From Paludisphaera rhizosphaerae (lineage in GTDB: Bacteria; Planctomycetota; Planctomycetia; Isosphaerales; Isosphaeraceae): a stretch of DNA of 64,000 bases. This document shows, in pieces, positions 1 to 64,000 of the stretch (its first letter is position 1; the number at the start of each line of letters is the position of its first letter). The notes under the pieces were generated by a model, which was given only the letters and a program-made list of their open reading frames with translations, did no database searches and was not told the DNA's origin. The position numbers and the translations under genes were made by a program. The stretch spans positions 62,001 through 126,000 of the forward strand of contig NZ_JAALCR010000015.1 of NCBI RefSeq assembly GCF_011065895.1, in the 5' to 3' direction.

Positions 1-556
1 GCTTCCGAAGGCCGAAGAGGCCGGCGGCGGCGACGCCGATCCCGGCCAGGGCGATCGAGCTCGGTTCGGGCACGGGAACAGCCAGCAGCGAGCCCGAGCC
101 GGAGACCAGGCTGCCCGGATCGGTGGAGGTCGCCTGGAACTGCATCGTGAGGATCACGTCGGTGGGATCAAACCCAGCGATGGACGGAGCGATCTTACCC
201 TTCAAGGTCAGGTAAAGGGTGGTCGAGGTGGCGCTGGTGATCGAGATGCTGGTGGACGTGAAGACGCCCTTGCCGTCGATCGTCAGGGTGTAGGGGCCGG
301 CGCCAGGAGCGGTGAACGGGGAGGTTCCGGCGCTGACCGTCGTCGCCCCGGAGAAGAAGGTGCCGCTGGTGGCGGTCACCACGCCGCCGGTGGCACCGGT
401 GACGGTGATCGGGCTCGTGGTGAAGTTGGACGAACTCATCGTGATGTTGGTGGTGAAGCTGAAGGCCAACTGACCGCTGATCAGCGCGGCCTGGCTGGAC
501 GAGCTGGCAGCAACCAGCAGGGCCGCGGCCATCAGCGTGCGGTGAAGCTTGAACAC
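1..556 (-). CDS. PEP-CTERM sorting domain exported protein (3' end cut by window)
   Basis: Reading leftward from a GTG at 556, with an AAAGGAGA ribosome-binding site 5-14 bases upstream, the frame stays open to the window edge. The protein starts with a signal peptide (MAAALLVAASSSSQAA), continues as a Ser/Thr/Gly-rich beta-type domain of about 140 residues, and ends in VPEPSSIALAGIG followed by a hydrophobic stretch and LRK. That is the PEP-CTERM tripartite tail recognised by exosortase: PEP motif, transmembrane segment, basic end. Only the last residues and the stop codon lie outside the window. Such proteins are exported and processed at the envelope, often in exopolysaccharide producers; the actual role is unknown. 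Confidence 0.85.
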   Translation of the reverse strand, partial: MFKLHRTLMAAALLVAASSSSQAALISGQLAFSFTTNITMSSSNFTTSPITVTGATGGVVTATSGTFFSGATTVSAGTSPFTAPGAGPYTLTIDGKGVFTSTSISITSATSTTLYLTLKGKIAPSIAGFDPTDVILTMQFQATSTDPGSLVSGSGSLLAVPVPEPSSIALAGIGVAAAGLFGLRK

Positions 557-1412
557 GCAAGGTCTCCTTTTGCTCTTCTCGAGGGTGACGGTCGGAAACG
601 AGAACGAATCGACCTGCTATTCCGAACAAGTGACGTAAGCTAACGAATCGGGACATCGGAAGTCAAGTGTCTCGGCCCCATTCCTGGAGGGGGGCTGAGA
701 GAGTCTCGTCGGGTGTTGATTCATGGAAACATTTCAGGCTCGACGAGTGGTTTCTGGGGTCTTCTCCGTCATACCGCCGCTTCGACTTCCGGCGGGAGAC
801 GCTGTCTCAAAATCGCATACGAACTGATTTGAGGACTGAGAGGGCCCCTGGGCGGCACAGCAAAAAGCGCGCCGTTCTCCTTTTGCTCAAGCTCTCCATG
901 GCGGCCAACCAGTTTTACAATGCGTCACCTATATCGACGAAAGCGATTCGATCACCGTCGTTCTGAGACGCATTGCGTGGAGGAGCGAGCGGCTGGTTCC
1001 ACTGATGAAGGCGCGTGGGGTCACCGTCCGAGTTAAGGGCCGCGCCGTGACTTGGTTTGCGGTCGGCATTCCTGCTCAGGGTGCCGTGGATGGCTTCCAA
1101 CTCATTGAGCCAGGGGGAGACACACTCATCGGTGATGTGGCCGAATCCCTTTGAGCGGGCCGGCAGGCACGTGTCGACCGGAAAGAGTCGACCGGGGGGC
1201 AAGGGCGGACTGACAACCAGGGTTCGGCCGGGACATCCACGGCCATCGCATCCCTGGGCTGCAAGCTCAGGCTGACGTCTGGCTATCGCCGCTCCGCAGT
1301 ACTCGGCCCGACCGACTGCCGAGTCTTGAGTTTCTGGCCGGAACCGCAGGCGGATGGAGAGGCCGCAGCAGGGATTCCAGAACAGGGAGGGGAAGAGTGG
1401 GGAAGGGGAAAC
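557..1412. other. host intergenic stretch left of the prophage; possible gene remnant at 1005-1154 (+)
   Basis: No convincing complete gene lies here. On the plus strand one frame is open from about 866 to the TGA at 1152-1154. It reads like protein around KARGVTVRVKGRAVTWFAVG and GAVDGFQLIEPGGDTLIGDV. An ATG at 1005 would give 49 residues, but it has no good ribosome-binding site and third positions are not GC-rich like the neighbours, so I treat it as a possible fragment. The last 100 bases before 1413 are purine-rich and hold nothing recognisable. Confidence 0.3.
638..666 (-). promoter_or_regulatory. weak candidate promoter of the PEP-CTERM gene
   Basis: On the minus strand TTGACT (661-666) is followed after 17 bases by TTAGCT (638-643). 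The -35 box is good and the -10 box poor. It lies about 80 bases before the GTG start. Inference from spacing only. Confidence 0.3.
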
Positions 1413-1503
1413 TACCGGGGTGGGGACTCGAACCCCAGACCTGCGGATTATGAGTCCGCTGCTCGACTGAAGAGCGGCGGCTGTCAGATCCGCCGCTCTG
1501 ACC
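1413..1503. other. attL: displaced tRNA-Met 3' half plus phage arm
   Basis: Bases 1413-1454 match attR exactly over 42 bp; identity continues to about 1464 with two mismatches. The inner phage arm forms its own tRNA-like D arm on the minus strand (GCTC/GAGC stem) and a perfectly paired anticodon stem (GCGGA/TCCGC), but no matching 5' acceptor strand, so it cannot be a complete tRNA. At 1490-1503 a further 14-bp stretch is identical to the D-arm/anticodon-stem side of the intact tRNA (39867-39880). Confidence 0.9.
1471..1499. repeat. 10-bp inverted repeat in the attL arm
   Basis: AGAGCGGCGG (1471-1480) and CCGCCGCTCT (1490-1499) pair perfectly around 9 bases. It lies between the att core and the integrase start at 1559, where an integrase arm site or a terminator for the displaced tRNA fragment could be expected. 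It has no T-run. Confidence 0.6.
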
Positions 1504-1558
1504 GTCGTAGGGTACCGTGAGTTGATCACAACTCATTGCCTTACAACGGGTAACAGTC

Positions 1559-2503
1559 ATGCGGCCTGTATCGATCACACGGTTTCGCGCCGAAATCGAC
1601 ACGCTCTACTCGCCCCCTCGGCGGGCCAAGGCGACGCGTAAGCAGATCGCCCAGGTTCTTCGGGAGTTCGCCGAGCTGCCGGGCGTCAAACGCACGTCCG
1701 ACCTGAATCCGGCGACGATAGCCCGGTGGATGGACGCGCATCCCGGGCGGACCGTCGTGCGGACGAAGTCGCTGCTGGCCACTTTCCGAGCCGCGTGCAA
1801 GTACGCGGTCTCGCAGAACTACATCTCCACCAACCCGTTCGACTTCTGGAAGCCGAACGAGTGGATCCGCGACGACGCCGAAGACCGGCCCCGGTCGACT
1901 CGGCCCGTCCGGCACAAGTCGGCCGCCGACCTCGGTCGCGTCCTCGACCAGGCCGACCGCGAGGCTGTGCGGGGTTGGGAGCAACGTCGGCTGCAGGCGC
2001 TGGTGTACACCTATGCATTCACCGGCATGCGGGCCGGCGAGGCGATGCACCTGTACGTCTCGGAGATCGACCTCGACGCCCGGGTTTTGCAGATCGCGGC
2101 CAAGCCCGGTTGGCGGCCCAAGACGCTCAAGAGCGCCAAGCCGATCCCAATCGCCCCGCCGCTGGCCGAGGTCCTGGCGAACTGGCTCCCCCACACCGGA
2201 TCGGCCTGGGCGTTCCCGACGCGCAAGCTCGACCGGCCCTGGACGACCGGCGGTCCCGGCTACCGTCCGCTCGACGCGGTCAAGGAACTGGGTCGGCGAG
2301 CCGGGGTCGAGGGGCTGACGATCCTGGGCTTCCGCAAGTCGATCGGCACCCTCGCGAAAGCGATGGGCATCAGCCAGCTCGAGCGGAAAGACCTGCTAAG
2401 GCATACCTCGGTCGAGACCGGGGATTACTACGACGAGGACGATCTCGACCTCCTCAAGGCGACGATCGCCAAGATCCATTACCCCCGCCATCAGGCGGGA
2501 TGA
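1559..2503 (+). CDS. tyrosine recombinase, phage integrase
   Basis: The 314-residue protein has an N-terminal SAM-like core-binding region (about residues 15-100) and a C-terminal catalytic domain (about 120-305). Visible catalytic elements are Arg158 in TGMRAGEA, a beta-hairpin Lys near 191, Arg259 in LGFRKS, His282 in LLRHTSVE and the Tyr nucleophile at 290/291 (GDYYDE). The usual His of the HxxR box is replaced by Leu256, a known variation in phage integrases. The gene starts about 100 bp inside the attL core and points into the element, the classic position for an integrase acting on its own att site. It should catalyse integration into, and with a helper excision from, the tRNA-Met gene. 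No excisionase was recognised. Confidence 0.95.
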   Translation: MRPVSITRFRAEIDTLYSPPRRAKATRKQIAQVLREFAELPGVKRTSDLNPATIARWMDAHPGRTVVRTKSLLATFRAACKYAVSQNYISTNPFDFWKPNEWIRDDAEDRPRSTRPVRHKSAADLGRVLDQADREAVRGWEQRRLQALVYTYAFTGMRAGEAMHLYVSEIDLDARVLQIAAKPGWRPKTLKSAKPIPIAPPLAEVLANWLPHTGSAWAFPTRKLDRPWTTGGPGYRPLDAVKELGRRAGVEGLTILGFRKSIGTLAKAMGISQLERKDLLRHTSVETGDYYDEDDLDLLKATIAKIHYPRHQAG

Positions 2504-2574
2504 ACCGACGCGCGCCCCGGCCGGCCGCGCGTCGGCCGGGGCTCCCCTGACCACTCCAATCAGGAGACCCGGAT

Positions 2575-2910
2575 ATGAACAAAGCTATCCAGAGCGGGCC
2601 CGATTACAGCAGCGCCGACCTGACCCGGGCCGACTTCCGGGGCCGGGACCTGCGGGGGGCCACCTTCCGGGGCGCGTACCTCCGAGACGCCGACTTCCGG
2701 GGAGCGGACTGCCGGGGGGTCGACTTCCGCGGGGCGGACGTCTCCCGCGTCAGCTTCCAGGGGGCCGACCTCCGGGGGGCCAACTTCAACCAGGCCAGCC
2801 TCGTCGGGTCGAACTTCCGGGGGGCCGAGACCGCCGGGGCGGAGTTCCTGGGGGCCGACCTGGATCGGACCGCGTTCGATGCGGACGGGGCGAAAGGAGG
2901 TGCGGCTTGA
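2575..2910 (+). CDS. pentapeptide-repeat protein
   Basis: The 111-residue protein is almost entirely A(D/N)FRG-type pentapeptide repeats (ADFRG, ATFRG, AYLRD, ADCRG, ANFNQ and so on), which fold as a right-handed square beta-helix. AGGAGA precedes the ATG. The family includes DNA-mimic proteins that protect or inhibit gyrase (Qnr, MfpA), but many members have no known role, and this one is short and Arg-rich rather than acidic. It is the first gene of the left operon and overlaps the next by TTGA. Confidence 0.85.
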   Translation: MNKAIQSGPDYSSADLTRADFRGRDLRGATFRGAYLRDADFRGADCRGVDFRGADVSRVSFQGADLRGANFNQASLVGSNFRGAETAGAEFLGADLDRTAFDADGAKGGAA

Positions 2911-3131
2911 ACGCCCCGCCCCCGCCGCTCCCCCGCCTGCGTCCCGGCGACCGCGTGCGGTTCCGGAACGCCCGGTGGGGCGAGGACGCGAGTCTCGAAT
3001 ACGAGGTCCGCGACGTCCTCCCACCGGAGGGGGAGACCCGGCTGGCGAGGATAGCGCTTCCCTCGGCCCCGGAGGCCCCGGGCCGGTGGCAGTTGACCCA
3101 GCATCTCGTCCCCGTGGAGCCGGAGCCATGA
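2907..3131 (+). CDS. small phage protein, unknown function
   Basis: 74 residues from a TTG start within the TTGA overlap with the pentapeptide gene, preceded by a strong AAAGGAGG. The N terminus is Pro-rich, followed by RPGDRVRFRN and short beta strands, a pattern resembling small SH3-like barrels; this is only a resemblance. It overlaps the next gene by ATGA. Confidence 0.6.
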   Translation: MNAPPPPLPRLRPGDRVRFRNARWGEDASLEYEVRDVLPPEGETRLARIALPSAPEAPGRWQLTQHLVPVEPEP

Positions 3132-3424
3132 GCCGGCCGTGGAAGCCGGCTCGGGAGCGGTCCGCCGCCTGGTGGGCCGTGATGAGCCCGGACGGTCGGA
3201 CGCTGGGGATTTATTTCCACATGACTTACGTCGACGCCTGGGTTGATCGGCATCCGGACGTCTGGTGGCGGGTGGTGTTCTGGTTCCGGGGGGCTGTTCG
3301 CTCGCGTTGCGACGTGCGGTCGAAACCAGCCTGGGCCCGGGCCCCGAACGAGCAACCGAGGTGGCGGACGCTGAAGACGAGCGGGCGGAAGAAAGGGGGA
3401 GAAGATGGCGGCGGGATCGTATGA
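3128..3424 (+). CDS. small Trp/Arg-rich phage protein, unknown function
   Basis: 98 residues from the ATG in the ATGA overlap with the preceding stop. The middle is aromatic (YFHMTYVDAWVDRHPDVWWR) and the C terminus basic and Gly-rich. I recognise no family. The last 20 bases overlap the start of the next gene in another frame. Confidence 0.55.
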   Translation: MSRPWKPARERSAAWWAVMSPDGRTLGIYFHMTYVDAWVDRHPDVWWRVVFWFRGAVRSRCDVRSKPAWARAPNEQPRWRTLKTSGRKKGGEDGGGIV

Positions 3425-4670
3425 GCACGAACTGATGGACGAAGTCCGCGACGCGCGGCGGGCCGTGGCCAAGGCCCGGATCGCCGAGGCCGACGCGCGG
3501 ACGGCGTTCCGCGAAGCCCAGGCCGAGCGGATGACGAAGGAGCGGGCCCTCGAGGAGATCCTCGACGCGATCGCAACCGGCGACACGGGCCGCGCTCTGT
3601 TCGACAGGGCCGCCCGCGACCGCGAGGTTCGCGAGGCCGAAGCGGACGCCCGCGAGGCCGCCCGCGACGTCATGGCGGCCAAGCCGCCGACGATCGAGGT
3701 GGGCGAGGACGCTTGGACGAGGACGCCGCTCAAGGCCGTGGTCAAGGGTGCCGACCTGGTCGCTCTGCTGAAGGGGAACGAGCTGCTGACGCTGGGCGAT
3801 CTGTATGACGCCTGCAGTCTGTGCGGCGATCTGGCCGAGGCCCTCGAGGACCTGGCCCCGACGAACATCGCGGCGATCGACCACGACGTCCGGGCCTGGG
3901 TCGCCAAGCATCCGGGTTTCCCGCTCGACTGCCTGGCCCGGCCCGAACCGCCGCGGTCCGAACAGATCGACGACGAACTGCATGCGGCCCTCTATCCTGC
4001 CGGATTCGACCCCGGTTGGCTCAAGTGCCGATCGCGTGGAGGCCTCAGCAACGTCGAGGCCGCTCGCAAACTGGCCGACCTCTGGCCGGAGCGGGCCGAC
4101 TTCCGGAGCGATACCGAGGACGGGCCCGGCCACACGGTCCGAGGCGGGGCCAAGCCGGCCTTCTGGCTGGGCGAGCTGGCCCCGGGGACGAACCCGCCGG
4201 CCGACCTCGAGGGGCCCGACCTGTACGACGCGATCCGCCGGATCCTCGAGCTGCCCAAGCTGTCGGCCGACGACGTCGACCCGATGGAGGCCGCCCAGGT
4301 CCGCGAGGAGCTGGGGGAAGCGGCTCCAGGCCCGGACCGCGTCGAGGGGGCCGTGGCGCTGGCGGTCTGCAACATCCGCAGCGATGTCTTCGACCGCCTG
4401 AAGCGCGGGGCGACCGACGCCCAGATCGCCGAGGTCCTGGTCAACCTTCCGGTCGCCCGCCGCGACCCCGAGAGCGGCCACGCCTGGGCGACCGCCGGCG
4501 GGCTCGACTTCGCCGTCTGGTTCGCCGAGGACGCGGCGGTCTGGCCCGACCGCCGCCACGCGACAGTCAAGGGCGACCAGCTCGTCGCGATGGTTCGCAA
4601 GGTCGCCAAGATCCCCCAACCCAAGGCCAAAAAAGCCGCCAAACCCAAGCCGTCGGAGGCCCGTCGATGA
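3405..4670 (+). CDS. large early phage protein with N-terminal coiled coil, unknown function
   Basis: 421 residues. Residues 1-95 are charged, Ala/Arg/Glu-rich helix (RRAVAKARIAEADARTAFRE), a likely coiled coil. The rest is mixed alpha/beta with repeated acidic-hydrophobic segments, and the tail is Lys/Ala/Pro-rich (KAKKAAKPKPSEARR). I see no Walker, nuclease or helicase motif. It is the largest gene between integrase and prepilin-like gene and is translationally coupled to both neighbours. Position suggests an early or DNA-metabolism accessory role, but nothing in the sequence proves that. Confidence 0.6.
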   Translation: MAAGSYEHELMDEVRDARRAVAKARIAEADARTAFREAQAERMTKERALEEILDAIATGDTGRALFDRAARDREVREAEADAREAARDVMAAKPPTIEVGEDAWTRTPLKAVVKGADLVALLKGNELLTLGDLYDACSLCGDLAEALEDLAPTNIAAIDHDVRAWVAKHPGFPLDCLARPEPPRSEQIDDELHAALYPAGFDPGWLKCRSRGGLSNVEAARKLADLWPERADFRSDTEDGPGHTVRGGAKPAFWLGELAPGTNPPADLEGPDLYDAIRRILELPKLSADDVDPMEAAQVREELGEAAPGPDRVEGAVALAVCNIRSDVFDRLKRGATDAQIAEVLVNLPVARRDPESGHAWATAGGLDFAVWFAEDAAVWPDRRHATVKGDQLVAMVRKVAKIPQPKAKKAAKPKPSEARR

Positions 4671-4996
4671 TCGAGATCGGAGTCGGTTTCGCGTTGGCCG
4701 TGTTGGTCCTGGCCTGGCCGCGGCGGTCGTTCGACGGGCCGGCGGCGGCCGAGCGGTTCGTGATCGACGACGGGTCGCCGGGCGCGTACCACGCCCCGGG
4801 CCTGGCCCGCCGCGAGGTCCTCGCCGAAGCCCTCGCGTGGCTGGGCGAGAGGTTGTCCCTGGACGTCGTTCTCGTCGCCGGGGCGACGTCCTTCGTCCTG
4901 GTCGAGCTGGTGATCCTCCGGGGGATCAAAGAGGGCTGGTGGCGCGTGCTCTGGGACTTCGCCCAGACGGCCGGGATGGGCGACTACCAGGGCTGA
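4667..4996 (+). CDS. small two-helix membrane protein
   Basis: 109 residues from the ATG in an ATGA overlap. A hydrophobic helix at about residues 2-18 (IEIGVGFALAVLVLAW) and a second at about 69-86 (VVLVAGATSFVLVELVIL) flank a soluble loop with LARREVLAEALAWLGERL. It lies immediately before the prepilin-like gene, so the two may act together at the envelope. A holin role is possible but the gene is far from the late genes. Confidence 0.6.
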   Translation: MIEIGVGFALAVLVLAWPRRSFDGPAAAERFVIDDGSPGAYHAPGLARREVLAEALAWLGERLSLDVVLVAGATSFVLVELVILRGIKEGWWRVLWDFAQTAGMGDYQG

Positions 4997-5033
4997 CAGG
5001 CCGCCCCGGGCGGGGCGATGGGGGAGGTGCAGG

Positions 5034-6413
5034 ATGGCGGTGTCTCAGATGATCCGGTGCGACCGCTGCGGTCGCGCCCAGGTTTTCGAGGTCGATCCGT
5101 CCCCGCTGCTGGGGCCGGCAATCGCGGGTTACGCCGAGGCCAAGCGGGCCGGCTGGACCTGGTTCAACGGGGTGAGCGAGTTCTTGTGCCCGCCGTGCTC
5201 GACGGCCCCGGAGCCGCGGCGGACGCGAATGCGTCAGGCTCAGGGCTTCACGCTGATCGAGCTGCTGGTCGTCCTGGTGATCGTGGCGATCGTCGCGGCC
5301 GTCGCGCTGCCGGTCGTCCAAACGGCCTGGTCGGGGCGCAAGGTCGACTCGGCCGCCCAGGTCCTGCAGGGGGAGCTGGCGGCGGCTCGGGCCCGGGCGC
5401 AGGCCTCGCCGGGCGGGGTCGCCGGGATCCGGCTCTTGCCCGACCCGTCGTTCCCAATCGCCCGCCTCGCCGACGGCTCGGTCGATCCATCAGGAGTACT
5501 CGCATACGACCGGGTCGTCCCGCTGGTCGCGCCGCCCGGATACCAGGACGGCCGGGTTTCGATCCGCTCGAACTACCCGGCCGCGTTCGCCGCGATCCTG
5601 CCCGCGAATCGGCTGGTCCTCGAGCAACAGGTCGGGACCGATTACCGGAACCCCGACGGCTCGACGACGCGGATCCCGGTCCAGCCCACGAGCTGGGCCT
5701 GGAACGTCCGCGTGGGGGACCAGCTCGAGCTGCTGGGCCGGCGGTTCAACGTCGTGGGGCCCGTCGCGGTCGGACCTGCCCAGGGCAACGTCGAGTTGTT
5801 CGTGAACTACGACCCGGCCTGGTTGGCCGCGGCGAATCGCGGCGACGGCCCGGCCGAGTTCCTGCTCTTGTCGAACAACCTGGACGACGACGCCGACGGC
5901 TATCCGGACAACGGGGCGGACGGCCTCGACAACGACGTGGACGGCCTGGTCGACGAGGCCGACGAGTGGACGGAGACGGAGGTCTGGGGGCCGCTGCCGA
6001 CCTCCTCGTTCGAGCTGCCGTACCTGATCCGCCGCCGGCCGGCGCCCGGACCGGGGACGTCGGGGGTCGCCCTGGCCGGGGCCGTGATCGACGCGACCGG
6101 CTACGCGGCGACGATCCCCGCGCGGTCGGTCCTGCCCGTCGATCCCTGGACGGGAGCGGTCGACCTGGTCGTCGACTGGACGGGGAGCTGGTCGCGGGCC
6201 CGGACCGTGGGCGTGCCGACGGCCGACGGCCTCAAATCGTCGTTTTGGCATCTGTGGATCGCCGACCGGGGCGACGTCTCGGCCCCGGCCTCGGCCGAGG
6301 GAACGGGCCGGCTCGTGACGATCGCGGCCCGGTCCGGGCGGGTCGTCGCCGGCGAGGCCGACGCCGCGAATCCCGTCGCCGCCCGCGCGACCAACGAAGG
6401 GAGGGGCCGTTGA
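5034..6413 (+). CDS. zinc-ribbon / type IV prepilin-like fusion protein
   Basis: 459 residues from ATG 5034, with a GGGGGAGG ribosome-binding site. Residues 1-58 hold CDRC (Cys9, Cys12) and CPPC (Cys52, Cys55), a zinc-ribbon-like pattern. Without an intervening stop follows a standard class III leader: Met66-RQAQG, then FTLIELLVV with Glu at +5 (residue 76) and a hydrophobic helix to about residue 94. The remaining region looks like a pseudopilin globular domain with acidic DxDxDG-type calcium-loop repeats at about residues 283-309 (DDDADGYPD, DNDVDGLVDE). A start at ATG 5229 would give an ordinary prepilin without the ribbon, but has no good ribosome-binding site. Prepilins are processed by a host prepilin peptidase at the inner membrane. 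Confidence 0.8.
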   Translation: MAVSQMIRCDRCGRAQVFEVDPSPLLGPAIAGYAEAKRAGWTWFNGVSEFLCPPCSTAPEPRRTRMRQAQGFTLIELLVVLVIVAIVAAVALPVVQTAWSGRKVDSAAQVLQGELAAARARAQASPGGVAGIRLLPDPSFPIARLADGSVDPSGVLAYDRVVPLVAPPGYQDGRVSIRSNYPAAFAAILPANRLVLEQQVGTDYRNPDGSTTRIPVQPTSWAWNVRVGDQLELLGRRFNVVGPVAVGPAQGNVELFVNYDPAWLAAANRGDGPAEFLLLSNNLDDDADGYPDNGADGLDNDVDGLVDEADEWTETEVWGPLPTSSFELPYLIRRRPAPGPGTSGVALAGAVIDATGYAATIPARSVLPVDPWTGAVDLVVDWTGSWSRARTVGVPTADGLKSSFWHLWIADRGDVSAPASAEGTGRLVTIAARSGRVVAGEADAANPVAARATNEGRGR

Positions 6414-6622
6414 AGCCTCGCAATCAGAAGGCGATCCGGGCGAAGGAGGCGGACGTCGACCTGGTCCGCGACCGATCCGGCCAGCCCCGCGTGCGGTTGT
6501 CGCTGAAGGTCGACGGCGTGGCCGAACCGGTCGCGAAATCCATGACCCGGCTCGAGGCCGTCCGGCTCATGACCAGGATCGGCGAGAAGGTCATGGAAAT
6601 CGACGAAGGGGGGGGCCGTTGA
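6410..6622 (+). CDS. small basic phage protein, unknown function
   Basis: 70 residues from a TTG in a TTGA overlap with the prepilin-like gene, with GGGAGG upstream. The sequence is charged (NQKAIRAKEADVDLVRDRSG) with a helix near the C terminus (MTRLEAVRLMTRIGEKVME). No family recognised. Its junction with the next gene nearly repeats its own upstream junction. Confidence 0.55.
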   Translation: MKPRNQKAIRAKEADVDLVRDRSGQPRVRLSLKVDGVAEPVAKSMTRLEAVRLMTRIGEKVMEIDEGGGR

Positions 6623-6834
6623 GCGCGATGCATCGCTGGTTCTACGCGGCGGTCGGGGCCGTCGCCCTGGCCGTCGTCGCCGCGGCGATCGCCGTCGTCT
6701 GGCTGGCCGTCTTCCCCGCGATCCTGGCCGGCCGCGTGCTGCAGGCGCTGGAAGACGACGAACCCGGCTCGGACCGCCGGGCCCGTCCACCCGGACGGGT
6801 CGACCAGGCCCATTCGTGGAGGGCCTCCCGATGA
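6619..6834 (+). CDS. small single-span membrane protein
   Basis: 71 residues from a TTG in a TTGA overlap. One long hydrophobic helix (about residues 8-35, AAVGAVALAVVAAAIAVVWL) is followed by a basic, Pro-rich tail. The shape fits a small holin or spanin-like accessory, but operon position and lack of a lysin leave its role open. Confidence 0.55.
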   Translation: MSAMHRWFYAAVGAVALAVVAAAIAVVWLAVFPAILAGRVLQALEDDEPGSDRRARPPGRVDQAHSWRASR

Positions 6835-7097
6835 GCGCCTTTCGCTACGGGAGGTTCAGGCTCGCGGGCCGGGACTTCGCCGGCGTCGGCGACGTCGTCA
6901 AGGCCTGCGAGGAGTACGCGGCCAAGGCCCGGCGGCCGTGGTCGGCCGGGCTGGTCGGGATCGTTGCCGACGACCAGGTCGGCGCGGGGGCGTCGGTCGT
7001 CCTGGCGAGGGCGACCGGGGCGGCGGATGGATCGGTGACGTTCGAGGACCTCGAGCCGGCGGAAGGGGAGGAGTTACCCAATGATGTTCATCACTGA
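6831..7097 (+). CDS. small phage protein, unknown function
   Basis: 88 residues. I chose ATG 6831, in ATGA overlap with the previous stop and with GGAGG 10-15 bases upstream, over an in-frame ATG at 6816. Mixed alpha/beta with helix VKACEEYAAKARRPW and an acidic end. Its last 17 bases overlap the next gene. Confidence 0.5.
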   Translation: MSAFRYGRFRLAGRDFAGVGDVVKACEEYAAKARRPWSAGLVGIVADDQVGAGASVVLARATGAADGSVTFEDLEPAEGEELPNDVHH

Positions 7098-7311
7098 TGA
7101 CATAGCCCGCGACTACGCCCGGAAGGTCGAGGCGATGCGTGCGAAGCAACGGGACGCCTGGGATTCGACGTTCCGAGGGCCTGAGAGGATTATTCGAACC
7201 CTGCGCCTCTTGAGCGAGGCGAAAACGCTGGAGCGGGAGGTCGACCGGCTGACCGAGGCCATGCTCGACGACCGGCCGGGCCTGTTCGAGGCGGAAGGGG
7301 GTGGGGATTGA
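7081..7311 (+). CDS. small helical phage protein, unknown function
   Basis: 76 residues, ATG 7081 behind GGGGAGGAG, starting inside the end of the preceding gene. Mostly charged helix (ARDYARKVEAMRAKQRDAW; LLSEAKTLEREVDRLTEAML), ending EAEGGGD. The DNA coding the end and the junction to the next gene is repeated exactly at 8705-8729. Confidence 0.55.
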   Translation: MMFITDDIARDYARKVEAMRAKQRDAWDSTFRGPERIIRTLRLLSEAKTLEREVDRLTEAMLDDRPGLFEAEGGGD

Positions 7312-7315
7312 GCCG
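7291..7315 (+). repeat. gene-junction boundary repeat (second copy 8705-8729)
   Basis: A 25-bp stretch covering the last codons of one gene, the GGGGGTGGGG ribosome-binding region, the TTGA stop-start and the first codons of the next gene is identical at 7291-7315 and 8705-8729. Both upstream proteins therefore end in EGGGD and both downstream proteins begin MSR. This resembles the boundary sequences at module joints in mosaic phage genomes. Confidence 0.9.
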
Positions 7316-7547
7316 GTCCCTCTTCGACGACAGTTTCCCACCCCCCGAACCCGAGGGCCTCGGCAAGGTCGAGATCGGCGTCGAGACGATGGCCGACGGC
7401 CGACGGGTGATGACGGTGAAGACCTCGGCGGGGGAGGGCGAGGTCCTGGCGGCTGTCGTCGCTCGGCTGACCGAAAAGGGGTCCGTCGACCTCGCGAACG
7501 CGATCGCCCGGGCACAGTTCCTGGCCTGGCCGATGGTCAAGGGCTGA
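7308..7547 (+). CDS. small phage protein, unknown function
   Basis: 79 residues from the TTG of a TTGA overlap. It has an acidic N terminus (SLFDDSFPPPEPEG), a strand-rich centre (KVEIGVETMADGRRVMTV) and a helical end (SVDLANAIARAQFLAW). No family recognised. Confidence 0.5.
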   Translation: MSRSLFDDSFPPPEPEGLGKVEIGVETMADGRRVMTVKTSAGEGEVLAAVVARLTEKGSVDLANAIARAQFLAWPMVKG

Positions 7548-7550
7548 TCG

Positions 7551-8357
7551 ATGGGCGTGATGAAGCGGCTTCATCGGCGCTGGGTGGAGGGCTATCGCTT
7601 CGGCGTGCGCCAGGCCGAGCTGCTCGGCATCGGGGGAGCCGCTTACGAAGCCGTCCTCAGATTCGAGAAGGCCATGCAAGAGGCCGAGTACGTCGCCGCC
7701 GGGCTGGGGCCCTCGCCGCGCAGATTGTCGCCCGAGGAGGTCGAGGCCGAGAAGGAGGCCAAGCGGGAGATGTCCGAGGCCCGGCGCGAGGCGCTGGCCG
7801 AACGCGAGGCGATCCAGGCAGTCGAGCGCGAAGAGGACGAGAGGATCCGCCGCGAGGAGGAAGCCTTGAAGCCGAAGACGTTCGCCCCGCCGCCGCCCGA
7901 TTTCGAGCGTTCGATTCCGGAGGTCGTCGAGGCCTCGATCGAACACCAGGGCCTCGCCTCGCCCTGGCCGACGATGGCGAACCTCTACCGCCGCGACAAG
8001 CAATCCCAGGCCTACCAGCGCGAGGGGAAGATCGGCCCGGGCCTGGCCGAGCTGCGGGAACGGAGCGGACCGCCCGAGCCGCCCGCCGTCCCGACCGGCT
8101 GGTACCAGATCAACGGCGATTCGTTCTGCCGGGTCGGGTCGGGCCCGTTTCCGGAATACCGGCCGCCGGGCCTGGTCTGGCGGCTGTACTGGACGCACCC
8201 CAAGCCCGACGACGTGCCCTGGGAGGACGAGATTATTCCTTCGGCCCCGCCGGTTATTCCGGATCGGGCCGAGATTATTCCGCCGCGCGTCGACGCGGCC
8301 GAGCCGACGCCGCCCCGGCCGACGGGCGGGAAACTCAAACAAGGGAGTCTGTTTTGA
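7551..8357 (+). CDS. coiled-coil phage protein ending in a sliding-clamp-binding motif
   Basis: 268 residues. Residues about 60-110 are a strongly charged coiled coil (EEVEAEKEAKREMSEARREA). A Pro-rich linker follows, then a compact aromatic domain (about 178-225, GWYQINGDSFCR, LVWRLYWTHPKP). The protein ends KLKQGSLF; QGSLF (264-268) fits the QxxLF-type pentapeptide by which replication and repair proteins bind the DnaN beta clamp. Such motifs commonly sit at the extreme C terminus. This suggests recruitment to the replication fork or modulation of the host replisome, with no catalytic motif visible. It starts 3 bases after the preceding stop. Confidence 0.65.
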   Translation: MGVMKRLHRRWVEGYRFGVRQAELLGIGGAAYEAVLRFEKAMQEAEYVAAGLGPSPRRLSPEEVEAEKEAKREMSEARREALAEREAIQAVEREEDERIRREEEALKPKTFAPPPPDFERSIPEVVEASIEHQGLASPWPTMANLYRRDKQSQAYQREGKIGPGLAELRERSGPPEPPAVPTGWYQINGDSFCRVGSGPFPEYRPPGLVWRLYWTHPKPDDVPWEDEIIPSAPPVIPDRAEIIPPRVDAAEPTPPRPTGGKLKQGSLF

Positions 8358-8725
8358 TGTCAGAGGACGAGATGGGAATCAATGTCTTCAAGCCGTTCCG
8401 GTTTAAGAGGGCCGTCCGCGACTTCTCCGGCGGCATCCGCGTCGTCCTCCAGTGGAACGATGACGGGACGACGGTGTTCATCTTCGACGAGGATGGCCCC
8501 GCATCGGTCCACCACTTCCACGCGGCCGAGTTTGCGGAACTGGCCCGGATCGTCGCCACGGCCGCGGTCGACGGCGACGGCGAGCCGGACGCCCACGAGA
8601 AGACTCCCTACCTTCCCGGGGCGTGCCGAGTCTGCGGCTGCACCTGGGACAACCCGTGTCCCGACGGGTGCTGCTGGATCACGGATGATCTCTGCTCTGA
8701 GTGCGCGGAAGGGGGTGGGGATTGA
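8357..8725 (+). CDS. Cys-rich zinc-finger phage protein
   Basis: 122 residues from ATG 8357, overlapping the previous TGA by one base. Residues 1-75 form an alpha/beta domain. Residues 90-116 hold a dense cysteine cluster (CRVCGCTWDNPC, GCCW, LCSEC), a pattern I know from many phage and prophage hypothetical proteins and consistent with zinc binding. Function unknown. It ends EGGGD at the repeated junction 8705-8729. Confidence 0.65.
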   Translation: MSEDEMGINVFKPFRFKRAVRDFSGGIRVVLQWNDDGTTVFIFDEDGPASVHHFHAAEFAELARIVATAAVDGDGEPDAHEKTPYLPGACRVCGCTWDNPCPDGCCWITDDLCSECAEGGGD

Positions 8726-8997
8726 GCCGACGTCCGACCATCCGCCCCAAGTCCGCCGTCGAGGTCGCCGCCGCCGTCAAACGCGAGGTCGCCGCCGCAG
8801 GGGAGAGCTTCGCCGATCTGGCCGAAGTCGTCGAGTACGCGGTGAACCGAGCCTACGCGGAGGGCGTGCTAAACGCCTATGAGGATCTTATCCCGGAGCT
8901 GCGGAACTACGTCCATCATGCGAATCACGGGCTCTCCTGCGTTCGGGCCGTCGTCGGTCGCGATAGGACTGGAGCCTTGTCGGAGAATCCCTCATGA
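8722..8997 (+). CDS. small phage protein, unknown function
   Basis: 91 residues from the TTG of a TTGA overlap; I prefer it to the upstream GTG at 8701 because the ribosome-binding site and overlap fit the operon pattern. Mostly helical (AVEVAAAVKREVAAAGESFA; VVEYAVNRAYAEGVLNAYED). Overlaps the next gene by ATGA. Confidence 0.5.
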   Translation: MSRRPTIRPKSAVEVAAAVKREVAAAGESFADLAEVVEYAVNRAYAEGVLNAYEDLIPELRNYVHHANHGLSCVRAVVGRDRTGALSENPS

Positions 8998-9545
8998 GTC
9001 GCCGCGCGTGCCGTTGGCCTGGTTGCTCGAAGATGGTCCCGGTCTACAAATGGGGTTGCCGTCGACACTGGTACCGGCTCCCCAAGGCGATCCGCGACCG
9101 CATCTGGGCAAACTATCGCCAGGGACAGGAGACGGACCTCCGGATTACGCGGGAATACGCCTTGGCCGACCGCGAGGCGCGGGAATGGGCGGTCCGTTAC
9201 GAGGCAGAGAAGGCGACCGCCCGGAGCCTGTTCGACGCGAGAAGGAGGTGGGGAATGACGCCGGAGCATGACGACGAACAGCAGACCTACACCGAGTATT
9301 ACATCGTCCTCTCCTGGGTGGAGGACATCCAGGCGGTCCGGTACGAGGCGGCCGACGAAAACCCGATTGTCGCGCTGGCCAGGTCGCCGGAAGATCGGCC
9401 CCGGAGGGTCTTCAACGTCTGCGGCGAGGACCCGGGCACGGCGATCGTGCAATGGCTCGTGTCCCTGGGCTGCGGGGTCCAGAAGGCGAACGACCTCGCC
9501 AATGCAATCGGCGTGCAGATCCACGGCACCGACTGCGACTGGTGA
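8994..9545 (+). CDS. zinc-finger phage protein with internal in-frame start
   Basis: 183 residues from the ATG of an ATGA overlap. The N terminus (about 5-50) has CRWPGCSKMV, WGCRRHWYRLP and IRDRIWANYRQGQE. This Cys/His pattern recurs in phage hypothetical proteins and probably binds zinc. An ATG at 9255 in the same frame (residue 88) stands behind a near-ideal AAGGAGGTG, so a separate 96-residue C-terminal protein is probably also made, or the two halves were once separate genes. The C-terminal half is alpha/beta, unrecognised. Confidence 0.6.
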   Translation: MSRRACRWPGCSKMVPVYKWGCRRHWYRLPKAIRDRIWANYRQGQETDLRITREYALADREAREWAVRYEAEKATARSLFDARRRWGMTPEHDDEQQTYTEYYIVLSWVEDIQAVRYEAADENPIVALARSPEDRPRRVFNVCGEDPGTAIVQWLVSLGCGVQKANDLANAIGVQIHGTDCDW

Positions 9546-9557
9546 AAGGAGGATCGG

Positions 9558-10115
9558 TTGAACACGCAAGCGAATGACGACGACGGCCTGCGAATGATCC
9601 CGACGCGCGAGGTCCTCGACGTCGACGGGGTCGAGTGTCGACGGTGGATCGGGACGACGCCGGACGGCGGGTCCGTGGAGCTGTTCGTGCATCGGGTGGG
9701 GACCGGCGATCCCCGGGCCGAGGCCTGGCTCGACGCGCGATTGAGTCCGTCGCCGACGCGGCCGCCCGAATCGCTTTCGAGCTGGATACTCCTCGATGTC
9801 GACGACCTCGCCAAAAGCGTTGTGGAGACGGCCGAGCGGAATTTCCGGAACCCGAACCGCTCGCCCCTTCAACGTCAGTGCGACGAGCTGGTCCTCCACG
9901 CCGCCCGCGGGGGAGAGGTGGGGCTGGCGACATGCCTCCAGTTCCTGCAGTCCCTGCGGGTCCTCGGGGCCATGAGCCAGACGGCCCAAGTCCTTTTCAC
10001 TCTCTCGCACGAAGTCGCGGCAATGCGGGCCGAGCGGTCGCGGGCGATTCGTGAGGACCTCGACTTTCGAAACGACGTCGGCCCCGGTGGGGATGACACC
10101 GGGGCCGACGTCTGA
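9558..10115 (+). CDS. phage protein, unknown function
   Basis: 185 residues from TTG 9558 behind AAAGGAGG. The N-terminal 60 residues are beta-rich (VLDVDGVECRRWIGTTPDGG); the C-terminal half is helical (LATCLQFLQSLRVLGAMSQT, HEVAAMRAERSRAIREDL). Last gene of the left operon. The 188 bases after it hold only the short direct repeat at 10245-10288. Confidence 0.5.
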   Translation: MNTQANDDDGLRMIPTREVLDVDGVECRRWIGTTPDGGSVELFVHRVGTGDPRAEAWLDARLSPSPTRPPESLSSWILLDVDDLAKSVVETAERNFRNPNRSPLQRQCDELVLHAARGGEVGLATCLQFLQSLRVLGAMSQTAQVLFTLSHEVAAMRAERSRAIREDLDFRNDVGPGGDDTGADV

Positions 10116-10244
10116 CGTTTCTGGCAAGCAACCAAACCGCGTCCGGGAAGCAGCGGTTTGATCGGCTGGATCCGGCCGTCGCCTTGAGGGAACCCGCCTT
10201 CCATGGCGGTCGACGGCCTTTGTGAGAAGGAATCCCCCCTGCTC

Positions 10245-10288
10245 TATCTTGCCGGACCGGCCTGCCCGCCGGACCGGCCTATCTTGCC
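10245..10288. repeat. short interleaved direct repeat
   Basis: TATCTTGCC occurs at 10245-10253 and 10280-10288, and GCCGGACCGGCCT at 10251-10263 and 10268-10280, just before a small gene. It could be an operator or a tandem-duplication trace. Confidence 0.6.
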
Positions 10289-10303
10289 CAGGAGTGAAAC
10301 ACC

Positions 10304-10552
10304 TTGAATAAGCGAGACTACCGCAACGCCGCCCGCCTTGCCAACCTCTCCCCCGCCGAGCTGGCCGACTTCAAGAGTGGGATGACCGCCGAGGCCGAGC
10401 GGATCGCGGCGCGTCGGGCCGCGAAGGGGTTGCCGCCGGTGATCGACAACGGGCCGCCGCTCGAGGACCTGCTGGCCGACCTGGTCGGGGGATTCGGCCG
10501 GCGGTCGTCAGCCTCTCCGCGATCCGCGCGAGCGGGCGCCGCCAGGCGATAG
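10304..10552 (+). CDS. small basic phage protein, unknown function
   Basis: 82 residues from TTG 10304 with AGGAG upstream. Helical N terminus (DYRNAARLANLSPAELADFK) and Arg/Ser/Ala-rich C terminus. No family recognised; the basic tail suggests nucleic-acid contact. Confidence 0.45.
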   Translation: MNKRDYRNAARLANLSPAELADFKSGMTAEAERIAARRAAKGLPPVIDNGPPLEDLLADLVGGFGRRSSASPRSARAGAARR

Positions 10553-10605
10553 GGGGCCGGAACCTCCGAACATCGTCGCGACATGCGTCGATGATGAACG
10601 TACGA

Positions 10606-10628
10606 CCCGGGGCGACGACCGCCCCGGG
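10606..10628. terminator. GC hairpin between two small genes
   Basis: CCCGGGGCG (10606-10614) and CGCCCCGGG (10620-10628) form a perfect 9-bp stem around 5 bases. There is no T-run; it may terminate or attenuate transcription from 10304. Confidence 0.45.
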
Positions 10629-10664
10629 GATCCTCGGAATCCTGGAATCCGGAGGCGGCGGAAC

Positions 10665-10943
10665 ATGGCGCGGGAATCGGCCCGGAGGCCTCGGTCGAAA
10701 GCGGTGTCGGCGCCGATCGCCGCCAAGGTCAAGATGTCGGCGAGCGTCCGCACCGAGACCTACATGCGGCTGGCGACCCACGCCCTCTGGATGGGGAAGA
10801 CCCAGGGCGAGTTGATCGACGACCTGGTCGAGAGCGGTTGCCGCCGGTACCGGGTCCAGGACCTCGAATCCGCCAAGGATAAGGCCCCCACCGATCCCCC
10901 CCCCGAATCGTCCGATTCCGACGACGAGACCGCCGCCGCCTGA
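10665..10943 (+). CDS. ribbon-helix-helix DNA-binding protein
   Basis: 92 residues. After a basic N terminus, residues about 23-58 read MSASVRTETYMRLATHALW then GKTQGELIDDLVESG: a short strand and two helices as in Arc/CopG/ParG-type RHH proteins. The tail is acidic and Ser/Pro-rich. RHH proteins bind operators as dimers of dimers, so it is a candidate regulator of the divergent region to its right. It converges on the HTH/recombinase pair across a hairpin. Confidence 0.65.
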   Translation: MARESARRPRSKAVSAPIAAKVKMSASVRTETYMRLATHALWMGKTQGELIDDLVESGCRRYRVQDLESAKDKAPTDPPPESSDSDDETAAA

Positions 10944-10963
10944 CGATCGCGGGCGGCGAATCC

Positions 10964-10994
10964 ACGGGGCGAGCCGGTTTTCCGGCCGCCCCGT
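10964..10994. terminator. bidirectional terminator-like hairpin between convergent genes
   Basis: ACGGGGCG (10964-10971) pairs with CGCCCCGT (10987-10994); inside, GCCGG/CCGGC closes a TTTT loop with one bulged A. It separates the rightward RHH gene and the leftward HTH gene, where shared termination is expected. Confidence 0.6.
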
Positions 10995-11041
10995 TTCCGT
11001 TTCGAAGCCGGGCCCGGTTGATAGGGGAGAGGAGCCGTCGG

Positions 11042-11254
11042 CTACTTCGCCGGCCGGCGGCGGGTCTGGATCAGCTTGACGCCCAGGGCCTCGGCCAGGC
11101 GGTCGATCGACGGGCCCGACAACGCCTGATCGCCGGCGAGGAACCGCGTGAGGTTGCCACGGTTGATCCCGGCCTCCTCGGCCAGGGCGTACAGGCTGCG
11201 TTTCTCCGCGCGGAGGATTTCGCGGAGCTGGTCGGATATCAGGTTTCGGGACAC
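11042..11254 (-). CDS. Cro/CI-like XRE-family HTH protein
   Basis: 70 residues from a GTG at 11254 behind GAGGAG; its start overlaps the end of the serine recombinase gene. Residues about 19-60 (SLYALAEEAGINRGNLTRFL, then LSGPSIDRLAEALGVKL) match the five-helix HTH of small Cro/C.AhdI-type proteins, with SIDRLAEALGV the usual closing helix. No dimerisation or protease-sensitive domain is present. It is the only repressor-like protein of this type in the prophage, so it may control the lysogenic switch, the recombinase or both. Likely binding sites are the three palindromes at 11985-12060. Confidence 0.8.
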   Translation of the reverse strand: MSRNLISDQLREILRAEKRSLYALAEEAGINRGNLTRFLAGDQALSGPSIDRLAEALGVKLIQTRRRPAK

Positions 11255-11943
11255 GGTTCGCTCCTCGACAGCAATCGTCGGATGGTGGTGACGCCCCAGG
11301 CCTCGCCGCCGTTCTTGGGCTTGAGCCCCATGGCGAGCAGCTCGGCGGCGATCGCCCGAAGGGATAGGCCGTCGTCGCGGAGCGACCTGGTCAGTTCGAC
11401 CACAGCCGCCTCGTCGGGGTCGACGACCAGGCCGACGCCGTCGTCGGTCGTCCGGAATCCGTAGGGGACCTGGCCGCACCGTTCGCCGTTCGACCGCTTC
11501 GACGCGAGCACGCCGTCCGTGCGCTCCCGGATCTTCGACAGCTCGAACTCCGCGAAGGCGTCTAGAATCCGCCTCATGAGCACGTTGATGGGGGAGTCGT
11601 CTTCCGTCCCCTCACCGGCTGCGGAGACGATCCTGGCCCCCCTGGACGTCACCTCGCGTTCGATCGACGCGCCGGTCCAGGCGTCCGTCCGGAAGATCCG
11701 GTCCCGCTTGGAAACGACCAGGCTGTCCCCCGGGCCGAGTGCGGCGATGGCCTGACGGAGGCCGGGGCGCTTCTTGAGCGGCTTCCCGCCCGACACCCCT
11801 TCATCCCGGATAACCGCCGCGACCGGCCAACCCTTGCGGCCGGCGAACTCCGTCGCGGCCTCTTCCTGGGCGCGCAGGGAGAGCCCCTTTTCGGCCTGCT
11901 CGTCCGTGCTGACCCGGAGGTAGACGACTGCGTTTCCTGGCAT
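11239..11943 (-). CDS. serine recombinase (resolvase/invertase family)
   Basis: 234 residues. The catalytic domain (about 5-145) starts VVYLRVSTDEQ with Ser12 as nucleophile and includes DEGVSGGKPLKKRPGLRQAI, LVVSKRDRIFR and the long E helix (ILDAFAEFELSKIRERT). A compact C-terminal DNA-binding part (about 150-234) ends with LSLRAIAAELLAMGLKP and WGVTTIRRLL, the HTH of this group. The length fits a resolvase/invertase-like enzyme rather than a large serine integrase. With the tyrosine integrase already present, a second recombinase suggests inversion, dimer resolution or an inserted cassette. It is read leftward, coupled to the HTH gene, with palindromes just upstream. Confidence 0.9.
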   Translation of the reverse strand: MPGNAVVYLRVSTDEQAEKGLSLRAQEEAATEFAGRKGWPVAAVIRDEGVSGGKPLKKRPGLRQAIAALGPGDSLVVSKRDRIFRTDAWTGASIEREVTSRGARIVSAAGEGTEDDSPINVLMRRILDAFAEFELSKIRERTDGVLASKRSNGERCGQVPYGFRTTDDGVGLVVDPDEAAVVELTRSLRDDGLSLRAIAAELLAMGLKPKNGGEAWGVTTIRRLLSRSEPCPET

Positions 11944-11984
11944 GGCGGCAAACTCAGGCGGGGAAGCGGCGGGACGGGGATTCC

Positions 11985-12060
11985 GCTGCGCCGGCGCAAC
12001 GGGGTTGCACGTTGCGCCGGCGCAACAGGAACGAACGTCGAGACGTTGCGCCGGCGCGCC
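11985..12060. promoter_or_regulatory. three 16-bp palindromes upstream of the serine recombinase
   Basis: GTTGCGCCGGCGCAAC, a perfect palindrome, stands at 12011-12026. Near copies lie at 11985-12000 (GC at the left end) and 12045-12060 (GCGCC at the right end). Centres are 26 and 34 bp apart. They lie 42-117 bp upstream of the leftward recombinase start. Candidate operators for the HTH protein, or a res-type crossover/accessory site for the recombinase. Confidence 0.75.
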
Positions 12061-12216
12061 GGGCCGGGCGGGGTTTGGCGCGACGGCGGGGGGCCGCGCC
12101 TCACCGGTCGGTGCGGCGCGCCCCTCGCCTAGTAATTTGGACCGCCTGGGCTATCTCTGGCGAAGCGTGGGGTAAAATGGCGAGATGGCAAATCGCGGCC
12201 ACCTGGATCGATCCTC

Positions 12217-12555
12217 ATGAGCCCTTCAACAGCCCCGCCGCTCCCCTCCCAACCCGTCTCCATCTTCAACCCCGACGAACTCGCTCGGTTCGTCGACGGC
12301 TCGTCGCCCCCTCGCCGGCGAGCCGACCGCCGTCGGGTCCACCCGCCGCACCCGGCCCGCGTCGACCCCCGGCAGCCCGCCGCCGAAGGACCGCACTGGC
12401 GCCCGTACGGCCGAGTGAGGGCCGGGGCCGAGGTCAGTCGCCTGGAATTCGCGGTCTTCGACTCAACCCCGCCTGCAGGCGTCGACGCGGAGTGGGATCC
12501 GACCTCCCGCCGATGGGTGGCGATCCGCTTGATTGAAACGCAGCCGGCCGCGTAA
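12217..12555 (+). CDS. small phage protein, unknown function
   Basis: 112 residues from ATG 12217 with a weak ribosome-binding site. Pro/Arg-rich N-terminal 60 residues, then a short beta-type region (SRLEFAVFDSTPP; RWVAIRLIETQ). It stands alone between the switch region and the putative late promoter. A real but unrecognised gene, with moderate doubt. Confidence 0.4.
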   Translation: MSPSTAPPLPSQPVSIFNPDELARFVDGSSPPRRRADRRRVHPPHPARVDPRQPAAEGPHWRPYGRVRAGAEVSRLEFAVFDSTPPAGVDAEWDPTSRRWVAIRLIETQPAA

Positions 12556-12580
12556 GTTTCCCTGGCCGCAAAAAACCCGT

Positions 12581-12609
12581 AACCGCAACCAATTCCAAGG
12601 GTTGCGGTT
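12581..12609. repeat. 10-bp inverted repeat before the late operon
   Basis: AACCGCAACC (12581-12590) and GGTTGCGGTT (12600-12609) pair perfectly around 9 bases. It overlaps the -35 side of the candidate late promoter, so an operator is plausible. On the minus strand it is followed by a T-run and could act as a terminator for leftward transcripts. Confidence 0.6.
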
Positions 12610-12632
12610 GCATCGGCAGCTTTGCATATAAC
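12602..12632 (+). promoter_or_regulatory. candidate late promoter
   Basis: TTGCGG (12602-12607), 19 bases, TATAAC (12627-12632). The -10 box is good, the spacing long. It precedes the whole run of late genes and overlaps an inverted repeat. Inference. Confidence 0.35.
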
Positions 12633-12725
12633 GGATACGGGGAAGAACAGGCGGCGGATTCGGGACCATAGTCTAGGTGTACGCCTCGTCTGATGCGAAC
12701 GCCTCAGCCTCGGAGCCCGTCCGCG

Positions 12726-13154
12726 ATGCAATCCCGGATCAACCACCTGTTTGCGGCGGCGGCCCTGTCCTGGGGCCTGATGTTCGACACGATCGTCCGC
12801 GTTGTCCAGTCGCCGCACTTCGACTCGATCGCCAAAGCGTGCTTTGGGGCGATCGTCGCCCTCTACACGACGGTCGTCGCTCGCAACGCGGGCAAGACTA
12901 AGCCGGCCCCGGCTCCAATCCCCCCGGCTCCGGATCCGATTCCCGAGACGCCGATCCCGCCGCCGACGATCGACTATGACGCTCTGGCCGAGGCGATCGC
13001 CCGCGTCCAGGCCCGCGACCGCCAGGCCCGATTCGACCCGGCCGACCGTCGAGTCCGTGAACTGGCCGCCGCCGAGCGCCACAGGATCGACGAGGCCGCT
13101 CGCGACCACGATCCGGGATCCCTCCGGGTCATCTATCACGACGACTCACGCTGA
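12726..13154 (+). CDS. small membrane protein, possible holin
   Basis: 142 residues from ATG 12726, which has GGAG 10 bases upstream; an ATG at 12693 would add 11 residues. The N-terminal half has two hydrophobic helices (LFAAAALSWGLMFDTIVRVV and IAKACFGAIVALYTTVVA). A Pro-rich linker and a charged helical tail follow (ALAEAIARVQARDRQARFD). The shape fits class II holins, which often stand at a late-operon edge, but no endolysin accompanies it. Confidence 0.5.
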   Translation: MQSRINHLFAAAALSWGLMFDTIVRVVQSPHFDSIAKACFGAIVALYTTVVARNAGKTKPAPAPIPPAPDPIPETPIPPPTIDYDALAEAIARVQARDRQARFDPADRRVRELAAAERHRIDEAARDHDPGSLRVIYHDDSR

Positions 13155-13337
13155 ATCACCACCTGAAGGGGCCGGTGGGCTCGTCCTCCCCGACCCGCCG
13201 GCCCCGATCCGTCCCGACATACTCTTCGCGCGCCAGCGCAACGTAACGGGCCCCGGTCGTCGGACCAGGCCCCGCCAGCTCCCCGAGGGGACGGCGGCGC
13301 GACCGTGGACCGGCGGCCGGGGCTGAGATCGGCCTCG

Positions 13338-13364
13338 TTTAGGCTTTTAACCTAATGGCCTAAA
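13338..13364. repeat. AT-rich inverted repeat
   Basis: TTTAGGC (13338-13344) and GCCTAAA (13358-13364) flank 13 mostly A/T bases, 25 bp before the next gene. In this GC-rich region the AT content suggests a promoter or operator. The rest of the 234-bp gap 13155-13388 shows nothing. Confidence 0.4.
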
Positions 13365-13388
13365 GGGCCGAAAACCGGAGACCCCACC

Positions 13389-13757
13389 GTGGCCGATCCG
13401 CTCGTCGTCGACGTTCCGCCTGGGGAGTACGCACTCCCGGGGACCGATCGCATCCTCGTGATCGAGAAAGCCCACTGGAAGCCCCAGACGTCTCCCATCG
13501 CGCTCGTGACTCCCGCCGCCCCGACGCCGTCGACCGTATCGAGGGTCGGTTCCTGGCTGGTCAATGCGGCTCTCGCCGCGGCGGGGATCGCCGGCGGTTA
13601 TTACCTGGGCCCGGCCGTGGCCGATAAGGTCCTCCCACCCGACCCGCCTCCGGTCGTCGTCCCGACCCAGTCGCACTCGCCGTCGGCTCCCGGCTACCGG
13701 CCGGCGATCTACGCCGAGCCGTCGCCCGCCGTCCCGTCGCCCCAGCTCCCGCGCTGA
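13389..13757 (+). CDS. small membrane protein, unknown function
   Basis: 122 residues from GTG 13389. N-terminal soluble part (PPGEYALPGTDRILVIEKAH), one hydrophobic Gly/Ala-rich helix (about 54-78, WLVNAALAAAGIAGGYYLGP) and a Pro-rich tail. It sits just before the terminase genes and could belong to a lysis or envelope module. Confidence 0.5.
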   Translation: MADPLVVDVPPGEYALPGTDRILVIEKAHWKPQTSPIALVTPAAPTPSTVSRVGSWLVNAALAAAGIAGGYYLGPAVADKVLPPDPPPVVVPTQSHSPSAPGYRPAIYAEPSPAVPSPQLPR

Positions 13758-13787
13758 GGCGGCTTCCGCCCCGCCCGGAGACCCGCC

Positions 13788-14201
13788 GTGGCCGAATCCG
13801 ACGATGCCCCGCCGGGGGTCCAGGGGGACGGTCCGTCCTGGGGTCGCCTCTCTCGCTCTGATTTGCTCGCGATGAATCGATCCCTCCGTCTCGGAGGATC
13901 GATCCCGCCCGACCTCTATCCCTGGCTGCTCAAACAGCTCAAGAACCTCGCCGACCCCGAGTACCTGCACCCGCCCAACAACAAGCCCGCGCCCGCCCGG
14001 ACCCGGGTCGCCGCGATGAAGCTGCTCGGCGGCATGATCGGCCTGGGCGTCAAGCAACAGCAGGTCGACATCAACCTCTACAGAGCGGTCGGCCTCGACG
14101 ACGATGCCGTCGGCTCGCCCGATCAGGAGGACGGAGACGCCCTCCGGGAAGCCCTTGAGTTCCTCCGAAACGTCGACAAAGGTACTGCAGGACCTGGGTA
14201 G
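13788..14201 (+). CDS. putative terminase small subunit
   Basis: 137 residues from GTG 13788. Helix-rich: SRSDLLAMNRSLRLGG, LYPWLLKQLKNLADPEYLH, RVAAMKLLGGMIGLGVKQQQ, and an acidic C-terminal helix. Basic/helical N terminus, conserved-looking middle and position directly before the large terminase fit TerS, which recognises phage DNA and feeds it to TerL. The last ~98 bases overlap the possible start of TerL. Assigned mainly from position. Confidence 0.6.
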   Translation: MAESDDAPPGVQGDGPSWGRLSRSDLLAMNRSLRLGGSIPPDLYPWLLKQLKNLADPEYLHPPNNKPAPARTRVAAMKLLGGMIGLGVKQQQVDINLYRAVGLDDDAVGSPDQEDGDALREALEFLRNVDKGTAGPG

Positions 14202-15672
14202 CGCGTGGGGCGTGAAGCTTCCCAGCGTGGCCGTCTGCCGGGGCCATTCCGCCCCGCTGGACTTCCTCCGGGCCCAGTTCGTCGACCGGCCGCCGATCGT
14301 GGCCTGCCTGGGAGCCCGCGGCTCGGGCAAGTCGTTCGGCTCGGCGCTCTCATGCCATCTCGACTCGCTCGTCTATCCCGGGATCGGCAGCCGCATCCTC
14401 GGGGGATCGCTGGCCCAATCGGCCCAGATTCACGAGGCCCTCGGCAAGTTCGACGAGGCCCGGCCCGGACGCACACCATGGAAGCGGTACAACCGGGAAT
14501 CGGTCGTGTACCGCAACGGCTCCAAGGTGGCGATCCTGGCTTGCTCGGCGAAGTCGGTCCGCGGCCCCCACGTCGCCGACCTCCGGCTCGATGAGGTCGA
14601 CGAGATCGACAGCGCGCTCCGCGACGCCGCGATGGGCATGTCGATGGGCCTCAAGGGCGTGCCGGCGATGACGGTCCTCACGTCCACCTGGCACAAGCTG
14701 GGCGGACCCATGTCGGACATCGTCGAGCGGGGGCGGGCCGGCGAGTTCCCCCTGTTCACGATGTGCATCTGGGAGGTCCTCGAAACCTGCCCCGACGAAC
14801 GGTCCGGGGCGAACCTCGAACGCTGCGACGAGTGCCCGCTCAAGCGCTGGTGCCACGAGGACCGCGACGAGCGGCCGGACGGCCTGCCCAAGGCCAAGCG
14901 GTCGGCCGGGCACTACCCGATCGACAGCCTGATCCAAAAGGTCCGGATGGTCTCGGCCCGCGTGTTCGGGGCCGACTACCTATGCACCGGGCCCAAGGCC
15001 GACGGCGTCTGGTTCAAGGGTTTCGAGGTCGGTCGCCACGTCCGGCCCGACGCCGAATACGATCCGGCCCTGCCGGTCTATGTGTCGATCGACTCGGGCG
15101 TCTTCACTGGGGCCGTGCTGTTCCAGCATCGTCCAGCCGTCGGCAGCTCGCCGCCCCGGATCAACGTGTTCGGCGAGTACCTGTCGGAGGGCGTCACCGC
15201 CTATGACGCGGCCCAACGCATCCTGGCCGAGGTCCTCGAGCGGTGCGGGCCCGACGCCCGGCGGTTCGTCTCGACCGACTCGGCCGGCGGGGCCCGGAAT
15301 CCGGTCGGCCCGACCGTGATCGCCGAGTACAAGCGCGCCGGCCTGGTCGGCGTCCGCAACATCGAGGAGTGGCCGAAGTACGCCGGATGCGTGGCCGACG
15401 GCCTGGCGACGATCGAGGCCCTGATCGAGACGGCCGACGGGACTGTGCATCTAGCGGTCCATCCGCGATGCGTGCGGACGATCGCGGCCCTGCAGAGCTA
15501 CGCCCGGGCCAAGCGCGCCGGGCAATGGCAGGACTATCCCGAGGATCCTCAACACCCCCACGAGGACCTCGTCGACGCCCTCCGGGGCGGCCTGAAAATC
15601 TGCCTGCCCAACGGACTCCGATCCGCTACGGCCGGCTTCAAGACCGTCTCCCCACGAAGGGTGTTCAAATGA
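14104..15672 (+). CDS. terminase large subunit
   Basis: The frame gives up to 522 residues. Walker A is GARGSGKS (residues 70-77), the Walker B-like region RLDEVDEID (161-169), followed by the coupling motif TSTWHK. The C-terminal RNase H-like nuclease shows Asp330 (VSIDSGVF), Asp392 (STDSAGG) and Asp488/491 (HEDLVDALRGG). Cys241, Cys244 and Cys250 (CDECPLKRWC), with Cys229 nearby, form a zinc-like insert between ATPase and nuclease, as in some TerL proteins. The start is uncertain: TTG 14155 and GTG 14212 also keep the ATPase domain. TerL translocates DNA into the prohead and cuts it. Stop overlaps the portal start. Confidence 0.92.
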   Translation: MPSARPIRRTETPSGKPLSSSETSTKVLQDLGSAWGVKLPSVAVCRGHSAPLDFLRAQFVDRPPIVACLGARGSGKSFGSALSCHLDSLVYPGIGSRILGGSLAQSAQIHEALGKFDEARPGRTPWKRYNRESVVYRNGSKVAILACSAKSVRGPHVADLRLDEVDEIDSALRDAAMGMSMGLKGVPAMTVLTSTWHKLGGPMSDIVERGRAGEFPLFTMCIWEVLETCPDERSGANLERCDECPLKRWCHEDRDERPDGLPKAKRSAGHYPIDSLIQKVRMVSARVFGADYLCTGPKADGVWFKGFEVGRHVRPDAEYDPALPVYVSIDSGVFTGAVLFQHRPAVGSSPPRINVFGEYLSEGVTAYDAAQRILAEVLERCGPDARRFVSTDSAGGARNPVGPTVIAEYKRAGLVGVRNIEEWPKYAGCVADGLATIEALIETADGTVHLAVHPRCVRTIAALQSYARAKRAGQWQDYPEDPQHPHEDLVDALRGGLKICLPNGLRSATAGFKTVSPRRVFK

Positions 15673-17432
15673 CCTTACCGATCAGCGCGGGGACGGTCGG
15701 CGTGTTCGCCGGTCTCGGGATGAACGGCCTCCCCGGGATCCCCATCCTGCAGGTCCCGAACGGCCCGAAGATCGAGCGGCCGAACCTCGAGTGGGCCCTC
15801 CATCATCTCCGCTGGCGTTGGCTCCTCGACTCGTGGGAGGGAGGCGAGGCGTACCGCACGGCGATCTACGGGTTCGACCTGCAGGGGATGCCGGTCCGCA
15901 ACCTGGTCCGCCACAAGCACGAGTATCCGGGCCCCGGCGAGAGCTACGGCGCCCAGGGCCGGCCCTTCGGGACCGACCAGGCGGCGCAGGCGACCGCGAC
16001 GGACGACGACTACGAATTGCGACGGGCCCGGACGCCGATCCCCGGTTTCGTCTCCGAGGCGATCAAGACGCACCTCTCGCGGATCTATTGCCACGAGGTT
16101 CGACGCGAGGGGGCCGACCTCGAGGCGTTCTGGGCGGACCCGACCGGCCAGCGTCAGGGCGACATGAAGGCCTGGTTCCCCTCGGCCGTCGCCCCGCTGC
16201 TGATGGCGCTGGGCCAGCTCGATTTCCTGGTCGACCGGCCGGCCGCCCCGGCCGACGACCAGCCGAAGTCGCGGGCCGACGATTACCGCCTGAAGCTCGA
16301 CCGGGCGATCGTCCAGCTCGTGCTCCCGACTGACGTCGTCTGGTGGCGGCTCGACGCCCTGGGCCGCTATACCGACGTCCTGATCCGCGAGACGGACGAC
16401 GACGGGAATCCGGCCTGGCGGTACTGGGGGCCGACGCACTGGCACCTGTTCAACGCCGACGGCAAGCACGTCGGCGGCAAGGAACACACCTACGGGCGGC
16501 CGCCGATCGTACGCGTGTTCGACGGCCGCCGGCCGCGATGCAAACACGTCGGCATGCCGCGATACGAGACGATCGCCGAGCTGCAGCGCGAGTTCTACAA
16601 CCGCGACTCGGAATTGATCCTGTCGGACACGATCCAGGCCCACCCGCTGATCCAGGGCCCGGAGGACTTCTTCGAGGTCGGCGAGGACGGCCAGGCGTCG
16701 ATGCCGATGGGCCCGTCGTTCATGCTGCCCAAACGCAAGATCAACGGCGGCAGCGGCGGATACGAAGGCTTCGACGTCGTCGAGTTCCCCAAGGATGGGG
16801 CCGCGAGCCTCCGGGCGAACAAGCTCGACATGCGGGACGCGGTCGACCGGGCCGCGCTCCTGACCAAGCCGGCCGGGGCCGCCGGCACGAACGGCTCGAC
16901 CGTCTCGCAGTCGGGCACGTCCAAACGGCTCGACCAGTCGGCCGGCAACGATCTGTTGACCCAGATCGCCGAGGTTCTGGCGGCGGCCGAGGGCCGCCTC
17001 GCCGAGCTGGCCGTCCTCGTGCAATCCGGCGGCTCGATCGACCCGTCGACGTCGGCCGAAAAGCCCTCGTGGAAGGTCGTCTATCCGCAGCGGTTCGACC
17101 TCGCGACCGCCGAGGAGCTGGCCAACCAGGTCGCCGACTTCCAGGCGATCCTCGCGGCCGCCGGCAAGGTCCCGGAGATCGAATTCGCCTGCCTTTCGGC
17201 CCTCGTGCGGCTCATGCGTCCCGGACTCGAGCCGGACGACTACAAGGCGTTCGACGTCGAACTCGAGGCCTACCTCGACGAGGCCGAGAAGCGTCAGGAA
17301 GCCCAACGCGAGGCCGAGGCTCGCTATCCCGCCCCGCTCGGGACCGACCCGAACAAGCCCGGGGAAGCCCCCGGCGCCCCCGCACCGAACCTTGAACCCG
17401 CCACCCGTTCCGACCTGCAAGAGGTGTATTGA
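15669..17432 (+). CDS. portal protein
   Basis: 587 residues from ATG 15669, overlapping the TerL stop by ATGA. Portal-like features: Trp/Arg-rich N terminus (WALHHLRWRWLLDSWEGGEA), FVSEAIKTHLSRIYCHEVRR, and a clip/wing region with IVQLVLPTDVVWWRLDAL and YWGPTHWHLFNADG. The long helical C-terminal third (GNDLLTQIAEVLAAAEGRLA, LEAYLDEAEKRQEAQREA) follows. The portal dodecamer forms the DNA entry channel and nucleates capsid assembly. Assigned from position between terminase and scaffold together with length and pattern. Confidence 0.8.
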   Translation: MTLPISAGTVGVFAGLGMNGLPGIPILQVPNGPKIERPNLEWALHHLRWRWLLDSWEGGEAYRTAIYGFDLQGMPVRNLVRHKHEYPGPGESYGAQGRPFGTDQAAQATATDDDYELRRARTPIPGFVSEAIKTHLSRIYCHEVRREGADLEAFWADPTGQRQGDMKAWFPSAVAPLLMALGQLDFLVDRPAAPADDQPKSRADDYRLKLDRAIVQLVLPTDVVWWRLDALGRYTDVLIRETDDDGNPAWRYWGPTHWHLFNADGKHVGGKEHTYGRPPIVRVFDGRRPRCKHVGMPRYETIAELQREFYNRDSELILSDTIQAHPLIQGPEDFFEVGEDGQASMPMGPSFMLPKRKINGGSGGYEGFDVVEFPKDGAASLRANKLDMRDAVDRAALLTKPAGAAGTNGSTVSQSGTSKRLDQSAGNDLLTQIAEVLAAAEGRLAELAVLVQSGGSIDPSTSAEKPSWKVVYPQRFDLATAEELANQVADFQAILAAAGKVPEIEFACLSALVRLMRPGLEPDDYKAFDVELEAYLDEAEKRQEAQREAEARYPAPLGTDPNKPGEAPGAPAPNLEPATRSDLQEVY

Positions 17433-18172
17433 TGTCGTTCAACGCCACCCTCGCCGCGGCCGCCGCCGCGGCCAACGCCGGCGAGGCCGGCAACGACGCC
17501 GGAGCCGCAGCCGGCCAGACCTCGACGCCCCCGCCGCCGGCCGCACCCGCCGGCGACTTCCGATCGATCACGGCCGAGGAGCATCAGCAGCTCCTAGCCG
17601 CCCGCTCGGAACTCGCCGCCCTGCGGTCCCAGCAGTCCGCCGAGGCCGACCGCAAGGAACGGGCCCGGCTCGACTCCATGGCCGCCGAGGGACGGCACAA
17701 GGAAGCCCTCGACCAGATGCGGACGACCTGGGAGACCAAGCACGCCGACGCCGTCCGGCAGTTCGAGGAGCTGCAGGCCCAGGTCCTCGGCGACAAGCTG
17801 ACGGCGACGATCAGCGGCGCTTTCGCCGGCCGCGACTTCATCGGCAGCACGGCCGAGGAGAAGGCCCTCGCCCAGGCCGACCTGACCCGGCTCCTCGAGG
17901 CCGATTTCGAGGCCGTCCGCGACGCCCAGGGCCGCGTACGCGTCCAGGACAAGCGGACCGGCGTCGAGGCCTCGGTCGCGCTCAAGGAACGGCTCGACGG
18001 CCGCCGCTACGCCCTCTACTTCGCCTCCAAGGGCGCCGGGGCGAACTCCAAGCCGGCCGGCGGCCAGCTCCCGGCCCCGACGATCCAGGAGGGCGGCTCG
18101 TTCCTCGAGCAGAACGCCCGCGAGTTCCAGTCCCGCCAGGTCCAGGGGTTCGGCTTCCACAAGATCGGCTGA
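17432..18172 (+). CDS. capsid scaffolding protein
   Basis: 246 residues; ATG 17432 overlaps the portal stop by one base, behind AAGAGGTG. Ala/Gly-rich disordered N terminus, a long charged coiled coil (about residues 48-110, HQQLLAARSELAALRSQQSA; MRTTWETKHADAVRQFEELQ) and a C-terminal tail. This profile and position immediately before the major capsid gene are standard for phage scaffolds. No protease motif is visible. Confidence 0.75.
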   Translation: MSFNATLAAAAAAANAGEAGNDAGAAAGQTSTPPPPAAPAGDFRSITAEEHQQLLAARSELAALRSQQSAEADRKERARLDSMAAEGRHKEALDQMRTTWETKHADAVRQFEELQAQVLGDKLTATISGAFAGRDFIGSTAEEKALAQADLTRLLEADFEAVRDAQGRVRVQDKRTGVEASVALKERLDGRRYALYFASKGAGANSKPAGGQLPAPTIQEGGSFLEQNAREFQSRQVQGFGFHKIG

Positions 18173-18233
18173 ACCGGCCACGTCCCGCCGCCCGTCCGTC
18201 TCCACCTCCCCACCAACCGCATGAGGTCGCCCA

Positions 18234-19370
18234 ATGCCAGCCTACGATAATGGCATCGTAACCCAGTACCCGGCCTTCAACGCCGGCGTGATTCCGAACG
18301 ACGTGTTCGGCGTCGCGATCAACTGGTTCGTGAACCGAACCCCGCTCACGTCGCGCCTGCCGAAACTGCCGGTCGCCTCGCCGCAGTTCCTGATCGTGAA
18401 CGACAACTACCGGCCGCGTCAGGTCGCGATCAACGTCGGCGGCACGCTGTCGAACAGCGCCACCACGATCGTCATGGCCGACTCCTCGAGCCTCGAGCCC
18501 GGCGACGTGATCCGGCTCGAGTCCGAGGACCTGCTGATCACGGCGAACGACCCCACGACCAACACCATCACCGTCACCCGCGGCTACGCCAGCACGACGG
18601 CCGCGACCCACGCGGACGGCACCAAGGCCCTGCTGGTCGGCAACAGCCGGACGGGCGGCGAGAACGAGGTCAAGGGGATCAGCCGGATCCCGACCCCGAC
18701 CACGCAGTATTGCCAGACCGTGCAGCACGCCTACCAGGTCAGCGGCGCGCTGCAGGCGAACGGCAACTACGCCAGCTCGTTCGCGACCCCGCTCGACCGC
18801 GACCGCATGCTCTCGATCCAGCACGTCATGGACGACTTCGAGTCGTCCGCATACTACGGCTCGGGCGTCGGCATCACCGCGGGCGGCCGCCCCATGCAGA
18901 AGGGGATCCAGAAGCTCCTGACCACGAACAAGGTCACGACCCCGACCAACGCGGCCGCATACAAGTCGACGGACCTAATCCGCGACACGATGCAGGCCTG
19001 CTTCAACGGCGGCGGCAACCCGTCGATCCTGCTGGTCTCGACCGACTTCCTGCAGGCCTTCGCGACCTGGGGCCAGGCCGCGATGCGGATCAACGCCGGC
19101 CAGAACGTCTATGGCACGCCGATCGACCTGTTCGAGGCCCCGTTCTTGGGCGGGATCACGATCGTCCCCGCCCCGCTGCTGCTGCCCGGCACGGCGATCT
19201 GCCTGTCGGGCCCCGAGGCCCGGATCCGGCTGAAGCGCTCGATGATCGACAAGCCCCGTGGCAGCCGCGGGGACTCGTTTGAGGGCGACATCATCATGGA
19301 AGGGGCGATCGAGATCGACAACGAAGCCCATCACGCCTGGGTCTCCGGCGTTACGGCCTTCTCGGCCTGA
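18234..19370 (+). CDS. major capsid protein, SU10/DUF5309-like HK97 fold
   Basis: 378 residues. The order of elements resembles the SU10-type major capsid family (DUF5309): N-terminal segment with NDVFGVAINWFVNRTPLTSR, an inserted beta domain at about 67-140 (EPGDVIRLESEDLLIT, NTITVTRGYASTTAATHADG), then the P-domain spine helix (PLDRDRMLSIQHVMDDFESS), a Gly-rich turn and an A-domain-like end (GSRGDSFEGDIIMEGAIEID). It forms the icosahedral shell. A strong hairpin follows the gene. No cleavable propeptide is obvious, consistent with a separate scaffold. Confidence 0.85.
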   Translation: MPAYDNGIVTQYPAFNAGVIPNDVFGVAINWFVNRTPLTSRLPKLPVASPQFLIVNDNYRPRQVAINVGGTLSNSATTIVMADSSSLEPGDVIRLESEDLLITANDPTTNTITVTRGYASTTAATHADGTKALLVGNSRTGGENEVKGISRIPTPTTQYCQTVQHAYQVSGALQANGNYASSFATPLDRDRMLSIQHVMDDFESSAYYGSGVGITAGGRPMQKGIQKLLTTNKVTTPTNAAAYKSTDLIRDTMQACFNGGGNPSILLVSTDFLQAFATWGQAAMRINAGQNVYGTPIDLFEAPFLGGITIVPAPLLLPGTAICLSGPEARIRLKRSMIDKPRGSRGDSFEGDIIMEGAIEIDNEAHHAWVSGVTAFSA

Positions 19371-19399
19371 TCCGCGGCCTTCTCCCCACCACGTCCCCG

Positions 19400-19434
19400 C
19401 GCCGCCGCCCCGCCGCTCTCCCGGGGCGGCGGCG
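19400..19434. terminator. 12-bp GC hairpin after the major capsid gene
   Basis: CGCCGCCGCCCC (19400-19411) pairs perfectly with GGGGCGGCGGCG (19423-19434) around 11 bases. Placed 30 bp after the capsid stop and before the next late gene, it could attenuate read-through or stabilise capsid mRNA. No T-run. Confidence 0.55.
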
Positions 19435-19462
19435 GTCCCCCATCCGAGCCGAGGCCCCGACC

Positions 19463-19834
19463 ATGTCCGCCGATTATTCGTTCCCGGGCGTCCAGCCGTT
19501 CATCGAGCGGAGCGCGGCCGAGGCCGGCGTCCCCGCTCTCGCGATCACCCCGCTCCGGGGGCTCTGGCACGTCGCCCGCGTGCAAGACGCCCTGGCCCAG
19601 GTCGCCAAGGCCGACCCCGCGACCCGGGAATCCCTGCTGGACCAGGCCATCGCCCACCGCGACGCCCTGGTCGCCGCCCTCGACGGCGTCGACGCGGCGA
19701 TCGACCACGTCCGCAAGGGCATCGCCCCCAAGCCCGACCCCGAGCCCGCCGAACCCGAGCCGTCGGACGAGTCGCCGGCGGACGAGGAGGCCGACCTCGA
19801 GCCCGAGGCTCACGACGCCGATGGCAACGACTGA
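19463..19834 (+). CDS. small late protein with acidic tail
   Basis: 123 residues from ATG 19463. Helical core (AEAGVPALAITPLRGLWHVA; RESLLDQAIAHRDALVAALD) and a long Pro/Glu/Asp tail. Position after the capsid gene suggests a head-completion or connector-associated role. Unrecognised. Overlaps the next gene by 14 bases. Confidence 0.5.
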   Translation: MSADYSFPGVQPFIERSAAEAGVPALAITPLRGLWHVARVQDALAQVAKADPATRESLLDQAIAHRDALVAALDGVDAAIDHVRKGIAPKPDPEPAEPEPSDESPADEEADLEPEAHDADGND

Positions 19835-20513
19835 CCCCACCCCCAACACGGATCCGCTCTCGGTCCTGTACGCGACGGACGAACACCTCGCGATCCGGGC
19901 CGGCGGCGACTTCGTCGCCCTGACGCCGGCCTGGCAGGTCGCCGCCGCCGGGTCCGACGGGGCTTTCGCGAGCGGCTCGCCCTGGGACCTCACCTCAGCC
20001 TCGATCGACTTCGAAGCCGCCGGGATCGGGCCCGGGTCAGTCTGCCTGCTGACCAGGCCCCAGACGACGTTCCGGGGATCGGGCGTGCTGCTGGCCGTCG
20101 ACCAGGTCGACGGCCCCACGGCCACGCTCCGGCCGATCGGGCCCGGCTCCGGATCAAGCCCGGTACCGGCGGCCGGCCTGTCGGGCGTCGTGTTCGCGTT
20201 CCCGACGTTGCGACCGCAGATCGAGGATGCGTCCTTCGACCTGAACCGACGGTACGGCATCGACCCCGCGAGCCTGTACCGCAATCCGTCCAACCTGGTC
20301 GACCTCCGGGAGCTCCGGGCGGCCTGCGTCGTCACGGTCCTCCTGAACCGCTACACGTTCGAGGCCCGCGGCAAGGACGGCGACTATCGGGCCAAGGCGA
20401 GGCTCCTCCGGGACGACCTCGACCAGATGCTCGCCCGGCTGGGCCTGCGCTGGACTCCCGCCGTCGCCGCGCCACGCCGGACCACGCCATTCAACACGCG
20501 GATCTCGCGATGA
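19821..20513 (+). CDS. putative head-tail connector/adaptor protein
   Basis: 230 residues. Beta-rich N-terminal two thirds and a C-terminal segment (YGIDPASLYRNPSNLVDLRE, then ARLLRDDLDQMLARLGLRW) that looks like the helical bundle of gp6/gp15-type adaptors. Assigned by order after capsid and before minor head protein. Overlaps the next gene by ATGA. Confidence 0.5.
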   Translation: MATTDPTPNTDPLSVLYATDEHLAIRAGGDFVALTPAWQVAAAGSDGAFASGSPWDLTSASIDFEAAGIGPGSVCLLTRPQTTFRGSGVLLAVDQVDGPTATLRPIGPGSGSSPVPAAGLSGVVFAFPTLRPQIEDASFDLNRRYGIDPASLYRNPSNLVDLRELRAACVVTVLLNRYTFEARGKDGDYRAKARLLRDDLDQMLARLGLRWTPAVAAPRRTTPFNTRISR

Positions 20514-21085
20514 CCGATCCCCTCGAGCCCCAGCTCCTCCGACGCCTCGAGCCGTGGAACCGGGCCGCCCGGCGACTCGTCGCGCGGGGGACCTCGGATG
20601 CGGCGGCCCACGCCTCGAGGGCGGTCGCCAAGACGTCGGCGACGGCCGCCCCCCGCGCGGCGGTCCGGACGCCGGCCTACCGCCGCGGCTCCGACCGGCT
20701 CGACGACCTGCAGGCCGACGTCCTCAAGCTGATCCGGAGCGCCCGAGAGGCGTTCTACGTCGATGCCTTCGACCTCTTGCGGCCGGGCCTCGACCCAGAC
20801 CATCACCGCGTCGACGCCGGCCCGACCAAGGCCGGTGCGGCGATCGCACGCGGGGCCGTCCTCCAGGGCTACACGCTCGAGGCCGAGCTGGCGGGCCCGT
20901 TCGGCGAGGCCTCGAGGACGCTCGCCTCGGCGACGGCCCTGGCGGCCCGCAAGGACGGCGACGACCGCTGGATCGAGTCGTGGGAGGACCGGACGGCCCG
21001 GGCCCTGACGCGGGCGATCCTGACGGCCCTCAGCGACTCGCAAATCGCCCTGCTCACGGCGGTCCTGGCCGCGCTGGAGAAATGA
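20510..21085 (+). CDS. late head-region protein, unknown function
   Basis: 191 residues, largely helical and Ala/Arg-rich (LEPWNRAARRLVARGTSDAA; LDDLQADVLKLIRSAREAFY; ESWEDRTARALTRAILTALS). It is directly followed, two bases later, by the Mu-F-like minor head protein and may be its N-terminal half split into a separate gene. Minor head proteins of this family usually have a long helical N-terminal part, which the next protein lacks. Confidence 0.5.
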   Translation: MTDPLEPQLLRRLEPWNRAARRLVARGTSDAAAHASRAVAKTSATAAPRAAVRTPAYRRGSDRLDDLQADVLKLIRSAREAFYVDAFDLLRPGLDPDHHRVDAGPTKAGAAIARGAVLQGYTLEAELAGPFGEASRTLASATALAARKDGDDRWIESWEDRTARALTRAILTALSDSQIALLTAVLAALEK

Positions 21086-21086
21086 G

Positions 21087-21854
21087 GTGGCCGGCTATCA
21101 GCGCGTCATCTTCAACGGCGATCCCGGCGACCGCTGGAGGAACACGACAGGCAAGGTCCAGTACCAGCTCCTCGTCAACTGGGCCAACACCTGCGGCGTC
21201 TGCGCCCAGTACGACCACGCGATCGGGCCGATCTGGCCGCTGCCGTATCACCGCAACTGCCGCTGCCGACAGATCGCGATCCCGCCCGAGGCCCTGGCCG
21301 AACCCTGGGTCGACTTCCGGGCGATCGCCGACGGCCTCGACCTCGAGGGCAAGCGGGCGCTCGTCGGGGCGTCGAACTACCGGCTGATTCAGGCCGGGAC
21401 GGTCGCCTGGTCGGACGTCGTCACCCCCCACCGGGTCCGCGACCTGCACGAGGTCGTCGCGATCAAGAAGCTGTCGGTCGACCGGCTGACCGCCGCCGGG
21501 ATCCGGCCGGCGATCGCCGAGGCGGCCCACGCGACGGTCCACACCCCCGAGCATCAGTTGATCGAAGCCCAGCGCCGACGGCTGGTTGCGAACCTCGCCG
21601 GCGCAGGCCTCGACCGCGCCACGCTGGCTTCGCTGGCGGCCGAGGGCCTGGCGGCCCGGGTCGTCGTCTCGGGACCGTCCGGGCGACAGAAGTTCGACGG
21701 CCTCGGCATCGACGACCGGCTGCGGCGGTTTCTGGCGGCCTGGCGACCCAAGCCGCCCAAGCCCGAGCCGAAGCTCAAGCCCGAGGAAACGCCCGGCCCC
21801 GACGACCAGGCCGGCGACGGGACGGCGATCCCGCCGACGCCCGACGACGAGTGA
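21087..21854 (+). CDS. minor head protein, Mu gpF/SPP1 gp7-like
   Basis: 255 residues from GTG 21087, starting two bases after the preceding stop. Residues about 28-62 carry the family signature LVNWANTCGVCAQYDHAIG then PLPYHRNCRCRQI, i.e. CxxC about 20 residues before PxHxNCRC, typical of the phage head morphogenesis domain. A Pro/Lys-rich tail ends the protein. Family members sit in the capsid at few copies and influence DNA ejection. Confidence 0.8.
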   Translation: MAGYQRVIFNGDPGDRWRNTTGKVQYQLLVNWANTCGVCAQYDHAIGPIWPLPYHRNCRCRQIAIPPEALAEPWVDFRAIADGLDLEGKRALVGASNYRLIQAGTVAWSDVVTPHRVRDLHEVVAIKKLSVDRLTAAGIRPAIAEAAHATVHTPEHQLIEAQRRRLVANLAGAGLDRATLASLAAEGLAARVVVSGPSGRQKFDGLGIDDRLRRFLAAWRPKPPKPEPKLKPEETPGPDDQAGDGTAIPPTPDDE

Positions 21855-21886
21855 TCCCCGACCCATCCCATACCCGGAGCCTCTCC

Positions 21887-22324
21887 ATGGCCGACACGAT
21901 CATCACGCCCAATGAGGGCGAGCTGCAGCTCCTCTCCGACCTGCTCACCGGCGGCACACTCGAGAATTGGTCTCTGCGGCTGTTCACCAACGCCGTCACC
22001 GTCACCGAGGCGAGCACGCTCACGGACTTCACCATCGCGACGTTCACCGGTTACACCTCGGCCACCCTGACGCGGGGGAGTTGGGGTACGCCGGCGAGCG
22101 GAACGCCCTCCGGGAGCTGGTCGGCCGAGGCTTCGGTGGCGGAAGCCAGCTATGCCGAGCAGACGTTCACGAACAGCTCGGCCAGCCCCGTCGCGATCAA
22201 GGGCTACATCATCGTCGGCGCGACGAGCGGCAAGGTCATTCGGGCCTGCCGATTCGAGACGGATCAGACGATCAACGCCTCGGGCGGGACGCTGAAGATT
22301 ACGCCCAAGTGCGGCCTCGCCTGA
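21887..22324 (+). CDS. putative virion surface/decoration or tail protein
   Basis: 145 residues from ATG 21887. Beta-sandwich-like: LENWSLRLFTNAVTVTE, FTIATFTGYTSATLTRGSWG, SAEASVAEASYAEQTFTNSS, AIKGYIIVGATSGKVIRACR. The pattern resembles small beta-rich phage proteins annotated as decoration or tail proteins between head and tail modules. Not assignable more precisely. Confidence 0.5.
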   Translation: MADTIITPNEGELQLLSDLLTGGTLENWSLRLFTNAVTVTEASTLTDFTIATFTGYTSATLTRGSWGTPASGTPSGSWSAEASVAEASYAEQTFTNSSASPVAIKGYIIVGATSGKVIRACRFETDQTINASGGTLKITPKCGLA

Positions 22325-22364
22325 TCCGCGGCCAACGCTTCCCCCGGCTCGCGGAGGGCTACCC

Positions 22365-23786
22365 GTGGCAAATTCCTACCTCGGCCTCGACACGACCACG
22401 CAAGGGGCCTGGTCGACCAAATACGACGGCGGATTCGTCCCGCCGTCGGTCGATCCGGCGGCCGGGACGTCGCCCCCCGCCTACGTCACCAGCTACGCCA
22501 ACACGGACAGCGCAGCCGAGTACGCGTTCTACCCGGAGGACGATCGAGCGGCCGCCCTGACGCGGCCCGGAGGCGGTCACGGCTACCTGGTCGGCTGGTA
22601 TTCCGCCTCCTCGTTCCGGTTCGAGTTCACAGTCACGTCGGCGTGTCGGTTCGGCTTCTACATCTGGGACTCGGACAGCAACCGGCAGGCGAGCGCGTCG
22701 CTCCTCGCGAGCGATGGCGAGACGATCCTCGGATCCGGACCGACGCCCGTAGGCGGACCCTACGAAATCACCAACTACGCCGACGGTCTGTGGTTGGAAT
22801 GGGAGCTGGACCCCGGGACCTATTACGCCCAAATCGTCCGGACCGCCGGAGCCAACGCGGTCGTCAACGGCCTGTTCTGGGGAGCGATCCCCGGATCGGC
22901 CGTCGAGGTCGACGGTCCCGGCGGCGTCTCGGTCGGCGGGCCGTCGGACTACTCGTCGTCGTCGTCGCAGGTCGCAGTCGGAGGCGTCGAGCTGGGGGGC
23001 GTCTCGGCGATCGCGTCGTCGACGTCGGTCGTCGCGGTCGGAGGCGTCGAGCTGGGGGGCGTCTCGAGCTATGCGACGGCCTCGCCCTCGACGGCCGTCG
23101 CCCTGGGCGGCGTCACGGTCGGCGGCGTCTCGACCTACTCGACCTCGACGTCGGTCGTTGCGGTCGGCGGTGTCACGGTCGGCGGGCCGTCGGACTACTC
23201 ACAGCCTCCGGCCCCCGGTTCCGTCGTGGCGGCCGGCGGCGTGGCGATCGGCGGCGTCTCGACCTACACCAGCTCGACGTCCATCGTCGCGGCCGGCGGC
23301 GTCACGGTCGGCGAGGCCGAGCCGGAGCCGATCCTCCCGCCGTGTTCGCCGATGGCCCTGGCCGCGGCGATCCGCGACGCCCTGGACGCAACCGGGGCGT
23401 TCGACGCGGTCTGGCAGGCCGGCGACTCCGACGACCGGGGCGAGCCCGGCCGACTGGCGGCGATCGCCGTCGAGCGCGGGCCGGTCGTCTCCGAGGCTCT
23501 GTGCGACACAGGCCCGGACTCGCTCGTGATCCACACCGCGCGGCACTCGCTGCGGATCGTCGTCCGCCGCGACGATCCGCTCGAGCGGGACGACGAGGCC
23601 GACCGCCTGCAGGCCGTCGCCGCCAACGCGCTGAACGGCCGCAAGTGGTTCGCCAACGACTGGCCCGATTGGGCCCGCGTCCTCGAGTGGAAGCGGCTCC
23701 CCGCCGTCGACGCCGAACGCCAGGTCCTCGCGACGTTCCAATCCCGCTGGCATGAGGAGGGCTGGCGCGTCGCCCCCGACTCTTGA
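22365..23786 (+). CDS. beta domain plus GGV repeats fused to a tail-terminator-like domain
   Basis: 473 residues from GTG 22365. Three parts: residues 1-180, an exposed-type beta domain with many aromatic/Ser residues (FRFEFTVTSACRFGFYIWDS); about 185-318, six imperfect 21-26-residue units built on VAVGGVTVGGVSTYSTSTS; and 325-473, a compact alpha/beta domain (MALAAAIRDALDATGAFDAV, SLRIVVRRDDPLERDDEADR, WARVLEWKRLPAVDAERQVL). By fold pattern and by position just before the tail tube, the last part looks like a tail terminator/completion protein (DUF3168-like). The repeats probably form a glycine-rich beta stalk. Confidence 0.6.
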   Translation: MANSYLGLDTTTQGAWSTKYDGGFVPPSVDPAAGTSPPAYVTSYANTDSAAEYAFYPEDDRAAALTRPGGGHGYLVGWYSASSFRFEFTVTSACRFGFYIWDSDSNRQASASLLASDGETILGSGPTPVGGPYEITNYADGLWLEWELDPGTYYAQIVRTAGANAVVNGLFWGAIPGSAVEVDGPGGVSVGGPSDYSSSSSQVAVGGVELGGVSAIASSTSVVAVGGVELGGVSSYATASPSTAVALGGVTVGGVSTYSTSTSVVAVGGVTVGGPSDYSQPPAPGSVVAAGGVAIGGVSTYTSSTSIVAAGGVTVGEAEPEPILPPCSPMALAAAIRDALDATGAFDAVWQAGDSDDRGEPGRLAAIAVERGPVVSEALCDTGPDSLVIHTARHSLRIVVRRDDPLERDDEADRLQAVAANALNGRKWFANDWPDWARVLEWKRLPAVDAERQVLATFQSRWHEEGWRVAPDS

Positions 23787-23816
23787 CCCTCTCCACCTCC
23801 GACCGGAGCCCATCTC

Positions 23817-24233
23817 ATGGCCGCATCGAAAGCCCAGGCCAATTGGACCGCCGTCCAGTTCAATTCGGTGGCACTCACCCGCATCACCAACGTCTCGTTC
23901 GACAAGGGGGGATCGCTCACCCCGGTCCAGGGCGATACGGACGTCTTCCCGACGCTGCTGGTCTCGCTCGGCCAGAACCCGTCGGCCAGCGTGACGAGCC
24001 TCGATCCGGCGTCGCTCATGGCGATCGCGCCGGGGACCACGGGAACGTTCACCGCGACCCACAAGGACGCCGCCAAGCAGACCGCCGGGGACATCGTCTA
24101 CGTGATGGCCAACGCCGTCGCCGAGACGGGCGGCACCACCGGCCAGAACGCCGCGATCGGCACCGCAACCCAGTCGTTCAAGGCGTATTCGTCCGACGGC
24201 ACGACCAACCCATTGAGTTTCACGAGGTCCTGA
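23817..24233 (+). CDS. tail tube protein (major tail protein)
   Basis: 138 residues. Small beta-rich protein (TAVQFNSVALTRITNVSFDK; TDVFPTLLVSLGQNPSASVT; FTATHKDAAKQTAGDIVYVM) placed between tail terminator and tail assembly chaperones, the conserved position of the tube protein. Its length fits the single tail-tube fold of siphoviruses. Overlaps the next gene by one base. Confidence 0.7.
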   Translation: MAASKAQANWTAVQFNSVALTRITNVSFDKGGSLTPVQGDTDVFPTLLVSLGQNPSASVTSLDPASLMAIAPGTTGTFTATHKDAAKQTAGDIVYVMANAVAETGGTTGQNAAIGTATQSFKAYSSDGTTNPLSFTRS

Positions 24234-24526
24234 TGCCCGGCCGTCCCGACGCCGTGAGGATCCCCGCGTCGCTCGTGGCCCGGCACGGCGCAGGGGAGGA
24301 CCGATACGAATCCGTCGTGCTGCTGGCCGAGGACCTGCTCGAGGTCGACCTCGACTCGCTCGAGGAGGCCTATTGCCGCGACCAGCAGACGTTTTTCTTC
24401 TGCACCCGCGATCCGCAGGACGCGATGAACCGCCCCGCGAACGCCGACTCCCGGCCCGGCGAGCCCCGGTACCGCTGGGAACCGGCCGAGGACGGGGTCG
24501 AGCTGGGATACCTTATCGATGTCTGA
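24233..24526 (+). CDS. small tail-region protein, unknown function
   Basis: 97 residues from ATG 24233, overlapping the tail tube stop by one base. Acidic helix (LLAEDLLEVDLDSLEEAYCR) in the centre. It overlaps the following chaperone gene by 8 bases and probably belongs to tail assembly. Confidence 0.55.
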   Translation: MPGRPDAVRIPASLVARHGAGEDRYESVVLLAEDLLEVDLDSLEEAYCRDQQTFFFCTRDPQDAMNRPANADSRPGEPRYRWEPAEDGVELGYLIDV

Positions 24527-24998
24527 ACAGACCAAGCCCCGCCGCCGGCTGATCGAGGCCCGTCGCCGGCGGGACGGGTTCGACCCGGCCGACGGCTCGT
24601 CGGTTCCGGTCCGCCTGGCCGACGGCTGGGAGTGGTACATCCCCCGACCGATGATGGAGATCGTGCCGATCTTCGAGGGCGGCAAGGCCGTCGATTCGGC
24701 CCGGGGGATCACCTGCGGGCCGGAGATCGACGTCCTGCTCGAGGCGATCGCCGCCGAGACCAACCACGTCCGCCAGGTCCTCGCCGTGCTCACGCTGGGG
24801 GCGTTTTTGCTCCAGCGGAACTACGACCTGAGCGACGACGAGCTGCGTCGGCTCCTCGTCTTCCGACCCGGCGACGAGGCGTCCGAGTCGATGCTCCGGG
24901 GAATCGTCGAGGTCGCGACGGGCAAACTCAACGCCCTGTTCGGGCGGGGGGCGCTCTCCGACCCAAAAGGACGCGCCGCTGGGTCGGGGTCTCCCTGA
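24519..24998 (+). CDS. tail assembly chaperone (short, G-type)
   Basis: 159 residues. Helical domain (EIDVLLEAIAAETNHVRQVL; LTLGAFLLQRNYDLSDDELR; ESMLRGIVEVATGKLNALFG), lying between tail tube and tape measure as lambda G does. The reading frame ends soon after a -1 slippery site at 24962-24968. This is the unshifted product, expected in excess over the shifted form. Confidence 0.75.
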   Translation: MSEQTKPRRRLIEARRRRDGFDPADGSSVPVRLADGWEWYIPRPMMEIVPIFEGGKAVDSARGITCGPEIDVLLEAIAAETNHVRQVLAVLTLGAFLLQRNYDLSDDELRRLLVFRPGDEASESMLRGIVEVATGKLNALFGRGALSDPKGRAAGSGSP

Positions 24999-25120
24999 TC
25001 GCCGGCGGCTGTCCGCACGTCCGCTTGCCGCTCGACCTGGCCGTCGAATCCGCCCGCGCCCTGCTGGCGGTGAAGCGAACCGTCGAGCCGTCCCAGTTCG
25101 CCCCCGAGCTGTTCGGCTGA
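24519..25120 (+). CDS. frameshifted tail assembly chaperone (GT-type)
   Basis: Ribosomes slipping -1 at CCCAAAA leave the G frame and read 50 further residues (RTRRWVGVSLIAGG through AVKRTVEPSQFAPELFG) to the stop at 25120, giving about 200 residues. The extension has no ribosome-binding site of its own and directly precedes the tape measure gene, exactly as lambda T does. GT-type chaperones bind the tape measure and recruit tube subunits. Confidence 0.75.
24962..24968 (+). promoter_or_regulatory. -1 programmed frameshift site CCCAAAA
   Basis: The heptamer is in the register X XXY YYZ relative to the zero frame (GAC CCA AAA GGA), as required for tandem slippage. Reading 24965-24967 as AAA and resuming at 24968 gives the extended protein. 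Downstream GCCGC and GCGGC segments within about 35 bases could form a stimulatory stem. Confidence 0.8.
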
Positions 25121-25133
25121 TCGGAGACCGACC

Positions 25134-26672
25134 GTGTCTACTGGACAGACCCCGCCCGAGTTGACGATCCCGATCGGCATGAACCTGGACGAGGTCAAGA
25201 AGGACCTCGCCAAACTCAAGGAGCTGCTCGCCCAGGCCGGCCAGGCGGGGGTGGCCGGGTTCGACGACGCCAAGAAGTCGGCGAGCGGCTTCCTGGACGT
25301 CCTCGGCGAGTTCGCGACCCATCAGGGGTATCAGGTCGTTAAAGACGCGGCCTGGGCGATGGCGGGAGCCTTCGACGAGGCGTATCAGCACATCCGCGGC
25401 GTGGCCCGGGAATTCACGCAGCTCCAGCAGGCGATGACGCAGGTCGCCGCCCTTCAGGGCCGAAGCAACTCCGACAAGTTCACGCGCGAGCAGGCCGACC
25501 TGGCCGTCCAGGCGAGCCTCAAGGCCGACGAGTGGACCAAGTTCCAAGAGCAGTTCCAGAGCTACGGCGGGGCGTTCATCGAAGGCCCTAACGCCAAGCT
25601 CAACGGCGACGACGCGACGAAGTATCAGCAGTACGTGGCCGAGTTCGCCAAGGCCCGCGGCCTGAACCCGTCCGAGGCGGCCCAGCTCGCCGGCGGATTG
25701 CTCCAGTTCCAGGAGGGGCCGACCGACGCATCGACGATGATCGACCGCTTCGGCAAGGTCTTCAAAACCCTCGAGCGGGCGCCCACGCCGGTCCCCCAGC
25801 TCCTCCCCCAGATGACCCGAGTCATGGCCCAGGGAGCCAGCCCGGAGGAGGCCTCTCGGATGCTGGCGATCATGTCCGAGGCGATGCCCGGCGAGGAGGA
25901 GACGGGCGTCACCAACGTCCTCAAGGCGATCCGCAACGCCCGCCTCGGCGGCAGGGGCGCCGAGCTGGGCGTGACGAAGGGGATGACGCCGATGCAACAG
26001 GTCCAGGCCGCCGCCGCAGCGATCCAGGAGCGCGTCGCCGCCGGCGAAGACCAGGACGCGTTGATGGCCGAGTACTTCCCGGACATCCGGGAGTACCGGG
26101 GCATGTCGGGCTTCCTCAACCGCGGCCTCCGCGGCGGCGGATTCGAGCGGACCGGCGCCTATCAGGCAGAGACCCCGAGCGACTGGGTGTCGACCGAGCT
26201 GGACGCCTGGGAGGCGTCCGACGGCGGCCGACGGGCGCGTCTCCAGGCCGAGGAGCAATGGCGGCGGATCATCAACGGTCAGGGACAGGCCGCCGGCGAG
26301 GAGGCCATGCAGCGAGCCCGCAACGCGCTGCTCGCCGAGGACCGTTTCGGGACGGCCGGTCCGTCCGACGCGATCCGCGGGCTGCTCTCGCCGATCGCCG
26401 GATCCCGGGACGACCAGCTCGTCCGCGAACGGGCCATCCAGGACGCCCTGGCCCAAGCCCAGGCCGCCGGCGTCGACGTGTCCGGATTCTCCGCAGCGGA
26501 GCGCAACGGCCTGCTGCCGGGCATGGGGGCCGGCTTCGGCCAGTCGGCCTACGCGGGCAATGAGATGCTCGTAAAGCTCCTCGAGGAGATCCGCGACAAC
26601 ACGGCCCGGACCGGCCCCGGCGCCGGCCGTCCCCTCAACGTCCAGCCCCCCAACCCCCGCACGAGGCCCTGA
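25134..26672 (+). CDS. tape measure protein
   Basis: 512 residues from GTG 25134. Long helical protein with Gln/Ala-rich segments (MNLDEVKKDLAKLKELLAQA; FTQLQQAMTQVAALQGRSNS; PMQQVQAAAAAIQERVAAGE) and a Pro-rich end, directly after the frameshifted chaperone. It sets tail length; by the usual rule of about 0.15 nm per residue the tail would be roughly 75 nm, short for a siphovirus. No peptidoglycan hydrolase motif is visible, though a hydrophobic helix lies near residues 55-85. Confidence 0.75.
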   Translation: MSTGQTPPELTIPIGMNLDEVKKDLAKLKELLAQAGQAGVAGFDDAKKSASGFLDVLGEFATHQGYQVVKDAAWAMAGAFDEAYQHIRGVAREFTQLQQAMTQVAALQGRSNSDKFTREQADLAVQASLKADEWTKFQEQFQSYGGAFIEGPNAKLNGDDATKYQQYVAEFAKARGLNPSEAAQLAGGLLQFQEGPTDASTMIDRFGKVFKTLERAPTPVPQLLPQMTRVMAQGASPEEASRMLAIMSEAMPGEEETGVTNVLKAIRNARLGGRGAELGVTKGMTPMQQVQAAAAAIQERVAAGEDQDALMAEYFPDIREYRGMSGFLNRGLRGGGFERTGAYQAETPSDWVSTELDAWEASDGGRRARLQAEEQWRRIINGQGQAAGEEAMQRARNALLAEDRFGTAGPSDAIRGLLSPIAGSRDDQLVRERAIQDALAQAQAAGVDVSGFSAAERNGLLPGMGAGFGQSAYAGNEMLVKLLEEIRDNTARTGPGAGRPLNVQPPNPRTRP

Positions 26673-26676
26673 CGCC

Positions 26677-27225
26677 ATGGCCACCGCGCAAGAGGTTCAC
26701 GACTGGATCGAGAAGTTCGTCCACGGCTTCGACTTCACAAGGCCCGGCCTGGACCGCTCGCTCGGCCGGGACATCGCCCACGAGGTCGCCGGCCAGATCG
26801 CGGCCAGGTCCTCGATCCTTCAGGACCCCGACGGCCAGGACTGGGACGAGAACGAGCCGATGTACCGAAAACGGAAACAGCGGTCCTACGGTTGGGACCA
26901 CGCTCCGAACTACCGAACGGGTCAGATGCTCTCGCACGCCTCCCTGTTCGGCGATCCGATCGTCGAGGCCCGGACGATCGTGATGGTTTACGGCACGGGC
27001 GACCCTCCGGGCGGGATCTGGTCGCCGCATGACAACCGATCGGCCTCGGAGAAGCGTCAGGACGAGGCCGTCACCGACCGCGAGAAAGCCGCCTGGGCGA
27101 CCGAGGGCGACGCGCAGAACAACCGCCCGGCCCGGCCGTTCTACGCGGTCGACGACTCGATCCGGGCGGCCGTGATTGAAATCTGCGCCGACGCCCTCCG
27201 GGAATACCTCATCACGGGGTCCTGA
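26677..27225 (+). CDS. putative tail completion/virion morphogenesis protein
   Basis: 182 residues from ATG 26677. The order of N-terminal helix, NYRTGQMLSHASLFGDPIVE, and a late RPFYAVDDSIRAAVIEICAD resembles the phage virion morphogenesis / HK97 gp10 group, which includes an RPF(L/I/Y)-type motif before a closing helix. Its place after the tape measure is unusual for that family, so the call is tentative. Confidence 0.45.
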   Translation: MATAQEVHDWIEKFVHGFDFTRPGLDRSLGRDIAHEVAGQIAARSSILQDPDGQDWDENEPMYRKRKQRSYGWDHAPNYRTGQMLSHASLFGDPIVEARTIVMVYGTGDPPGGIWSPHDNRSASEKRQDEAVTDREKAAWATEGDAQNNRPARPFYAVDDSIRAAVIEICADALREYLITGS

Positions 27226-27228
27226 TTC

Positions 27229-27609
27229 ATGCCCTCGATCGCCTATTACGACGGATTCCCGCTGTTCGGCTCGGCCGTCTGCTGCCGGATGGTCCCCGAC
27301 GCCAACGCCGGCCAGGCCGCCGCCTACTTCGGCATCCCGGGCGTCCAGTCGATCGACGGCGGCGGCCGGGGCCGGGCGTTCTTCATCTCGGGGGTCTTCA
27401 CCGGGGCGACGACGCTCGACATCCGGGCGGCCGAGGCGGCCCTCGATTCCTACGGCGACGGCCGGCCCCGGGTCCTCATCGATACGTTCGGCACTTCCTG
27501 GGCGAACGTGATCTACAAGCGCGAATATCAGCCCGGGAACCGGCTGTTGTTCCTCCCCGACGGCGGCTACGCGCTCGACTTCAAGTGCATCTTCCGGGGC
27601 CTTTACTGA
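27229..27609 (+). CDS. tail-tip region protein, unknown function
   Basis: 126 residues, beta-rich (YYDGFPLFGSAVCCRMVPDA; GRAFFISGVFTGATTLDIRA; NRLLFLPDGGYALDFKCIFR). The closing segment recalls small distal-tail proteins. Overlaps the next gene by one base. Confidence 0.5.
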   Translation: MPSIAYYDGFPLFGSAVCCRMVPDANAGQAAAYFGIPGVQSIDGGGRGRAFFISGVFTGATTLDIRAAEAALDSYGDGRPRVLIDTFGTSWANVIYKREYQPGNRLLFLPDGGYALDFKCIFRGLY

Positions 27610-28217
27610 TGGCCTTTTCGCAGTCGACGGTCTCCAACGTGCGCTGGTCGATCGACGGCGGCGGCCTCTGGGTCGCCTGGGACTCCTCGAGCCCGGCCGG
27701 GACGATCTATCAGGTTTACCTCGACGGGGCGCTCGCTTGGTCCGGGACGCGGACGCACTGCGCGCTCGCGCCGCCCCGGGGTCGGGTCCGCGTCGACGTC
27801 GGCACGGTCGCCGCCGGCGAGGGCTCGACGTCGTTCGCCGGCGATCTCCCGGCCCGTCCCGCCCGCCGGGTCCGGCTGACCTGGCCGGGCGCCGACGGCG
27901 TCGCGGGATACCGCGTCTACCAGTCGCCGACGGCCGGGGCCGCCGTCGGGACGACGCCCGTCGCCCGGCTCGCCGCCGACGGCGGGGCCGGGTCGTCCTA
28001 CTCGTGGACCTCGGCCGACCTCGGCCGGGGGGACTGGTCGTTCGCCGTCACGGCCGTCGACCAGGTCGGCGACGAGAGCATCGCGGCGACCGCCTCAGCG
28101 ACGATCGCCGGCCCTCCGAAACCGCCGGCTCGGAACGCCGCCGGCGACCGCCTGACGTACACGTACGACCCCGCGACGGGCGTGGCGGCCCTCTCGTGGC
28201 TGCCGCCGGAGTCCTGA
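27609..28217 (+). CDS. tail protein with Fn3-like domain
   Basis: 202 residues from ATG 27609. Central segment ARRVRLTWPGADGVAGYRVY ... SYSWTSADLGRGDWSFAVTA is the strand pattern of a fibronectin type III domain; the N-terminal 85 residues are a second beta domain. Fn3 domains are common in virion surface proteins and bind carbohydrate or protein weakly. Confidence 0.6.
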   Translation: MAFSQSTVSNVRWSIDGGGLWVAWDSSSPAGTIYQVYLDGALAWSGTRTHCALAPPRGRVRVDVGTVAAGEGSTSFAGDLPARPARRVRLTWPGADGVAGYRVYQSPTAGAAVGTTPVARLAADGGAGSSYSWTSADLGRGDWSFAVTAVDQVGDESIAATASATIAGPPKPPARNAAGDRLTYTYDPATGVAALSWLPPES

Positions 28218-28218
28218 C

Positions 28219-30366
28219 ATGAGCGCCAGTTTCGACGTCGACCCGTCCAGCTCGCCGCTGGGCGGCCCGGCCGCCCCCGTCCTCTGCTGCCTGTACGACG
28301 GCTCGATCTACACGCCGCTGGGCAACGTCGTCTGCGAGCGGATCGACGTCGTCGAGGGGGCGACGCCGCCAGTGGCTCGGTTTCGGTACCTGCTCGACGT
28401 CATCGCCGAGGCCGAGGGTTATCCGACCCAGTTCGAAGACCTCTGGGGGCCCGACGCTCACGGCAAGGGGGTCGTCAAACCCGACGACCGGATCGTCGTG
28501 TTGACGTACAACCCGTTCGACGAGCGGATCGTCCTGTTCGACGGCTTCGCCCAGACGCCCCAGGTGGACGTGCAGGAATCCGTCCAGCAGGTCACGTTCC
28601 AGGCCGTCGGCGTGGCCGCCCGTTGCTTCGACCAGCCGATCGCCGACCGCGTCCAGCGCGACAGCGACGACCCGACGTCGACCGAGTCGGGCGTCTCCGT
28701 CTGGGTCGACCTCCCGGTCCGGTTCAATCCCGGCGGGATCCCGAACCGCACCCCGGACGGCGCCGACGAGGGGGCCGACGAGCCGGCGACCGCCGCCCCG
28801 GTCTTCCTGGACGAACGGATGGTGAAATCGCCGGATCCGCGCAAATACTGGACGCTGGGGGACGCCGTCCGCTACATCCTCCGCGCGTACAACGACGAGG
28901 ATTGGATCGCCAACCCCGACTTCGCCGGCCTGGTCGAGCTGCTCGAGTCCCGCAAGCCGCACAGCGACGGCGCGTACGACCCCGACGATTCGTCGACCTA
29001 CGACGCCGAGCCGATCGTCGTCCGGGACTTCGACGCCTCCAACATGCCGTGGCCCGAGGCCCTGGCCGGGCTGCTCTCGCTCCACGGCTTCGGCTTCCGC
29101 TGGACGCTCGAGACCGAGGATGGAGCGCCGAAAAACGGCCTGGCCGTCTACCGCCTGGATGCGGCCGACCCCAACGCCGCCAAGCCCGTCGACCTCGACA
29201 AGGCCGGGAACCCGCTCGACCCGGCCCGCAACAACGCCTGGCGGTTCACGCTCTCGCGCGACTCCAACGCGATCGTCAACGCGTTCGAGCTCGACGTGCC
29301 GCCCCGCCGCGTCGAGGCCTCGTTCGTGCTGGCCCTGGGCTTCATTCCGCTCGACGGCGACGAGGCGTCGGGGACGCGGCAATCCTACCTGCTGTCGAAC
29401 CTGGCCCTCCCCGGGACCAACGCCGAGGCCCGCGAGGCCTACCGGCTGTACGTCGCCGACGAGGATGGATCCGGGCACTGGAACCTGACGACGGAGGCCT
29501 GGGTCGAGGGCGAGCCGCTCGACCTGTCCGAGCTGTTCCCGTTCGACGAGGGCTCGGAGGACGTCACGTACGTCGTCCGCCGCCGGCCTGGGACGTCGAC
29601 GCTGTTCTCGGTCGACGACGCGGGCAACCCGCGCAAGGTCCAGCTCGCTCTCTCGCGCGACTACGCCGGGGCCTGTCCGGCCGTCTGGGACGGGACGGGG
29701 AAATGGCAGCCGATCCGAAGCGGCTGGAAACTGCTGGACGACCGTCTGGGGATCATCGTGAGTTGCGAGGACCCCGAGGCCTGGGGGATCGGCGAATATT
29801 CCGGCGACGACCCCCAGGAGCCCTCCAAAACGCTCCGGGGCATCACCTCGCAATGCAACCCGGCCGCTCCCAACACGCGGTTCTACCTGCGGCTGACGAC
29901 CGTGATCGAGAGCGACCGGTCCCCCGTCTGGTCGGCCGCCAAGCGGGCCGCGTCCCCCACCACGTTCGAGCGCCGCCGCCGGGTCGACGCCCAGGACCAT
30001 TTCCGGCAGGACACGGTGTCGAAGTGGTCGGCGTTCGCGGCCGAGGGCGACGCCGGCTCGACCGACGTGGACGCCCGCGACGACACGGGGGAGGCCCTGG
30101 CGCTCGCCAGCCAGCTCCGCGCCGCCCACGAGACCGCGCCGCTGATCGGGACGATCATGATCCCCGGCCTGTCGACGGCCTTCGACGTCGGCGACCGGAT
30201 CTCCCAGATCCGAGGCCGGGACGTCGACCTCCGGCGCAACGCCGCCGCCGGCGAGGGGGAGGCCCCGACCTATCCCCGCGTCGTCGCCCTGTCCTGGACG
30301 TTCGCCGACGGCCAGGCCACCGCCGTCAGCTTCACCGACCGCCCCGGCCGCGACCCCGAGGTTTGA
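28219..30366 (+). CDS. large tail-tip/baseplate-hub-like protein
   Basis: 715 residues, the largest tail gene. N-terminal beta-rich region (LGNVVCERIDVVEGATPPVA; DDRIVVLTYNPFDERIVLFD; QQVTFQAVGVAARCFDQPIA) resembles the hub/Tal-type barrels of siphovirus tail tips, including use of a distance-to-axis-like beta framework. The C-terminal part (LIGTIMIPGLSTAFDVGDRI; YPRVVALSWTFADGQATAVS) closes the structure. No lysozyme or peptidase motif was found. Likely the central tail-tip protein that contacts the cell envelope. Confidence 0.6.
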   Translation: MSASFDVDPSSSPLGGPAAPVLCCLYDGSIYTPLGNVVCERIDVVEGATPPVARFRYLLDVIAEAEGYPTQFEDLWGPDAHGKGVVKPDDRIVVLTYNPFDERIVLFDGFAQTPQVDVQESVQQVTFQAVGVAARCFDQPIADRVQRDSDDPTSTESGVSVWVDLPVRFNPGGIPNRTPDGADEGADEPATAAPVFLDERMVKSPDPRKYWTLGDAVRYILRAYNDEDWIANPDFAGLVELLESRKPHSDGAYDPDDSSTYDAEPIVVRDFDASNMPWPEALAGLLSLHGFGFRWTLETEDGAPKNGLAVYRLDAADPNAAKPVDLDKAGNPLDPARNNAWRFTLSRDSNAIVNAFELDVPPRRVEASFVLALGFIPLDGDEASGTRQSYLLSNLALPGTNAEAREAYRLYVADEDGSGHWNLTTEAWVEGEPLDLSELFPFDEGSEDVTYVVRRRPGTSTLFSVDDAGNPRKVQLALSRDYAGACPAVWDGTGKWQPIRSGWKLLDDRLGIIVSCEDPEAWGIGEYSGDDPQEPSKTLRGITSQCNPAAPNTRFYLRLTTVIESDRSPVWSAAKRAASPTTFERRRRVDAQDHFRQDTVSKWSAFAAEGDAGSTDVDARDDTGEALALASQLRAAHETAPLIGTIMIPGLSTAFDVGDRISQIRGRDVDLRRNAAAGEGEAPTYPRVVALSWTFADGQATAVSFTDRPGRDPEV

Positions 30367-30371
30367 TACGA

Positions 30372-30935
30372 ATGGCTGTCACCTACAACGTCTACGGCAA
30401 CGACGGCGCCGGCGGCCCGGTCGACTATTCCACGCCGGTCGCGACCGTCTCGGCGACGACCTGGTCGACGTCGGCGCTCGCCGCTCCGGGCTTGCACCGG
30501 TTCGCGGTCCGGGCCGTCGACGGCGAGGAGGAGTCCAACGTCGACGCGGTCGCCGCGATCCCGCTCTCGGCCGCCGGGGTAGACCTCTCCGGGCTGCCGT
30601 CGGCTCCGATCCAGCTCGCCGCCGCACCCGCCGGCGGCGGGACGATCCGGGTCGCCTGGCGGCCCGCGTCCACCGGCCCGTTCGCGACCTCCTACCGGGT
30701 CTACGTCGGGACCGGCGGAACGCCCTCCTACACGACGCCCGTCGCGACCGTATCCCCCCGCGGTTCCGGCCTCCAGGCCGCGACCCTCACCGGCCTCACG
30801 GCCGGAACCGCCTACGCCGTGGCCGTTCGGGCCGCCAACGCCGCCGGCGAGGAGTCGAACACGACGATCGTCGAGGCGACCCTCGCCGCCGCCCCGCCGT
30901 CCGCCCCCGCGTCCCTCACCGCGACGGCCGTCTAA
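30372..30935 (+). CDS. tandem Fn3 tail protein
   Basis: 187 residues from ATG 30372. Two Fn3-like units: AVTYNVYGNDGAGG ... HRFAVRAVDGEEESNVDAVA, and IRVAWRPASTGPFATSYRVY ... AYAVAVRAANAAGEESNTTI, the latter with the canonical Fn3 Y..AVRAVNAAG-type end. A probable surface-exposed tail component. Confidence 0.7.
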   Translation: MAVTYNVYGNDGAGGPVDYSTPVATVSATTWSTSALAAPGLHRFAVRAVDGEEESNVDAVAAIPLSAAGVDLSGLPSAPIQLAAAPAGGGTIRVAWRPASTGPFATSYRVYVGTGGTPSYTTPVATVSPRGSGLQAATLTGLTAGTAYAVAVRAANAAGEESNTTIVEATLAAAPPSAPASLTATAV

Positions 30936-30952
30936 GCCCCTGGGATCTCGCC

Positions 30953-31510
30953 ATGCCTCAAGACGACCTCCGAATCCTCCGGGCCCGCGCCGCCGCCCTG
31001 GACGGCCGCCTGGACGTCGAGGACGACCGACCCAGCCGCGACGCCGGCTCGCCCAGCTTCCTCTGCAAGGTCTACGACGGCGGATCGATGCCGTCGGGGG
31101 GATCCCAGGTCTACCTCGTCCACCCCGTCAATCTCGACGGCGACGAGACCGAGGGGGCGTCCGCGACTCCGGACGTCGACGCGGACCGGTCCATCCCCGT
31201 CGTCTTCCTAACCCAGCCGATCGCGGGCCAGGTCTATTCGGCGGTCTCGATCGGAGGCCGCTGGGTCGCCTCGCCCGGCGGCGGCGCCGGCCGCAAGGCC
31301 TGCAAGTCGACCACGGCCATCACGGCCCGGTCCGGGGCCACGCCCGGCGGCGGCTCCGTCCAGCCGCTCAAGAACGTCTCGGGGACGCTCACGAACGTCG
31401 GGGGGACGATCTCCGTGGGCAACCTCGGAGCGGCGATCGCGACCGGCAAATACTGCATGTACTGGACCGACGATTACGGCGCGGTCTGGGTCGAGCCGGA
31501 GGAGTGCTGA
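30953..31510 (+). CDS. tail-tip protein, unknown function
   Basis: 185 residues. Short helical start (LRILRARAAALDGRLDVEDD), then beta-type Gly/Ser/Thr-rich sequence (VYSAVSIGGRWVASPGGGAG; NVSGTLTNVGGTISVGNLGA). Probably a receptor-binding or fibre-type component from its place at the distal end of the tail module; not recognised. Confidence 0.5.
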   Translation: MPQDDLRILRARAAALDGRLDVEDDRPSRDAGSPSFLCKVYDGGSMPSGGSQVYLVHPVNLDGDETEGASATPDVDADRSIPVVFLTQPIAGQVYSAVSIGGRWVASPGGGAGRKACKSTTAITARSGATPGGGSVQPLKNVSGTLTNVGGTISVGNLGAAIATGKYCMYWTDDYGAVWVEPEEC

Positions 31511-31511
31511 C

Positions 31512-32423
31512 ATGGGGCGCCGCACCTGCTGCTGCACGGTTTGCACGCGGACCTGGACCGTACTGGGGTGCTCCAACTACCCGCTCCCCGACGCCGTGGT
31601 CACGATGACGTCCTCGGGCGGGATCGTCTCGACCGGGACGACCGGGGCCGACGGCACCGTCGTCATCCCGCACGGCGCGTCGTCGGGCTCATGGTCGGTG
31701 AGCCACCCCTCGGGCCGATTCTTCACCAACTCGGGAACGTTCACGGCCTGCACCGGAGCGACCACCCAGACGGTGAACCTCTTCGCCGCGACCGGCTATC
31801 GCTGCTGCAACCTGTTCGGGTCGGGCGTCGCCAACCCGTACCCGGTCGCGACGACCTTGACCCTGACCGATGGCGGCGGGTCCATGTCCGTCGCCCTGGC
31901 GGCGACGTGCGATTTTTCCGTCTGCTCGCTGCGACCCAACGCCGACAACTACGCGGCGAGCTGCGACGTCGTCGCGGATCGGCTGTGCTACGACTCCGTA
32001 TCAGGGACCAACGTCCAGCTCTACAAGCCGCCGACGATCGGGACGGGGTCGATCCAGGTCACGTACACGATGGCCAACACCGCGTCGGGCTGGCAGCTCA
32101 CGCAGGCCTATTACTGGTGCGTCGGCACGTGCTACTGGGAAGGCGACTCCTGCCCAACCCCCACCGTCTCGACCAAGAACAAGGCCCGCTACTGGCGGGT
32201 GCCGATCGCCTGCGGATCGGGCAGCAGTGCCGGCGGGGCCTTGCTCAAATCGCACGTTTCGACCGGCTACACGATCAACTCGCTCAACCCGCCCAACGTG
32301 ACGTTTCATTTTGCGAGCGGGAACGGCTTCGGCCCGTTCGACGTCATCCCCGGTCCGGTCTGTACGCCGACCCCGACGCCGACTGGGAATCCCTATTCCT
32401 CCGACGTGACGATCGCCGCATGA
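31512..32423 (+). CDS. Cys-rich tail fibre-like protein
   Basis: 303 residues with about 17 cysteines, starting MGRRTCCCTVCTRTW. Residues 15-90 have a carboxypeptidase-regulatory-like pattern (LPDAVVTMTSSGGIVSTGTT, ADGTVVIPHGASSGSWSVSH), a small beta domain common in adhesins. The rest is Thr/Ser/Tyr-rich beta sequence. The cysteines suggest disulfides or metal sites in an exposed virion protein. Overlaps the next gene by ATGA. Confidence 0.55.
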   Translation: MGRRTCCCTVCTRTWTVLGCSNYPLPDAVVTMTSSGGIVSTGTTGADGTVVIPHGASSGSWSVSHPSGRFFTNSGTFTACTGATTQTVNLFAATGYRCCNLFGSGVANPYPVATTLTLTDGGGSMSVALAATCDFSVCSLRPNADNYAASCDVVADRLCYDSVSGTNVQLYKPPTIGTGSIQVTYTMANTASGWQLTQAYYWCVGTCYWEGDSCPTPTVSTKNKARYWRVPIACGSGSSAGGALLKSHVSTGYTINSLNPPNVTFHFASGNGFGPFDVIPGPVCTPTPTPTGNPYSSDVTIAA

Positions 32424-32842
32424 AATGCTCAAGCTGTCCGGTCGCCGGCGCGTGCGTCGGCCAGACCGCCGAAACGTCGTTCGCATGCGGGATGGCGGAA
32501 CGTGGGCTCGAGTCCGACCGCAACTGGATCCGCCATGCCTCCGGCGAGGCCGAGACCCAGCCGGCCGAGGTCCTCGAGGCCCCGTCGTCGGCACCGGAGT
32601 TTCCAACGCTCATCGACCAGGTCGTCGGCCTGGTGGGGACGCTCGTGAGCTGGGCGCGGTCGGGCTTCTCGCTCGCGCCGGGGATCGAGCGGCGGCGGCG
32701 GCTGACGATCTGCCTGGCCTGTCCGCTCCTCGATCGCCCCAGCGGACGTTGCACGGCCTGCGGCTGCCTCACGGCGGTCAAGCCGTGGCTCGCGTCGGCC
32801 GACTGCCCGCAAGGCCGCTGGGGGCCTCCCGGGCCTTCGTAG
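32420..32842 (+). CDS. double zinc-ribbon protein at the end of the late operon
   Basis: 140 residues from ATG 32420. N-terminal CSSCPVAGAC; C-terminal CLACPLLDRPSGRCTACGC then SADCPQGRW. The CxxC...CxxCGC...CPxGxW arrangement recurs in small phage proteins encoded beside tail genes. Between them is a helix (LIDQVVGLVGTLVSWARSGF). Function unknown. Confidence 0.6.
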   Translation: MKCSSCPVAGACVGQTAETSFACGMAERGLESDRNWIRHASGEAETQPAEVLEAPSSAPEFPTLIDQVVGLVGTLVSWARSGFSLAPGIERRRRLTICLACPLLDRPSGRCTACGCLTAVKPWLASADCPQGRWGPPGPS

Positions 32843-32973
32843 GCCGGATCGGCATAAGTGGGCTTGCACGACGGCGCCCGCATGGTAGGATTGCCCCGTG
32901 CTCGGGAGCTGCTAGCGCTGTCCTCCTGTTCCTGACGGGTCCGGGCCCTGGAACGGGAGGAAACCTCGATCAC

Positions 32974-33016
32974 AAAAAAGCCGCCGTCGGTCCGCGAGGA
33001 CCGCCGGCGGTTTTTT
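32974..33016. terminator. bidirectional rho-independent terminator
   Basis: A6 (32974-32979) and T6 (33011-33016) flank a long GC hairpin including CGGTCC/GGACCG around GCGA and GCCGCC/GGCGG outer pairs. The A-run and T-run make it active on both strands. Confidence 0.85.
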
Positions 33017-33231
33017 CATGCGCCGGAAACCAAACCGCCCCACATGACGCGCAAGTCGTCGTGCGGGGCGGCTGGTCAGATCCATCAAGATTCCCACGCA
33101 AGCATAGCACACCGGCCCGACCGGCCGATGATTTCCCCGTCCGGGCCCCACTCCCGGCTTTGACCGACCGACTGACGACGACGATCGAGGCCCTGGGCGA
33201 GAGCCTGGGGCCTTCGTCGTTCAAAGCGAAC

Positions 33232-33271
33232 CGCCTCGCGGGTCGACTTTGCACGGCTGACCCGCGAGGCG
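33232..33271. terminator. 13-bp perfect hairpin at the end of the leftward operon
   Basis: CGCCTCGCGGGTC (33232-33244) pairs with GACCCGCGAGGCG (33259-33271) around 14 bases. It lies 90 bases after the leftward operon's last stop. No T-run on either side. Confidence 0.55.
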
Positions 33272-33360
33272 ATTGGACCAGCCGCCGAAAACGCCGGGGC
33301 CGGCCGTTGTGAGATCGCCCCCGCGCCGTGCGCTGTACCTCAAGTATAGTTCCCCGCCGC

Positions 33361-33597
33361 TCAATGCGCCTCGACCGTGTAAACCCCGCGCTCGCCGGTC
33401 TCGGCCTGGTGGGCCCAGACGGCCGCCACGCACTCCCGCCAGCTTCGCCACCGTCCCGCCGACTCGGTCCCCGGGACCGGCCCGTCCCGGCTCCACAGGA
33501 CCCACCGCCACCAACCGTCGCGGCCGCGATGGACGTGGTACTCGATCGGCCTCGGGGCGGCCGGCTTCGGTGCGATGGTCTGAGCCGTTGCGGTCAT
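33361..33597 (-). CDS. small Trp-rich phage protein
   Basis: 78 residues. Compact core RPIEYHVHRGRDGWWRWVLW ... WRSWRECVAAVWAHQAETG, with six Trp. It resembles DUF1508-like or small beta-alpha proteins but is not assignable. Last gene of the leftward accessory operon. Confidence 0.5.
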   Translation of the reverse strand: MTATAQTIAPKPAAPRPIEYHVHRGRDGWWRWVLWSRDGPVPGTESAGRWRSWRECVAAVWAHQAETGERGVYTVEAH

Positions 33598-33615
33598 GGC
33601 GTGCGCTCCCGTCGG

Positions 33616-33909
33616 TTAGAGCGGGCGAGGGTCAAGCGCCGTCAGGTGCCTCCAAGCTTCGTCGCGGATCATGAAGGGGAGGCCGTCGTTGTTTGCGATC
33701 CTCCACGGCGAGGACGGCTGAACGAGGATCCCGGCCTCTATCAGACTGAGAACCGACGGGTCTTCCCAGGGCTTCAGAAAGAGGCAACGCGATCCCTGGT
33801 CGAGGAAGAGGTTCAGGACCCGACGCTCGTCGGGCGAGGCGCCGTCGACCCGCCGAGCCAGCCAGCTCGACCCCTCCGGCTTCTTCCGCCCGAATCGGAA
33901 CCAGCCCAT
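33616..33909 (-). CDS. SieB-like superinfection-exclusion C-terminal domain protein
   Basis: 97 residues from ATG 33909 (GGGGAG about 10 bases upstream); an upstream in-frame start would add 17. Residues about 20-90 read ASPDERRVLNLFLDQGSRCL, LIEAGILVQP, then LPFMIRDEAWRHLTALDP. This matches the cytoplasmic end of SieB family proteins as I know it: EEK..L..F, a short strand, a GIL segment, then the F.I...AW.YL ending. The membrane-spanning N-terminal half of classical SieB is absent here. It might act in exclusion of related phages or only share the fold. Confidence 0.6.
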   Translation of the reverse strand: MGWFRFGRKKPEGSSWLARRVDGASPDERRVLNLFLDQGSRCLFLKPWEDPSVLSLIEAGILVQPSSPWRIANNDGLPFMIRDEAWRHLTALDPRPL

Positions 33910-33967
33910 GACGTCCACTCCCCGGGGTGAATCGAGTCGTCCCGGGGAAGTGTACACCATCGGCCGT

Positions 33968-34762
33968 TCAGGCCTCGGGGTCGACGATCGACGTCTCCCA
34001 GAGCTTCAGGGTCTGCATGAGGATGTCGTAGTCGGCCTTCGTGATCTTCTTCCGGGGGAGCTGAATGGCCACGATCTCGGCCAAGGAGCTGAGCGGTACG
34101 TTGAGGGTCAGGGGCCGCGAATCGCCGGCGATCGGCGCCGTCGTCCCTGGCGAGATGTACTGGCCGTTCATGGGGGTCCTCGCTGCCGACGTCGCATCGG
34201 CGGCGGCCGCATCCCTGTCGGCCTCGTCCGCCGAGACGTCGCCCAGGATACCCTGCTGGTCCAGGCGGGCAAAGAGGATTGTCGACAGGTAGACTCTCAC
34301 CGCATTCCGGGCCGCCTCGTCCGTATAGTCCTCGTTCAACCTCAAATGGTTTTGGAGGATCGTCTGGTCGAGGACCTCGGCCCCGAACTCGCCCCATAGC
34401 ATCGCGTGGGACTTCGGAAGAAGCGCCGCATGCCTGATCTTCTTGTCCCGCTCGGGCGAGCGTTCGAGCGTGTCGGCGACGATCTTGTGGCCGTCGTCGC
34501 TGATCCGGATGCGTCGGCCGTCGCCGCCGCCTTCGTCGTTGATCAAGCCGTACTTCTTCAGCGCCGCGACCGTCTGCGTGAAGCTGCTCCCCTTCTCGCT
34601 GTAGCCGAGGAAACTAGCCGCCGTGGGCATGTGGATCGGGCTGCGCCTCGCCTTCTCGTACAGGATCCGCGTCTTCGAGATCGCCGATTCCAGGTCGATG
34701 AAAGGGGCGTTGCGAGCCCCGCTGGAGTTGGGGGCGACCCGCAGCTTTTCCAGGACGGCCAT
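33968..34762 (-). CDS. winged-helix protein of a widespread uncharacterised family
   Basis: 264 residues. N-terminal region (about 20-100) reads APFIDLESAISKTRILYEKA, TAASFLGYSEKGSSFTQTVA, ALKKYGLINDEGGGDGRRIR, ISDDGHKIVADTLER: a winged-helix HTH plus wing, in a family I recognise from many bacterial elements without known function. The C-terminal part has helical NAVRVYLSTILFARLDQQGI and a final beta/helix segment. It could regulate the accessory operon it is part of. Confidence 0.6.
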   Translation of the reverse strand: MAVLEKLRVAPNSSGARNAPFIDLESAISKTRILYEKARRSPIHMPTAASFLGYSEKGSSFTQTVAALKKYGLINDEGGGDGRRIRISDDGHKIVADTLERSPERDKKIRHAALLPKSHAMLWGEFGAEVLDQTILQNHLRLNEDYTDEAARNAVRVYLSTILFARLDQQGILGDVSADEADRDAAAADATSAARTPMNGQYISPGTTAPIAGDSRPLTLNVPLSSLAEIVAIQLPRKKITKADYDILMQTLKLWETSIVDPEA

Positions 34763-34884
34763 GATCTTCGCTCCATCGAAAGAAGACGTGTTCTCCTAAC
34801 GGGGCGAAGTAATAGCTCTTCCTCGGTGAGCCGTCAACTCCGTTTTCGGCTCGCCGAGCCGGCGAGCCGACGGCTCACCCACCG

Positions 34885-35091
34885 TCACTCCCCGCCGGTC
34901 CATCGCTGTGGAGTCGCGGTCTCGTCGATAATCCCCGCCGCCGCCGCGCGGCTCCGGATCCGCTCGATCGCCGATCGGCATTCGCCGTTGCTGTGATATC
35001 CCGGGCCTGAGACGGCGACGATTTCCGAGCTCGCCGCCTGCATGCGCCAGCGGTATTCGCCCACGTCGTCCCTGTAGATGTAGAAATTCAT
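34885..35091 (-). CDS. DUF1508 (YegP-like) domain protein
   Basis: 68 residues from ATG 35091 behind GAGGAGG. FYIYRDDVGEYRWRMQAASS, EIVAVSGPGYHSNGECRSAI closely follow the DUF1508 repeat (F.IY.D..GEWRWRL.A.NGEIIA.SGEGY.SK....I), a small beta-alpha unit. The family is widespread, often on phages and plasmids; its function is unclear. Confidence 0.8.
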   Translation of the reverse strand: MNFYIYRDDVGEYRWRMQAASSEIVAVSGPGYHSNGECRSAIERIRSRAAAAGIIDETATPQRWTGGE

Positions 35092-35142
35092 GCGGTGAAT
35101 CCTCCTCGAGACATGAAACCGATCGTCCGCCGCCGCTTGTCG

Positions 35143-35463
35143 CTATCTCGGCCGTCGCGGCTCGCGTCCCTCGAGGACGTCGTCGACGGCCGCCGCGACG
35201 ACGAACGGATTGATCGGCCGCCCCTCGTCGCGCTGACTCCGCAACACGGCCTCCATGAGCTCTCCGCGCCGCAACCGGCCGCCCGCAGACTCCAGGGTCG
35301 CTTGCGCCGCCCCATAGGCCCTCGGGTAGTCGTGAGACCTCGCGACCCGCTGGTAGAAGGCTTCACGCCGCCAGAGCCAGACCCGCTGGTCGTCCCTCCA
35401 TACGCCGATTGCCACGACGGCCGCGCCGATCGCGGTCAAGGCAAGGACGATCGCTTCGGTCAC
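35143..35463 (-). CDS. small membrane-anchored protein
   Basis: 107 residues if started at GTG 35463, which has GGAGAA 10 bases upstream; an in-frame GTG at 35499 would add 12. N-terminal hydrophobic helix (AIVLALTAIGAAVVAIGVW) then a basic helical domain (EAFYQRVARSHDYPRAYGAA; GGRLRRGELMEAVLRSQRDE). Unrecognised; probably inner-membrane anchored facing the cytoplasm. Confidence 0.5.
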   Translation of the reverse strand: MTEAIVLALTAIGAAVVAIGVWRDDQRVWLWRREAFYQRVARSHDYPRAYGAAQATLESAGGRLRRGELMEAVLRSQRDEGRPINPFVVAAAVDDVLEGREPRRPR

Positions 35464-35526
35464 TCTGGTTCTTCTCCCGTCTCCCCATCCCGCAGTCACT
35501 CCCCGCCGGTCTGGTCGGTCAGCCGA

Positions 35527-36315
35527 TCAAGGACCGCTGGGAATCAACTTCAAGACCGGTGATGATCGCGATTCCCGGTATTCGAAGAACGATCGTTTGC
35601 CGTTCATCCCCGTCTGATAAAAGGCACCGGTTTCGGTCTGGTCGTGGATCGAGAGATATGCGCTTTCGGCGTCGACGTGAAACAACACCCTGGCAGCACC
35701 GCGACCGTCTCCCAGCAAGAACCCAGAGCCGACCGGGCCAGCGCCGTGAAGACCGGCTCGGGTATTATTGCGGTTGTCCAGGATATTGAGACTGGTCGAT
35801 GACAGCTCAAGACGGGCTCGATCTTCCTGGGCGTTGTGAATTTCGATCCTTCCCTCCGACTCATCCTGACGCCCGGTAGTGCCTAGGACTACCGCATCCT
35901 TGCCGCCGTCTCCCACCACGCGAATCTTATCGGCAATGATCTCAGAAGCCCGAATCGACAGCGCGTCAATGTGGGATGACGCAAGGTCCGTCGTGGGATC
36001 GAGGAGGGTCGCCCTTATGTCTCGCGGAGATCGAGAATGCGCCGGAAATGAATTCCAGGCTTGCCAGGCACCCAGCCCAACCAGAAGGACGGCCAGCACC
36101 CGGTTCCGTCTCTCAAGCCTCCGCAGTCGGACCTCCAGGTCGGAGGTTTGAGACGCGACCTCGAACGTCGGAGGATCGCCATTAGGGGGCTGGGACGCTT
36201 GATAGGGGAACTCGCCCCGACATCTCGCGCATCGAACCTTCGCCCCCTCGGCCGGCGGCACCTTCGCCTTGCCGACCAGCCCGCAATGCGGACAGACGAT
36301 CTCCATACGGTCCAT
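35527..36315 (-). CDS. zinc-ribbon, membrane-anchored protein with exported beta domain
   Basis: 262 residues. N-terminal zinc ribbon (CPHCG ... CARCRGEFPY; MJ0042-like), a coiled-coil segment (SDLEVRLRRLERRNRVLAVL) leading into a hydrophobic helix (about 90-110), then a long extracytoplasmic beta-rich region (RIEIHNAQEDRARLELSSTS; SGFLLGDGRGAARVLFHVDA). Ribbon-helix-exported-domain proteins of this kind are typical of planctomycetes, so this gene may be host-derived cargo. GC is lower than in neighbouring phage genes. Starts one base inside the upstream stop. Confidence 0.6.
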   Translation of the reverse strand: MDRMEIVCPHCGLVGKAKVPPAEGAKVRCARCRGEFPYQASQPPNGDPPTFEVASQTSDLEVRLRRLERRNRVLAVLLVGLGAWQAWNSFPAHSRSPRDIRATLLDPTTDLASSHIDALSIRASEIIADKIRVVGDGGKDAVVLGTTGRQDESEGRIEIHNAQEDRARLELSSTSLNILDNRNNTRAGLHGAGPVGSGFLLGDGRGAARVLFHVDAESAYLSIHDQTETGAFYQTGMNGKRSFFEYRESRSSPVLKLIPSGP

Positions 36316-36578
36316 CAGGCCTTGCCTTTCCTCGGTTTAGGCGGCGCGTCAGGAGATTCGGGGCCGGAGAGCTTCGCCGCTTCGGCTGCGACGTGCTGCG
36401 CGTAACGCTCCTGAAGCACAGGACGCAGGATTTCGGACATCACGTCGACAGCCATTCTCCTCTCGAACGCCGCCACGATCGCTGCGAGTTCGGCCACATC
36501 CTGGGCCACACGAACCTGCGCCGAAGTAGGGCCTTTCTTCTTCGCCACGGGCGGTCTTCTCTCAAGAACGGTCGCCAT
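36315..36578 (-). CDS. RHH-like small DNA-binding protein
   Basis: 87 residues from ATG 36578 with AAAGGGA upstream. The core VRVAQDVAELAAIVAAFERR, MAVDVMSEILRPVLQERYAQ has the spacing of plasmid/antitoxin-type RHH proteins ending in ...SE.LRP.L. First gene of the leftward operon, directly beside divergent promoters, which suits an autoregulator. Confidence 0.5.
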   Translation of the reverse strand: MATVLERRPPVAKKKGPTSAQVRVAQDVAELAAIVAAFERRMAVDVMSEILRPVLQERYAQHVAAEAAKLSGPESPDAPPKPRKGKA

Positions 36579-36595
36579 CGTCGTCCCTTTCCACA

Positions 36596-36710
36596 TTTGT
36601 CACGTTATCACGCCGCCACGGAGCCTTCCACCCTAAGTCTAGCGAGGAAACGGCTAAGATCAATCGCACTGAAAAATTACATGGCTATTGACGACGCGTA
36701 ACTTTGTCAC
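36596..36710. promoter_or_regulatory. repeated octamer TTTGTCAC in the divergent promoter region
   Basis: TTTGTCAC occurs at 36596-36603 and 36703-36710. The first lies in the leader of the leftward operon, the second inside the spacer of the rightward promoter ending at its -10 box. This placement suits a shared operator. Confidence 0.4.
36636..36663 (-). promoter_or_regulatory. candidate leftward promoter of the accessory operon
   Basis: On the minus strand TTGATC (36658-36663), 16 bases, TAGACT (36636-36641), about 60 bases before the ATG at 36578. Confidence 0.45.
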
Positions 36711-36716
36711 TAATAT
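36688..36716 (+). promoter_or_regulatory. strong sigma-70-type promoter of the replication module
   Basis: TTGACG (36688-36693), exactly 17 bases, TAATAT (36711-36716). AT-rich surroundings in an otherwise GC-rich element. It reads into the operon starting at 36820. Confidence 0.75.
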
Positions 36717-36758
36717 TGGATCGTCGGTCGCAAAGTGCGGCCGGCTTCGAAATGCGAA

Positions 36759-36789
36759 GGGCCTCGACGACTGGAACTCGCCGAGGCCC
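36759..36789 (+). repeat. leader hairpin
   Basis: GGGCCTCG (36759-36766) and CGAGGCCC (36782-36789) form a perfect 8-bp stem around 15 bases in the untranslated leader, 30 bases before the ATG at 36820. Possible mRNA stabiliser or antitermination element. Confidence 0.55.
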
Positions 36790-36819
36790 GTAGGTTCGCG
36801 AAAGGCAGGTCACAAACCA

Positions 36820-37197
36820 ATGGCTACTGTACTCCGGTCCGCCTCGAAAGCCAAGGCCGCCAAGCTCCCCGAGATCGTCCGCTGCTGCGACTGCCGATGC
36901 CCGATCGAGGACGAGACCCGGGCCGTTCTGGCACCGATGCCCGTCCGATGCGACACCTGCGACAACATCCGCGAAGCCCGCACGGCGCTTGAGGAGATCA
37001 TCGACTCGGCCGACGAGCGGTTGATCGAGGAGGCCTTGAACTGGCTCCAGCTCGCCCTGACCGATGCGGCGATCTTCCGTTCGGCGAGGGCCCGGCGCAT
37101 CCTGGACGATGCGGTTTACCGGGCGATCGAGGTCGCCAATGTCCGTGAGGTCCGCGACCCGGTCATCGTGGGCGGCGAGGACGATTACGACTTCTGA
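36820..37197 (+). CDS. zinc-ribbon phage protein, first gene of the replication module
   Basis: 125 residues from ATG 36820; an upstream TTG at 36688 is inside the promoter and is rejected. Residues 15-45 read IVRCCDCRCPIEDETRAVLA then MPVRCDTC, a CxxC/CxxC ribbon. Helices follow (REARTALEEIIDSADERLIE; LIEEALNWLQLALTDAAIFR). An early regulator or replication accessory from position; function unknown. Confidence 0.6.
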   Translation: MATVLRSASKAKAAKLPEIVRCCDCRCPIEDETRAVLAPMPVRCDTCDNIREARTALEEIIDSADERLIEEALNWLQLALTDAAIFRSARARRILDDAVYRAIEVANVREVRDPVIVGGEDDYDF

Positions 37198-37220
37198 CCC
37201 AGGGAGGGGGAGGCCTCGCC

Positions 37221-38015
37221 ATGCCGGTCGGACCAGTGGGTTACGCGACGGACAGGCTCGCCCGACGGCACGACGAGGTTTTCCCCGGATCGACGTGCAA
37301 CGGCGCGTTGATCCTCCGGCATCAGGTCCGCGTCCCCCGGGAGGCGGTCCAGGACGTTTTCGAGTGCTCCCGGTGCGGCCGGTGGAGCTTCTACGGTCGG
37401 AGAAGACGAGCGGCGATCAACGAACAGAAGCGGCGGCAGACGGAATCACAGGTGAAGCCGATGAAACTCAGGATTTCGGTCCATCGGAAGAACGGGGCCC
37501 CGAACTACGGGTCGGACGGGGTCGGCGCGGAACTGGAGCTGGAGCTGTCCGACGAGCTGGCCCGCGACGCCAACGCCGTCGTCCAGCACGGCAGCTACTG
37601 GTACGGCTCGCTCGAGCGGATGGTCGACGACCAGCTCCGGCGGATGTCCTCCCAACACAACACGCCAGCCGTCGGCGTCAACAGCAACGGCCATCACTCG
37701 CCGTCGGCTCCGGCTCCGGCCGCGATCCCCGCCCCGGCGCCCATCGCCGGCGGGGCCCCGGCCGGATACCAACAGCCGCCGGCTCCGGCCCCAGCTCCTC
37801 GGCCGTCGGCTCCGGTCGGGGGAGAGCGGAACGACGCCCCCAGGAACGGACGGCAGTTGCTCGGCTGGGCGAACAAGGTCGGCAAGTACGACGACCTGAT
37901 GGCCCTGGCCAAGTCCTGGGGCCGTGGCCGGATCAACGATTGGTCGGCCGACGACGTGGCCCACGCCTACCAGCATCTGGCCCGGCCAACCCCGCAACCG
38001 TGGGGAGGAGGCTGA
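37221..38015 (+). CDS. replication-module protein, unknown function
   Basis: 264 residues from ATG 37221. Residues 45-60 hold CSRCGRWSFYGRRRR, a CxxC half-ribbon. From about residue 81 a second domain (MKLRISVHRKNGAPNYGSDG, AELELELSDELARDANAVVQ) may have its own start at ATG 37461. A long Pro/Ala linker leads to a C-terminal helical domain (NGRQLLGWANKVGKYDDLMA; WSADDVAHAYQHL). The layout of beta domain, disordered linker and short end domain recalls single-strand-binding or recombination mediators, but no family is certain. Confidence 0.5.
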   Translation: MPVGPVGYATDRLARRHDEVFPGSTCNGALILRHQVRVPREAVQDVFECSRCGRWSFYGRRRRAAINEQKRRQTESQVKPMKLRISVHRKNGAPNYGSDGVGAELELELSDELARDANAVVQHGSYWYGSLERMVDDQLRRMSSQHNTPAVGVNSNGHHSPSAPAPAAIPAPAPIAGGAPAGYQQPPAPAPAPRPSAPVGGERNDAPRNGRQLLGWANKVGKYDDLMALAKSWGRGRINDWSADDVAHAYQHLARPTPQPWGGG

Positions 38016-38170
38016 AAAGCAACGCCGGCCGGCTGATTCCGGCCACCCGGCCGCCCGACCTGGCCGAAATCGGCCGGGTCGGTCTGGCCAAAGTCTACGG
38101 TCTGGGGCCGCATCCGCGCATTTTCCGGCGGGATCGGTCCGGTAAAGGGTAGGGGAGGGGGGTTGACGCC

Positions 38171-38199
38171 TTGATTGGCCGCCCGACTCCAGGTATGAG
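38171..38199 (+). promoter_or_regulatory. candidate promoter upstream of the initiator-like gene
   Basis: TTGATT (38171-38176), 17 bases, TATGAG (38194-38199). Four of six matches in each box, ideal spacing. Confidence 0.35.
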
Positions 38200-38278
38200 T
38201 GATTTCGCAATCTTCGGCGGATGACGGTTCGCCAGGATTATCCGTACACCTCGGCGGCCCTAACAGGCTGCCTTGGCT

Positions 38279-38308
38279 CCCCCGGCCGGGCCGTCACTCG
38301 GCCGGGGG
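38279..38308. repeat. 10-bp perfect hairpin before the initiator gene
   Basis: CCCCCGGCCG (38279-38288) and CGGCCGGGGG (38299-38308) around 10 bases. It lies 14 bp before the conserved-loop hairpin 38322-38365, making a tandem hairpin leader. Confidence 0.7.
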
Positions 38309-38321
38309 GACCCACAACCAC

Positions 38322-38365
38322 ACCGAGTTTCGGGGCTTGTCGCCAAACTTCCCCCGCGACTCGGT
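38322..38365 (+). repeat. conserved-loop hairpin, copy 1
   Basis: A CCGAGT .. CGGGG stem (38322-38335) pairs with CCCCG .. ACTCGGT (38352-38365) with one internal wobble/mismatch. The 16-nt loop CTTGTCGCCAAACTTC differs from copy 2 at one base, while the stems differ between copies yet pair. It ends 19 bases before the ATG at 38385, so it would sit in the 5' leader of that mRNA. Confidence 0.75.
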
Positions 38366-38384
38366 CAACGCCAGAGTCACTCCG

Positions 38385-39632
38385 ATGTCTTTCACCGCAG
38401 TTCCACGGGGCGCTCCCCCGCCGGGCGTCCGTGCGCCCGTGCCCAGAAGAGGGTATTGCCGCTCTCCCAAGCAACTCGTCGCCCGCGCCGATCTGACCGA
38501 CGCGGCCAAGATCCTCTTGGCGGCGCTGGCCGGTCTCTGCTGGGGCGACAATCGGGAGGGAACACCTTCCATCTACCATATCGCCGACGCTTGCGGCTGG
38601 GCCGGTAAGACGTGGAAGGTTAAGCGGGCGATGACCGAGGTCGTCAAAGCTGGACTGGTGGACCGATTTCCATGCTCTGACGCGCCGGGCTACGTCTGGA
38701 CGACGCGTCTCCTCTACGATCCATCGGGATACGACGACGTCCACGACGACGCCGAAAACCCGTCCGTCCGCGTCTTTGACCCCAGCGCGCCAGCGCCCCA
38801 ACCCCAGGGCGCAGGTGCGCCGACCCCAGAGCGCCAGTGCGCCAACCCCAGGGCGCAGGTGCGCCGACCCCAGAGCACTGGCGCTACCCCTTCTTCTAGA
38901 AGTATTCAGACTGTCTTAGACCTTGTAGACGACGTAGACGCCGGAACGTCGCCGTCGACGGTTTCGACGACCATCGAATCGGAGAACCCAGTCCCGATAG
39001 TCGAGAATGCAATCCAGGAGAAGACAAGCCCGGACCCAGATCCGGCTCCGGCAGCCGACGCCCAGGACGTTGCCTGTCTGGCGGTCGTTGCTGCTCTCGT
39101 CGAGCGTGCGTCGAAGCTGTGGCCGACCCAGGCTCCGGAGATGAGCCTGCGAGTCGGCGATCTGGTGGATAAGAGTCGCAGTCTCGGCTATGAGAGCGAC
39201 GGTGCCCGGGCGGCGGTTGAATACGCCTACCGGGCAAAAAAAGGGCCTGGACTCGCGTTCTCAATGCTTACCGAGTGGAGTTCACACGGCAAGTCGCTCG
39301 CCGATCTTCGGTCGTATCTCGCGGCGCTGGCACCCAAGCCGACGTCCCGCGTCGAGCCGGTGTCGAAGCCAGTCGAACAGTCTGGGCCCATCGATGACGA
39401 GGACCTCGCTAAAGACCTCGCGACGGCGCGGGACAGAACCCAAAGCCTGCAACAGAGGCGATGGGCGGCAGCCAGGGTCCGGCTTGCCGCCGCGCAAGGC
39501 TACCTCAAGAACGAGAACCTGGACGGTCTTCCGCCGCCGGAGGCGCAAAAAAGAACCGGCTGCGGGGCCTGTCGCCAAACTTCCCCCGCAGCCGGTGCCA
39601 GAGCGTTGTATTCGAGCCGAATCCTAGCCTAA
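38385..39632 (+). CDS. replication initiator-like winged-helix protein
   Basis: 415 residues from ATG 38385; upstream in-frame sequence contains the leader hairpins. Residues 25-110 form a helix-turn-helix domain of the kind seen in phage O and DnaD/RepA-like initiators (ADLTDAAKILLAALAGLCWG, SIYHIADACGWAGKTWKVKR, AMTEVVKAGLVDRF). A disordered stretch follows, coded by the iterons, then a helical middle domain (LAVVAALVERASKLWPTQAP; GLAFSMLTEWSSHGKSLADL) and a charged C-terminal helix. Lambda O has the same design: DNA-binding N terminus, iterons inside the gene, helicase-loading C terminus. No helicase or polymerase is encoded, so the host replisome would be recruited. The 3' end contains hairpin copy 2. 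Confidence 0.65.
   Translation: MSFTAVPRGAPPPGVRAPVPRRGYCRSPKQLVARADLTDAAKILLAALAGLCWGDNREGTPSIYHIADACGWAGKTWKVKRAMTEVVKAGLVDRFPCSDAPGYVWTTRLLYDPSGYDDVHDDAENPSVRVFDPSAPAPQPQGAGAPTPERQCANPRAQVRRPQSTGATPSSRSIQTVLDLVDDVDAGTSPSTVSTTIESENPVPIVENAIQEKTSPDPDPAPAADAQDVACLAVVAALVERASKLWPTQAPEMSLRVGDLVDKSRSLGYESDGARAAVEYAYRAKKGPGLAFSMLTEWSSHGKSLADLRSYLAALAPKPTSRVEPVSKPVEQSGPIDDEDLAKDLATARDRTQSLQQRRWAAARVRLAAAQGYLKNENLDGLPPPEAQKRTGCGACRQTSPAAGARALYSSRILA
38786..38895. repeat. 22-bp direct iterons, candidate replication origin
   Basis: Four consecutive 22-bp units end in ACCCCAG at 38807, 38829, 38851 and 38873, with a fifth, degenerate unit after. Units 2 and 4 (38808-38829, 38852-38873) are identical; units 1 and 3 are near copies. 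Because 22 is not a multiple of three the protein sequence is not repetitive, so the DNA itself appears to be what is conserved. An AT-richer stretch (38891-38935, with TTCTAGAA) follows at once, as a duplex-unwinding element would. Confidence 0.75.
39555..39596 (+). repeat. conserved-loop hairpin, copy 2
   Basis: ACCGGCTGCGGGG (39555-39567) pairs perfectly over 13 bp with CCCCGCAGCCGGT (39584-39596). The 16-nt loop CCTGTCGCCAAACTTC is copy 1's loop with one change. Same orientation as copy 1, 1.23 kb downstream. GCCAGAG follows both hairpins within 10 bases. There is no T-run, so it is not a standard terminator. Confidence 0.8.
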
Positions 39633-39679
39633 ACGGGAGTTCAGGGCAAGGCTTGCGACCCGAATCACACCCGCGTTGT

Positions 39680-39697
39680 ACGGCCTTTGAAGGCCGT
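39680..39697. repeat. 8-bp palindrome near attR
   Basis: ACGGCCTT (39680-39687) and AAGGCCGT (39690-39697) around two bases, about 125 bp inside attR. Could be an arm-type binding site or weak terminator. Nothing else is visible in the gap 39633-39823. Confidence 0.5.
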
Positions 39698-39823
39698 GAT
39701 TCCGAAACTTGTGCACATATTCAGGCGATATCGGTTTCCGACTTCGCTAGCGATGGCGTTCCGGTGCCTCCCGGATCGCCGTAGATTCACCGACGAGGGG
39801 CGAAAGTACGACGGTCGGAGAAG

Positions 39824-39865
39824 TACCGGGGTGGGGACTCGAACCCCAGACCTGCGGATTATGAG
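39824..39865. other. attR core
   Basis: Identical over 42 bp to attL (1413-1454). Covers the tRNA-Met 3' half from discriminator base through the anticodon loop, so the phage supplies the 3' half of the functional tRNA gene. Confidence 0.93.
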
Positions 39866-39897
39866 ACCGCCGCTCTGACCAACTGAGCTACCCCGGC
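39824..39897 (-). tRNA. tRNA-Met (CAT)
   Basis: 74 nt on the minus strand, folding as GCCGGGG/CCCCGGT acceptor (first pair G-U), D stem GCTC/GAGC, anticodon arm GCGGT-CTCATAA-TCCGC, T stem TGGGG/CCCCA with loop TTCGAGT, discriminator A; no encoded CCA. Anticodon CAT; an elongator Met tRNA is most likely, Ile-CAT cannot be excluded. The U31-U39 pair closing the anticodon stem is a mismatch. It is the phage attachment site. Confidence 0.95.
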
Positions 39898-40035
39898 GTC
39901 GAGGGCTGCGATTGGGGAAGCTTGTCCCCAGGAGTCGCCTCGGCGATAATCAACCTACCAGACGACTCCTGCGGCTTCAAGGGGGTCGCCTCGCTTCGGC
40001 CGTACTCCGCGCCTCAAATTCGGAAAGCTCAGGAC

Positions 40036-41709
<1,674 letters not shown>

Positions 41710-41731
41710 CCGCGGCGGTGCCGTAATAGCA

Positions 41732-41771
41732 AGAAGGGCCCATGCGATATCGTTGTCGCATGGGCCCTTCT
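41732..41771. terminator. 16-bp perfect hairpin after ettA
   Basis: AGAAGGGCCCATGCGA (41732-41747) pairs with TCGCATGGGCCCTTCT (41756-41771) around 8 bases. Only three Ts follow, but stem strength and position 23 bases after the stop indicate termination. Confidence 0.8.
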
Positions 41772-42383
41772 GATTTCCGTTCATCGGCTTCCGACCTCCG
41801 CCAGCTAGGCCACGCAAACCACCAGCGCAGCGGGATCGTCAGGGAGGGCCCTCGGCGGCCGCAATCGGCCGATTCATCGAAGACGATTCGCGATTCCATC
41901 GACGACCGTTGTGGCTCGCGCCGCAAGCTGTCACGGGTGTAAGCTCACCGCCGGTCAGGTCAACCACTTCCGAGCCCGGGATGATTCCCAAGGCGGTGAC
42001 CGCCTCGCGTATTTAGAGATCGAAGGCACTGCCATCGCCGGTCATCGGCTCTGCGTCGCGGAGAGAGAGCGCGTCGCCCCGCGCATCATCCCTCCCTCAT
42101 GCCATCCCTCTGTGCCCAGGACGCGAGGGCCTCGCCCGCCAATCGCCGCGGGGTCTACGACTCCTCACGACGGCCTTGAATCAAGCAATCAGTGCGCCTG
42201 GCTAAAAAGCATTTCTTGGGTTTTTTATCGGTGCGTAAGTGAGTCTGAGCGGCACTTCGTTTGCCTCCCCGAAAGATGTTGCCTTGGGCGGGAGTAAGCC
42301 CTAAGCCCGCGAGGCGCAACGTCTCTTGCCCATCTCTCCGCTTCGACTCATCTCTACGAGCAACAGCTGAAGGAGACGAAAGC
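41772..42383. other. 612-bp intergenic stretch
   Basis: No gene could be supported. A plus-strand frame through 41911-42297 is open but has no ribosome-binding site or protein-like character. AT-richer sequence at 42200-42235 (CTAAAAAGCATTTC, GGTTTTTTATC) may hold the promoter of the next gene. Confidence 0.4.
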
Positions 42384-43427
42384 ATGTCCACCCGCAAGAA
42401 CCCTGAGAAGAGCGTGGATGTCCCTCCTTACGGGGATCGCAATCCTGATCCCATCACCGACGCTCCTGGGGCGCACCCCGTCGAGACTGGCATCGGAGCC
42501 GCGCTCGGGGGCATGGCGACCGGCGCTGCGATTGGAACCGTTGCTGGGCCTGTCGGTACGGCGATCGGCGCGGCTCTCGGTGCGTTGGCTGGAGGGCTTG
42601 CCGGCAAGGGGGTGGGCGAGTTGATCGATCCCACGAGCGAGGACGCGTGGCTGCGCGAATCCTTCCCCTCTCGCCACTACGCCAAGAAGGGTGAGACGTA
42701 CGAATACTACGAGCCCGCCTACACCTATGCTCGCGACTCCGAGACCAGGTTCGCTGGCAGACCGTTCGCCGAGGTCGAGCAGGATCTCAAAGCGAATTGG
42801 GACAAGACAAAACACCCCGCCGATCTGTCGTGGGACAAGGCCAAGCCCGCAGTCAAGGACGTCTTCGACTACCGCTCGACTCATCGCTACGCCGGCGAAG
42901 CGACTGAGCGGCACCTGGGCAAGCCCTACGTCGAGGTCGAGAAGGACCTTCAGACGGACTGGGAGAAGACCAAGCATGCCGCGGACATGTCGTGGGACAA
43001 GGCGAAGGACGCCGTCAAGGACGCCTACAACCGAACGATCCAGCTTCGCGAGGAACGGCTGAAGGTCGAGAAGAAGCCCGTCGAGGCGGGGAACGTCACG
43101 ATTCGGAAGGAGGTCGTCACGGAACACAAGACGATCACCGTTCCTGTCGAGCGAGAGGAGATCGTCATCGAGCGGCGGCCCGGTTCGGGGAAGGTCATCG
43201 AGGGGGGCATCGGTGCGTCGAAGACCGAGGAGATCCGCATCCCAGTCAAGCGTGAGGAAATCCAGGTCGGGAAGGAAGCCGTGGTGACCGGCGAGGTGAC
43301 GGTCGGCAAGCGAAAGGTGGAGGAGACCGAGAAGGCCTCCGGCACCGTGCGCAAGGAACAGCTCAAGGTCGACAAGCACGGCGACGTCGAGATCGACGAT
43401 CGCGGCCGCGAGCCCGGCCGTCGCTGA
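42384..43427 (+). CDS. glycine-zipper and DUF2382 (YsnF/AvaK-like) stress protein
   Basis: 347 residues from ATG 42384 behind AAGGAGA. Residues 32-72 are a glycine-zipper hydrophobic segment (TGIGAALGGMATGAAIGTVA; GPVGTAIGAALGALAGGLAG). Residues 75-215 hold two repeats of a soluble unit (RFAGRPFAEVEQDLKANWDK; KPYVEVEKDLQTDWEKTKHA). The C-terminal 130 residues are the DUF2382 repeat (LREERLKVEKKPVEAGNVTI; TVPVEREEIVIERRP; EIRIPVKREEIQVGKEAVVT). YsnF-type proteins are induced by general stress and thought to be envelope associated. A terminator follows. Confidence 0.85.
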   Translation: MSTRKNPEKSVDVPPYGDRNPDPITDAPGAHPVETGIGAALGGMATGAAIGTVAGPVGTAIGAALGALAGGLAGKGVGELIDPTSEDAWLRESFPSRHYAKKGETYEYYEPAYTYARDSETRFAGRPFAEVEQDLKANWDKTKHPADLSWDKAKPAVKDVFDYRSTHRYAGEATERHLGKPYVEVEKDLQTDWEKTKHAADMSWDKAKDAVKDAYNRTIQLREERLKVEKKPVEAGNVTIRKEVVTEHKTITVPVEREEIVIERRPGSGKVIEGGIGASKTEEIRIPVKREEIQVGKEAVVTGEVTVGKRKVEETEKASGTVRKEQLKVDKHGDVEIDDRGREPGRR

Positions 43428-43455
43428 GACGACGGAACGACGGCTTTATCGAGGA

Positions 43456-43507
43456 GGCCCCGCCGACCCCTCTGCACCAGGTAGAGGACGCCCGGCGGGG
43501 CTTTCTT
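43456..43507 (+). terminator. rho-independent terminator after the DUF2382 gene
   Basis: GCCCCGCCG (43457-43465) pairs with CGGCGGGGC (43493-43501), followed by TTTCTT. 30 bases after the stop. Confidence 0.85.
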
Positions 43508-43898
43508 CGATTCCAGCGACGGTAGAAAGGATTCGCTGAGAAGGAACACGACCACGGAAGAGCGATCCGTTTCCCCTCGATCGAGAAACAAGCTTCGCGA
43601 TGCTCTGGCGTACGGCCGACGGCCGTTCGCGACAGACTCCGTCGATTAAGCGATTCTATTGGACTCGGTCCTGCATTTTCGGGAGTGAAATCGAAGAGAA
43701 TCCCTGGGTTTTTGGGGGTTCAGCCAGGATGTCGACGTCGAAACGGCGGCGTTGGTACTCCGATTGCAAAGTCCTAGTCCTCTCGTGGGTGGTCACGGAA
43801 TTCGGTCTGCTGAACCGTGGCTCGATGCGACGACTGCCTGCTCCAGACGATCAGGATGCGACCCGAAACACATGGGTGAACGAGAACAGGAGATCAGC
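43508..43898. other. intergenic leader before the EF-hand gene
   Basis: 391 bases without a supported gene. A frame open from 43600 has no coding character. The promoter of the EF-hand gene should lie here but I see no clear boxes. Confidence 0.4.
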
Positions 43899-44777
43899 AT
43901 GCGTCAGGGAATTCTCGCCGCTCTCACCGTGATCCTCGCGGCCTCCCTCGGAACGGTCCGCGCGGACGATAAGGATAAGGATTCAATCGGCCCAATCGAC
44001 AATCTGGGCGATCTCCGCGACACGGCGAAGATGGCCTTCAAGATGGCCGACATGAACAATGACGGCCTGATTTCGCAGAAGGAAGCCATCGACGCCGGCA
44101 ACGTCCTTGTCGGTGGTTTCTTCTTCCGGGCCGACGCCAACGGCGACGGCAAGGTCACCAAGGAGGAAGCCGACGCTGCTCGTGAGAATATGCTCAACCA
44201 GCGGCCCATTCTTCGGTTCGTCTTCCAGCGGGCCGAGCAGGAAACAGCCGCACAGGGGACGAAACCCCAGGTCGACCAGGCCCAGCAGAACATCATGAGC
44301 GCCGTCGACGCGAACCGCGACGGATCGATCGACGCCACCGAGTTGCGACAGGCCGTCCAGACCGGAGTCCAGAGCCTGTACTTGACCGCCGACCGCAACG
44401 GCGACGGCCAGCTCGACCCTTCGGAACTGAATTTCGCAGCCGTGGAGATGGGACGAGCCGGCCTTCAGGCCGCCTTCCAGTCGGCTGACCTCGATAAGAA
44501 TGGTGCCGTGAGCCGCGACGAGTTCGACAAGGCGATCGTCAACCCAGCGAACGTCGTCTTCCGGGTGATGGACGCCAACAACGACGGCCAGCTCTCGCGT
44601 GAAGAGCTCCAGTCGGGGGCTCGCATCCTCATGAGCGAGCTGCGAAACCTGGAAGTTCCCGACCCGGCGAACACGCTCCCCAAGCAGGTCGAGCACGAGA
44701 TTAACAACGTGCCCGCCTCGGCTCCCTCGGCCGTCCGCGTGGCCCCGACGCCGGCTGCCGCCGCGCAGCCCCGGTAA
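43899..44777 (+). CDS. secreted protein with six EF-hand loops
   Basis: 292 residues from ATG 43899 with AGGAGA upstream. Signal peptide 1-22 (LAALTVILAASLGTVRA). Six DxDxDG-type calcium loops begin near residues 51 (DMNNDGLISQKE), 79 (DANGDGKVTKEE), 137 (DANRDGSIDATE), 165 (DRNGDGQLDPSE), 197 (DLDKNGAVSRDE) and 225 (DANNDGQLSREE), arranged in pairs. All have the Glu at position 12. Ala/Pro tail. An exported calmodulin-like calcium binder; such proteins are abundant in planctomycetes. Confidence 0.9.
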   Translation: MRQGILAALTVILAASLGTVRADDKDKDSIGPIDNLGDLRDTAKMAFKMADMNNDGLISQKEAIDAGNVLVGGFFFRADANGDGKVTKEEADAARENMLNQRPILRFVFQRAEQETAAQGTKPQVDQAQQNIMSAVDANRDGSIDATELRQAVQTGVQSLYLTADRNGDGQLDPSELNFAAVEMGRAGLQAAFQSADLDKNGAVSRDEFDKAIVNPANVVFRVMDANNDGQLSREELQSGARILMSELRNLEVPDPANTLPKQVEHEINNVPASAPSAVRVAPTPAAAAQPR

Positions 44778-45063
44778 GCAAGGCCGCTGATTGCAGTCGA
44801 GAGACTCGCCCTAGGTGTTGAGCAGCGGGCCGGGATTCGTGAGACGTCGATGACGTATCGCGGGCCCGGCTCGCGGCGTTTCGAATACGAGCGTGATTAC
44901 GTCGCGCGACTTCCCGAACCAGGCGATCGAGGACGACTCCGCGCCGGGCTGTGGAATTCGACTTCCACGAGGCGTAGCATTCCCCCAAGGTTTCCCTGGA
45001 ATCGCGATGCCCGGAGTTGCTGGTTCAGGGAATGGTGGGCCCGGGACGCAAGGAGGAACAGCG

Positions 45064-46722
45064 ATGAAGCTGGTTATCGTGGGTGGTGTCGCCGGTGGAG
45101 CGTCAGCGGCGACCAGGGCTCGACGCCTTTCCGAGTCGGCTCAGATCGTCATGTTCGAGCGCGGCCCGGATGTCTCGTTCGCAAATTGCGGCCTACCCTA
45201 TTACGTCGGCGGTGAGATCCAGGATCGCGAGAAACTGCTCGTCACGAAGCCAGGCCTGCTCCGCCAGGGATACCGGATCGACGTGCGTACCCGCTCCGAG
45301 GTCGTTGCGATTGATCGCACGCAGAAGCTGGTTCGGGTGAGAAATCTTGCCGACGCCACCGAGTACAACGAGACTTACGACGCTCTGATCCTGGCTCCCG
45401 GGGCTGCACCCTGGAAGCCGCCGATCGAAGGCGTCGACGCACCGGGGGTCTTCACGCTGCGCAACCTGGAGGATGTGGATCGGATCAAAGCGGTCGTGGA
45501 CGGAGGAGCCGGACATGCCGTGGTCGTGGGGGCTGGTTTCATCGGTGTTGAACTCGCCGAGAACTTCCTGCGCAAAGGGCTGCGCACGACGGTCGTTGAG
45601 CTTCAGGACCAGGTGGTCCCCGTGGTCGATCGCGAGATGACGACTCCCCTCGCCGAGGCCCTTCGCTCCCACGGCGCGACGCTCTTGCTTCAGGATTCTG
45701 TCGAGGCGATCCAGAAGACGCCCGATGGTCTGACGCTTCGATTGAAGTCGGGAGGTGCTCTGGAGGCGGACCTGGTTGTGCTGGGAGTTGGGGTGAGGCC
45801 TGAAAATGTGCTCGCCGTTCAGGCCGGTCTGGAGGTTGGCCCTCGCGGCGGGATCAAGGTGGACGCCTCGATGCGGACGAGCGATCCATCGATCTTCGCG
45901 GTCGGCGACGCCGTGGAAACCCGAGAGTTCCCCACTGGCAGGCCAACGCAGGTCCCGCTCGCCGGCCCCGCGAACCGTCAGGGGCGGATTGCGGCCGACA
46001 ACGTCTTCGGCCGACGCAGCGAGTTCCGAGGAACGCAGGCGACTGCGATCGTCGGCTTCTTCGAGCATGTGCTCGCCGCAACCGGTCAGACCGAGAGATC
46101 GTTGAAACGCGACGGCGTACCGTACTACAAGGTGTACGTCCACGGGAACCACCACGCAGGCTATTACCCGAGGGCGAAACCGCTGTCGATCAAGCTCCTG
46201 GCCAGCCCGGAAACCGGCACGCTGCTGGGAGCGCAGGTTGTTGGGACTGAGGGCGTGGCCGATCGGGCGAATGTGCTGGCGACTGCTCTTCAGGCCAGGA
46301 TGACGGTTCGGGATCTGGCGGAGGTCGAACTGGCCTACGCACCGCAGTTCGGCTCGGCGAAGGACCCGGTAAACATGGCCGGCTTCGTCGCGTCCAACGT
46401 GGCGGACGGCCTCGACAAGCAGGTCCACGTCGAGGATTGGGATACGGACCTATCCTCTCGCGCAGCCTTGATCGACGTACGGACGCCCAAGGAGTTCGCC
46501 GCGGGGGCGATCCCTGGCGCGGTGAATATTCCCATCGACGAGATCCGCGAGCGATTGAGCGAGATTCCTCGTAATCGGCCGATCGTGGTCCATTGTCAGG
46601 TCGGCATGCGCGGATACATGGCCGGATTGATCCTGCGGAACGCCGGGTTTGAGGCGTACAATCTCGGAGGCGGCTACAAGACCTACCGACTTCACCACCC
46701 CGCATCCACCGATCATGCTTGA
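45064..46722 (+). CDS. CoA-disulfide reductase / FAD pyridine nucleotide-disulfide oxidoreductase with C-terminal rhodanese
   Basis: 552 residues from ATG 45064. FAD-binding VGGVAGGASAA (7-17), the single-Cys active site FANCGLPYY (Cys42), NAD-binding VVVGAGFIGVE (153-163), FAD-contact SIFAVGDAVE near 280, and dimerisation domain to about 450. Residues about 460-545 are a rhodanese domain with catalytic Cys511 in VVHCQVGMRGY. This fusion is the CoADR-rhodanese type, which uses NAD(P)H to reduce CoA disulfides, per/polysulfides and related sulfane sulfur. Cytoplasmic. It overlaps the following esterase gene by 8 bases, indicating one operon. GGAGGAACAGCG precedes the start. Confidence 0.9.
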   Translation: MKLVIVGGVAGGASAATRARRLSESAQIVMFERGPDVSFANCGLPYYVGGEIQDREKLLVTKPGLLRQGYRIDVRTRSEVVAIDRTQKLVRVRNLADATEYNETYDALILAPGAAPWKPPIEGVDAPGVFTLRNLEDVDRIKAVVDGGAGHAVVVGAGFIGVELAENFLRKGLRTTVVELQDQVVPVVDREMTTPLAEALRSHGATLLLQDSVEAIQKTPDGLTLRLKSGGALEADLVVLGVGVRPENVLAVQAGLEVGPRGGIKVDASMRTSDPSIFAVGDAVETREFPTGRPTQVPLAGPANRQGRIAADNVFGRRSEFRGTQATAIVGFFEHVLAATGQTERSLKRDGVPYYKVYVHGNHHAGYYPRAKPLSIKLLASPETGTLLGAQVVGTEGVADRANVLATALQARMTVRDLAEVELAYAPQFGSAKDPVNMAGFVASNVADGLDKQVHVEDWDTDLSSRAALIDVRTPKEFAAGAIPGAVNIPIDEIRERLSEIPRNRPIVVHCQVGMRGYMAGLILRNAGFEAYNLGGGYKTYRLHHPASTDHA

Positions 46723-47707
46723 CCCTCTGCCGACCGGGCCGATTGACCCCCAGGCCCGGGCGTTTCTCGACCGCCTGGCCTCCGCCGGCCTGCCGACGAC
46801 CGATCAGTTGACCGTTGCCCAGGCGCGAGCCCAGATGGAGGTCTCCACCCGGTTTCTGGGTCGTCCGCCGCGCGTCGCTTGCGTCGAGGATCGCCAGATT
46901 CCTGGGCCGGCGGGTGAGATCCCCGTCCGCATCGTGACGCCGATCGATGCGGGCTCGGAGCCGCTGCCGGTGGTCGTTTATTATCACGGCGGCGGTTGGG
47001 TTCTGGGTGACCTTGCTTCGCACGAGGGACTCTGCCGGGCCTTGTCGAACGCCTCGGGCGCGGTCGTCGTTTCGGTGGCCTATCGACTGGCTCCCGAGCA
47101 TACGTTCCCCGCCGCGGCCGAGGACGCTCATGCCGCCTTCGCCTGGTTCGCCGAGCACGCGGGAGAGATCGGCGGCGATCCGTCGCGAGTCGCGGTCTGC
47201 GGCGACAGTGCCGGCGGCAATCTCGCTGCCGTCGTCGCGCTCATGGCACGTGACCAGGGCGGTCGTGCTCCCGCCCTCCAGGTCCTGGCCTACCCCGTCG
47301 TGGGTTTCGATCCGGAGAACGAGTCTTACCGGCTCTTCGCCGATGCACACCATCTCACACGTGGCGAGATGATCTGGTTCTGGGACCAGTACGCGCCGAA
47401 TGTGAACGACCGCAACAACCCGTATCTCGCCCCGCTGGAAGCCGCCGACGTTTCCGGTCTGGCGCCGGCGTTGGTGATCTCGGCTGGGTATGACGTTCTT
47501 CGCGATGAGGCCGAAGCCTACGCGCGGCGTCTATCAGCGGCCGGGACGCCGACGACTCTTTCCCGATACCTGGGCATGATCCACGGCTTCCTTCGGCGTT
47601 ACCCGTTCTTCGACGAGGGGAGACGGGGCATCGACGAGATCGCGACGGCCCTGCGTGCGGCGTTCGGTCTTACTGGGTCGAGCCGAGGCGTTGACGGAGT
47701 CGGATGA
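46715..47707 (+). CDS. alpha/beta hydrolase, HSL-family (type IV) esterase
   Basis: 330 residues from ATG 46715, overlapping the CoADR stop. Oxyanion motif HGGGW (91-95), nucleophile elbow GDSAGG with Ser165, acid Asp260 (SAGYDVLRDEAEAY), and His290 (GMIHGF). This is the hormone-sensitive-lipase-like bacterial esterase family, acting on short-chain esters. No signal peptide, so cytoplasmic. Its 3' end overlaps the convergent TPR gene by 38 bases. Confidence 0.9.
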   Translation: MLDPLPTGPIDPQARAFLDRLASAGLPTTDQLTVAQARAQMEVSTRFLGRPPRVACVEDRQIPGPAGEIPVRIVTPIDAGSEPLPVVVYYHGGGWVLGDLASHEGLCRALSNASGAVVVSVAYRLAPEHTFPAAAEDAHAAFAWFAEHAGEIGGDPSRVAVCGDSAGGNLAAVVALMARDQGGRAPALQVLAYPVVGFDPENESYRLFADAHHLTRGEMIWFWDQYAPNVNDRNNPYLAPLEAADVSGLAPALVISAGYDVLRDEAEAYARRLSAAGTPTTLSRYLGMIHGFLRRYPFFDEGRRGIDEIATALRAAFGLTGSSRGVDGVG

Positions 47708-50039
47708 ACTTCTCCCGGATCCGGCCGCCCCCCAGTTCGGGGTGCAGGATTGCCGTTCCCTCGATGAGTTGCTGAGCGTCTTTCCGTCGACCAAGCCGGT
47801 AATACGCCAGGGCCAGCCCGTATCGGGCGTCGAACCACGGCGGCGAGCCCGCGGCGAGTTTCTTGATCCGCAATCGTTCGACGTCGATCGCCAGCTCATT
47901 GGCCTCCAGCCGGAAGTAGGCGTCGGCCAGATCCTTGAGAAACCGATCGTCGACTCGATTCGTGGTCGGCGACCAGTTCTGAAGCGTCGTTTGTGCAGCC
48001 TGTGCATCGCCCTGGAAGAGCATGGCGCGAGCCAGGCGGAAGGTCAGCTCGTTCCGAAGATCGTCAGCCAGAGAGGGGTCCTGGAGGAGCGGTTGGATCA
48101 GCATCCGGGCCACCTGGCCGAACCTCCTCTGAGGCAGGTCGGTTTCCGAGGCCGCCGCGTTGAGGTCGATCTGGCGGACCGCGTCCAGGAGACCGGCGCG
48201 GTCGGATGGGTCGACCCAGTGCGGATGTTGCTGGGCCTCGCGCTCGGCCTCGACGTAGCGGCCCTGGGCCGCCATGGCGATCATTCGGGCCAGACGCGCT
48301 CGATAGCGCTGGGACGCTGTGAGATTCATCGTCAGGCAACGATCGGTCGCGTCGCGAGCTGTCGCCGGCTTCCCGACGATCGGTACAAGATTCAAGCGAG
48401 ATTGCGCAATGAGAAGCTCAGCGCGGTCAGATTCGGGGCGGGGACGGGCGAGGTCGATGCTCTCCTCGATGAACGCCTCAGCTCGGGAGAAGGCTGAATC
48501 GAGCCCTTCCCGTTCCTCCGCGGCCACCCGATCTTCCAGTGCGTGCCGAGACGCCTCGCTCGCGGCCGTGCGCGCCTGGATCCAACGGGACGATCCGAGC
48601 GGCACGCTTTTCCAGAGCTCCAGTGCGCGGTCGGTGCGTCCTTTCGACTGTTCCAGAACGCCCAGAAGCCAACGGGCCTCGATCGCGGTGGGGTCGTCGG
48701 GGAACTCGCGGAGTTGCCGTTCCAACGCATGTTCATAGGAATCGGTGGAGCCGCCAGCCGCGGACGCCCGTGCTCGCGCAAGGGCTTGCAGCAGCCCCGC
48801 CCTGGCGCGCGCCGGCCCGGCCTCGCGGTCGGAGACGACTTTTTCCAGGACGGCGTCGGCGTTCGTGTATTTTCCAGCCTGGAAGAGGAAGCCGCCGGCG
48901 CGAAGTCGGGAGGAGGCGGCCTGATCGCGTCGACCGAGTGCATCGGCACGCGCGGCGGCTCGTTCGCTCATCTCGGCGGCCTTCACCGAGTCCCCCCTGA
49001 TCTCGTGGCCTTCAGCGACGGCGTCCCACAGTTCAACCGGGGCCTCGTCAAACGTCGCTCCGGCGGCCAACTCAGAGAGGGCCAGCCGCAACTCGGCCGC
49101 GTGAGCGTTCCGGAGGGACTGAACCTGATTCAAGAGGTCGCCCACAAGTTCTCGACGCCTGGCCTGTGCCGCATCGCCGGAAGCGTCCTTCCATTCCGCC
49201 AGATCGATGCGCAGCCGCCAGAGGTCCTTTTCCGGGTCGCTGATCGTCATGGCGTCGGCCGCCTTTCGGGCTTCGGTGAAGCCTCGGCGGACGAGAAGGA
49301 TTGGGATCAAGACGTCGAGAATCTCGGCGTCCGGCGGAGGGGTCGCAGCCTTGGCCGCCGCGGCGACTTGCACCGCCGCATCGTCGAGATTGCCCTCCTT
49401 CCGCAGCAATTCCGCCGTCAGCAAGGCGTGAAAGCCGGCCAAAGAGGGTTCGCCTGGCGGCTTTTTCAGGAGGTCGAGAGCCTCATCGCGGCGAAGACGG
49501 GCCGTCGGCGAATCGAGCGGCTCCAGAGCGGCCCGATCGGTCAGGGCCCAGGCCAGCCGGAACCGGATGTTGTCTGTGAGCCTCCCCGGATCGCCGCCGA
49601 CGATCAGCCGAAGCCTCGCGATCGCATCATCGAGCGCGGCGGTTTCCTCGGCGACGGCCCGCGAGTCGGCCGGGAAGAGGGCGTGGTGATCGTGCCAGGC
49701 GCGAGCCGTGGCCCAGCGGTAGACGGCCGACTGGAGGCCGAGCTCACGCTTGCGGGGTAGCTCCGCGTTGTGCTTGCCGAATTCGTCGAGAAGGCCGACG
49801 GCGGCGTTCCACCGTGTCACCTTGTCGTCGAGCTTCGGCTCAGCCCTGGCGGAGCGATCGAGCGTCGCGGCGGTCTCCAGGGCCAGGTCGGTTCGGACGC
49901 CGAGGTCGATCGTCGGGTCGTCCAGCCGCTGCTGCATCGCGTTTAAATGTCGCCGGGTCTCGTCGAGTTCGGGCTCCTGCGCCCGAAGCGACGAGACCAG
50001 GCCGAGAATCACCGCGGTGAAGAGCATGGCTCGCCGCAC
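47670..50039 (-). CDS. large exported TPR-like helical-repeat protein
   Basis: 789 residues starting with a signal peptide (AMLFTAVILGLVSSLRAQEP). The remainder is an all-helical array of about 34-residue TPR-like units (RYVEAEREAQQHPHWVD; AMLFQGDAQAAQTTLQNWSP; GLALAYYRLGRRKDAQQLIE near the C terminus is a classic TPR). Probably a periplasmic scaffold; similar large exported repeat proteins are common in planctomycetes. Convergent with the esterase gene, with a 38-bp overlap. Confidence 0.75.
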   Translation of the reverse strand: MRRAMLFTAVILGLVSSLRAQEPELDETRRHLNAMQQRLDDPTIDLGVRTDLALETAATLDRSARAEPKLDDKVTRWNAAVGLLDEFGKHNAELPRKRELGLQSAVYRWATARAWHDHHALFPADSRAVAEETAALDDAIARLRLIVGGDPGRLTDNIRFRLAWALTDRAALEPLDSPTARLRRDEALDLLKKPPGEPSLAGFHALLTAELLRKEGNLDDAAVQVAAAAKAATPPPDAEILDVLIPILLVRRGFTEARKAADAMTISDPEKDLWRLRIDLAEWKDASGDAAQARRRELVGDLLNQVQSLRNAHAAELRLALSELAAGATFDEAPVELWDAVAEGHEIRGDSVKAAEMSERAAARADALGRRDQAASSRLRAGGFLFQAGKYTNADAVLEKVVSDREAGPARARAGLLQALARARASAAGGSTDSYEHALERQLREFPDDPTAIEARWLLGVLEQSKGRTDRALELWKSVPLGSSRWIQARTAASEASRHALEDRVAAEEREGLDSAFSRAEAFIEESIDLARPRPESDRAELLIAQSRLNLVPIVGKPATARDATDRCLTMNLTASQRYRARLARMIAMAAQGRYVEAEREAQQHPHWVDPSDRAGLLDAVRQIDLNAAASETDLPQRRFGQVARMLIQPLLQDPSLADDLRNELTFRLARAMLFQGDAQAAQTTLQNWSPTTNRVDDRFLKDLADAYFRLEANELAIDVERLRIKKLAAGSPPWFDARYGLALAYYRLGRRKDAQQLIEGTAILHPELGGGRIREKFIRLRQRLGSTQ

Positions 50040-50185
50040 GATAGACCGCCTCCCAGGCCGGGACGTATCGAATCCGTTCCTGCCTTCAGCTTACCGCATC
50101 ACCGACTGCGCGAGCGACGCCTTCGAAATCGAAGCGGCGGGGAGGACCCCCGCCGCCTTGACCTCACGATGCAGCGAACCGTCGC

Positions 50186-51583
50186 TCAATGAACGGCCGC
50201 CGTCGATTCCGGCAACGCCTCGCCGTCCTCGCGGATCTCGCCGATCTGCTCCTCGCGGAACAGCAAGGCGAAAATCCCCATGCAGACGAGGGTCAGCAGG
50301 AACGGACCCATCCAGATGCCTTGCCAGTTGTGATCGGCGGCGGTCGCACCGGCGCCGGTCTTGAAGTGGTCGAGCGTGTAGCCCGCGATGGCGCTGCCGG
50401 CCACCGTGCCGAGCCCGTAGATCACGAAGATCAACAGCGACTGGGCGGACGCCTTGATGTCGCGGCTGGCCGACTTGTCCACGAACATCTGGGCGACGAT
50501 GAAGAAGAACCCGAACGCGAAGCCGTGGAGCATGAGCGTGCTGATCATCAGCCACTTCGGCTGGCCGACCGCTGAGAGCCCGAAACGAGCCGCCCAGGCC
50601 GTCATGCCGATCAGCATCGTCTTCTTGAATCCGAGGTTGGCGACCGACCAGGGGATGAAGAGGACGACGACCGCCTCGGCGAACTGCGAGATCGTCATGA
50701 AAGCGCCGACCTGCTCGGCCTTCACCTGGATCGCCTCCAGGAAGAAGTTCTCGCAGGCGAAGTAGAACGCCAGCATGATTCCGATCAACGCCGCGACGAC
50801 GATCAGAACGGCGAACGAACGAAACCTCATCAGCTCCAGCGACTCCAGCAAGGCCGACTTCTTGTCGATCGGGTCGGACTCCTTGGCCGGGGTCGGGGGA
50901 GTGTGCGGCAGCGTCAGGCAGTAAAGGCCGTACAGGAGGGAGAAGAAACCGGCCACCCGGAGGCAGTCCTTGAAGCTCGGCAGACCGACGAAGGGGATCG
51001 CGAAGAGCGATTCCAGAGCCGGGACGACGGACGCCCGCCACCAGCCCAGGAAGGACTCGAACGGACCGGCCAGGCCGATCAATTCGAAGATCGAGCGGTA
51101 GAAGCCGAGTTCCTTGTAGTCCATGTAGGCGGCGAAGAAGAGGCCCGCCGCAATCCAGCCCACGGTCCCCCAGACGCGGATCGAGGGGAAATACGACTGG
51201 TTGGCTTCGCCGAGGCTCCTAAATGAGAGCGAGTTCGTCAGGGCCATCGTCGGCATGTACAGATTGCAGTACGCCAGAAGCAGCAGGAAGATCGGCCAGA
51301 AGCTTTGAGCGTACGCCGCGGCGATCAATAAGAGGCCGCCGGTGAAATGCGCGAACGCCAGCACACGCTCGGTGGCGAAATAGCGGTCGGCGAGTTGCCC
51401 CATAATCAGCGGGCCGAGGATCGAGCCGAACCCATACACGCTGAAGATCCAGCCGATCTGACCACCGTCGAGCTTAAGGTCGTTCGGCCCGAGGTGCTGC
51501 GCCAGCATCGGGAGCCAGATGCCCCAGACGAAGTATTGCAGGAACATCATAATCGATAGGCGCACGCGCAAACCAAAGCTCAT
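50186..51583 (-). CDS. MFS transporter, nucleoside:H+ symporter family
   Basis: 465 residues with 12 hydrophobic helices, starting LRVRLSIMMFLQYFVWGIWL, the typical N terminus of the Nuc_H_symport (NupG-like) family. Further family-like segments are GWIFSVYGFGSILGPLIMGQ (helix 2), LADRYFATERVLA (the MFS loop 2-3 motif), IRVWGTVGWIAAGLFFA and SASRDIKASAQSLLIFVIYG. A helix 6-7 loop is charged as in MFS proteins. It probably imports nucleosides; substrate not provable here. Confidence 0.85.
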   Translation of the reverse strand: MSFGLRVRLSIMMFLQYFVWGIWLPMLAQHLGPNDLKLDGGQIGWIFSVYGFGSILGPLIMGQLADRYFATERVLAFAHFTGGLLLIAAAYAQSFWPIFLLLLAYCNLYMPTMALTNSLSFRSLGEANQSYFPSIRVWGTVGWIAAGLFFAAYMDYKELGFYRSIFELIGLAGPFESFLGWWRASVVPALESLFAIPFVGLPSFKDCLRVAGFFSLLYGLYCLTLPHTPPTPAKESDPIDKKSALLESLELMRFRSFAVLIVVAALIGIMLAFYFACENFFLEAIQVKAEQVGAFMTISQFAEAVVVLFIPWSVANLGFKKTMLIGMTAWAARFGLSAVGQPKWLMISTLMLHGFAFGFFFIVAQMFVDKSASRDIKASAQSLLIFVIYGLGTVAGSAIAGYTLDHFKTGAGATAADHNWQGIWMGPFLLTLVCMGIFALLFREEQIGEIREDGEALPESTAAVH

Positions 51584-51715
51584 CGAGGTCCTCCTTCGGG
51601 CGTGGTCGTTCCCGCCGGCGGCGAGTCGTCGACGCGAATCTCGGAAACGACTCTAGCGACGTAGCCCGTTCGACGCCACCTCGTTCCGACGCATACCGAT
51701 CTCTTGACGAACGCA

Positions 51716-52867
51716 TCAGCCCATCGCGGCGACGACTCTGGCGGCCACCTTCGCGCAGGTGTTCGCCGCGGCGTGCTCGCGGCGCAAGGCGGCTCGGCCG
51801 TCGTCCGAGTCGGCCGCGAGGATCCGGCCGACCGCCGCGATGAACGCCTGGTCGGATTCGGCCACGTCGAACAGGTGGGGGTAAAGAAGGCATTCGGGCA
51901 AGGCCGTCGAGACCATCGGCCGCGTCGCTCCCATGCCGTCCATGATCTTCGTCGGCGAACACGCCAGATTGAACGGGTGGTCGACGAGGTAGGGGATCAG
52001 GTTGACATCGAACGACTGATAGTAGGCCGGCAGCTCGTCCTGCCGCCGCCATCCTATCACATGAACGTTCGGGAGTTCGATGACGCGTCGGCAGACTTCA
52101 CGCCAGGGCTCGACTCCCGGACCCGGCGGCCGGCCGATGATCACGATCGACGCCTGAGGGAAGGTTGCGGCGAGTTCCTCAAGCAACGGCCAGTCGAGCC
52201 GATCCTCCAGCGAGCCGACGTAGCCTAGCAGCGGGCGAGGGAGTGCGGCGACGTCGGCCGGGGCCGGGCCTGGCCGGTGCAGGGGGCCGCTCGCCAGGAA
52301 CGCGGCGGGCGTTCCGTGGGGGATGTGGTGGATCCGAGAGGCGGCGGAGGGAACCGCACGCCGAAACGCCTCGGCCTGAGCACGCGCCACGCAGACGGTC
52401 GCCGCCGACCGCTCAATCAGGTCGTGTTCCAGTCGTCGAAGCGGCTCCGCCCATCCCGGCCAGTAGAGGGCGTAGTCATCCATGTTGTAGTAAAGGGTCG
52501 CCTCGGGTCGGGCCAGGTCGACCAGATGACGGTAATGAGGGTACGTCACGACCAGCCCGCGACGGGCTTCCGGGCGGATGTTCCAGAATCGCTGGATCGC
52601 GCGTGAGATCGGCCGCATCCCCAACTGGGGGAACCGCTTCATCCAGCCGGGAGGGAGCAGAACGTCCTTCGCCCACAACTGCTCACCAATCTGACGCCTG
52701 CGACAGGACGCCGACCAGGGGCGAATCCCCTTGCGCCAACCGTTGCGGTAGTCCATGCAGCGAAGGGCAAGGGTCGAGATCGCCGGGTCGTTCAGCTCGC
52801 GGAACAGGTTTTCGGTCGTGAACCAGCTGACGTCGGCGACGGCCAGCGCGAGCGGCTGGGAACTCAT
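51716..52867 (-). CDS. glycosyltransferase, GT-B fold (GT4-like)
   Basis: 383 residues. Rossmann-type N-terminal half (LYYNMDDYALYWPG, ERSAATVCVARAQAEAFRRA, HHIPHGTPAAF) and C-terminal nucleotide-sugar half (PRPLLGYVGSLEDRLDWPLL; PNVHVIGWRRQDELPAYYQS; FDVNLIPYLVDHPFNLACSP; TKIMDGMGATRPMVSTALPE). The last carries the S/PxKxxE/D-like donor site of GT4 enzymes. It is translationally coupled (ATGA) to the upstream DUF1573 gene. Likely adds sugars to a surface polysaccharide or glycoconjugate. Confidence 0.85.
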   Translation of the reverse strand: MSSQPLALAVADVSWFTTENLFRELNDPAISTLALRCMDYRNGWRKGIRPWSASCRRRQIGEQLWAKDVLLPPGWMKRFPQLGMRPISRAIQRFWNIRPEARRGLVVTYPHYRHLVDLARPEATLYYNMDDYALYWPGWAEPLRRLEHDLIERSAATVCVARAQAEAFRRAVPSAASRIHHIPHGTPAAFLASGPLHRPGPAPADVAALPRPLLGYVGSLEDRLDWPLLEELAATFPQASIVIIGRPPGPGVEPWREVCRRVIELPNVHVIGWRRQDELPAYYQSFDVNLIPYLVDHPFNLACSPTKIMDGMGATRPMVSTALPECLLYPHLFDVAESDQAFIAAVGRILAADSDDGRAALRREHAAANTCAKVAARVVAAMG

Positions 52868-53868
52868 TGGCTGACGGTCGCGAAGGCCTTGAGGACGGCC
52901 TCCGGCTCGTCGGGGATGTCGGTCTTGACCTTCATCAGCGAGTGGAATGCGCCGGGGGATTCGGGGGCCTTGAACGTCAGCTTGACCTGATGGACCGCCT
53001 GGGCTCCCTTGGTCTGGTCGTCGGACTGGAGGTCGTCCCTCGTGGTCGCCAGGCTCGTGATGGAAAAAGGTCGATCGGACCGGACCAGGACCGTCTTGGA
53101 GACGCTTTCCCCGGGCTTCACCTGGCCGAAGTTGATGATCGAGGGAGTGAGAGCCACGGCGCTCTGGATGTTGGCGACGACGGAGACCGGGATCCTCTCG
53201 TTTCTGCTGGTGATCAGAGTGATCCCGTCCTTGAAATACCCGGTGGGGGCGTTCGCCTTGAGGGTCGTCGTCAGCGAGTAGGCGGCATAGCCCTCGACCG
53301 TCCTGCCTGCATCCTGGAGCCTCGCCTCGATCCGGTCTGTTTCCGTTTCGATCGCCGTCACGGCCCAGTCGGGCTGCCCGCCGGCATACGTCAGCGTCAG
53401 TGTGGACGTGGGAGGGGTCCCCGAGCGGCGGACGATGCCGAAATCGACCTGACCGGGACTGACGGTGATGTCGCCCCGGATGTAACAGGCGGTGTTAAGG
53501 TCCACCTGGACGTACGAAGGGCTTTCAAAGATCAGGGTCAGGCCGGACGGCTTGTGCCCAAGAAACCGCGTCGTGTCGACGGTGACTTCAACGGTCGTCT
53601 GAGTGCCGGGAGGAATTGACTTCGCGCCGACCTTGACGTCGGTGCAGCCGCACTTGGTCCGCCACTCCAGGATCCGGATTTCTCGGTCCGTCCGATTGAC
53701 GACGGGGAAAGCGTGGCGAAGTTGAGATCCTCGGGCGACCGTTCCGAAGTCGAACGAACGCTCGGGAAGGGCCGAGTCGAGCCAGTCGTAGCTCTGGGCG
53801 CGAACGGCGGGGACGGCCGCGGCGTACAGGACGGCCAGGCAGAACCGGTGGAATCTCATCGAACGCAT
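52864..53868 (-). CDS. exported DUF1573 protein
   Basis: 334 residues. I place the start at ATG 53868 because it begins a signal peptide (FHRFCLAVLYAAAVPAVRAQ); longer in-frame starts to 54030 would bury it. The first domain (FDFGTVARGSQLRHAFPVVN, REIRILEWRTKCGCTDVKVG, SIPPGTQTTVEVTVDT) is DUF1573, an Ig-like ASPM/SPD-2/Hydin-type fold with the family's CGC motif. A second similar unit follows (PSIINFGQVKPGESVSKTVL). Probably a periplasmic adhesive or scaffold. First gene of the operon with the glycosyltransferase. Confidence 0.85.
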   Translation of the reverse strand: MRSMRFHRFCLAVLYAAAVPAVRAQSYDWLDSALPERSFDFGTVARGSQLRHAFPVVNRTDREIRILEWRTKCGCTDVKVGAKSIPPGTQTTVEVTVDTTRFLGHKPSGLTLIFESPSYVQVDLNTACYIRGDITVSPGQVDFGIVRRSGTPPTSTLTLTYAGGQPDWAVTAIETETDRIEARLQDAGRTVEGYAAYSLTTTLKANAPTGYFKDGITLITSRNERIPVSVVANIQSAVALTPSIINFGQVKPGESVSKTVLVRSDRPFSITSLATTRDDLQSDDQTKGAQAVHQVKLTFKAPESPGAFHSLMKVKTDIPDEPEAVLKAFATVSQ

Positions 53869-55032
53869 CGCGGCGGCTCCGAGAAGGTTGCGACGCCTGG
53901 TTGTGAGGCTGGCCGGAAGGCTCGACTCCATTTCGAGTCGGCGGACCTCGTCGCGTCCGGGCTGACGCCTTGCATTGTACTCCGTTGGCGAGCCCGTGCG
54001 AGAGGAGGCGCGGCCCACGGGCGCTCCCATGATCGGTCATCGGCGGACGAGATCGGGGGCCAAAGTCCAATTCACCAACACCTTCAGGCCGCCGTTCGGT
54101 TGCAAGGGTTCTCCGGATTCCTTCGCCGAAGGCCTCGGCGGACCGCGACCAGGAGTCCCGGCCCTCCCGCGGCGTGCGGCGGGGACGCGGGTCGGCTCCG
54201 AAATGGCTCCGTTCGCACGAGACCGCGAGCAAGCCCGATCGATGGAATTCCCGTGTGAATAGTAGGTTGCGGAGCGACCGCCGGTTTTGCGCGGTGGGTT
54301 CGTTCGATCGTTTTCCACAATCGAACGTCACGTCCCACCGCCGGTTTCAATTGCATGGCGGCTCACGAAGGGGAAGGCCGCAATTCCCGACGCACGGTGC
54401 CGATCGGGCGCTGGTGACCTGGACGATGATCAGCACCGACGCGTCAGCTTCGGTCGGGTTCGCTCGCACGCCGCGCGAATAGGTCGATGTCGACGCAACA
54501 TCTCCTGTCGAAACGTGTTGGAGTCGGTTCCTCGCCGCATGGCGGCGGGTTCGTTCGGCCGAATTCAGGCCAGACGCCCCGTCGTCGCCGCGGGTTTCGA
54601 GTTCGGAAGGCGAATTGTCAAAGAGGCGTCGTCCATCAAGTAGAGTGGGGGGTGGAAACTCGTCGTTGAAACGGGAATTCTTCCGGTTTTTACGAGTGAG
54701 GAGCTCTCGATCCGTTGCAGACGAGATATCCCGGATATCCCGACTTTCGACACCTCTCCTCAACCGGCACGCTCGGTCTGGGGCGTTGACATCACTTCAA
54801 GGACGAATTCCCGAGGCGACAGAATACCCCATCTTCGCCAAGAACCGTCGAGCAGCATTGATGCCCCCGTCCGCCGCCTCCTCTGTCCCCGTCCGCCGTC
54901 GGTCCGCTGTCACCGTCCCGCGAGGAGCAGTGATGTCCCGGTCCGTCCCACCTGTCCTCGTCCTTCCCGCCCGGACATCGTGGACGAACCTGATGCGGGG
55001 CGGGGTGAACGCATCCGAATTTGCCCAGACCG
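53869..55032. other. 1.2-kb intergenic stretch
   Basis: Several short frames are open in both directions, but none has a ribosome-binding site, protein-like composition or recognisable motif. Local base composition is less GC-rich around 54250-54800. The promoter for the leftward DUF1573 operon should lie near 53900-54000. Some segments (54280-54360) look like decayed DNA. Confidence 0.4.
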
Positions 55033-55320
55033 CCGGCGAATTTAAGAGCGACCCCTTTTGAGTCCCCCTTTTGAGTCCCCTTTAAGAGCGACCCCTTTTG
55101 AGTCCCCTTTTGAGTCCCTTTTGAGTCCCCTTTTGAGTCCCCCCTTTCCGGCGAATTTAAGAGCGACCCCTTTTGAGTCCCCCCCTTTTGAGTCCCCTAA
55201 GAGCGACCCCTTTTGAGTCCCCTAAGAGTGACCCCTTTTGAGTCCCCTAAGAGCGACCCCTTTTGAGTCCCCAAGAGTGACCCCTTTTGAGTCCCCTTTT
55301 GAGTCCTTTTGAGTCTCCCC
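55033..55320. repeat. low-complexity array built on GAGCGACCCCTTTTGAGTCC
   Basis: Seven imperfect units of GAG(C/T)GACCCCTTTTGAGTCC, at about 55046, 55086, 55161, 55201, 55227, 55250 and 55274, are interspersed with extra TTTTGAGTCCC elements. CCGGCGAATTTAAGAGCGAC occurs at 55033 and again near 55149. The array ends 19 bases before the next gene. Spacing is irregular and there are no unique spacers, so it is not CRISPR. Confidence 0.9.
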
Positions 55321-55338
55321 TGGTGGAGCAAGTGAGCC

Positions 55339-56598
55339 ATGACGGTTCGTCGTGAAACCTTGTGCGGGCTCGCCCGGGTATTGCTCTTGGGGTTGGCGGC
55401 GGCCGCCCTCGGCTCACCTTTTGGGGCTGAGGCCCAATCGGTCGACGGACTGGCGGCTGATTTCGAGTCTGCCCTGACTCGGTTGGGGCCCCCGCCGACC
55501 GTCCATCGGTCCATGATGAATCCCAACCCGACGCCGATGGTCGTCCTGGGCCTAGACCGCTACCGGTCGGAGGCCGAAGCGTTGGCCAAGCGGTACGGGC
55601 CCGCCTCCCTGAATTATTTGTCTGAGCAGATCGAGGCAGTGCCAAGCCGAGCTAGCAACATGTCTCGCCGAGAGTTGGCGTTCGCAGTCCTGGTCGCCAT
55701 GGTCGATGATGAGGGGGCCGCGAGGGTCCTCGAACGTTGCCTCACCCGCCGTAACCTCGACGAACGCCTGGCTCTCGTCGCCGCCACTTACGCGCCGCCG
55801 AAGCTCGGCCGCCGGCTCGGCCTCGAGGCCATGGCGAGGATCGCGCCAAGGAATGCCGCCCTTGAGGATGCCACTGTCCTACTGCGTTTCTTCGGAGACG
55901 AAGAGGACCTCAAGAAGTTGGAATCGATGCTCGATGCGGATCGACCCGCAGCTTCCAAACTCAAGTCCAATCTCGTGGCGATGCGCCAGAGGCTCCGGCT
56001 TCCCGTCGCGGAGCGCCTCCCTTGGGTGGATGACGACCTGGCCGTCTGGCGTGCCGCCAATTACACGCGGGACCGATCCGCCTCCGGCCAACAAGGCATC
56101 TTGGTCAGCGAACTCGGGCTTGCCGCACGGGGGCGAATCCGGACCGGCTATCTGAGGGATCGCCTGACGGCTTCGTCCATCCACTCCGACGAACTCTTCC
56201 TGGTGCTTTTGACGGTCAAGCGTCAAGATGAGGCCTCATTGACGTCCGAACTGGCCGGGATCGTGTCAGAAGGGCGAGAGGGATGGCAAAACGCCGCCAT
56301 TGCCTTAATGTCGATAGGCGATCCAGCCGGGTTGAAATCTCTCCGTACGTTCTTGTCCCAAGCGACGGGGGGGCCGCCGGCCTCGGACGCCGATGTCGCT
56401 CTACGAAACCTCCGGAGGCAACTCCTCGCCTTCCTCACGACCCAACGCATCTTTGATCCGGCGACCCCGGCTACGTTGGACTTTTGGACGAGCCTGAGCG
56501 AAGACCCATCTTACCCGCCCGCCGATCGCGCCGCGTTTTCACGCGTCAGGGATTTCGTGAAGGACATCCTCTCCAAGCATCCGAACGACGTTCGTTAA
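55339..56598 (+). CDS. exported helical (HEAT-like) repeat protein
   Basis: 419 residues from ATG 55339 with a signal peptide to about residue 32 (ARVLLLGLAAAALGSPFGAE). The body is all-helical with HEAT-like two-helix units (RRELAFAVLVAMVDDEGAAR; ALEDATVLLRFFGDEEDLKK; NAAIALMSIGDPAGLKSLRT). No catalytic motif. Probably periplasmic and protein-binding. Remarkable for being enclosed by two low-complexity arrays sharing AAAGGGGTCGC in opposite orientation. Base composition is somewhat less GC-rich than in neighbours. Confidence 0.65.
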   Translation: MTVRRETLCGLARVLLLGLAAAALGSPFGAEAQSVDGLAADFESALTRLGPPPTVHRSMMNPNPTPMVVLGLDRYRSEAEALAKRYGPASLNYLSEQIEAVPSRASNMSRRELAFAVLVAMVDDEGAARVLERCLTRRNLDERLALVAATYAPPKLGRRLGLEAMARIAPRNAALEDATVLLRFFGDEEDLKKLESMLDADRPAASKLKSNLVAMRQRLRLPVAERLPWVDDDLAVWRAANYTRDRSASGQQGILVSELGLAARGRIRTGYLRDRLTASSIHSDELFLVLLTVKRQDEASLTSELAGIVSEGREGWQNAAIALMSIGDPAGLKSLRTFLSQATGGPPASDADVALRNLRRQLLAFLTTQRIFDPATPATLDFWTSLSEDPSYPPADRAAFSRVRDFVKDILSKHPNDVR

Positions 56599-56670
56599 TG
56601 TGGTGCAAATTGTCGACCGACGGTAAGAGTTGCGAGGCATCACGAGCCATGCACCAGCTTTCGACATATG

Positions 56671-56774
56671 CGGGTGGGAAAGCGGGTGGGAAAGGCGGGT
56701 GGGAAAGGGGTCGCAGGGTGGGAAAGGGGTCCAGGGTGGGAAAGGGGTGGGAAAGGGGGTGGGAAAGGGGTCGC
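56671..56774. repeat. low-complexity array built on GGGTGGGAAAGGGGTCGC
   Basis: Seven GTGGGAAAG units within 104 bp, several extended to GTGGGAAAGGGGTCGC. The segment AAAGGGGTCGC (56704-56714, 56764-56774) is the reverse complement of GCGACCCCTTT, which recurs in the array at 55033-55320 on the other side of the HEAT-like gene. Confidence 0.9.
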
Positions 56775-57280
56775 TGCTAGATTTCGTGGCAACCCAGGTA
56801 GGATGGACCGTTTCGGCTCGCGCGACTCGATGCCTCGTCCTGGCCGTACACTTACGGTTCGGGGATCGACGCGCGGTAAATCGGGCCGGGTCGCCCCGGG
56901 GGATTGCTCCCCCCGAGCTCCCACTGCCTCTTTGGGTCCGCTGTGCGGGCCTTTTAACGTCTAGAATAATAGACCCGCTTCAATGCGTCCCCCGATCGGC
57001 CGGCTAGGCGTGGAGATCAGCGGGCGAGCGGCTCCGTGAGGAAGGGGCCTGTTGCTCGGTGACCAGGGTGAAGCAGGACGTTCCACGCGGCTCGTACGCC
57101 CGCCGGTCGTCCGGAATCGCACGACCTGGATTTTCGACTTGGACCCGCACAGCGGATCCCCTTTCTCGGACTCGGGCCTACACGCACAGGCCCGGGGGAC
57201 TCGCGCCTGGTGGCGGGTTGGACCCGATGCTAAGATAAACCCCGAACCGATCCGAATGGTCCGCCCGGCCCAGGTGAACG
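56775..57280. other. intergenic stretch before the STAS genes
   Basis: No gene supported. AT-richer patches at 56955-56980 (TTTTAACGTCTAGAATAATAG) and 57231-57240 (TAAGATAAAC) may hold promoters; I could not pair them with convincing -35 boxes. Confidence 0.35.
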
Positions 57281-57754
57281 ATGCTGAAGCCTTCCGTCCA
57301 GGTCCACGACGTCGACGGGATCTTGCTGGCCGAATTCTGGGACTGCCTCCGGCTTGATCCGGCTCCCACGCTTGAACTGCGCGAACATTATGATCGACAT
57401 CTCAAGGCGAATCGACGCCCGTTCGTGTTGATCGACCTGTCGGGTGTAGGGTTCGCAGGCTCGTCGGCGCTCGGGAATTTCGTGGCACTGCAACGAACCG
57501 CCAGGCAGAATGGTGGCCGAGTGGTCTTCTGCCAGGTCGATCCGACGGTCGCTGAGGTCTTTCGGGCCAGCAACCTTGACCGGTTGTTCGAGTTCGTCGC
57601 AGACCGAGAGGCCGGTCTCGCCGCCATCGCCCGAGGCGAGCCGACGACGGACGCCAAGGCGGCGGAAGTCGCCTCCGCCCCCACGACCCGGCCGGCCGGC
57701 TCCGATCCCCTCAGCCGCCTCCGCCGCAGGCGGTCGACACCCGAAACCGAATGA
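57281..57754 (+). CDS. STAS-domain protein (anti-sigma factor antagonist-like)
   Basis: 157 residues from ATG 57281. Residues 1-112 follow the STAS fold: strand LLAEFWDCLRLD, FVLIDLSGVGFAGSSALGNF with SS at the position of the SpoIIAA phosphoserine, ARQNGGRVVFCQVDPTVAEV and FRASNLDRLFEFVADREAGL. The last ~45 residues are a disordered Ala/Thr/Arg tail. It lies 24 bases before a second STAS gene and both share the ending VFR(A/T)SNLDRLF, so they likely form a switching pair. Confidence 0.85.
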   Translation: MLKPSVQVHDVDGILLAEFWDCLRLDPAPTLELREHYDRHLKANRRPFVLIDLSGVGFAGSSALGNFVALQRTARQNGGRVVFCQVDPTVAEVFRASNLDRLFEFVADREAGLAAIARGEPTTDAKAAEVASAPTTRPAGSDPLSRLRRRRSTPETE

Positions 57755-57778
57755 TAAAATAAAGCAGGATCAGCAAAC

Positions 57779-58141
57779 ATGCCCCCAGCAGACCGGATCA
57801 GCATGTCGGAGGTCGACGGGGTCAAGGTCGTCCGCTTTCACGACCGCCAACTGTTCGACGAACGGACCGTTCGCGAAGTCGCCGACCAGATCGCCGCCAA
57901 ACTCCCCAACGACGGCAAGCCGATCCGTCTGGTGCTTGACTTCAGTGAAGTCGGCCTCATCTCCAGCACCCTTCTGAGCAAGCTCATCCTGCTGCAACGC
58001 CGGGTCGACGGCTCGCACGGCAAACTCCGGCTCTGCGAGCTTTCTCCCGTCCTCCAGCAAGTCTTCCGCACCTCCAACCTCGACCGCCTCTTCGGAATCG
58101 ACCGCGATCAGAGGTCGGCCATGGAAGTGCTCCGAGTCTGA
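57779..58141 (+). CDS. STAS-domain anti-sigma factor antagonist-like protein
   Basis: 120 residues. VKVVRFHDRQLFDERTVREV, IRLVLDFSEVGLISSTLLSK (Ser-Ser at the phospho site), VDGSHGKLRLCELSPVLQQV, FRTSNLDRLFGIDRDQRSAM. Single compact STAS domain. Expected to be phosphorylated by an HPK-type serine kinase and to release a sigma factor or other partner; no kinase gene is in the window. Same operon as the preceding STAS gene. Confidence 0.85.
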   Translation: MPPADRISMSEVDGVKVVRFHDRQLFDERTVREVADQIAAKLPNDGKPIRLVLDFSEVGLISSTLLSKLILLQRRVDGSHGKLRLCELSPVLQQVFRTSNLDRLFGIDRDQRSAMEVLRV

Positions 58142-58275
58142 GCGCGTTGCCAAATCCCTGCGCGCGTTGAATTCCGGCGACGCAGCCTGCACCCTCCGCT
58201 AAGCGGCCTAGCGTTGCGATAGAAGGCGACGTCATGTGTCGCCTGCGACGCTCCGGCGCGAATCGGGAGGTAGGC

Positions 58276-58713
58276 ATGCGTGAACTGAAAAGGTCGACCG
58301 AGGAAGGGGTCTCGTCACGTCCTCGACGGACCGGGGGACCCCACATCTCTCTGGAACGCCGGCTCCATCCCCGGCTGCCTGCGGTCGACTACAGAATCTG
58401 GGTCGGCGGTTGGGCGTCGGCGCGCGACTTCGTCACGATCGCCGCGCGCGTCGTCAACCTGAGCCGGGGCGGCTCACTGATTCTGACGAACGTCCCCTTC
58501 GCCGTCGGCGACGACGTTTGGCTGCGGCTCGGAAGTCCCGCCTACGACGGCTGCGTCCGGGCGGAAGTTCTCGATGCGACCCCAACGAGCGAAGGCGATC
58601 ACCTCGTTCGTCTCTGTTTTCACGAGCAATGTCCGGACGTCTTCTACGAGGTGGTGACCATCGGGCTCGCCTTTGGAGACGGTGAGCATGGAAAGGCTTC
58701 GCAGGGGGCCTGA
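58276..58713 (+). CDS. PilZ-like domain protein
   Basis: 145 residues from ATG 58276, chosen for its GGGAGGT ribosome-binding site; an upstream ATG at 58234 would add 14. LERRLHPRLPAVDYRIWVGG has the RxxxR arm of PilZ domains. It continues ARVVNLSRGGSLILTNVPFA, where the (D/N)xSxxG motif appears as NLSRGG, and VWLRLGSPAYDGCVRAEVLD. PilZ domains bind c-di-GMP through these motifs, so this is a likely c-di-GMP receptor, though the first Arg motif is only partly canonical. Confidence 0.75.
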   Translation: MRELKRSTEEGVSSRPRRTGGPHISLERRLHPRLPAVDYRIWVGGWASARDFVTIAARVVNLSRGGSLILTNVPFAVGDDVWLRLGSPAYDGCVRAEVLDATPTSEGDHLVRLCFHEQCPDVFYEVVTIGLAFGDGEHGKASQGA

Positions 58714-59074
58714 CGAGGTGGCGCAGGGTGACAGGACCGAGGACCTCCTCGAAGCCGTTTCGTTACCTGATCGCCCATCGGCGTGAGCCGGCGAGCAACT
58801 GTTTGGGGCTTCCTCGGTTTGTGGGCTGAGCATGGGAGACCCGCAACTTCTCCATCGATCACCGGTAACGCGATTCGCGGAATCGGGACCTCCTCACTCA
58901 TAGGAGCCGCGGCCTCATCCCGAGGCCGCGGCTTCGTGCGCGCTGGGAACGTTGACCTGGCGGACGCCGGCCTCCATAATCACGAAGACGTCTGTCCGAC
59001 GTTCGTCCTGATTTCGACGCCGTCGTTATGGCCGCCGTGCGGTCGAAGCGCGAGCGGGCGGGGAGAGGTGGGTC
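58714..59074. other. intergenic stretch
   Basis: 361 bases without a supported gene. A GC hairpin-like GCCGCGGCC/GGCCGCGGC region at about 58908-58934 may terminate the PilZ operon. Confidence 0.35.
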
Positions 59075-60334
59075 TTGGGGCTCTTCGGCCGCGCGAAGAA
59101 CTTGATCAAGGGCCTTGCGGCTCCGAGCGAAGCCGCTGTTCAGTACTACAACGTCGTCTGTCCGTTGGGCCATCGTGTCCGGGGCCAACGGACGGCAGGC
59201 TATCAAGCGCTCAGGTGCCCGGCGTGCGGCGAGGGGGTCTTCGTCCTGCCGATCAGCCCGCTGCCGGACCCAGGCCCCAGGCTCGCATCCCCTTCGGGTC
59301 GGCGAAGCGTCGATCCCCTGGAATCGTCGCGGGTCGTCGAGGAAGGCCCGGTCGAGCTCCACGACCCTGGCGAAGCGACCATTGAGATCGCCGACGCCCC
59401 GAAACCGCGACAAGACGTGGAGATCCCCTGGGAAGAGGACGTCAAGCCTTCGCCCTCCCCGGCGGAGTCGACCCCAACGCGGCAACCGGAGCCTCGTCAG
59501 CCCGAGGCCCGACCCCGTGCGGAGCCCTCGCGTAAACCGAGCCGTCCCATTCCCGAACCAGCAATGATCGAGGTCCAGTCGCGCGGCCGCCGTCGCGAGG
59601 GCTGGCACCCACTCTGGATTTTCGGGGTCGTCGGTTTGCTCGTTCTGGCGACCGTGGCTCTTCGCGTTCGGCGGAACCTCCGACAGGAGTATCCCCAACT
59701 CGCCGAGTTGGGTCGCGTCGAAGGGATCCCCGCACTCCAGGCCGGCGAATTCGACCGCGCGTACCAACTCCTGGCTCCGGCCCGGCTCGCCGTCGATTCC
59801 CTCGGCGGCCAGGTCGAGGGCGCCGATCGGATCCGTCAGGCCGCCGATGAGGCTGAACTCTACGTCAACTTATCTCCGATCGGCCTGGAGGAAATGCTCA
59901 ACGACGCCCATCTCAAAACGCCCGAGGCCTGGGCTCCTGTTTTCTCCCGGTACAAAGGGAGGGGCGTTCTGTTCGACGCCCACATCAGCTCGACTCCGGA
60001 CGGGCCGAAGAACCGTTACGAGATCGACTATATTGTCCTTCCCACCGAGCAGGCCGCCAACTTTCGAGCCGGCGGCCTTCGCCCGGCGACCACGGCGAGG
60101 ATCGACTTCAAGGGATTCGAGTTGTTCGACCTGGCCAAACCCAAAGTCGGCGACCACGTCGTCTTCGGGGCCCGCCTGGCCGGCTTTCAGTACGACGCAT
60201 CAAAAGACGAGTGGATCGTTTCGTTGGAGCCCAAGAGCGGGCTGTTCGTCCAGTTTCACGAGGCTTTGGAATCGCTGGGATGGCCCGAAGCCGTCGGTGG
60301 CGGAGCCGCTCCTGAGATCGGAGGCCAACGATGA
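59075..60334 (+). CDS. zinc-ribbon, single-span membrane protein
   Basis: 419 residues from TTG 59075. Zinc-ribbon-like N terminus (VVCPLGHRVRGQRTAGYQAL, RCPACGEGVFVLP), a long Pro/Glu-rich linker (about 60-165), one transmembrane helix (about 183-200, WIFGVVGLLVLATVAL), then an exported domain of about 215 residues with helical and beta parts. The architecture is characteristic of planctomycetes. It overlaps the next gene by ATGA, suggesting the two act together. Confidence 0.7.
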   Translation: MGLFGRAKNLIKGLAAPSEAAVQYYNVVCPLGHRVRGQRTAGYQALRCPACGEGVFVLPISPLPDPGPRLASPSGRRSVDPLESSRVVEEGPVELHDPGEATIEIADAPKPRQDVEIPWEEDVKPSPSPAESTPTRQPEPRQPEARPRAEPSRKPSRPIPEPAMIEVQSRGRRREGWHPLWIFGVVGLLVLATVALRVRRNLRQEYPQLAELGRVEGIPALQAGEFDRAYQLLAPARLAVDSLGGQVEGADRIRQAADEAELYVNLSPIGLEEMLNDAHLKTPEAWAPVFSRYKGRGVLFDAHISSTPDGPKNRYEIDYIVLPTEQAANFRAGGLRPATTARIDFKGFELFDLAKPKVGDHVVFGARLAGFQYDASKDEWIVSLEPKSGLFVQFHEALESLGWPEAVGGGAAPEIGGQR

Positions 60335-61875
60335 GACGCTTCAGCCTCGTCCTGACCATCTTTGTTCTGACCTCCGGCCTTCCCGCGGCCAGAGCCTGGC
60401 AGGAGTCGGCCACAGCCGTCGAGCCCGCCGACCTGGCGCGTCGCGAGGATCTGGTGGGCAAGCTCGTCAACGTGGACGACCGCGTCCGGTTCTTTCAGAA
60501 CCACCCGCGCGTCGGCTTCGACGAGTTGTATCTCCGTCGCACGCCCGTGGTCTTCCGTCTCCCCCCACCGTTGCGTCCCGACTCGCAGCCGGGAAATCCG
60601 GCGGTCGTCGTACAGGGGCGATTGGTCAGAGAAGGTACGCAGCTTTTCGTCGATGTGACGTCGCTCAGCCTGCAACCGGCTGACCTCGAACGTCTCGACA
60701 AGAGCGTGGCCTCGCTCTCGGCACGCGATTACACTTCGCGCCTGAAGCTGGCGGAGTGGGCGGCGAGGCGAGCCCGGGATTTTGCCGACAACGCTCTGGC
60801 CGCGCGGGCGAAGGAGATCGAGGCGGAAGGCTATCGGATTGAATCCAACGCCAAACGCCTCGTCGACCCTCCTCAGGAATGGCTGTCGCTGGCGAAAGAA
60901 GGGCGGAAGAAGGGCGTCGCCGAGCCCGATCCATCGGCCCTCGCTCATCGAGCGTTTCGCGCCATGCTGGCGGCTGCGAAGAGTCCGCCCGACCTGGACT
61001 CGCTCAAGGAGGAGGTCGAACGGTTTTTCCCGTCGTCCGCGACCCCTCCCGCCGGCGGCGAAACGGGCCTTGGCGCCTGGGGGGAGCAGTACGAGCAGGA
61101 CCCGGCCACGGCCTACCGTTCCGCCCCCGCGGGGGTCCGATCGGCCCTCGACCGCCGACTTTGGGCCGACATCGTACAGAAGGTGCTGGAGTCGCGGGTC
61201 GCCATGGATCTCCAGGGCGCGCTCAAGGCTGTGGACGATGCCGAGAAGTTGGTGCCCGAGAGGCCGTTGCTGGCGGCGAAGCTGGTCGATCAGGCCCAGA
61301 CGCGGGCCCGAGAGACTCTGGCCTCGCTGAGTTTGGCCGAAGCTCGCAGCGTCGCGTCTCTCCTGCAGAAGCAGGCCAAAGACCAAGGACCGGCGCTCGA
61401 ATTCTACCGCGATTGGCTCAAGGTCCGCCGAGATCGACTCAGTCCCACCGACGCGGAAGGGCCCGTTGCACTCGCATCGCTCTATGAGTCGCTGCTGAAC
61501 GACGCCGACTCCGCCCGACGGCTCCTCGATCGGGCCTGGAAGATCGCGCCGGGATCGGGACCGGTCACCGAGGCGTACAAGCTCCGGGGCTATCGTCGAG
61601 TCGGAGACGGGTGGGAGAAAGATTCCCCGGCCGTCGCCGAGGTCGCCGCGGCGCCGACCGGAACGCCCGACGCCAGCCTGCAAGGCAAAACCCCCGCGGA
61701 AGTCAAGGCCATCGTGGGCGGGGAACCGACGAATCAGGTCGTCGTCGCCACCAAGGGACGGATTACTCTCCAGTGGATCTTCCAGGAGACCCGGCAGACG
61801 CGTTACGTCAATTTCGAGCGTCGTCCAGGGAGTCAGACTCCGCGCGTGGTGTCTGATTTCTTTCTGGCTCGGTAG
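60331..61875 (+). CDS. exported helical protein, coupled to the upstream membrane protein
   Basis: 514 residues from ATG 60331, with signal peptide (FSLVLTIFVLTSGLPAARAW). Residues 30-125 are a beta domain resembling the exported part of the preceding protein in role (RVRFFQNHPRVGFDELYLRR; PAVVVQGRLVREGTQLFVDV). The centre is long helical TPR-like sequence and the C-terminal ~75 residues form a small beta domain (KGRITLQWIFQETRQTRYVN). Unrecognised; likely periplasmic partner of the 59075 product. Confidence 0.65.
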   Translation: MRRFSLVLTIFVLTSGLPAARAWQESATAVEPADLARREDLVGKLVNVDDRVRFFQNHPRVGFDELYLRRTPVVFRLPPPLRPDSQPGNPAVVVQGRLVREGTQLFVDVTSLSLQPADLERLDKSVASLSARDYTSRLKLAEWAARRARDFADNALAARAKEIEAEGYRIESNAKRLVDPPQEWLSLAKEGRKKGVAEPDPSALAHRAFRAMLAAAKSPPDLDSLKEEVERFFPSSATPPAGGETGLGAWGEQYEQDPATAYRSAPAGVRSALDRRLWADIVQKVLESRVAMDLQGALKAVDDAEKLVPERPLLAAKLVDQAQTRARETLASLSLAEARSVASLLQKQAKDQGPALEFYRDWLKVRRDRLSPTDAEGPVALASLYESLLNDADSARRLLDRAWKIAPGSGPVTEAYKLRGYRRVGDGWEKDSPAVAEVAAAPTGTPDASLQGKTPAEVKAIVGGEPTNQVVVATKGRITLQWIFQETRQTRYVNFERRPGSQTPRVVSDFFLAR

Positions 61876-61922
61876 GAAATGGTGCCCGTTCCGTCGGGAG
61901 AAACCCTCCATTCTCGATGAAT

Positions 61923-61947
61923 AAATCGTTGAGCAGGCGATTTTTTT
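61923..61947 (+). terminator. weak terminator
   Basis: AAATCG (61923-61928) and CGATTT (61938-61943) with four further Ts; 48 bases after the stop. Confidence 0.45.
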
Positions 61948-62444
61948 GTTGATTTTCGGGGATCTGGCTCCAAAATAGCGACGCTTTCCCGCCTCCTCAT
62001 CCTTCCGCCTCTGATCGTCGAGCATCCCCCCACGATCGAAGGGGTCGGCCCATCCGGGAATGAAACGCCGCAGGCGATTCAAGATGGCCGCAGGCGCGGA
62101 CCGAGAAGGTTGGAACAAAATCCTAGAAAATTCGTCAAACCTTTCGAGGATCGCGGCGTAGAACTCCCAACATCGGTTTGGTCGAGTCTTCGATCCCTCC
62201 CCCTTGCCGGCGGCGCACTATGTGCTAGTAGTCGATCGCTGGGAGGCTGAGGATGGGTCGGAACGACTGAACCCGTGGGGAATCCCCCGTTCCGAACGAC
62301 CGGGGCCGCGTGAATGAGCTATCCTTGGGTCGACATCCAATTCGAACCGTATCATACGTTCGCTGATACTCGTCGGTGATGCGGAGTCCGAACCGCGGCA
62401 GCCGAGTCTCGGTGAGATCGAAGAAATACACCAGGAGGTGTAAG
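61948..62444. other. leader/intergenic stretch before the DksA-like gene
   Basis: No gene supported. GTCGGAACG at about 62258 and CGTTCCGAACGAC at about 62289 can pair imperfectly. A weak promoter candidate is TTGGGT (62325-62330), 19 bases, TATCAT (62350-62355). Confidence 0.35.
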
Positions 62445-62930
62445 ATGGCCCGTAAAGACGCTCTGCTTCGCTTGACCTCTCGGTTGGTCGCACGACGGGA
62501 CGCTCTCCGCAAGGCCCTCTCCGGGGACCTCGACGGTTTTCGTAAATTCTCCGAGACGGGCGGCGTGGGCGATAACGTCGACGCGGCGGTCGACTCGGCC
62601 AACGACGAGATCAGCTCCCGGCTAGTAGAAATCGAGAGTCGCGAACTAGGCCAGATCGAGCACGCCCTGCAGCGGATCGCCGCCGGGGTCTACGGTCGTT
62701 GCGAGTTCTGCGGCGGTAAGATTTCCGAGCCTCGTCTGAACGCTCTTCCCTATACGAACAGCTGCATTGATTGCCAGCGCGAGAACGAGCGGCTAGGGCA
62801 GGGGGGCCGCGGGCTGGAGACCGATTCCCACCGGTGGGCCAAGGTCTTCTCCAAGCCGGCCGATGACGAAGCCGAAGCCCCGATCAATCTCAGCGACTTC
62901 GAGATGGACTTCAGCGACTCCGCCCGCTGA
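62445..62930 (+). CDS. TraR/DksA C4 zinc-finger family protein
   Basis: 161 residues from ATG 62445 behind AGGAGGTG. N-terminal helical hairpin (LLRLTSRLVARRDALRKALS ... ISSRLVEIESRELGQIEHAL) and C-terminal zinc finger with Cys86, Cys89, Cys107, Cys110 (YGRCEFCGGKISEPRLNALP, TNSCIDCQRE). DksA-like proteins enter the RNA polymerase secondary channel. The DxxDA tip of true DksA is not clearly present (VGDNVDAAVDSANDE), so a general regulator role is only probable. A strong terminator follows. Confidence 0.85.
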   Translation: MARKDALLRLTSRLVARRDALRKALSGDLDGFRKFSETGGVGDNVDAAVDSANDEISSRLVEIESRELGQIEHALQRIAAGVYGRCEFCGGKISEPRLNALPYTNSCIDCQRENERLGQGGRGLETDSHRWAKVFSKPADDEAEAPINLSDFEMDFSDSAR

Positions 62931-62979
62931 GACGGCGACCACGGCGCGGGCCGTTTGAAGAGCGATTGATGGAAACGAC

Positions 62980-63026
62980 GCAGGCCGCCGAGAGATTGGT
63001 ATCTCTCGGCGGCCTGCTTTGCTTTT
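62980..63026. terminator. bidirectional terminator between convergent genes
   Basis: A perfect 17-bp stem (62980-62996 with 63001-63017) around TGGT, followed by TTTGCTTTT. It serves the DksA-like gene and probably the convergent RRM gene. Confidence 0.9.
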
Positions 63027-63097
63027 GGCTCAGGGGAGTCGCGAGGTCGACCCTGGATCAAACGCGATAATTCGAGCGAGCGCTGAACGGAGGGCGA

Positions 63098-63499
63098 TCA
63101 ATAGCGGTCGCGACCGCCACGGCCGCCGCCGTAGCCGCCGCCACCGTAGCCGCCGCCGCCGCCACCGTAGCCGCCGCCGCCGCCACGGGAGCCGCCGCCG
63201 CCGTAGCCGCCGCCGCCACCGTAGCCGCCGCCGCCGCCACCGGGTCGGGGCTCACGAGGACGAGCCTCGTTCACCGTGAGACGCCGGCCGCCGTTCTCCT
63301 GGTCGTGCAGTGCCCGGATCGCATCCTGAGCTTCGGCGTCCGTGTCCATCTCGACGAAGCCGAATCCCTTGCTGCGACCGGTCTCGCGGTCCGTGATCAC
63401 CTGGGCGCTCTGGACCGTCCCGAACTGGGAGAACATCTGCTCCAGCTCAGCACTGGTGACCCCGTAGGCGAGGTTCCCGACGTACAATTTCTTGCCCAA
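63098..63499 (-). CDS. glycine-rich RRM RNA-binding protein
   Basis: 133 residues from TTG 63499, with AGGAGA 7 bases upstream. One RRM: RNP2 LYVGNL (5-10) and RNP1 KGFGFVEM (44-51), YGVTSAELEQMFSQFGTVQS between. Residues 88-133 are GGGGYGG repeats ending GRGGRDRY. The same architecture occurs in cyanobacterial cold-inducible Rbp proteins and in planctomycetes. Probably binds mRNA as a chaperone. A strong promoter and a ~160-base leader suggest regulation at the RNA level, for example by cold. Confidence 0.92.
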   Translation of the reverse strand: MGKKLYVGNLAYGVTSAELEQMFSQFGTVQSAQVITDRETGRSKGFGFVEMDTDAEAQDAIRALHDQENGGRRLTVNEARPREPRPGGGGGGYGGGGGYGGGGSRGGGGGYGGGGGGYGGGGYGGGRGGRDRY

Positions 63500-63661
63500 C
63501 TTGCAATCTCCTGAGCCTGGTCGTAAAGCGGCCCGCATTTGACTTTCTGGGCCGAGGCGAAAGGGGCCGGATGGAGGCCCGGGGCGGCGGGGCAGGGGAG
63601 TCGGCGATAAGGTCCTACGAGGATCGACGTCGCGAAAACTTCCAGTTCCCAACCATCCCTG

Positions 63662-63691
63662 ATTATACAGTCGCCTTGTGACGCCTCCCAA
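63662..63691 (-). promoter_or_regulatory. promoter of the RRM gene
   Basis: On the minus strand TTGGGA (63686-63691), 18 bases, consensus TATAAT (63662-63667). The start codon is about 160 bases downstream, giving a long leader. Confidence 0.7.
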
Positions 63692-63696
63692 CAAAA

Positions 63697-64000
63697 TCAT
63701 TCGCGTTTTGAGGGATTCGCGAGACCGGTTTCCAACCGTTGACAGGCCTGATGGTACTCCCCCGGCGTATTGAGGTTCAGAATCGTCGAGAGCGTTGGGT
63801 CTACGTGTCGCAACTCGTGTTCAGGGATAAGTTTGCATCGCACCGCGGAGAGAACCGCCGAGAGCCGTCGGGTGCCTGCGGCGAGCAATTCCTCGGCCGC
63901 CGCCCTCACGGGAGAGCAGCGGTAGAGCGCCGCGATGGGGCTGGGACGGCCGTCGACGATCCCGGCGACCGCTTCTTGATCGCCGATCCTCGATGCCAGC
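63697..64000 (-). CDS. mobA: MobA-like molybdenum cofactor guanylyltransferase, C-terminal part
   Basis: The frame enters from the right window edge (LASRIGDQEAVAGIVDGRPS) and runs SPIAALYRCSPVRAAAEELL, TRRLSAVLSAVRCKLIPEHE, ILNLNTPGEYHQACQRLETG to the stop at 63697. The (P)L.ALYR..... and final NLNTPxEY segment are typical of the C terminus of MobA-type nucleotidyltransferases, which add GMP to molybdopterin. The GTP-binding N terminus lies outside the window, so a related NTP-transferase is possible. Confidence 0.75.
   Translation of the reverse strand, partial: LASRIGDQEAVAGIVDGRPSPIAALYRCSPVRAAAEELLAAGTRRLSAVLSAVRCKLIPEHELRHVDPTLSTILNLNTPGEYHQACQRLETGLANPSKRE

Follow-up and report, generated by a model that had tools for sequence, protein, structure and literature searches.

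Paired hairpins with a CGCCAA loop at the replication gene of a Paludisphaera rhizosphaerae prophage: most likely CopA/Inc-like kissing-loop control RNAs in a new context

The prophage and its replication gene

The window, that is, the whole stretch of 64,000 nucleotides analysed here (contig NZ_JAALCR010000015.1, positions 62,001 to 126,000), contains a 38.5-kb prophage, which is bounded by a 52-bp repeat of tRNA-Met and carries integrase, portal, and capsid genes. The same prophage is present in IMG/VR (100% match over 14.9 kb). The following features, given in window positions, are relevant to this study:

1413-1464, plus strand: attL, a 52-bp copy (96%) of the tRNA-Met segment
1559-2503, plus strand: tyrosine integrase gene, which in the circular form lies downstream of rep and hairpin copy 2
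38278-38309, plus strand: second strong GC hairpin (13 bp, 6-nt loop), in the rep leader directly upstream of copy 1
38322-38365, plus strand: hairpin copy 1, in the 5' leader of rep; loop at 38336-38351, CGCCAA hexaloop at 38341-38346, closing pairs G38339-C38348 and U38340-A38347
38385-39632, plus strand: rep, a replication-initiator-like gene matching PHROG family phrog_270 (replication initiation protein; E 2e-6)
38778-38887, plus strand: tandem array of 22-nt iteron-like repeats within rep, with a stretch of lower GC content after it
39555-39596, plus strand: hairpin copy 2, within the 3' end of the rep coding sequence; loop at 39568-39583, CGCCAA hexaloop at 39573-39578
39824-39875, plus strand: attR, inside the tRNA-Met gene (39823-39897, minus strand); right end of the prophage

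The GC hairpin at 38278-38309 may be an attenuator. In addition to the tyrosine integrase, a serine recombinase (Resolvase/Recombinase) is encoded in the same prophage at 11239-11943. A dense tandem array with the units CCCCTTTTGAGTCCCC and TTTAAGAGCGA occupies positions 55041-55315, outside the prophage.

The prophage origin probably lies within the initiator gene, at the iteron-like array. This layout would be like that of the lambda O gene, inside which the lambda iterons are annotated. The family phrog_270 also matches the initiators that adjoin related hairpins, described below, in three other loci (L286, L296, and L473). No homologues of rep were found in genomes of the family or in viral contigs.

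Structure of the two hairpins

Both hairpins fold as the first-pass annotation had proposed, presenting a common 16-nt loop, YYTGTCGCCAAACTTC, on stems that differ in sequence and are compensated. The stem of copy 2 is indeed made of 13 perfect base pairs (z -4.1 against shuffled sequences), but that of copy 1, also said to pair, is imperfect and consists of 8 bp, one T.C mismatch, and 5 bp (z -3.3). The statement that the hairpins bracket rep holds with a similar reservation: they are located in the leader and at the 3' end, but copy 2 still belongs to the coding sequence and falls close to the C-terminus of the product.

The two copies are near-identical over 27 nt (38331-38357 and 39563-39589), with one mismatch. 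Between the copies, the outer stem differs by a change of A-U to G-C, a change of G-C to C-G, and the deletion of one whole base pair, and the T.C mismatch of copy 1 is a G-C pair in copy 2. Pairing is kept or improved by each of the outer-stem changes. The minus-strand loop of copy 2 matches the plus-strand loop of copy 1 at 15 Watson-Crick positions and one G-U. The flanks of the copies are unlike, except for a short GCCAGAG downstream, so that the copies do not stem from a recent simple duplication.

These two are the only copies in the 8-Mb host genome, and none was detected in 44 other genomes of the family. Other 27-nt near-repeats are rare in the window and mostly belong to tandem arrays. 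Neither copy is followed by a U-run, as would be typical of rho-independent terminators, and no clear sigma-70 promoter was recognized on either strand at the hairpins in this GC-rich window. The Rfam covariance models, including those of C4 and plasmid ctRNAs, revealed no family matching the hairpins.

Related hairpins in other elements

More than 20 further hairpins, alike in the loop and with stems that pair but are unrelated in sequence, were detected in elements of Staphylococcus, Lactobacillales-type (a label taken from plasmid homologues of the primase), Vibrio, and planctomycete origin. The 13-nt core occurs at 242 sites in the fetched DNA; a handful of these, including sites from Vibrio, Staphylococcus, and another planctomycete, have stems that close at one and the same distance from this core, against 0.2 expected from a mismatched-flank null. 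Searching viral contigs for the exact 16-mer yielded 32 loci, about 24 of them with a closing stem. Many of these loci are related Staphylococcus satellites, and the number of unrelated stems is about a dozen in all. Additional members carry a variant loop, in which TTGG replaces TCTG.

A gapless alignment of 14 distinct hairpins contained 81.6% paired cells, compared to 41.9 ± 3.1% after shuffling (0 of 500 shuffles), and reached a covariation score of 0.993 (0.222 shuffled); all slid registers failed, with 33-44% pairing. The model built from these hairpins recovered three more in 397 planctomycete-class genomes, adjoining integrases and a rolling-circle-type Rep gene. The first-pass annotation had named further copies with stems that still pair as the test of selection on structure; such copies exist in other elements, and selection on structure is thereby confirmed.

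Most members were obtained with exact loop patterns, so that the conservation of the loop is overstated; the real spread is given by the cases anchored on proteins. Matches to the 14-mer loop alone in genome and viral collections were mostly due to chance, and the family became apparent after filtering for stems. The 15-mer was not enriched in planctomycete genomes, and R1 matches in other planctomycetes were mostly chance. No Rfam family matched the hairpin in the 12 member loci scanned. A literature search with the loop string retrieved no paper on such an element, and one for antisense RNA in PICI replication retrieved nothing relevant.

Several members have neighbours of other kinds. A planctomycete hairpin with the same loop (L253, 1-3043) lies between genes that by eye are ImmA/IrrE-type peptidase-like and part of a ThiF/multiubiquitin-like cluster. 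Contigs with the hairpin also carry an Rfam int-alpA RNA (L286, 2549-2612, minus strand) and a RAGATH-5 ribozyme (L300, 5235-5285, minus strand). In L299, at about 3499, the hairpin follows a tRNA-like 3' end (GGGTTCGAATCCC) beside an integrase gene.

Strand and gene neighbourhood

In 23 distinct hairpins, imperfect stem positions read predominantly as G-U when taken from the CTGTCGCC strand and as A-C when taken from the opposite one (21:3; p 2.8e-4, and p 0.004 after dereplication). Read on the GAAGTTTGG strand, this corresponds to 21 A.C against 3 G.T, and it is therefore the other strand that folds with G-U wobbles. This asymmetry alone identifies the strand and not the RNA nature of the element, since G.T is also the milder mismatch in DNA; the argument for RNA comes from promoters and U-runs. 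On the CTGTCGCC strand, 9-10 members have a TG-extended TATAAT box 15-50 nt upstream of the stem; no member has one on the opposite strand. The promoter score exceeded that of the opposite strand in 24 of 27 comparisons (p 3e-5), and about half of the relatives have a U-run after the stem. In their simplest reading, these sequence features point to a short RNA of the CTGTCGCC strand with the hairpin at its end.

In most members, the hairpin is antisense to the beginning of a replication gene. Genes next to the hairpins code for Prim-Pol/PriCT primases, a DUF3987 protein, O-like HTH initiators, and a rolling-circle-type Rep. Where the element is a satellite, the antisense RNA lies opposite the start of the gene for the primase (Prim-Pol/PriCT_1) or the DUF3987 protein. 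Its counterpart is an O-like initiator gene in several phages and the rolling-circle-type Rep gene in L312. The CGCCAA strand is antisense to the rep leader in the relatives with AEP primases, O-like initiators, and HUH Rep proteins. The two window copies lie on the rep strand.

Loop tip and loop switching

Antisense copy control via CGCCAA/UUGGCG loops is a property of a few enterobacterial plasmids. In R100 and ColIb-P9, which were fetched directly, the antisense hairpin upstream of repA has a CGCCAA tip and a U-run after the stem. Both window copies share with them a CGCCAA-type loop complementary to a UUGGCG loop of the opposite strand; the earlier view that the hairpins match no known RNA element is therefore not tenable for the loop tip. 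R100 and the Staphylococcus satellite (SaPI) PT1028 have 12 nt in common, CTCGCCAAAGTT. The predicted folds contain a CGCCAA hexaloop closed by U-A in R100, PT1028, L031, L296, L311, and the window copies; in L313, the sequence is the same but another tip is predicted. The pair next to the closing U-A covaries, being G-C in most members and C-G in R100 and PT1028. Tips of strong hairpins carried TCGCCAAA in 33 cases against 0.7 expected in 4 Mb of fetched DNA, which the searches themselves had enriched for members; two permuted controls gave 0, and the strongest case was R100.

Passages in PMC10724649 and PMC3753616 that cite Asano (1998) give the target-loop motif as 5'-rUUGGCG-3'. In IncK plasmids (IncK1/K2), changes in the RNAI loop decide compatibility (PMC10724649). 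Since model R2 reached neither R100 nor ColIb and Rfam provided no match, homology with CopA is not supported, and the sequence resemblance may represent convergence on a good kissing loop.

Homologues retrieved through their primase, and not by the motif, retain a nearly unchanged promoter and terminator, while their loops vary: TCTGTCGCCAAACTTC, TTCGTCGCCAAACTAC, TTGGTCGCCAAACTTC, or a different loop, ATTCGCCTGCAAGTTTGT. The latter, second loop type occurs near the primase start in L502, L504, and L505 in the same promoter/terminator frame. A change of loop on a constant frame is what is expected from selection on pairing specificity, i.e., incompatibility.

Interpretation

We consider that the hairpins are probably kissing-loop RNA elements of the CopA/Inc copy-control kind, which lower the expression of the replication gene. 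Transcription of the hairpins in the prophage, kissing, and repression of rep are what we infer from these comparisons. A stable stem with a small internal loop beneath the tip would present the CGCCAA hexaloop, which has a U-A closing pair, to the complementary UUUGGCG loop of an RNA from the opposite strand; this loop contact would start pairing and thereby lower replication gene expression. In most of the phages and satellites recovered, the hairpin would terminate a short RNA that has a promoter of its own and runs antisense to the beginning of the gene for the initiator or primase. The polarity appears to be reversed in the Paludisphaera prophage. The rep transcript would be the CGCCAA-bearing target, with copy 1 in the leader and copy 2 at the 3' end, so that a minus-strand RNA made from either copy, or from both, should act as the antisense partner. 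The plus strand of the prophage was searched for a target acting in trans and contains no TTTGGCGA, so that the only closely complementary RNAs would be the minus strands of the copies; it is for this reason that reversed polarity is proposed. Because of their orientation and the missing terminator, the window copies are not placed in the CopA family itself. Among the roles offered in the first-pass annotation, an RNA for replication control is the one that fares best.

Several observations speak against the CopA/Inc kind of control. The window hairpins are sense to rep and have neither a U-run nor a clear sigma-70 promoter on either strand, and the comparisons with Rfam and model R2 gave no link to CopA. 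Conservation of the loop also extends past the hexaloop in several phyla, which plain antisense RNAs would not require, although this is partly a matter of ascertainment. Such conservation, seen in Staphylococcus, Vibrio, Lactobacillales-type, and planctomycete elements, would suit a protein-binding hairpin, whose loop is read by a widely conserved host or phage protein and which serves as an operator for translation, termination, or RNA decay. The varied positions of the hairpin, which is sense to rep here, follows a tRNA-like 3' end in L299, and lies near a repressor-like gene in L295, would also agree with this explanation. We nevertheless regard it as unlikely. Near relatives with the same flanks switch to other loops, which a single loop-binding protein shared by all would hardly explain; the hexaloop is identical to that of known antisense RNAs, and no protein family is common to all loci.

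A lower probability still is assigned to ordinary terminators or a twice-copied mobile palindrome with no loop-specific role. Many relatives do resemble intrinsic terminators, and 27 nt are common to the two copies, but an 8-Mb genome with just two copies, the lack of a U-run in the window, and a loop that is kept while the stem varies, the opposite of plain terminators, argue against it. Least probable is a single-strand DNA hairpin, also proposed earlier, acting as an ssi priming site for a replicative primase or as an origin or recombination hairpin: it would explain the proximity to Prim-Pol/PriCT primases, HUH-like Rep, and integrases, but is disfavoured by strand-specific G-U wobbles, dedicated promoters, U-runs, and the occurrence in elements whose hairpin adjoins no primase and whose initiator is O-like.

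Three further candidates were rejected: a conserved peptide (KFGDR), because members are non-coding or in other frames; rRNA/tRNA mimicry, because the loop is rare in genomes; and IS200/605-type ends, no TnpA-like gene being located between the copies.

The hairpins are thus most likely a CopA/Inc-like kissing-loop control RNA that occurs in a new context. The recurrence of one loop on covarying stems next to replication genes of several phyla suggests that loop-loop RNA pairing restrains replication in many temperate elements. More tentatively, and with somewhat less than even confidence, we propose that a single kissing-loop module, built on the CGCCAA hexaloop and offering a small set of interchangeable loops, serves as an incompatibility or immunity code across phyla. 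It would be used by IncFII/I plasmids, SaPI-like, Lactobacillales-type, and Vibrio satellites, and planctomycete phages with unrelated initiators, and in the present prophage with reversed polarity, two sense copies bracketing rep. Loop-encoded compatibility groups between satellites and phages are predicted, and the family provides a model with which prophages can be searched for control RNAs that lack annotation.

Comparison with known control RNAs

In bacteriophage lambda, the small antisense OOP RNA is encoded just upstream of the initiator gene that holds the iterons, an arrangement like that of the hairpin family; the lambda cII-O region contains no related loop. The P4 CI RNA and the C4 antisense RNA (RF01695) are likewise antisense-type RNAs in the leader of a replication or antirepressor gene of satellites and phages. 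Rfam did not detect C4 in the window, nor in any of the 12 member loci that were scanned, and no comparable hairpin was present in the P4 stretch examined.

The closest likeness is to the CopA/Inc RNA (RNAI) of IncFII plasmid R100 and I-complex plasmid ColIb-P9, with the same single stem, internal loop, and CGCCAA hexaloop upstream of rep. Most relatives also resemble it in being antisense, in having their own promoter and a U-run, and in a specificity set by the loop. Unlike CopA/Inc, the family occurs in phages and satellites of several phyla, next to unrelated initiators, and is missed by Rfam; the window hairpins differ further in being sense to rep, duplicated, and devoid of a U-run.

Follow-up and report, generated by a model that had tools for sequence, protein, structure and literature searches.

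We identified a candidate replication origin in the last gene of a prophage of Paludisphaera rhizosphaerae, within the 64,000-nucleotide stretch of DNA analysed here (the window; positions 62,001 to 126,000 of contig NZ_JAALCR010000015.1). The middle of this gene, which belongs to a replication-initiator family, carries an array of 22-bp repeats that is directly followed by an AT-rich tract, and the raw GC-skew minimum of the excised element falls within the same gene. We consider it quite probable that the array and the gene together constitute the origin for theta replication of a temperate phage that has integrated at tRNA-Met. The features concerned are as follows:

38385..39632, + strand, replication initiator gene, 415 aa from the ATG at 38385, matching phrog_270
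38778..38887, + strand, iteron array, four 22-bp repeats and a degenerate fifth
38888..38937, no strand assigned, AT-rich tract 3' of the iterons, containing the AT-richest windows of the gene; candidate DNA-unwinding element

Iteron array and AT-rich tract

An ungapped repeat finder placed the repeats at 38778, 38800, 38822 and 38844, i.e. with spacings of exactly 22, 22 and 22 bp. This bears out the earlier description of four exact-period repeats in mid-gene and extends it by a previously unlisted, degenerate fifth copy (38866-38887), which agrees with the other four at 15-16 of 22 positions. The first four copies agree with one another at 16-22 of 22 positions (copies 2 and 4 are the same), and Tandem Repeats Finder reported a 22-bp period over 38779-38873 as well as a 44-bp period over 38778-38876. 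The iterons are GC-rich (22% AT). The GC-rich palindrome GGCGCAGGTGCGCC is present in copies 2 and 4, and these are its only two occurrences in the 8.05-Mb genome. Dyad symmetry is clear in these copies (6/7 positions pair) and weaker in copies 1 (4/5), 3 (4/6) and 5 (5/6).

The period of 22 is not a multiple of 3, so the repeats run out of frame with the codons, from which the earlier note had concluded that DNA rather than protein appears constrained. The ungapped self-match score of the array is 47.5, while the scores of 2000 synonymous-codon shuffles of the same gene averaged 9.7 and did not exceed 25.5. As the score lies above all of the shuffles, the repetition of the DNA exceeds what the protein requires.

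The AT-richer stretch said to follow the repeats is likewise real, and it is strong. Within the gene, AT content peaks in the 40-bp windows that start at 38888-38897 (60-62.5% AT, compared with 35% for the gene overall), and only 0.05% of all 40-bp windows in the prophage are equally AT-rich.

It might be argued that the repeats arose by neutral tandem expansion within a disordered linker rich in Pro and Ala, with nothing specific bound to them. Linkers tolerate such expansions, copies 2 and 4 are identical, and units 1-2 and 3-4 resemble a 44-bp duplication (94% match). We regard this as unlikely, given the out-of-frame period, the strong AT-rich tract directly beside the array and the distribution of such arrays among related genes (see the survey below).

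The initiator protein

The open frame of the initiator extends back to an alternative start, GTG 38199, giving a frame of 477 aa. Residues 84-165 of this longer frame match phrog_270, annotated as 'replication initiation protein' (E 2.4e-6); the match covers profile positions 30-108 of 383 alone, that is, an 82-residue N-terminal stretch. The linker and the C-terminal half gave no profile match, and the protein as a whole matched no Pfam family at E <= 1. A profile built from 12 planctomycete HTH_36-type relatives aligns to residues 23-96 with an E value of 0.005, for which hhalign gave a probability of only 6.9%, one side of the comparison being a single sequence. Folded alone, the N-terminal 133 residues reached a pLDDT of 50.6 (low confidence), and a sequence search against solved structures returned only two matches, both with E > 1. 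The N-terminal DNA-binding domain attributed to this protein is thus favoured by the phrog_270 and HTH_36-type matches, but Pfam, searched to E <= 1, lends it no support.

The prophage and its GC skew

The initiator is the final gene, before attR, of a 38.4-kb prophage integrated at tRNA-Met. A tyrosine integrase gene sits just inside attL, and genes for terminase, portal and major head proteins are found at 14-19 kb of the window. The same prophage is present in IMG/VR as contig IMGVR_UViG_2889415604_000004 (38,074 bp). Its boundaries and recombination genes are:

1413..1464, no strand assigned, attL, a copy of the 3' half of the tRNA-Met gene, 50/52 bases identical to 39824-39875; left end of the prophage
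1559..2503, + strand, tyrosine integrase (PF00589, E 1.1e-7; phrog_1, E 1.7e-31)
11239-11943, gene for a serine recombinase; the palindrome TGCGCCGGCGCA recurs next to it at 11984-12060
39823..39897, - strand, tRNA-Met (cat), with attR at 39824-39875

In the excised circle, which would measure 38,411 bp, the raw cumulative GC skew reaches its minimum at 39063, inside the initiator gene, and peaks at 12188; the mean-corrected skew range was reached by none of 5000 block shuffles. Plus-strand genes predominate both at 1.5-10 kb and at 14-33 kb, yet the skew of the two regions is opposite, so the coding strand alone does not explain it. GC skew of the excised genome had been proposed as a check on the origin, and it gave a divided answer: the raw minimum agrees with the initiator gene, but after mean correction the minimum moves to 36983, and in the best two-arc fit the switch falls at 2702, which on the circle is about 2.3 kb away from the iterons. 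The skew thus localises an origin only roughly. The serine recombinase gene and its TGCGCCGGCGCA copies, at the skew maximum, form a candidate resolution site or terminus.

These data bear on another explanation, in which the initiator binds the 22-bp repeats as an autoregulatory or incompatibility site and the origin lies elsewhere in the prophage. Iterons of plasmids often serve copy control as well, and the palindromes at 11984-12060 provide a second array. We judge this improbable, because the 12-kb array stands beside a serine recombinase gene and the skew maximum, as expected of a terminus or resolution site, whereas the AT-rich tract and the raw skew minimum belong to the initiator array.

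Of 45 genomes of the order, 35 contain relatives of the prophage terminase (14104-15672), and many of these have one strong copy (49-58% identity). The own genome contains a second copy outside the window (G000:C6:205972-207423). Followed as a route to sister phages, the terminase led instead to a gene cluster present in most genomes of the order, possibly a domesticated or gene-transfer-agent-like cluster that has been conserved. If the prophage itself were defective, or packaged without theta replication, the origin would be a relic. Terminase relatives with 49-58% identity occupy 31 sites across the genomes of the order, as though belonging to a conserved cluster, and this could be taken in the same sense; on the other hand, the integrase and initiator frames are open and the att sites are identical at 50/52 bases, and we therefore hold a relic to be quite unlikely.

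Outside the prophage, the window also contains a dense array of CCCCTTTTGAGT-type repeats at 55041-55315.

Comparison with the lambda origin

The lambda origin lies inside gene O and consists of four 18-bp iterons with short spacers and a 38-bp AT-rich tract (PMC3349717). According to PMC7466680, the minimal binding site is a 19-bp imperfect inverted repeat, and two iterons together with the AT tract are enough for unwinding. Judged by both sources (PMC7466680, PMC3349717), the origin in gene O of lambda and the Stx lambdoid phages and the candidate in the window share an initiator with an N-terminal DNA-binding domain (putative in the window), mid-gene iterons about 20 bp apart that are partly palindromic, and an AT-rich tract adjoining them.

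There are also differences. The window initiator shows no recognisable relationship to lambda O in sequence, having matched no Pfam family at E <= 1, its iterons are GC-rich, and it is the last gene before attR. Neither a helicase gene nor one for a P-type helicase loader was recognised beside the initiator: no gene at all was called between the initiator stop (39632) and attR (39824), and the two genes upstream of the initiator matched no known replication family among the Pfam and PHROG profiles. We accordingly take the lambda-like reading to be supported for the layout and not for homology: the initiator-family protein, the mid-gene iterons, the AT-rich tract 3' of them and the raw skew minimum in the gene all agree with it, while no homology to lambda O and no P-like neighbouring gene were found. 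It is a known origin design, in this case in a little-studied host. A literature search by title found no paper on origins of planctomycete phages.

By analogy with lambda, we propose that the N-terminal winged-helix domain of the initiator would bind the five GC-rich, partly palindromic 22-bp sites in the DNA of its own linker, that the bound array would strain the adjoining AT-rich tract (38888-38937) until it melts, and that the C-terminal half of the protein would recruit or load the host helicase. If the origin is used in this way, forks would leave the right end of the prophage bidirectionally and cross attP in the excised circle. The candidate offers a minimal prophage origin of about 1.3 kb for Isosphaeraceae-type planctomycetes, which could underlie a replicating vector.

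Outside lambdoid phages, the resemblance to phrog_270 members is limited to the 82-residue N-terminal stretch, the linker and C-terminal half matching nothing. Plasmid NZ_CP011277.1 of Planctomyces sp. SH-PL62 carries an HTH initiator-like gene (locus L054) that is also of phrog_270 type and has a 22-bp in-gene repeat. It differs in being plasmid-borne, in the sequence of its repeat and in the lack of significant similarity to the window protein (phmmer E 0.09). The L054 array was reached by 0/60 shuffles, yet fails the 100-shuffle cut used for the counts below.

In-gene arrays among initiator-like genes of the order

No close homologue of the initiator was found in 44 other genomes of the order, INPHARED phages, PLSDB plasmids or genome contigs, and in IMG/VR the only one was the prophage itself (the contig named above). 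The comparison with homologous phages envisaged in the earlier note was hence possible for remote relatives only. When 45 genomes of the order were searched with phrog_270, 43 gave matches, but so did 10/14 control genomes, which marks the profile as a broad winged-helix detector. We analysed 91 of about 110 matching rows, omitting those with stop codons, second rows beside analysed ones and weak unfetched rows; open frames were taken from stop to stop, and an array was called significant when at most 1 of 100 synonymous shuffles reached it. One chromosomal class, with one member in each of 39 genomes, accounts for 39 of the 91 rows and is treated separately below, leaving 52.

Seventeen of these 52 initiator-like genes, including the window gene, carry significant in-gene arrays. 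With the window gene excluded, the proportion is 16/51, compared with 12/171 in flanking control frames (Fisher p 2.7e-5), the controls being shorter on average (240 vs 351 codons) and some of them possibly not genes. When a score of at least 18 is additionally required, the counts become 9/51 and 6/171 (p 0.0015). Thirteen of the 17 arrays, that of the window gene among them, start between nt 284 and 579 of the frame. The period is 22 or 23 at L006, L061, L086, L049 and L068, and 44 in the window gene; the repeat sequences are unrelated.

The 12/171 ordinary flanking frames with significant arrays speak for neutral expansion, but the enrichment of arrays in the initiator family and their recurrent position within the frame argue against it. 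Arrays are commoner in the remote relatives without being general to them: 35 of the 51 remote homologues have no significant array at the 100-shuffle cut. An AT-rich neighbour is not a general property of the array-bearing relatives either, being present in 11/31, compared with 7.3 expected at random positions (two of 33 arrays had no room for the window of this test and were dropped). The nearest single relative among the 91 proteins compared, L038, is 24% identical over residues 13-337 (E 4e-6), and 16-bp repeats are present in its gene.

Initiator-like genes of the order repeatedly contain in-gene arrays, whose sequences differ from gene to gene. To judge from these, the lambda layout seems to be a frequent arrangement in this order, with no detectable homology to lambda O. 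Two initiator-like genes have strongly palindromic in-gene repeats around an A-run centre, L063 at nt 284-400 of the frame and L048 at nt 729-800.

The chromosomal class

The class found in 39 genomes consists of a single-copy initiator-like gene, with HTH_36 in 2/2 members tested. Its 10 members in one alignment (A1) are 44-80% identical to the first row, while the other two rows of the alignment are more distant relatives (20-21%). The gene adjoins an rRNA operon: SSU rRNA was present in 9/9 long chromosome loci (L117-L125), and the locus of the tenth source, the own genome (L127), ends at the contig end. It also stands next to a gene for a ParB_N-methylase fusion (ParB_N plus DNA methylase; 2/2 tested). 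Significant in-gene arrays of 33 bp were found in 14 of the 39 members; these are in frame and so may in part be protein repeats.

The local GC skew of the adjoining 20-kb stretches rises across this gene in 6/6 genomes sampled, and at dnaA in 4/6. The idea that the gene marks the chromosome origin is nevertheless not supported. In G028, the sole genome sampled along its length with a usable signal (G004 was too noisy), the global skew switches near dnaA (4.296 Mb): 8/10 windows are negative between 0.85 and 4.02 Mb and 14/18 are positive between 4.20 and 7.17 Mb. A local skew step at an rRNA-adjacent gene can come from divergent rRNA transcription. The scan made for this idea found no canonical parS word.

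Hairpins flanking the initiator

Two similar hairpins accompany the initiator gene of the prophage:

38322..38365, no strand assigned, left hairpin, 14-nt arms and a 16-nt loop, 19 bp ahead of the initiator ATG
39555..39596, no strand assigned, right hairpin, perfect 13-bp stem and a 16-nt loop nearly the same as the left one

Both are in the same orientation and have 26/27 bases in common across the loop and inner stem. The loops are identical except for one change that preserves pairing; the outer stems differ but both remain paired, with two imperfect positions in the left one. In its own genome the shared word is confined to these two sites; it was found in 0/20 other genomes, and the only IMG/VR entry with it is this prophage. 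Should translation begin at GTG 38199, the left hairpin would be part of the coding sequence. A known RNA was considered and rejected: in 33000-42000, Rfam gave no family at E <= 1 apart from the tRNA and three hits below threshold, located elsewhere.

On the minus strand, TTCTTTTTT follows the right hairpin and gives it the shape of an intrinsic terminator facing the leftward tRNA-Met gene; the automatic terminator scan, with a loop limit of 8, did not list it. In a leftward RNA the loop of the right hairpin would pair fully with the leader loop, forming a 17-nt duplex with one G-U pair (-29.2 kcal/mol). We identified no promoter for such an RNA.

The hairpins may be protein sites, module boundaries or an antisense pair, and they suggest an extra layer of control on the initiator. 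One scheme, which we think very unlikely, is an RNA switch by which initiator expression is coupled to integration. Transcription of tRNA-Met in the lysogen would run leftward into the prophage and end at the right hairpin; the trailer RNA would form a kissing complex with the leader loop of the initiator and silence it, and excision would cut the link to the tRNA promoter. Such a switch would fit loops that are identical but for a pairing-preserving change and stems that differ and still pair.

Repeats flanking initiator-like genes are found elsewhere as well: 14/91 loci, the window's own included, share a word of at least 13 bases across the gene. At L095 (G023:C390), 22-base AAAGGGGTCAGGACTC-type words stand on both sides of the initiator-like gene, the words at other loci being 13-15 bases long.
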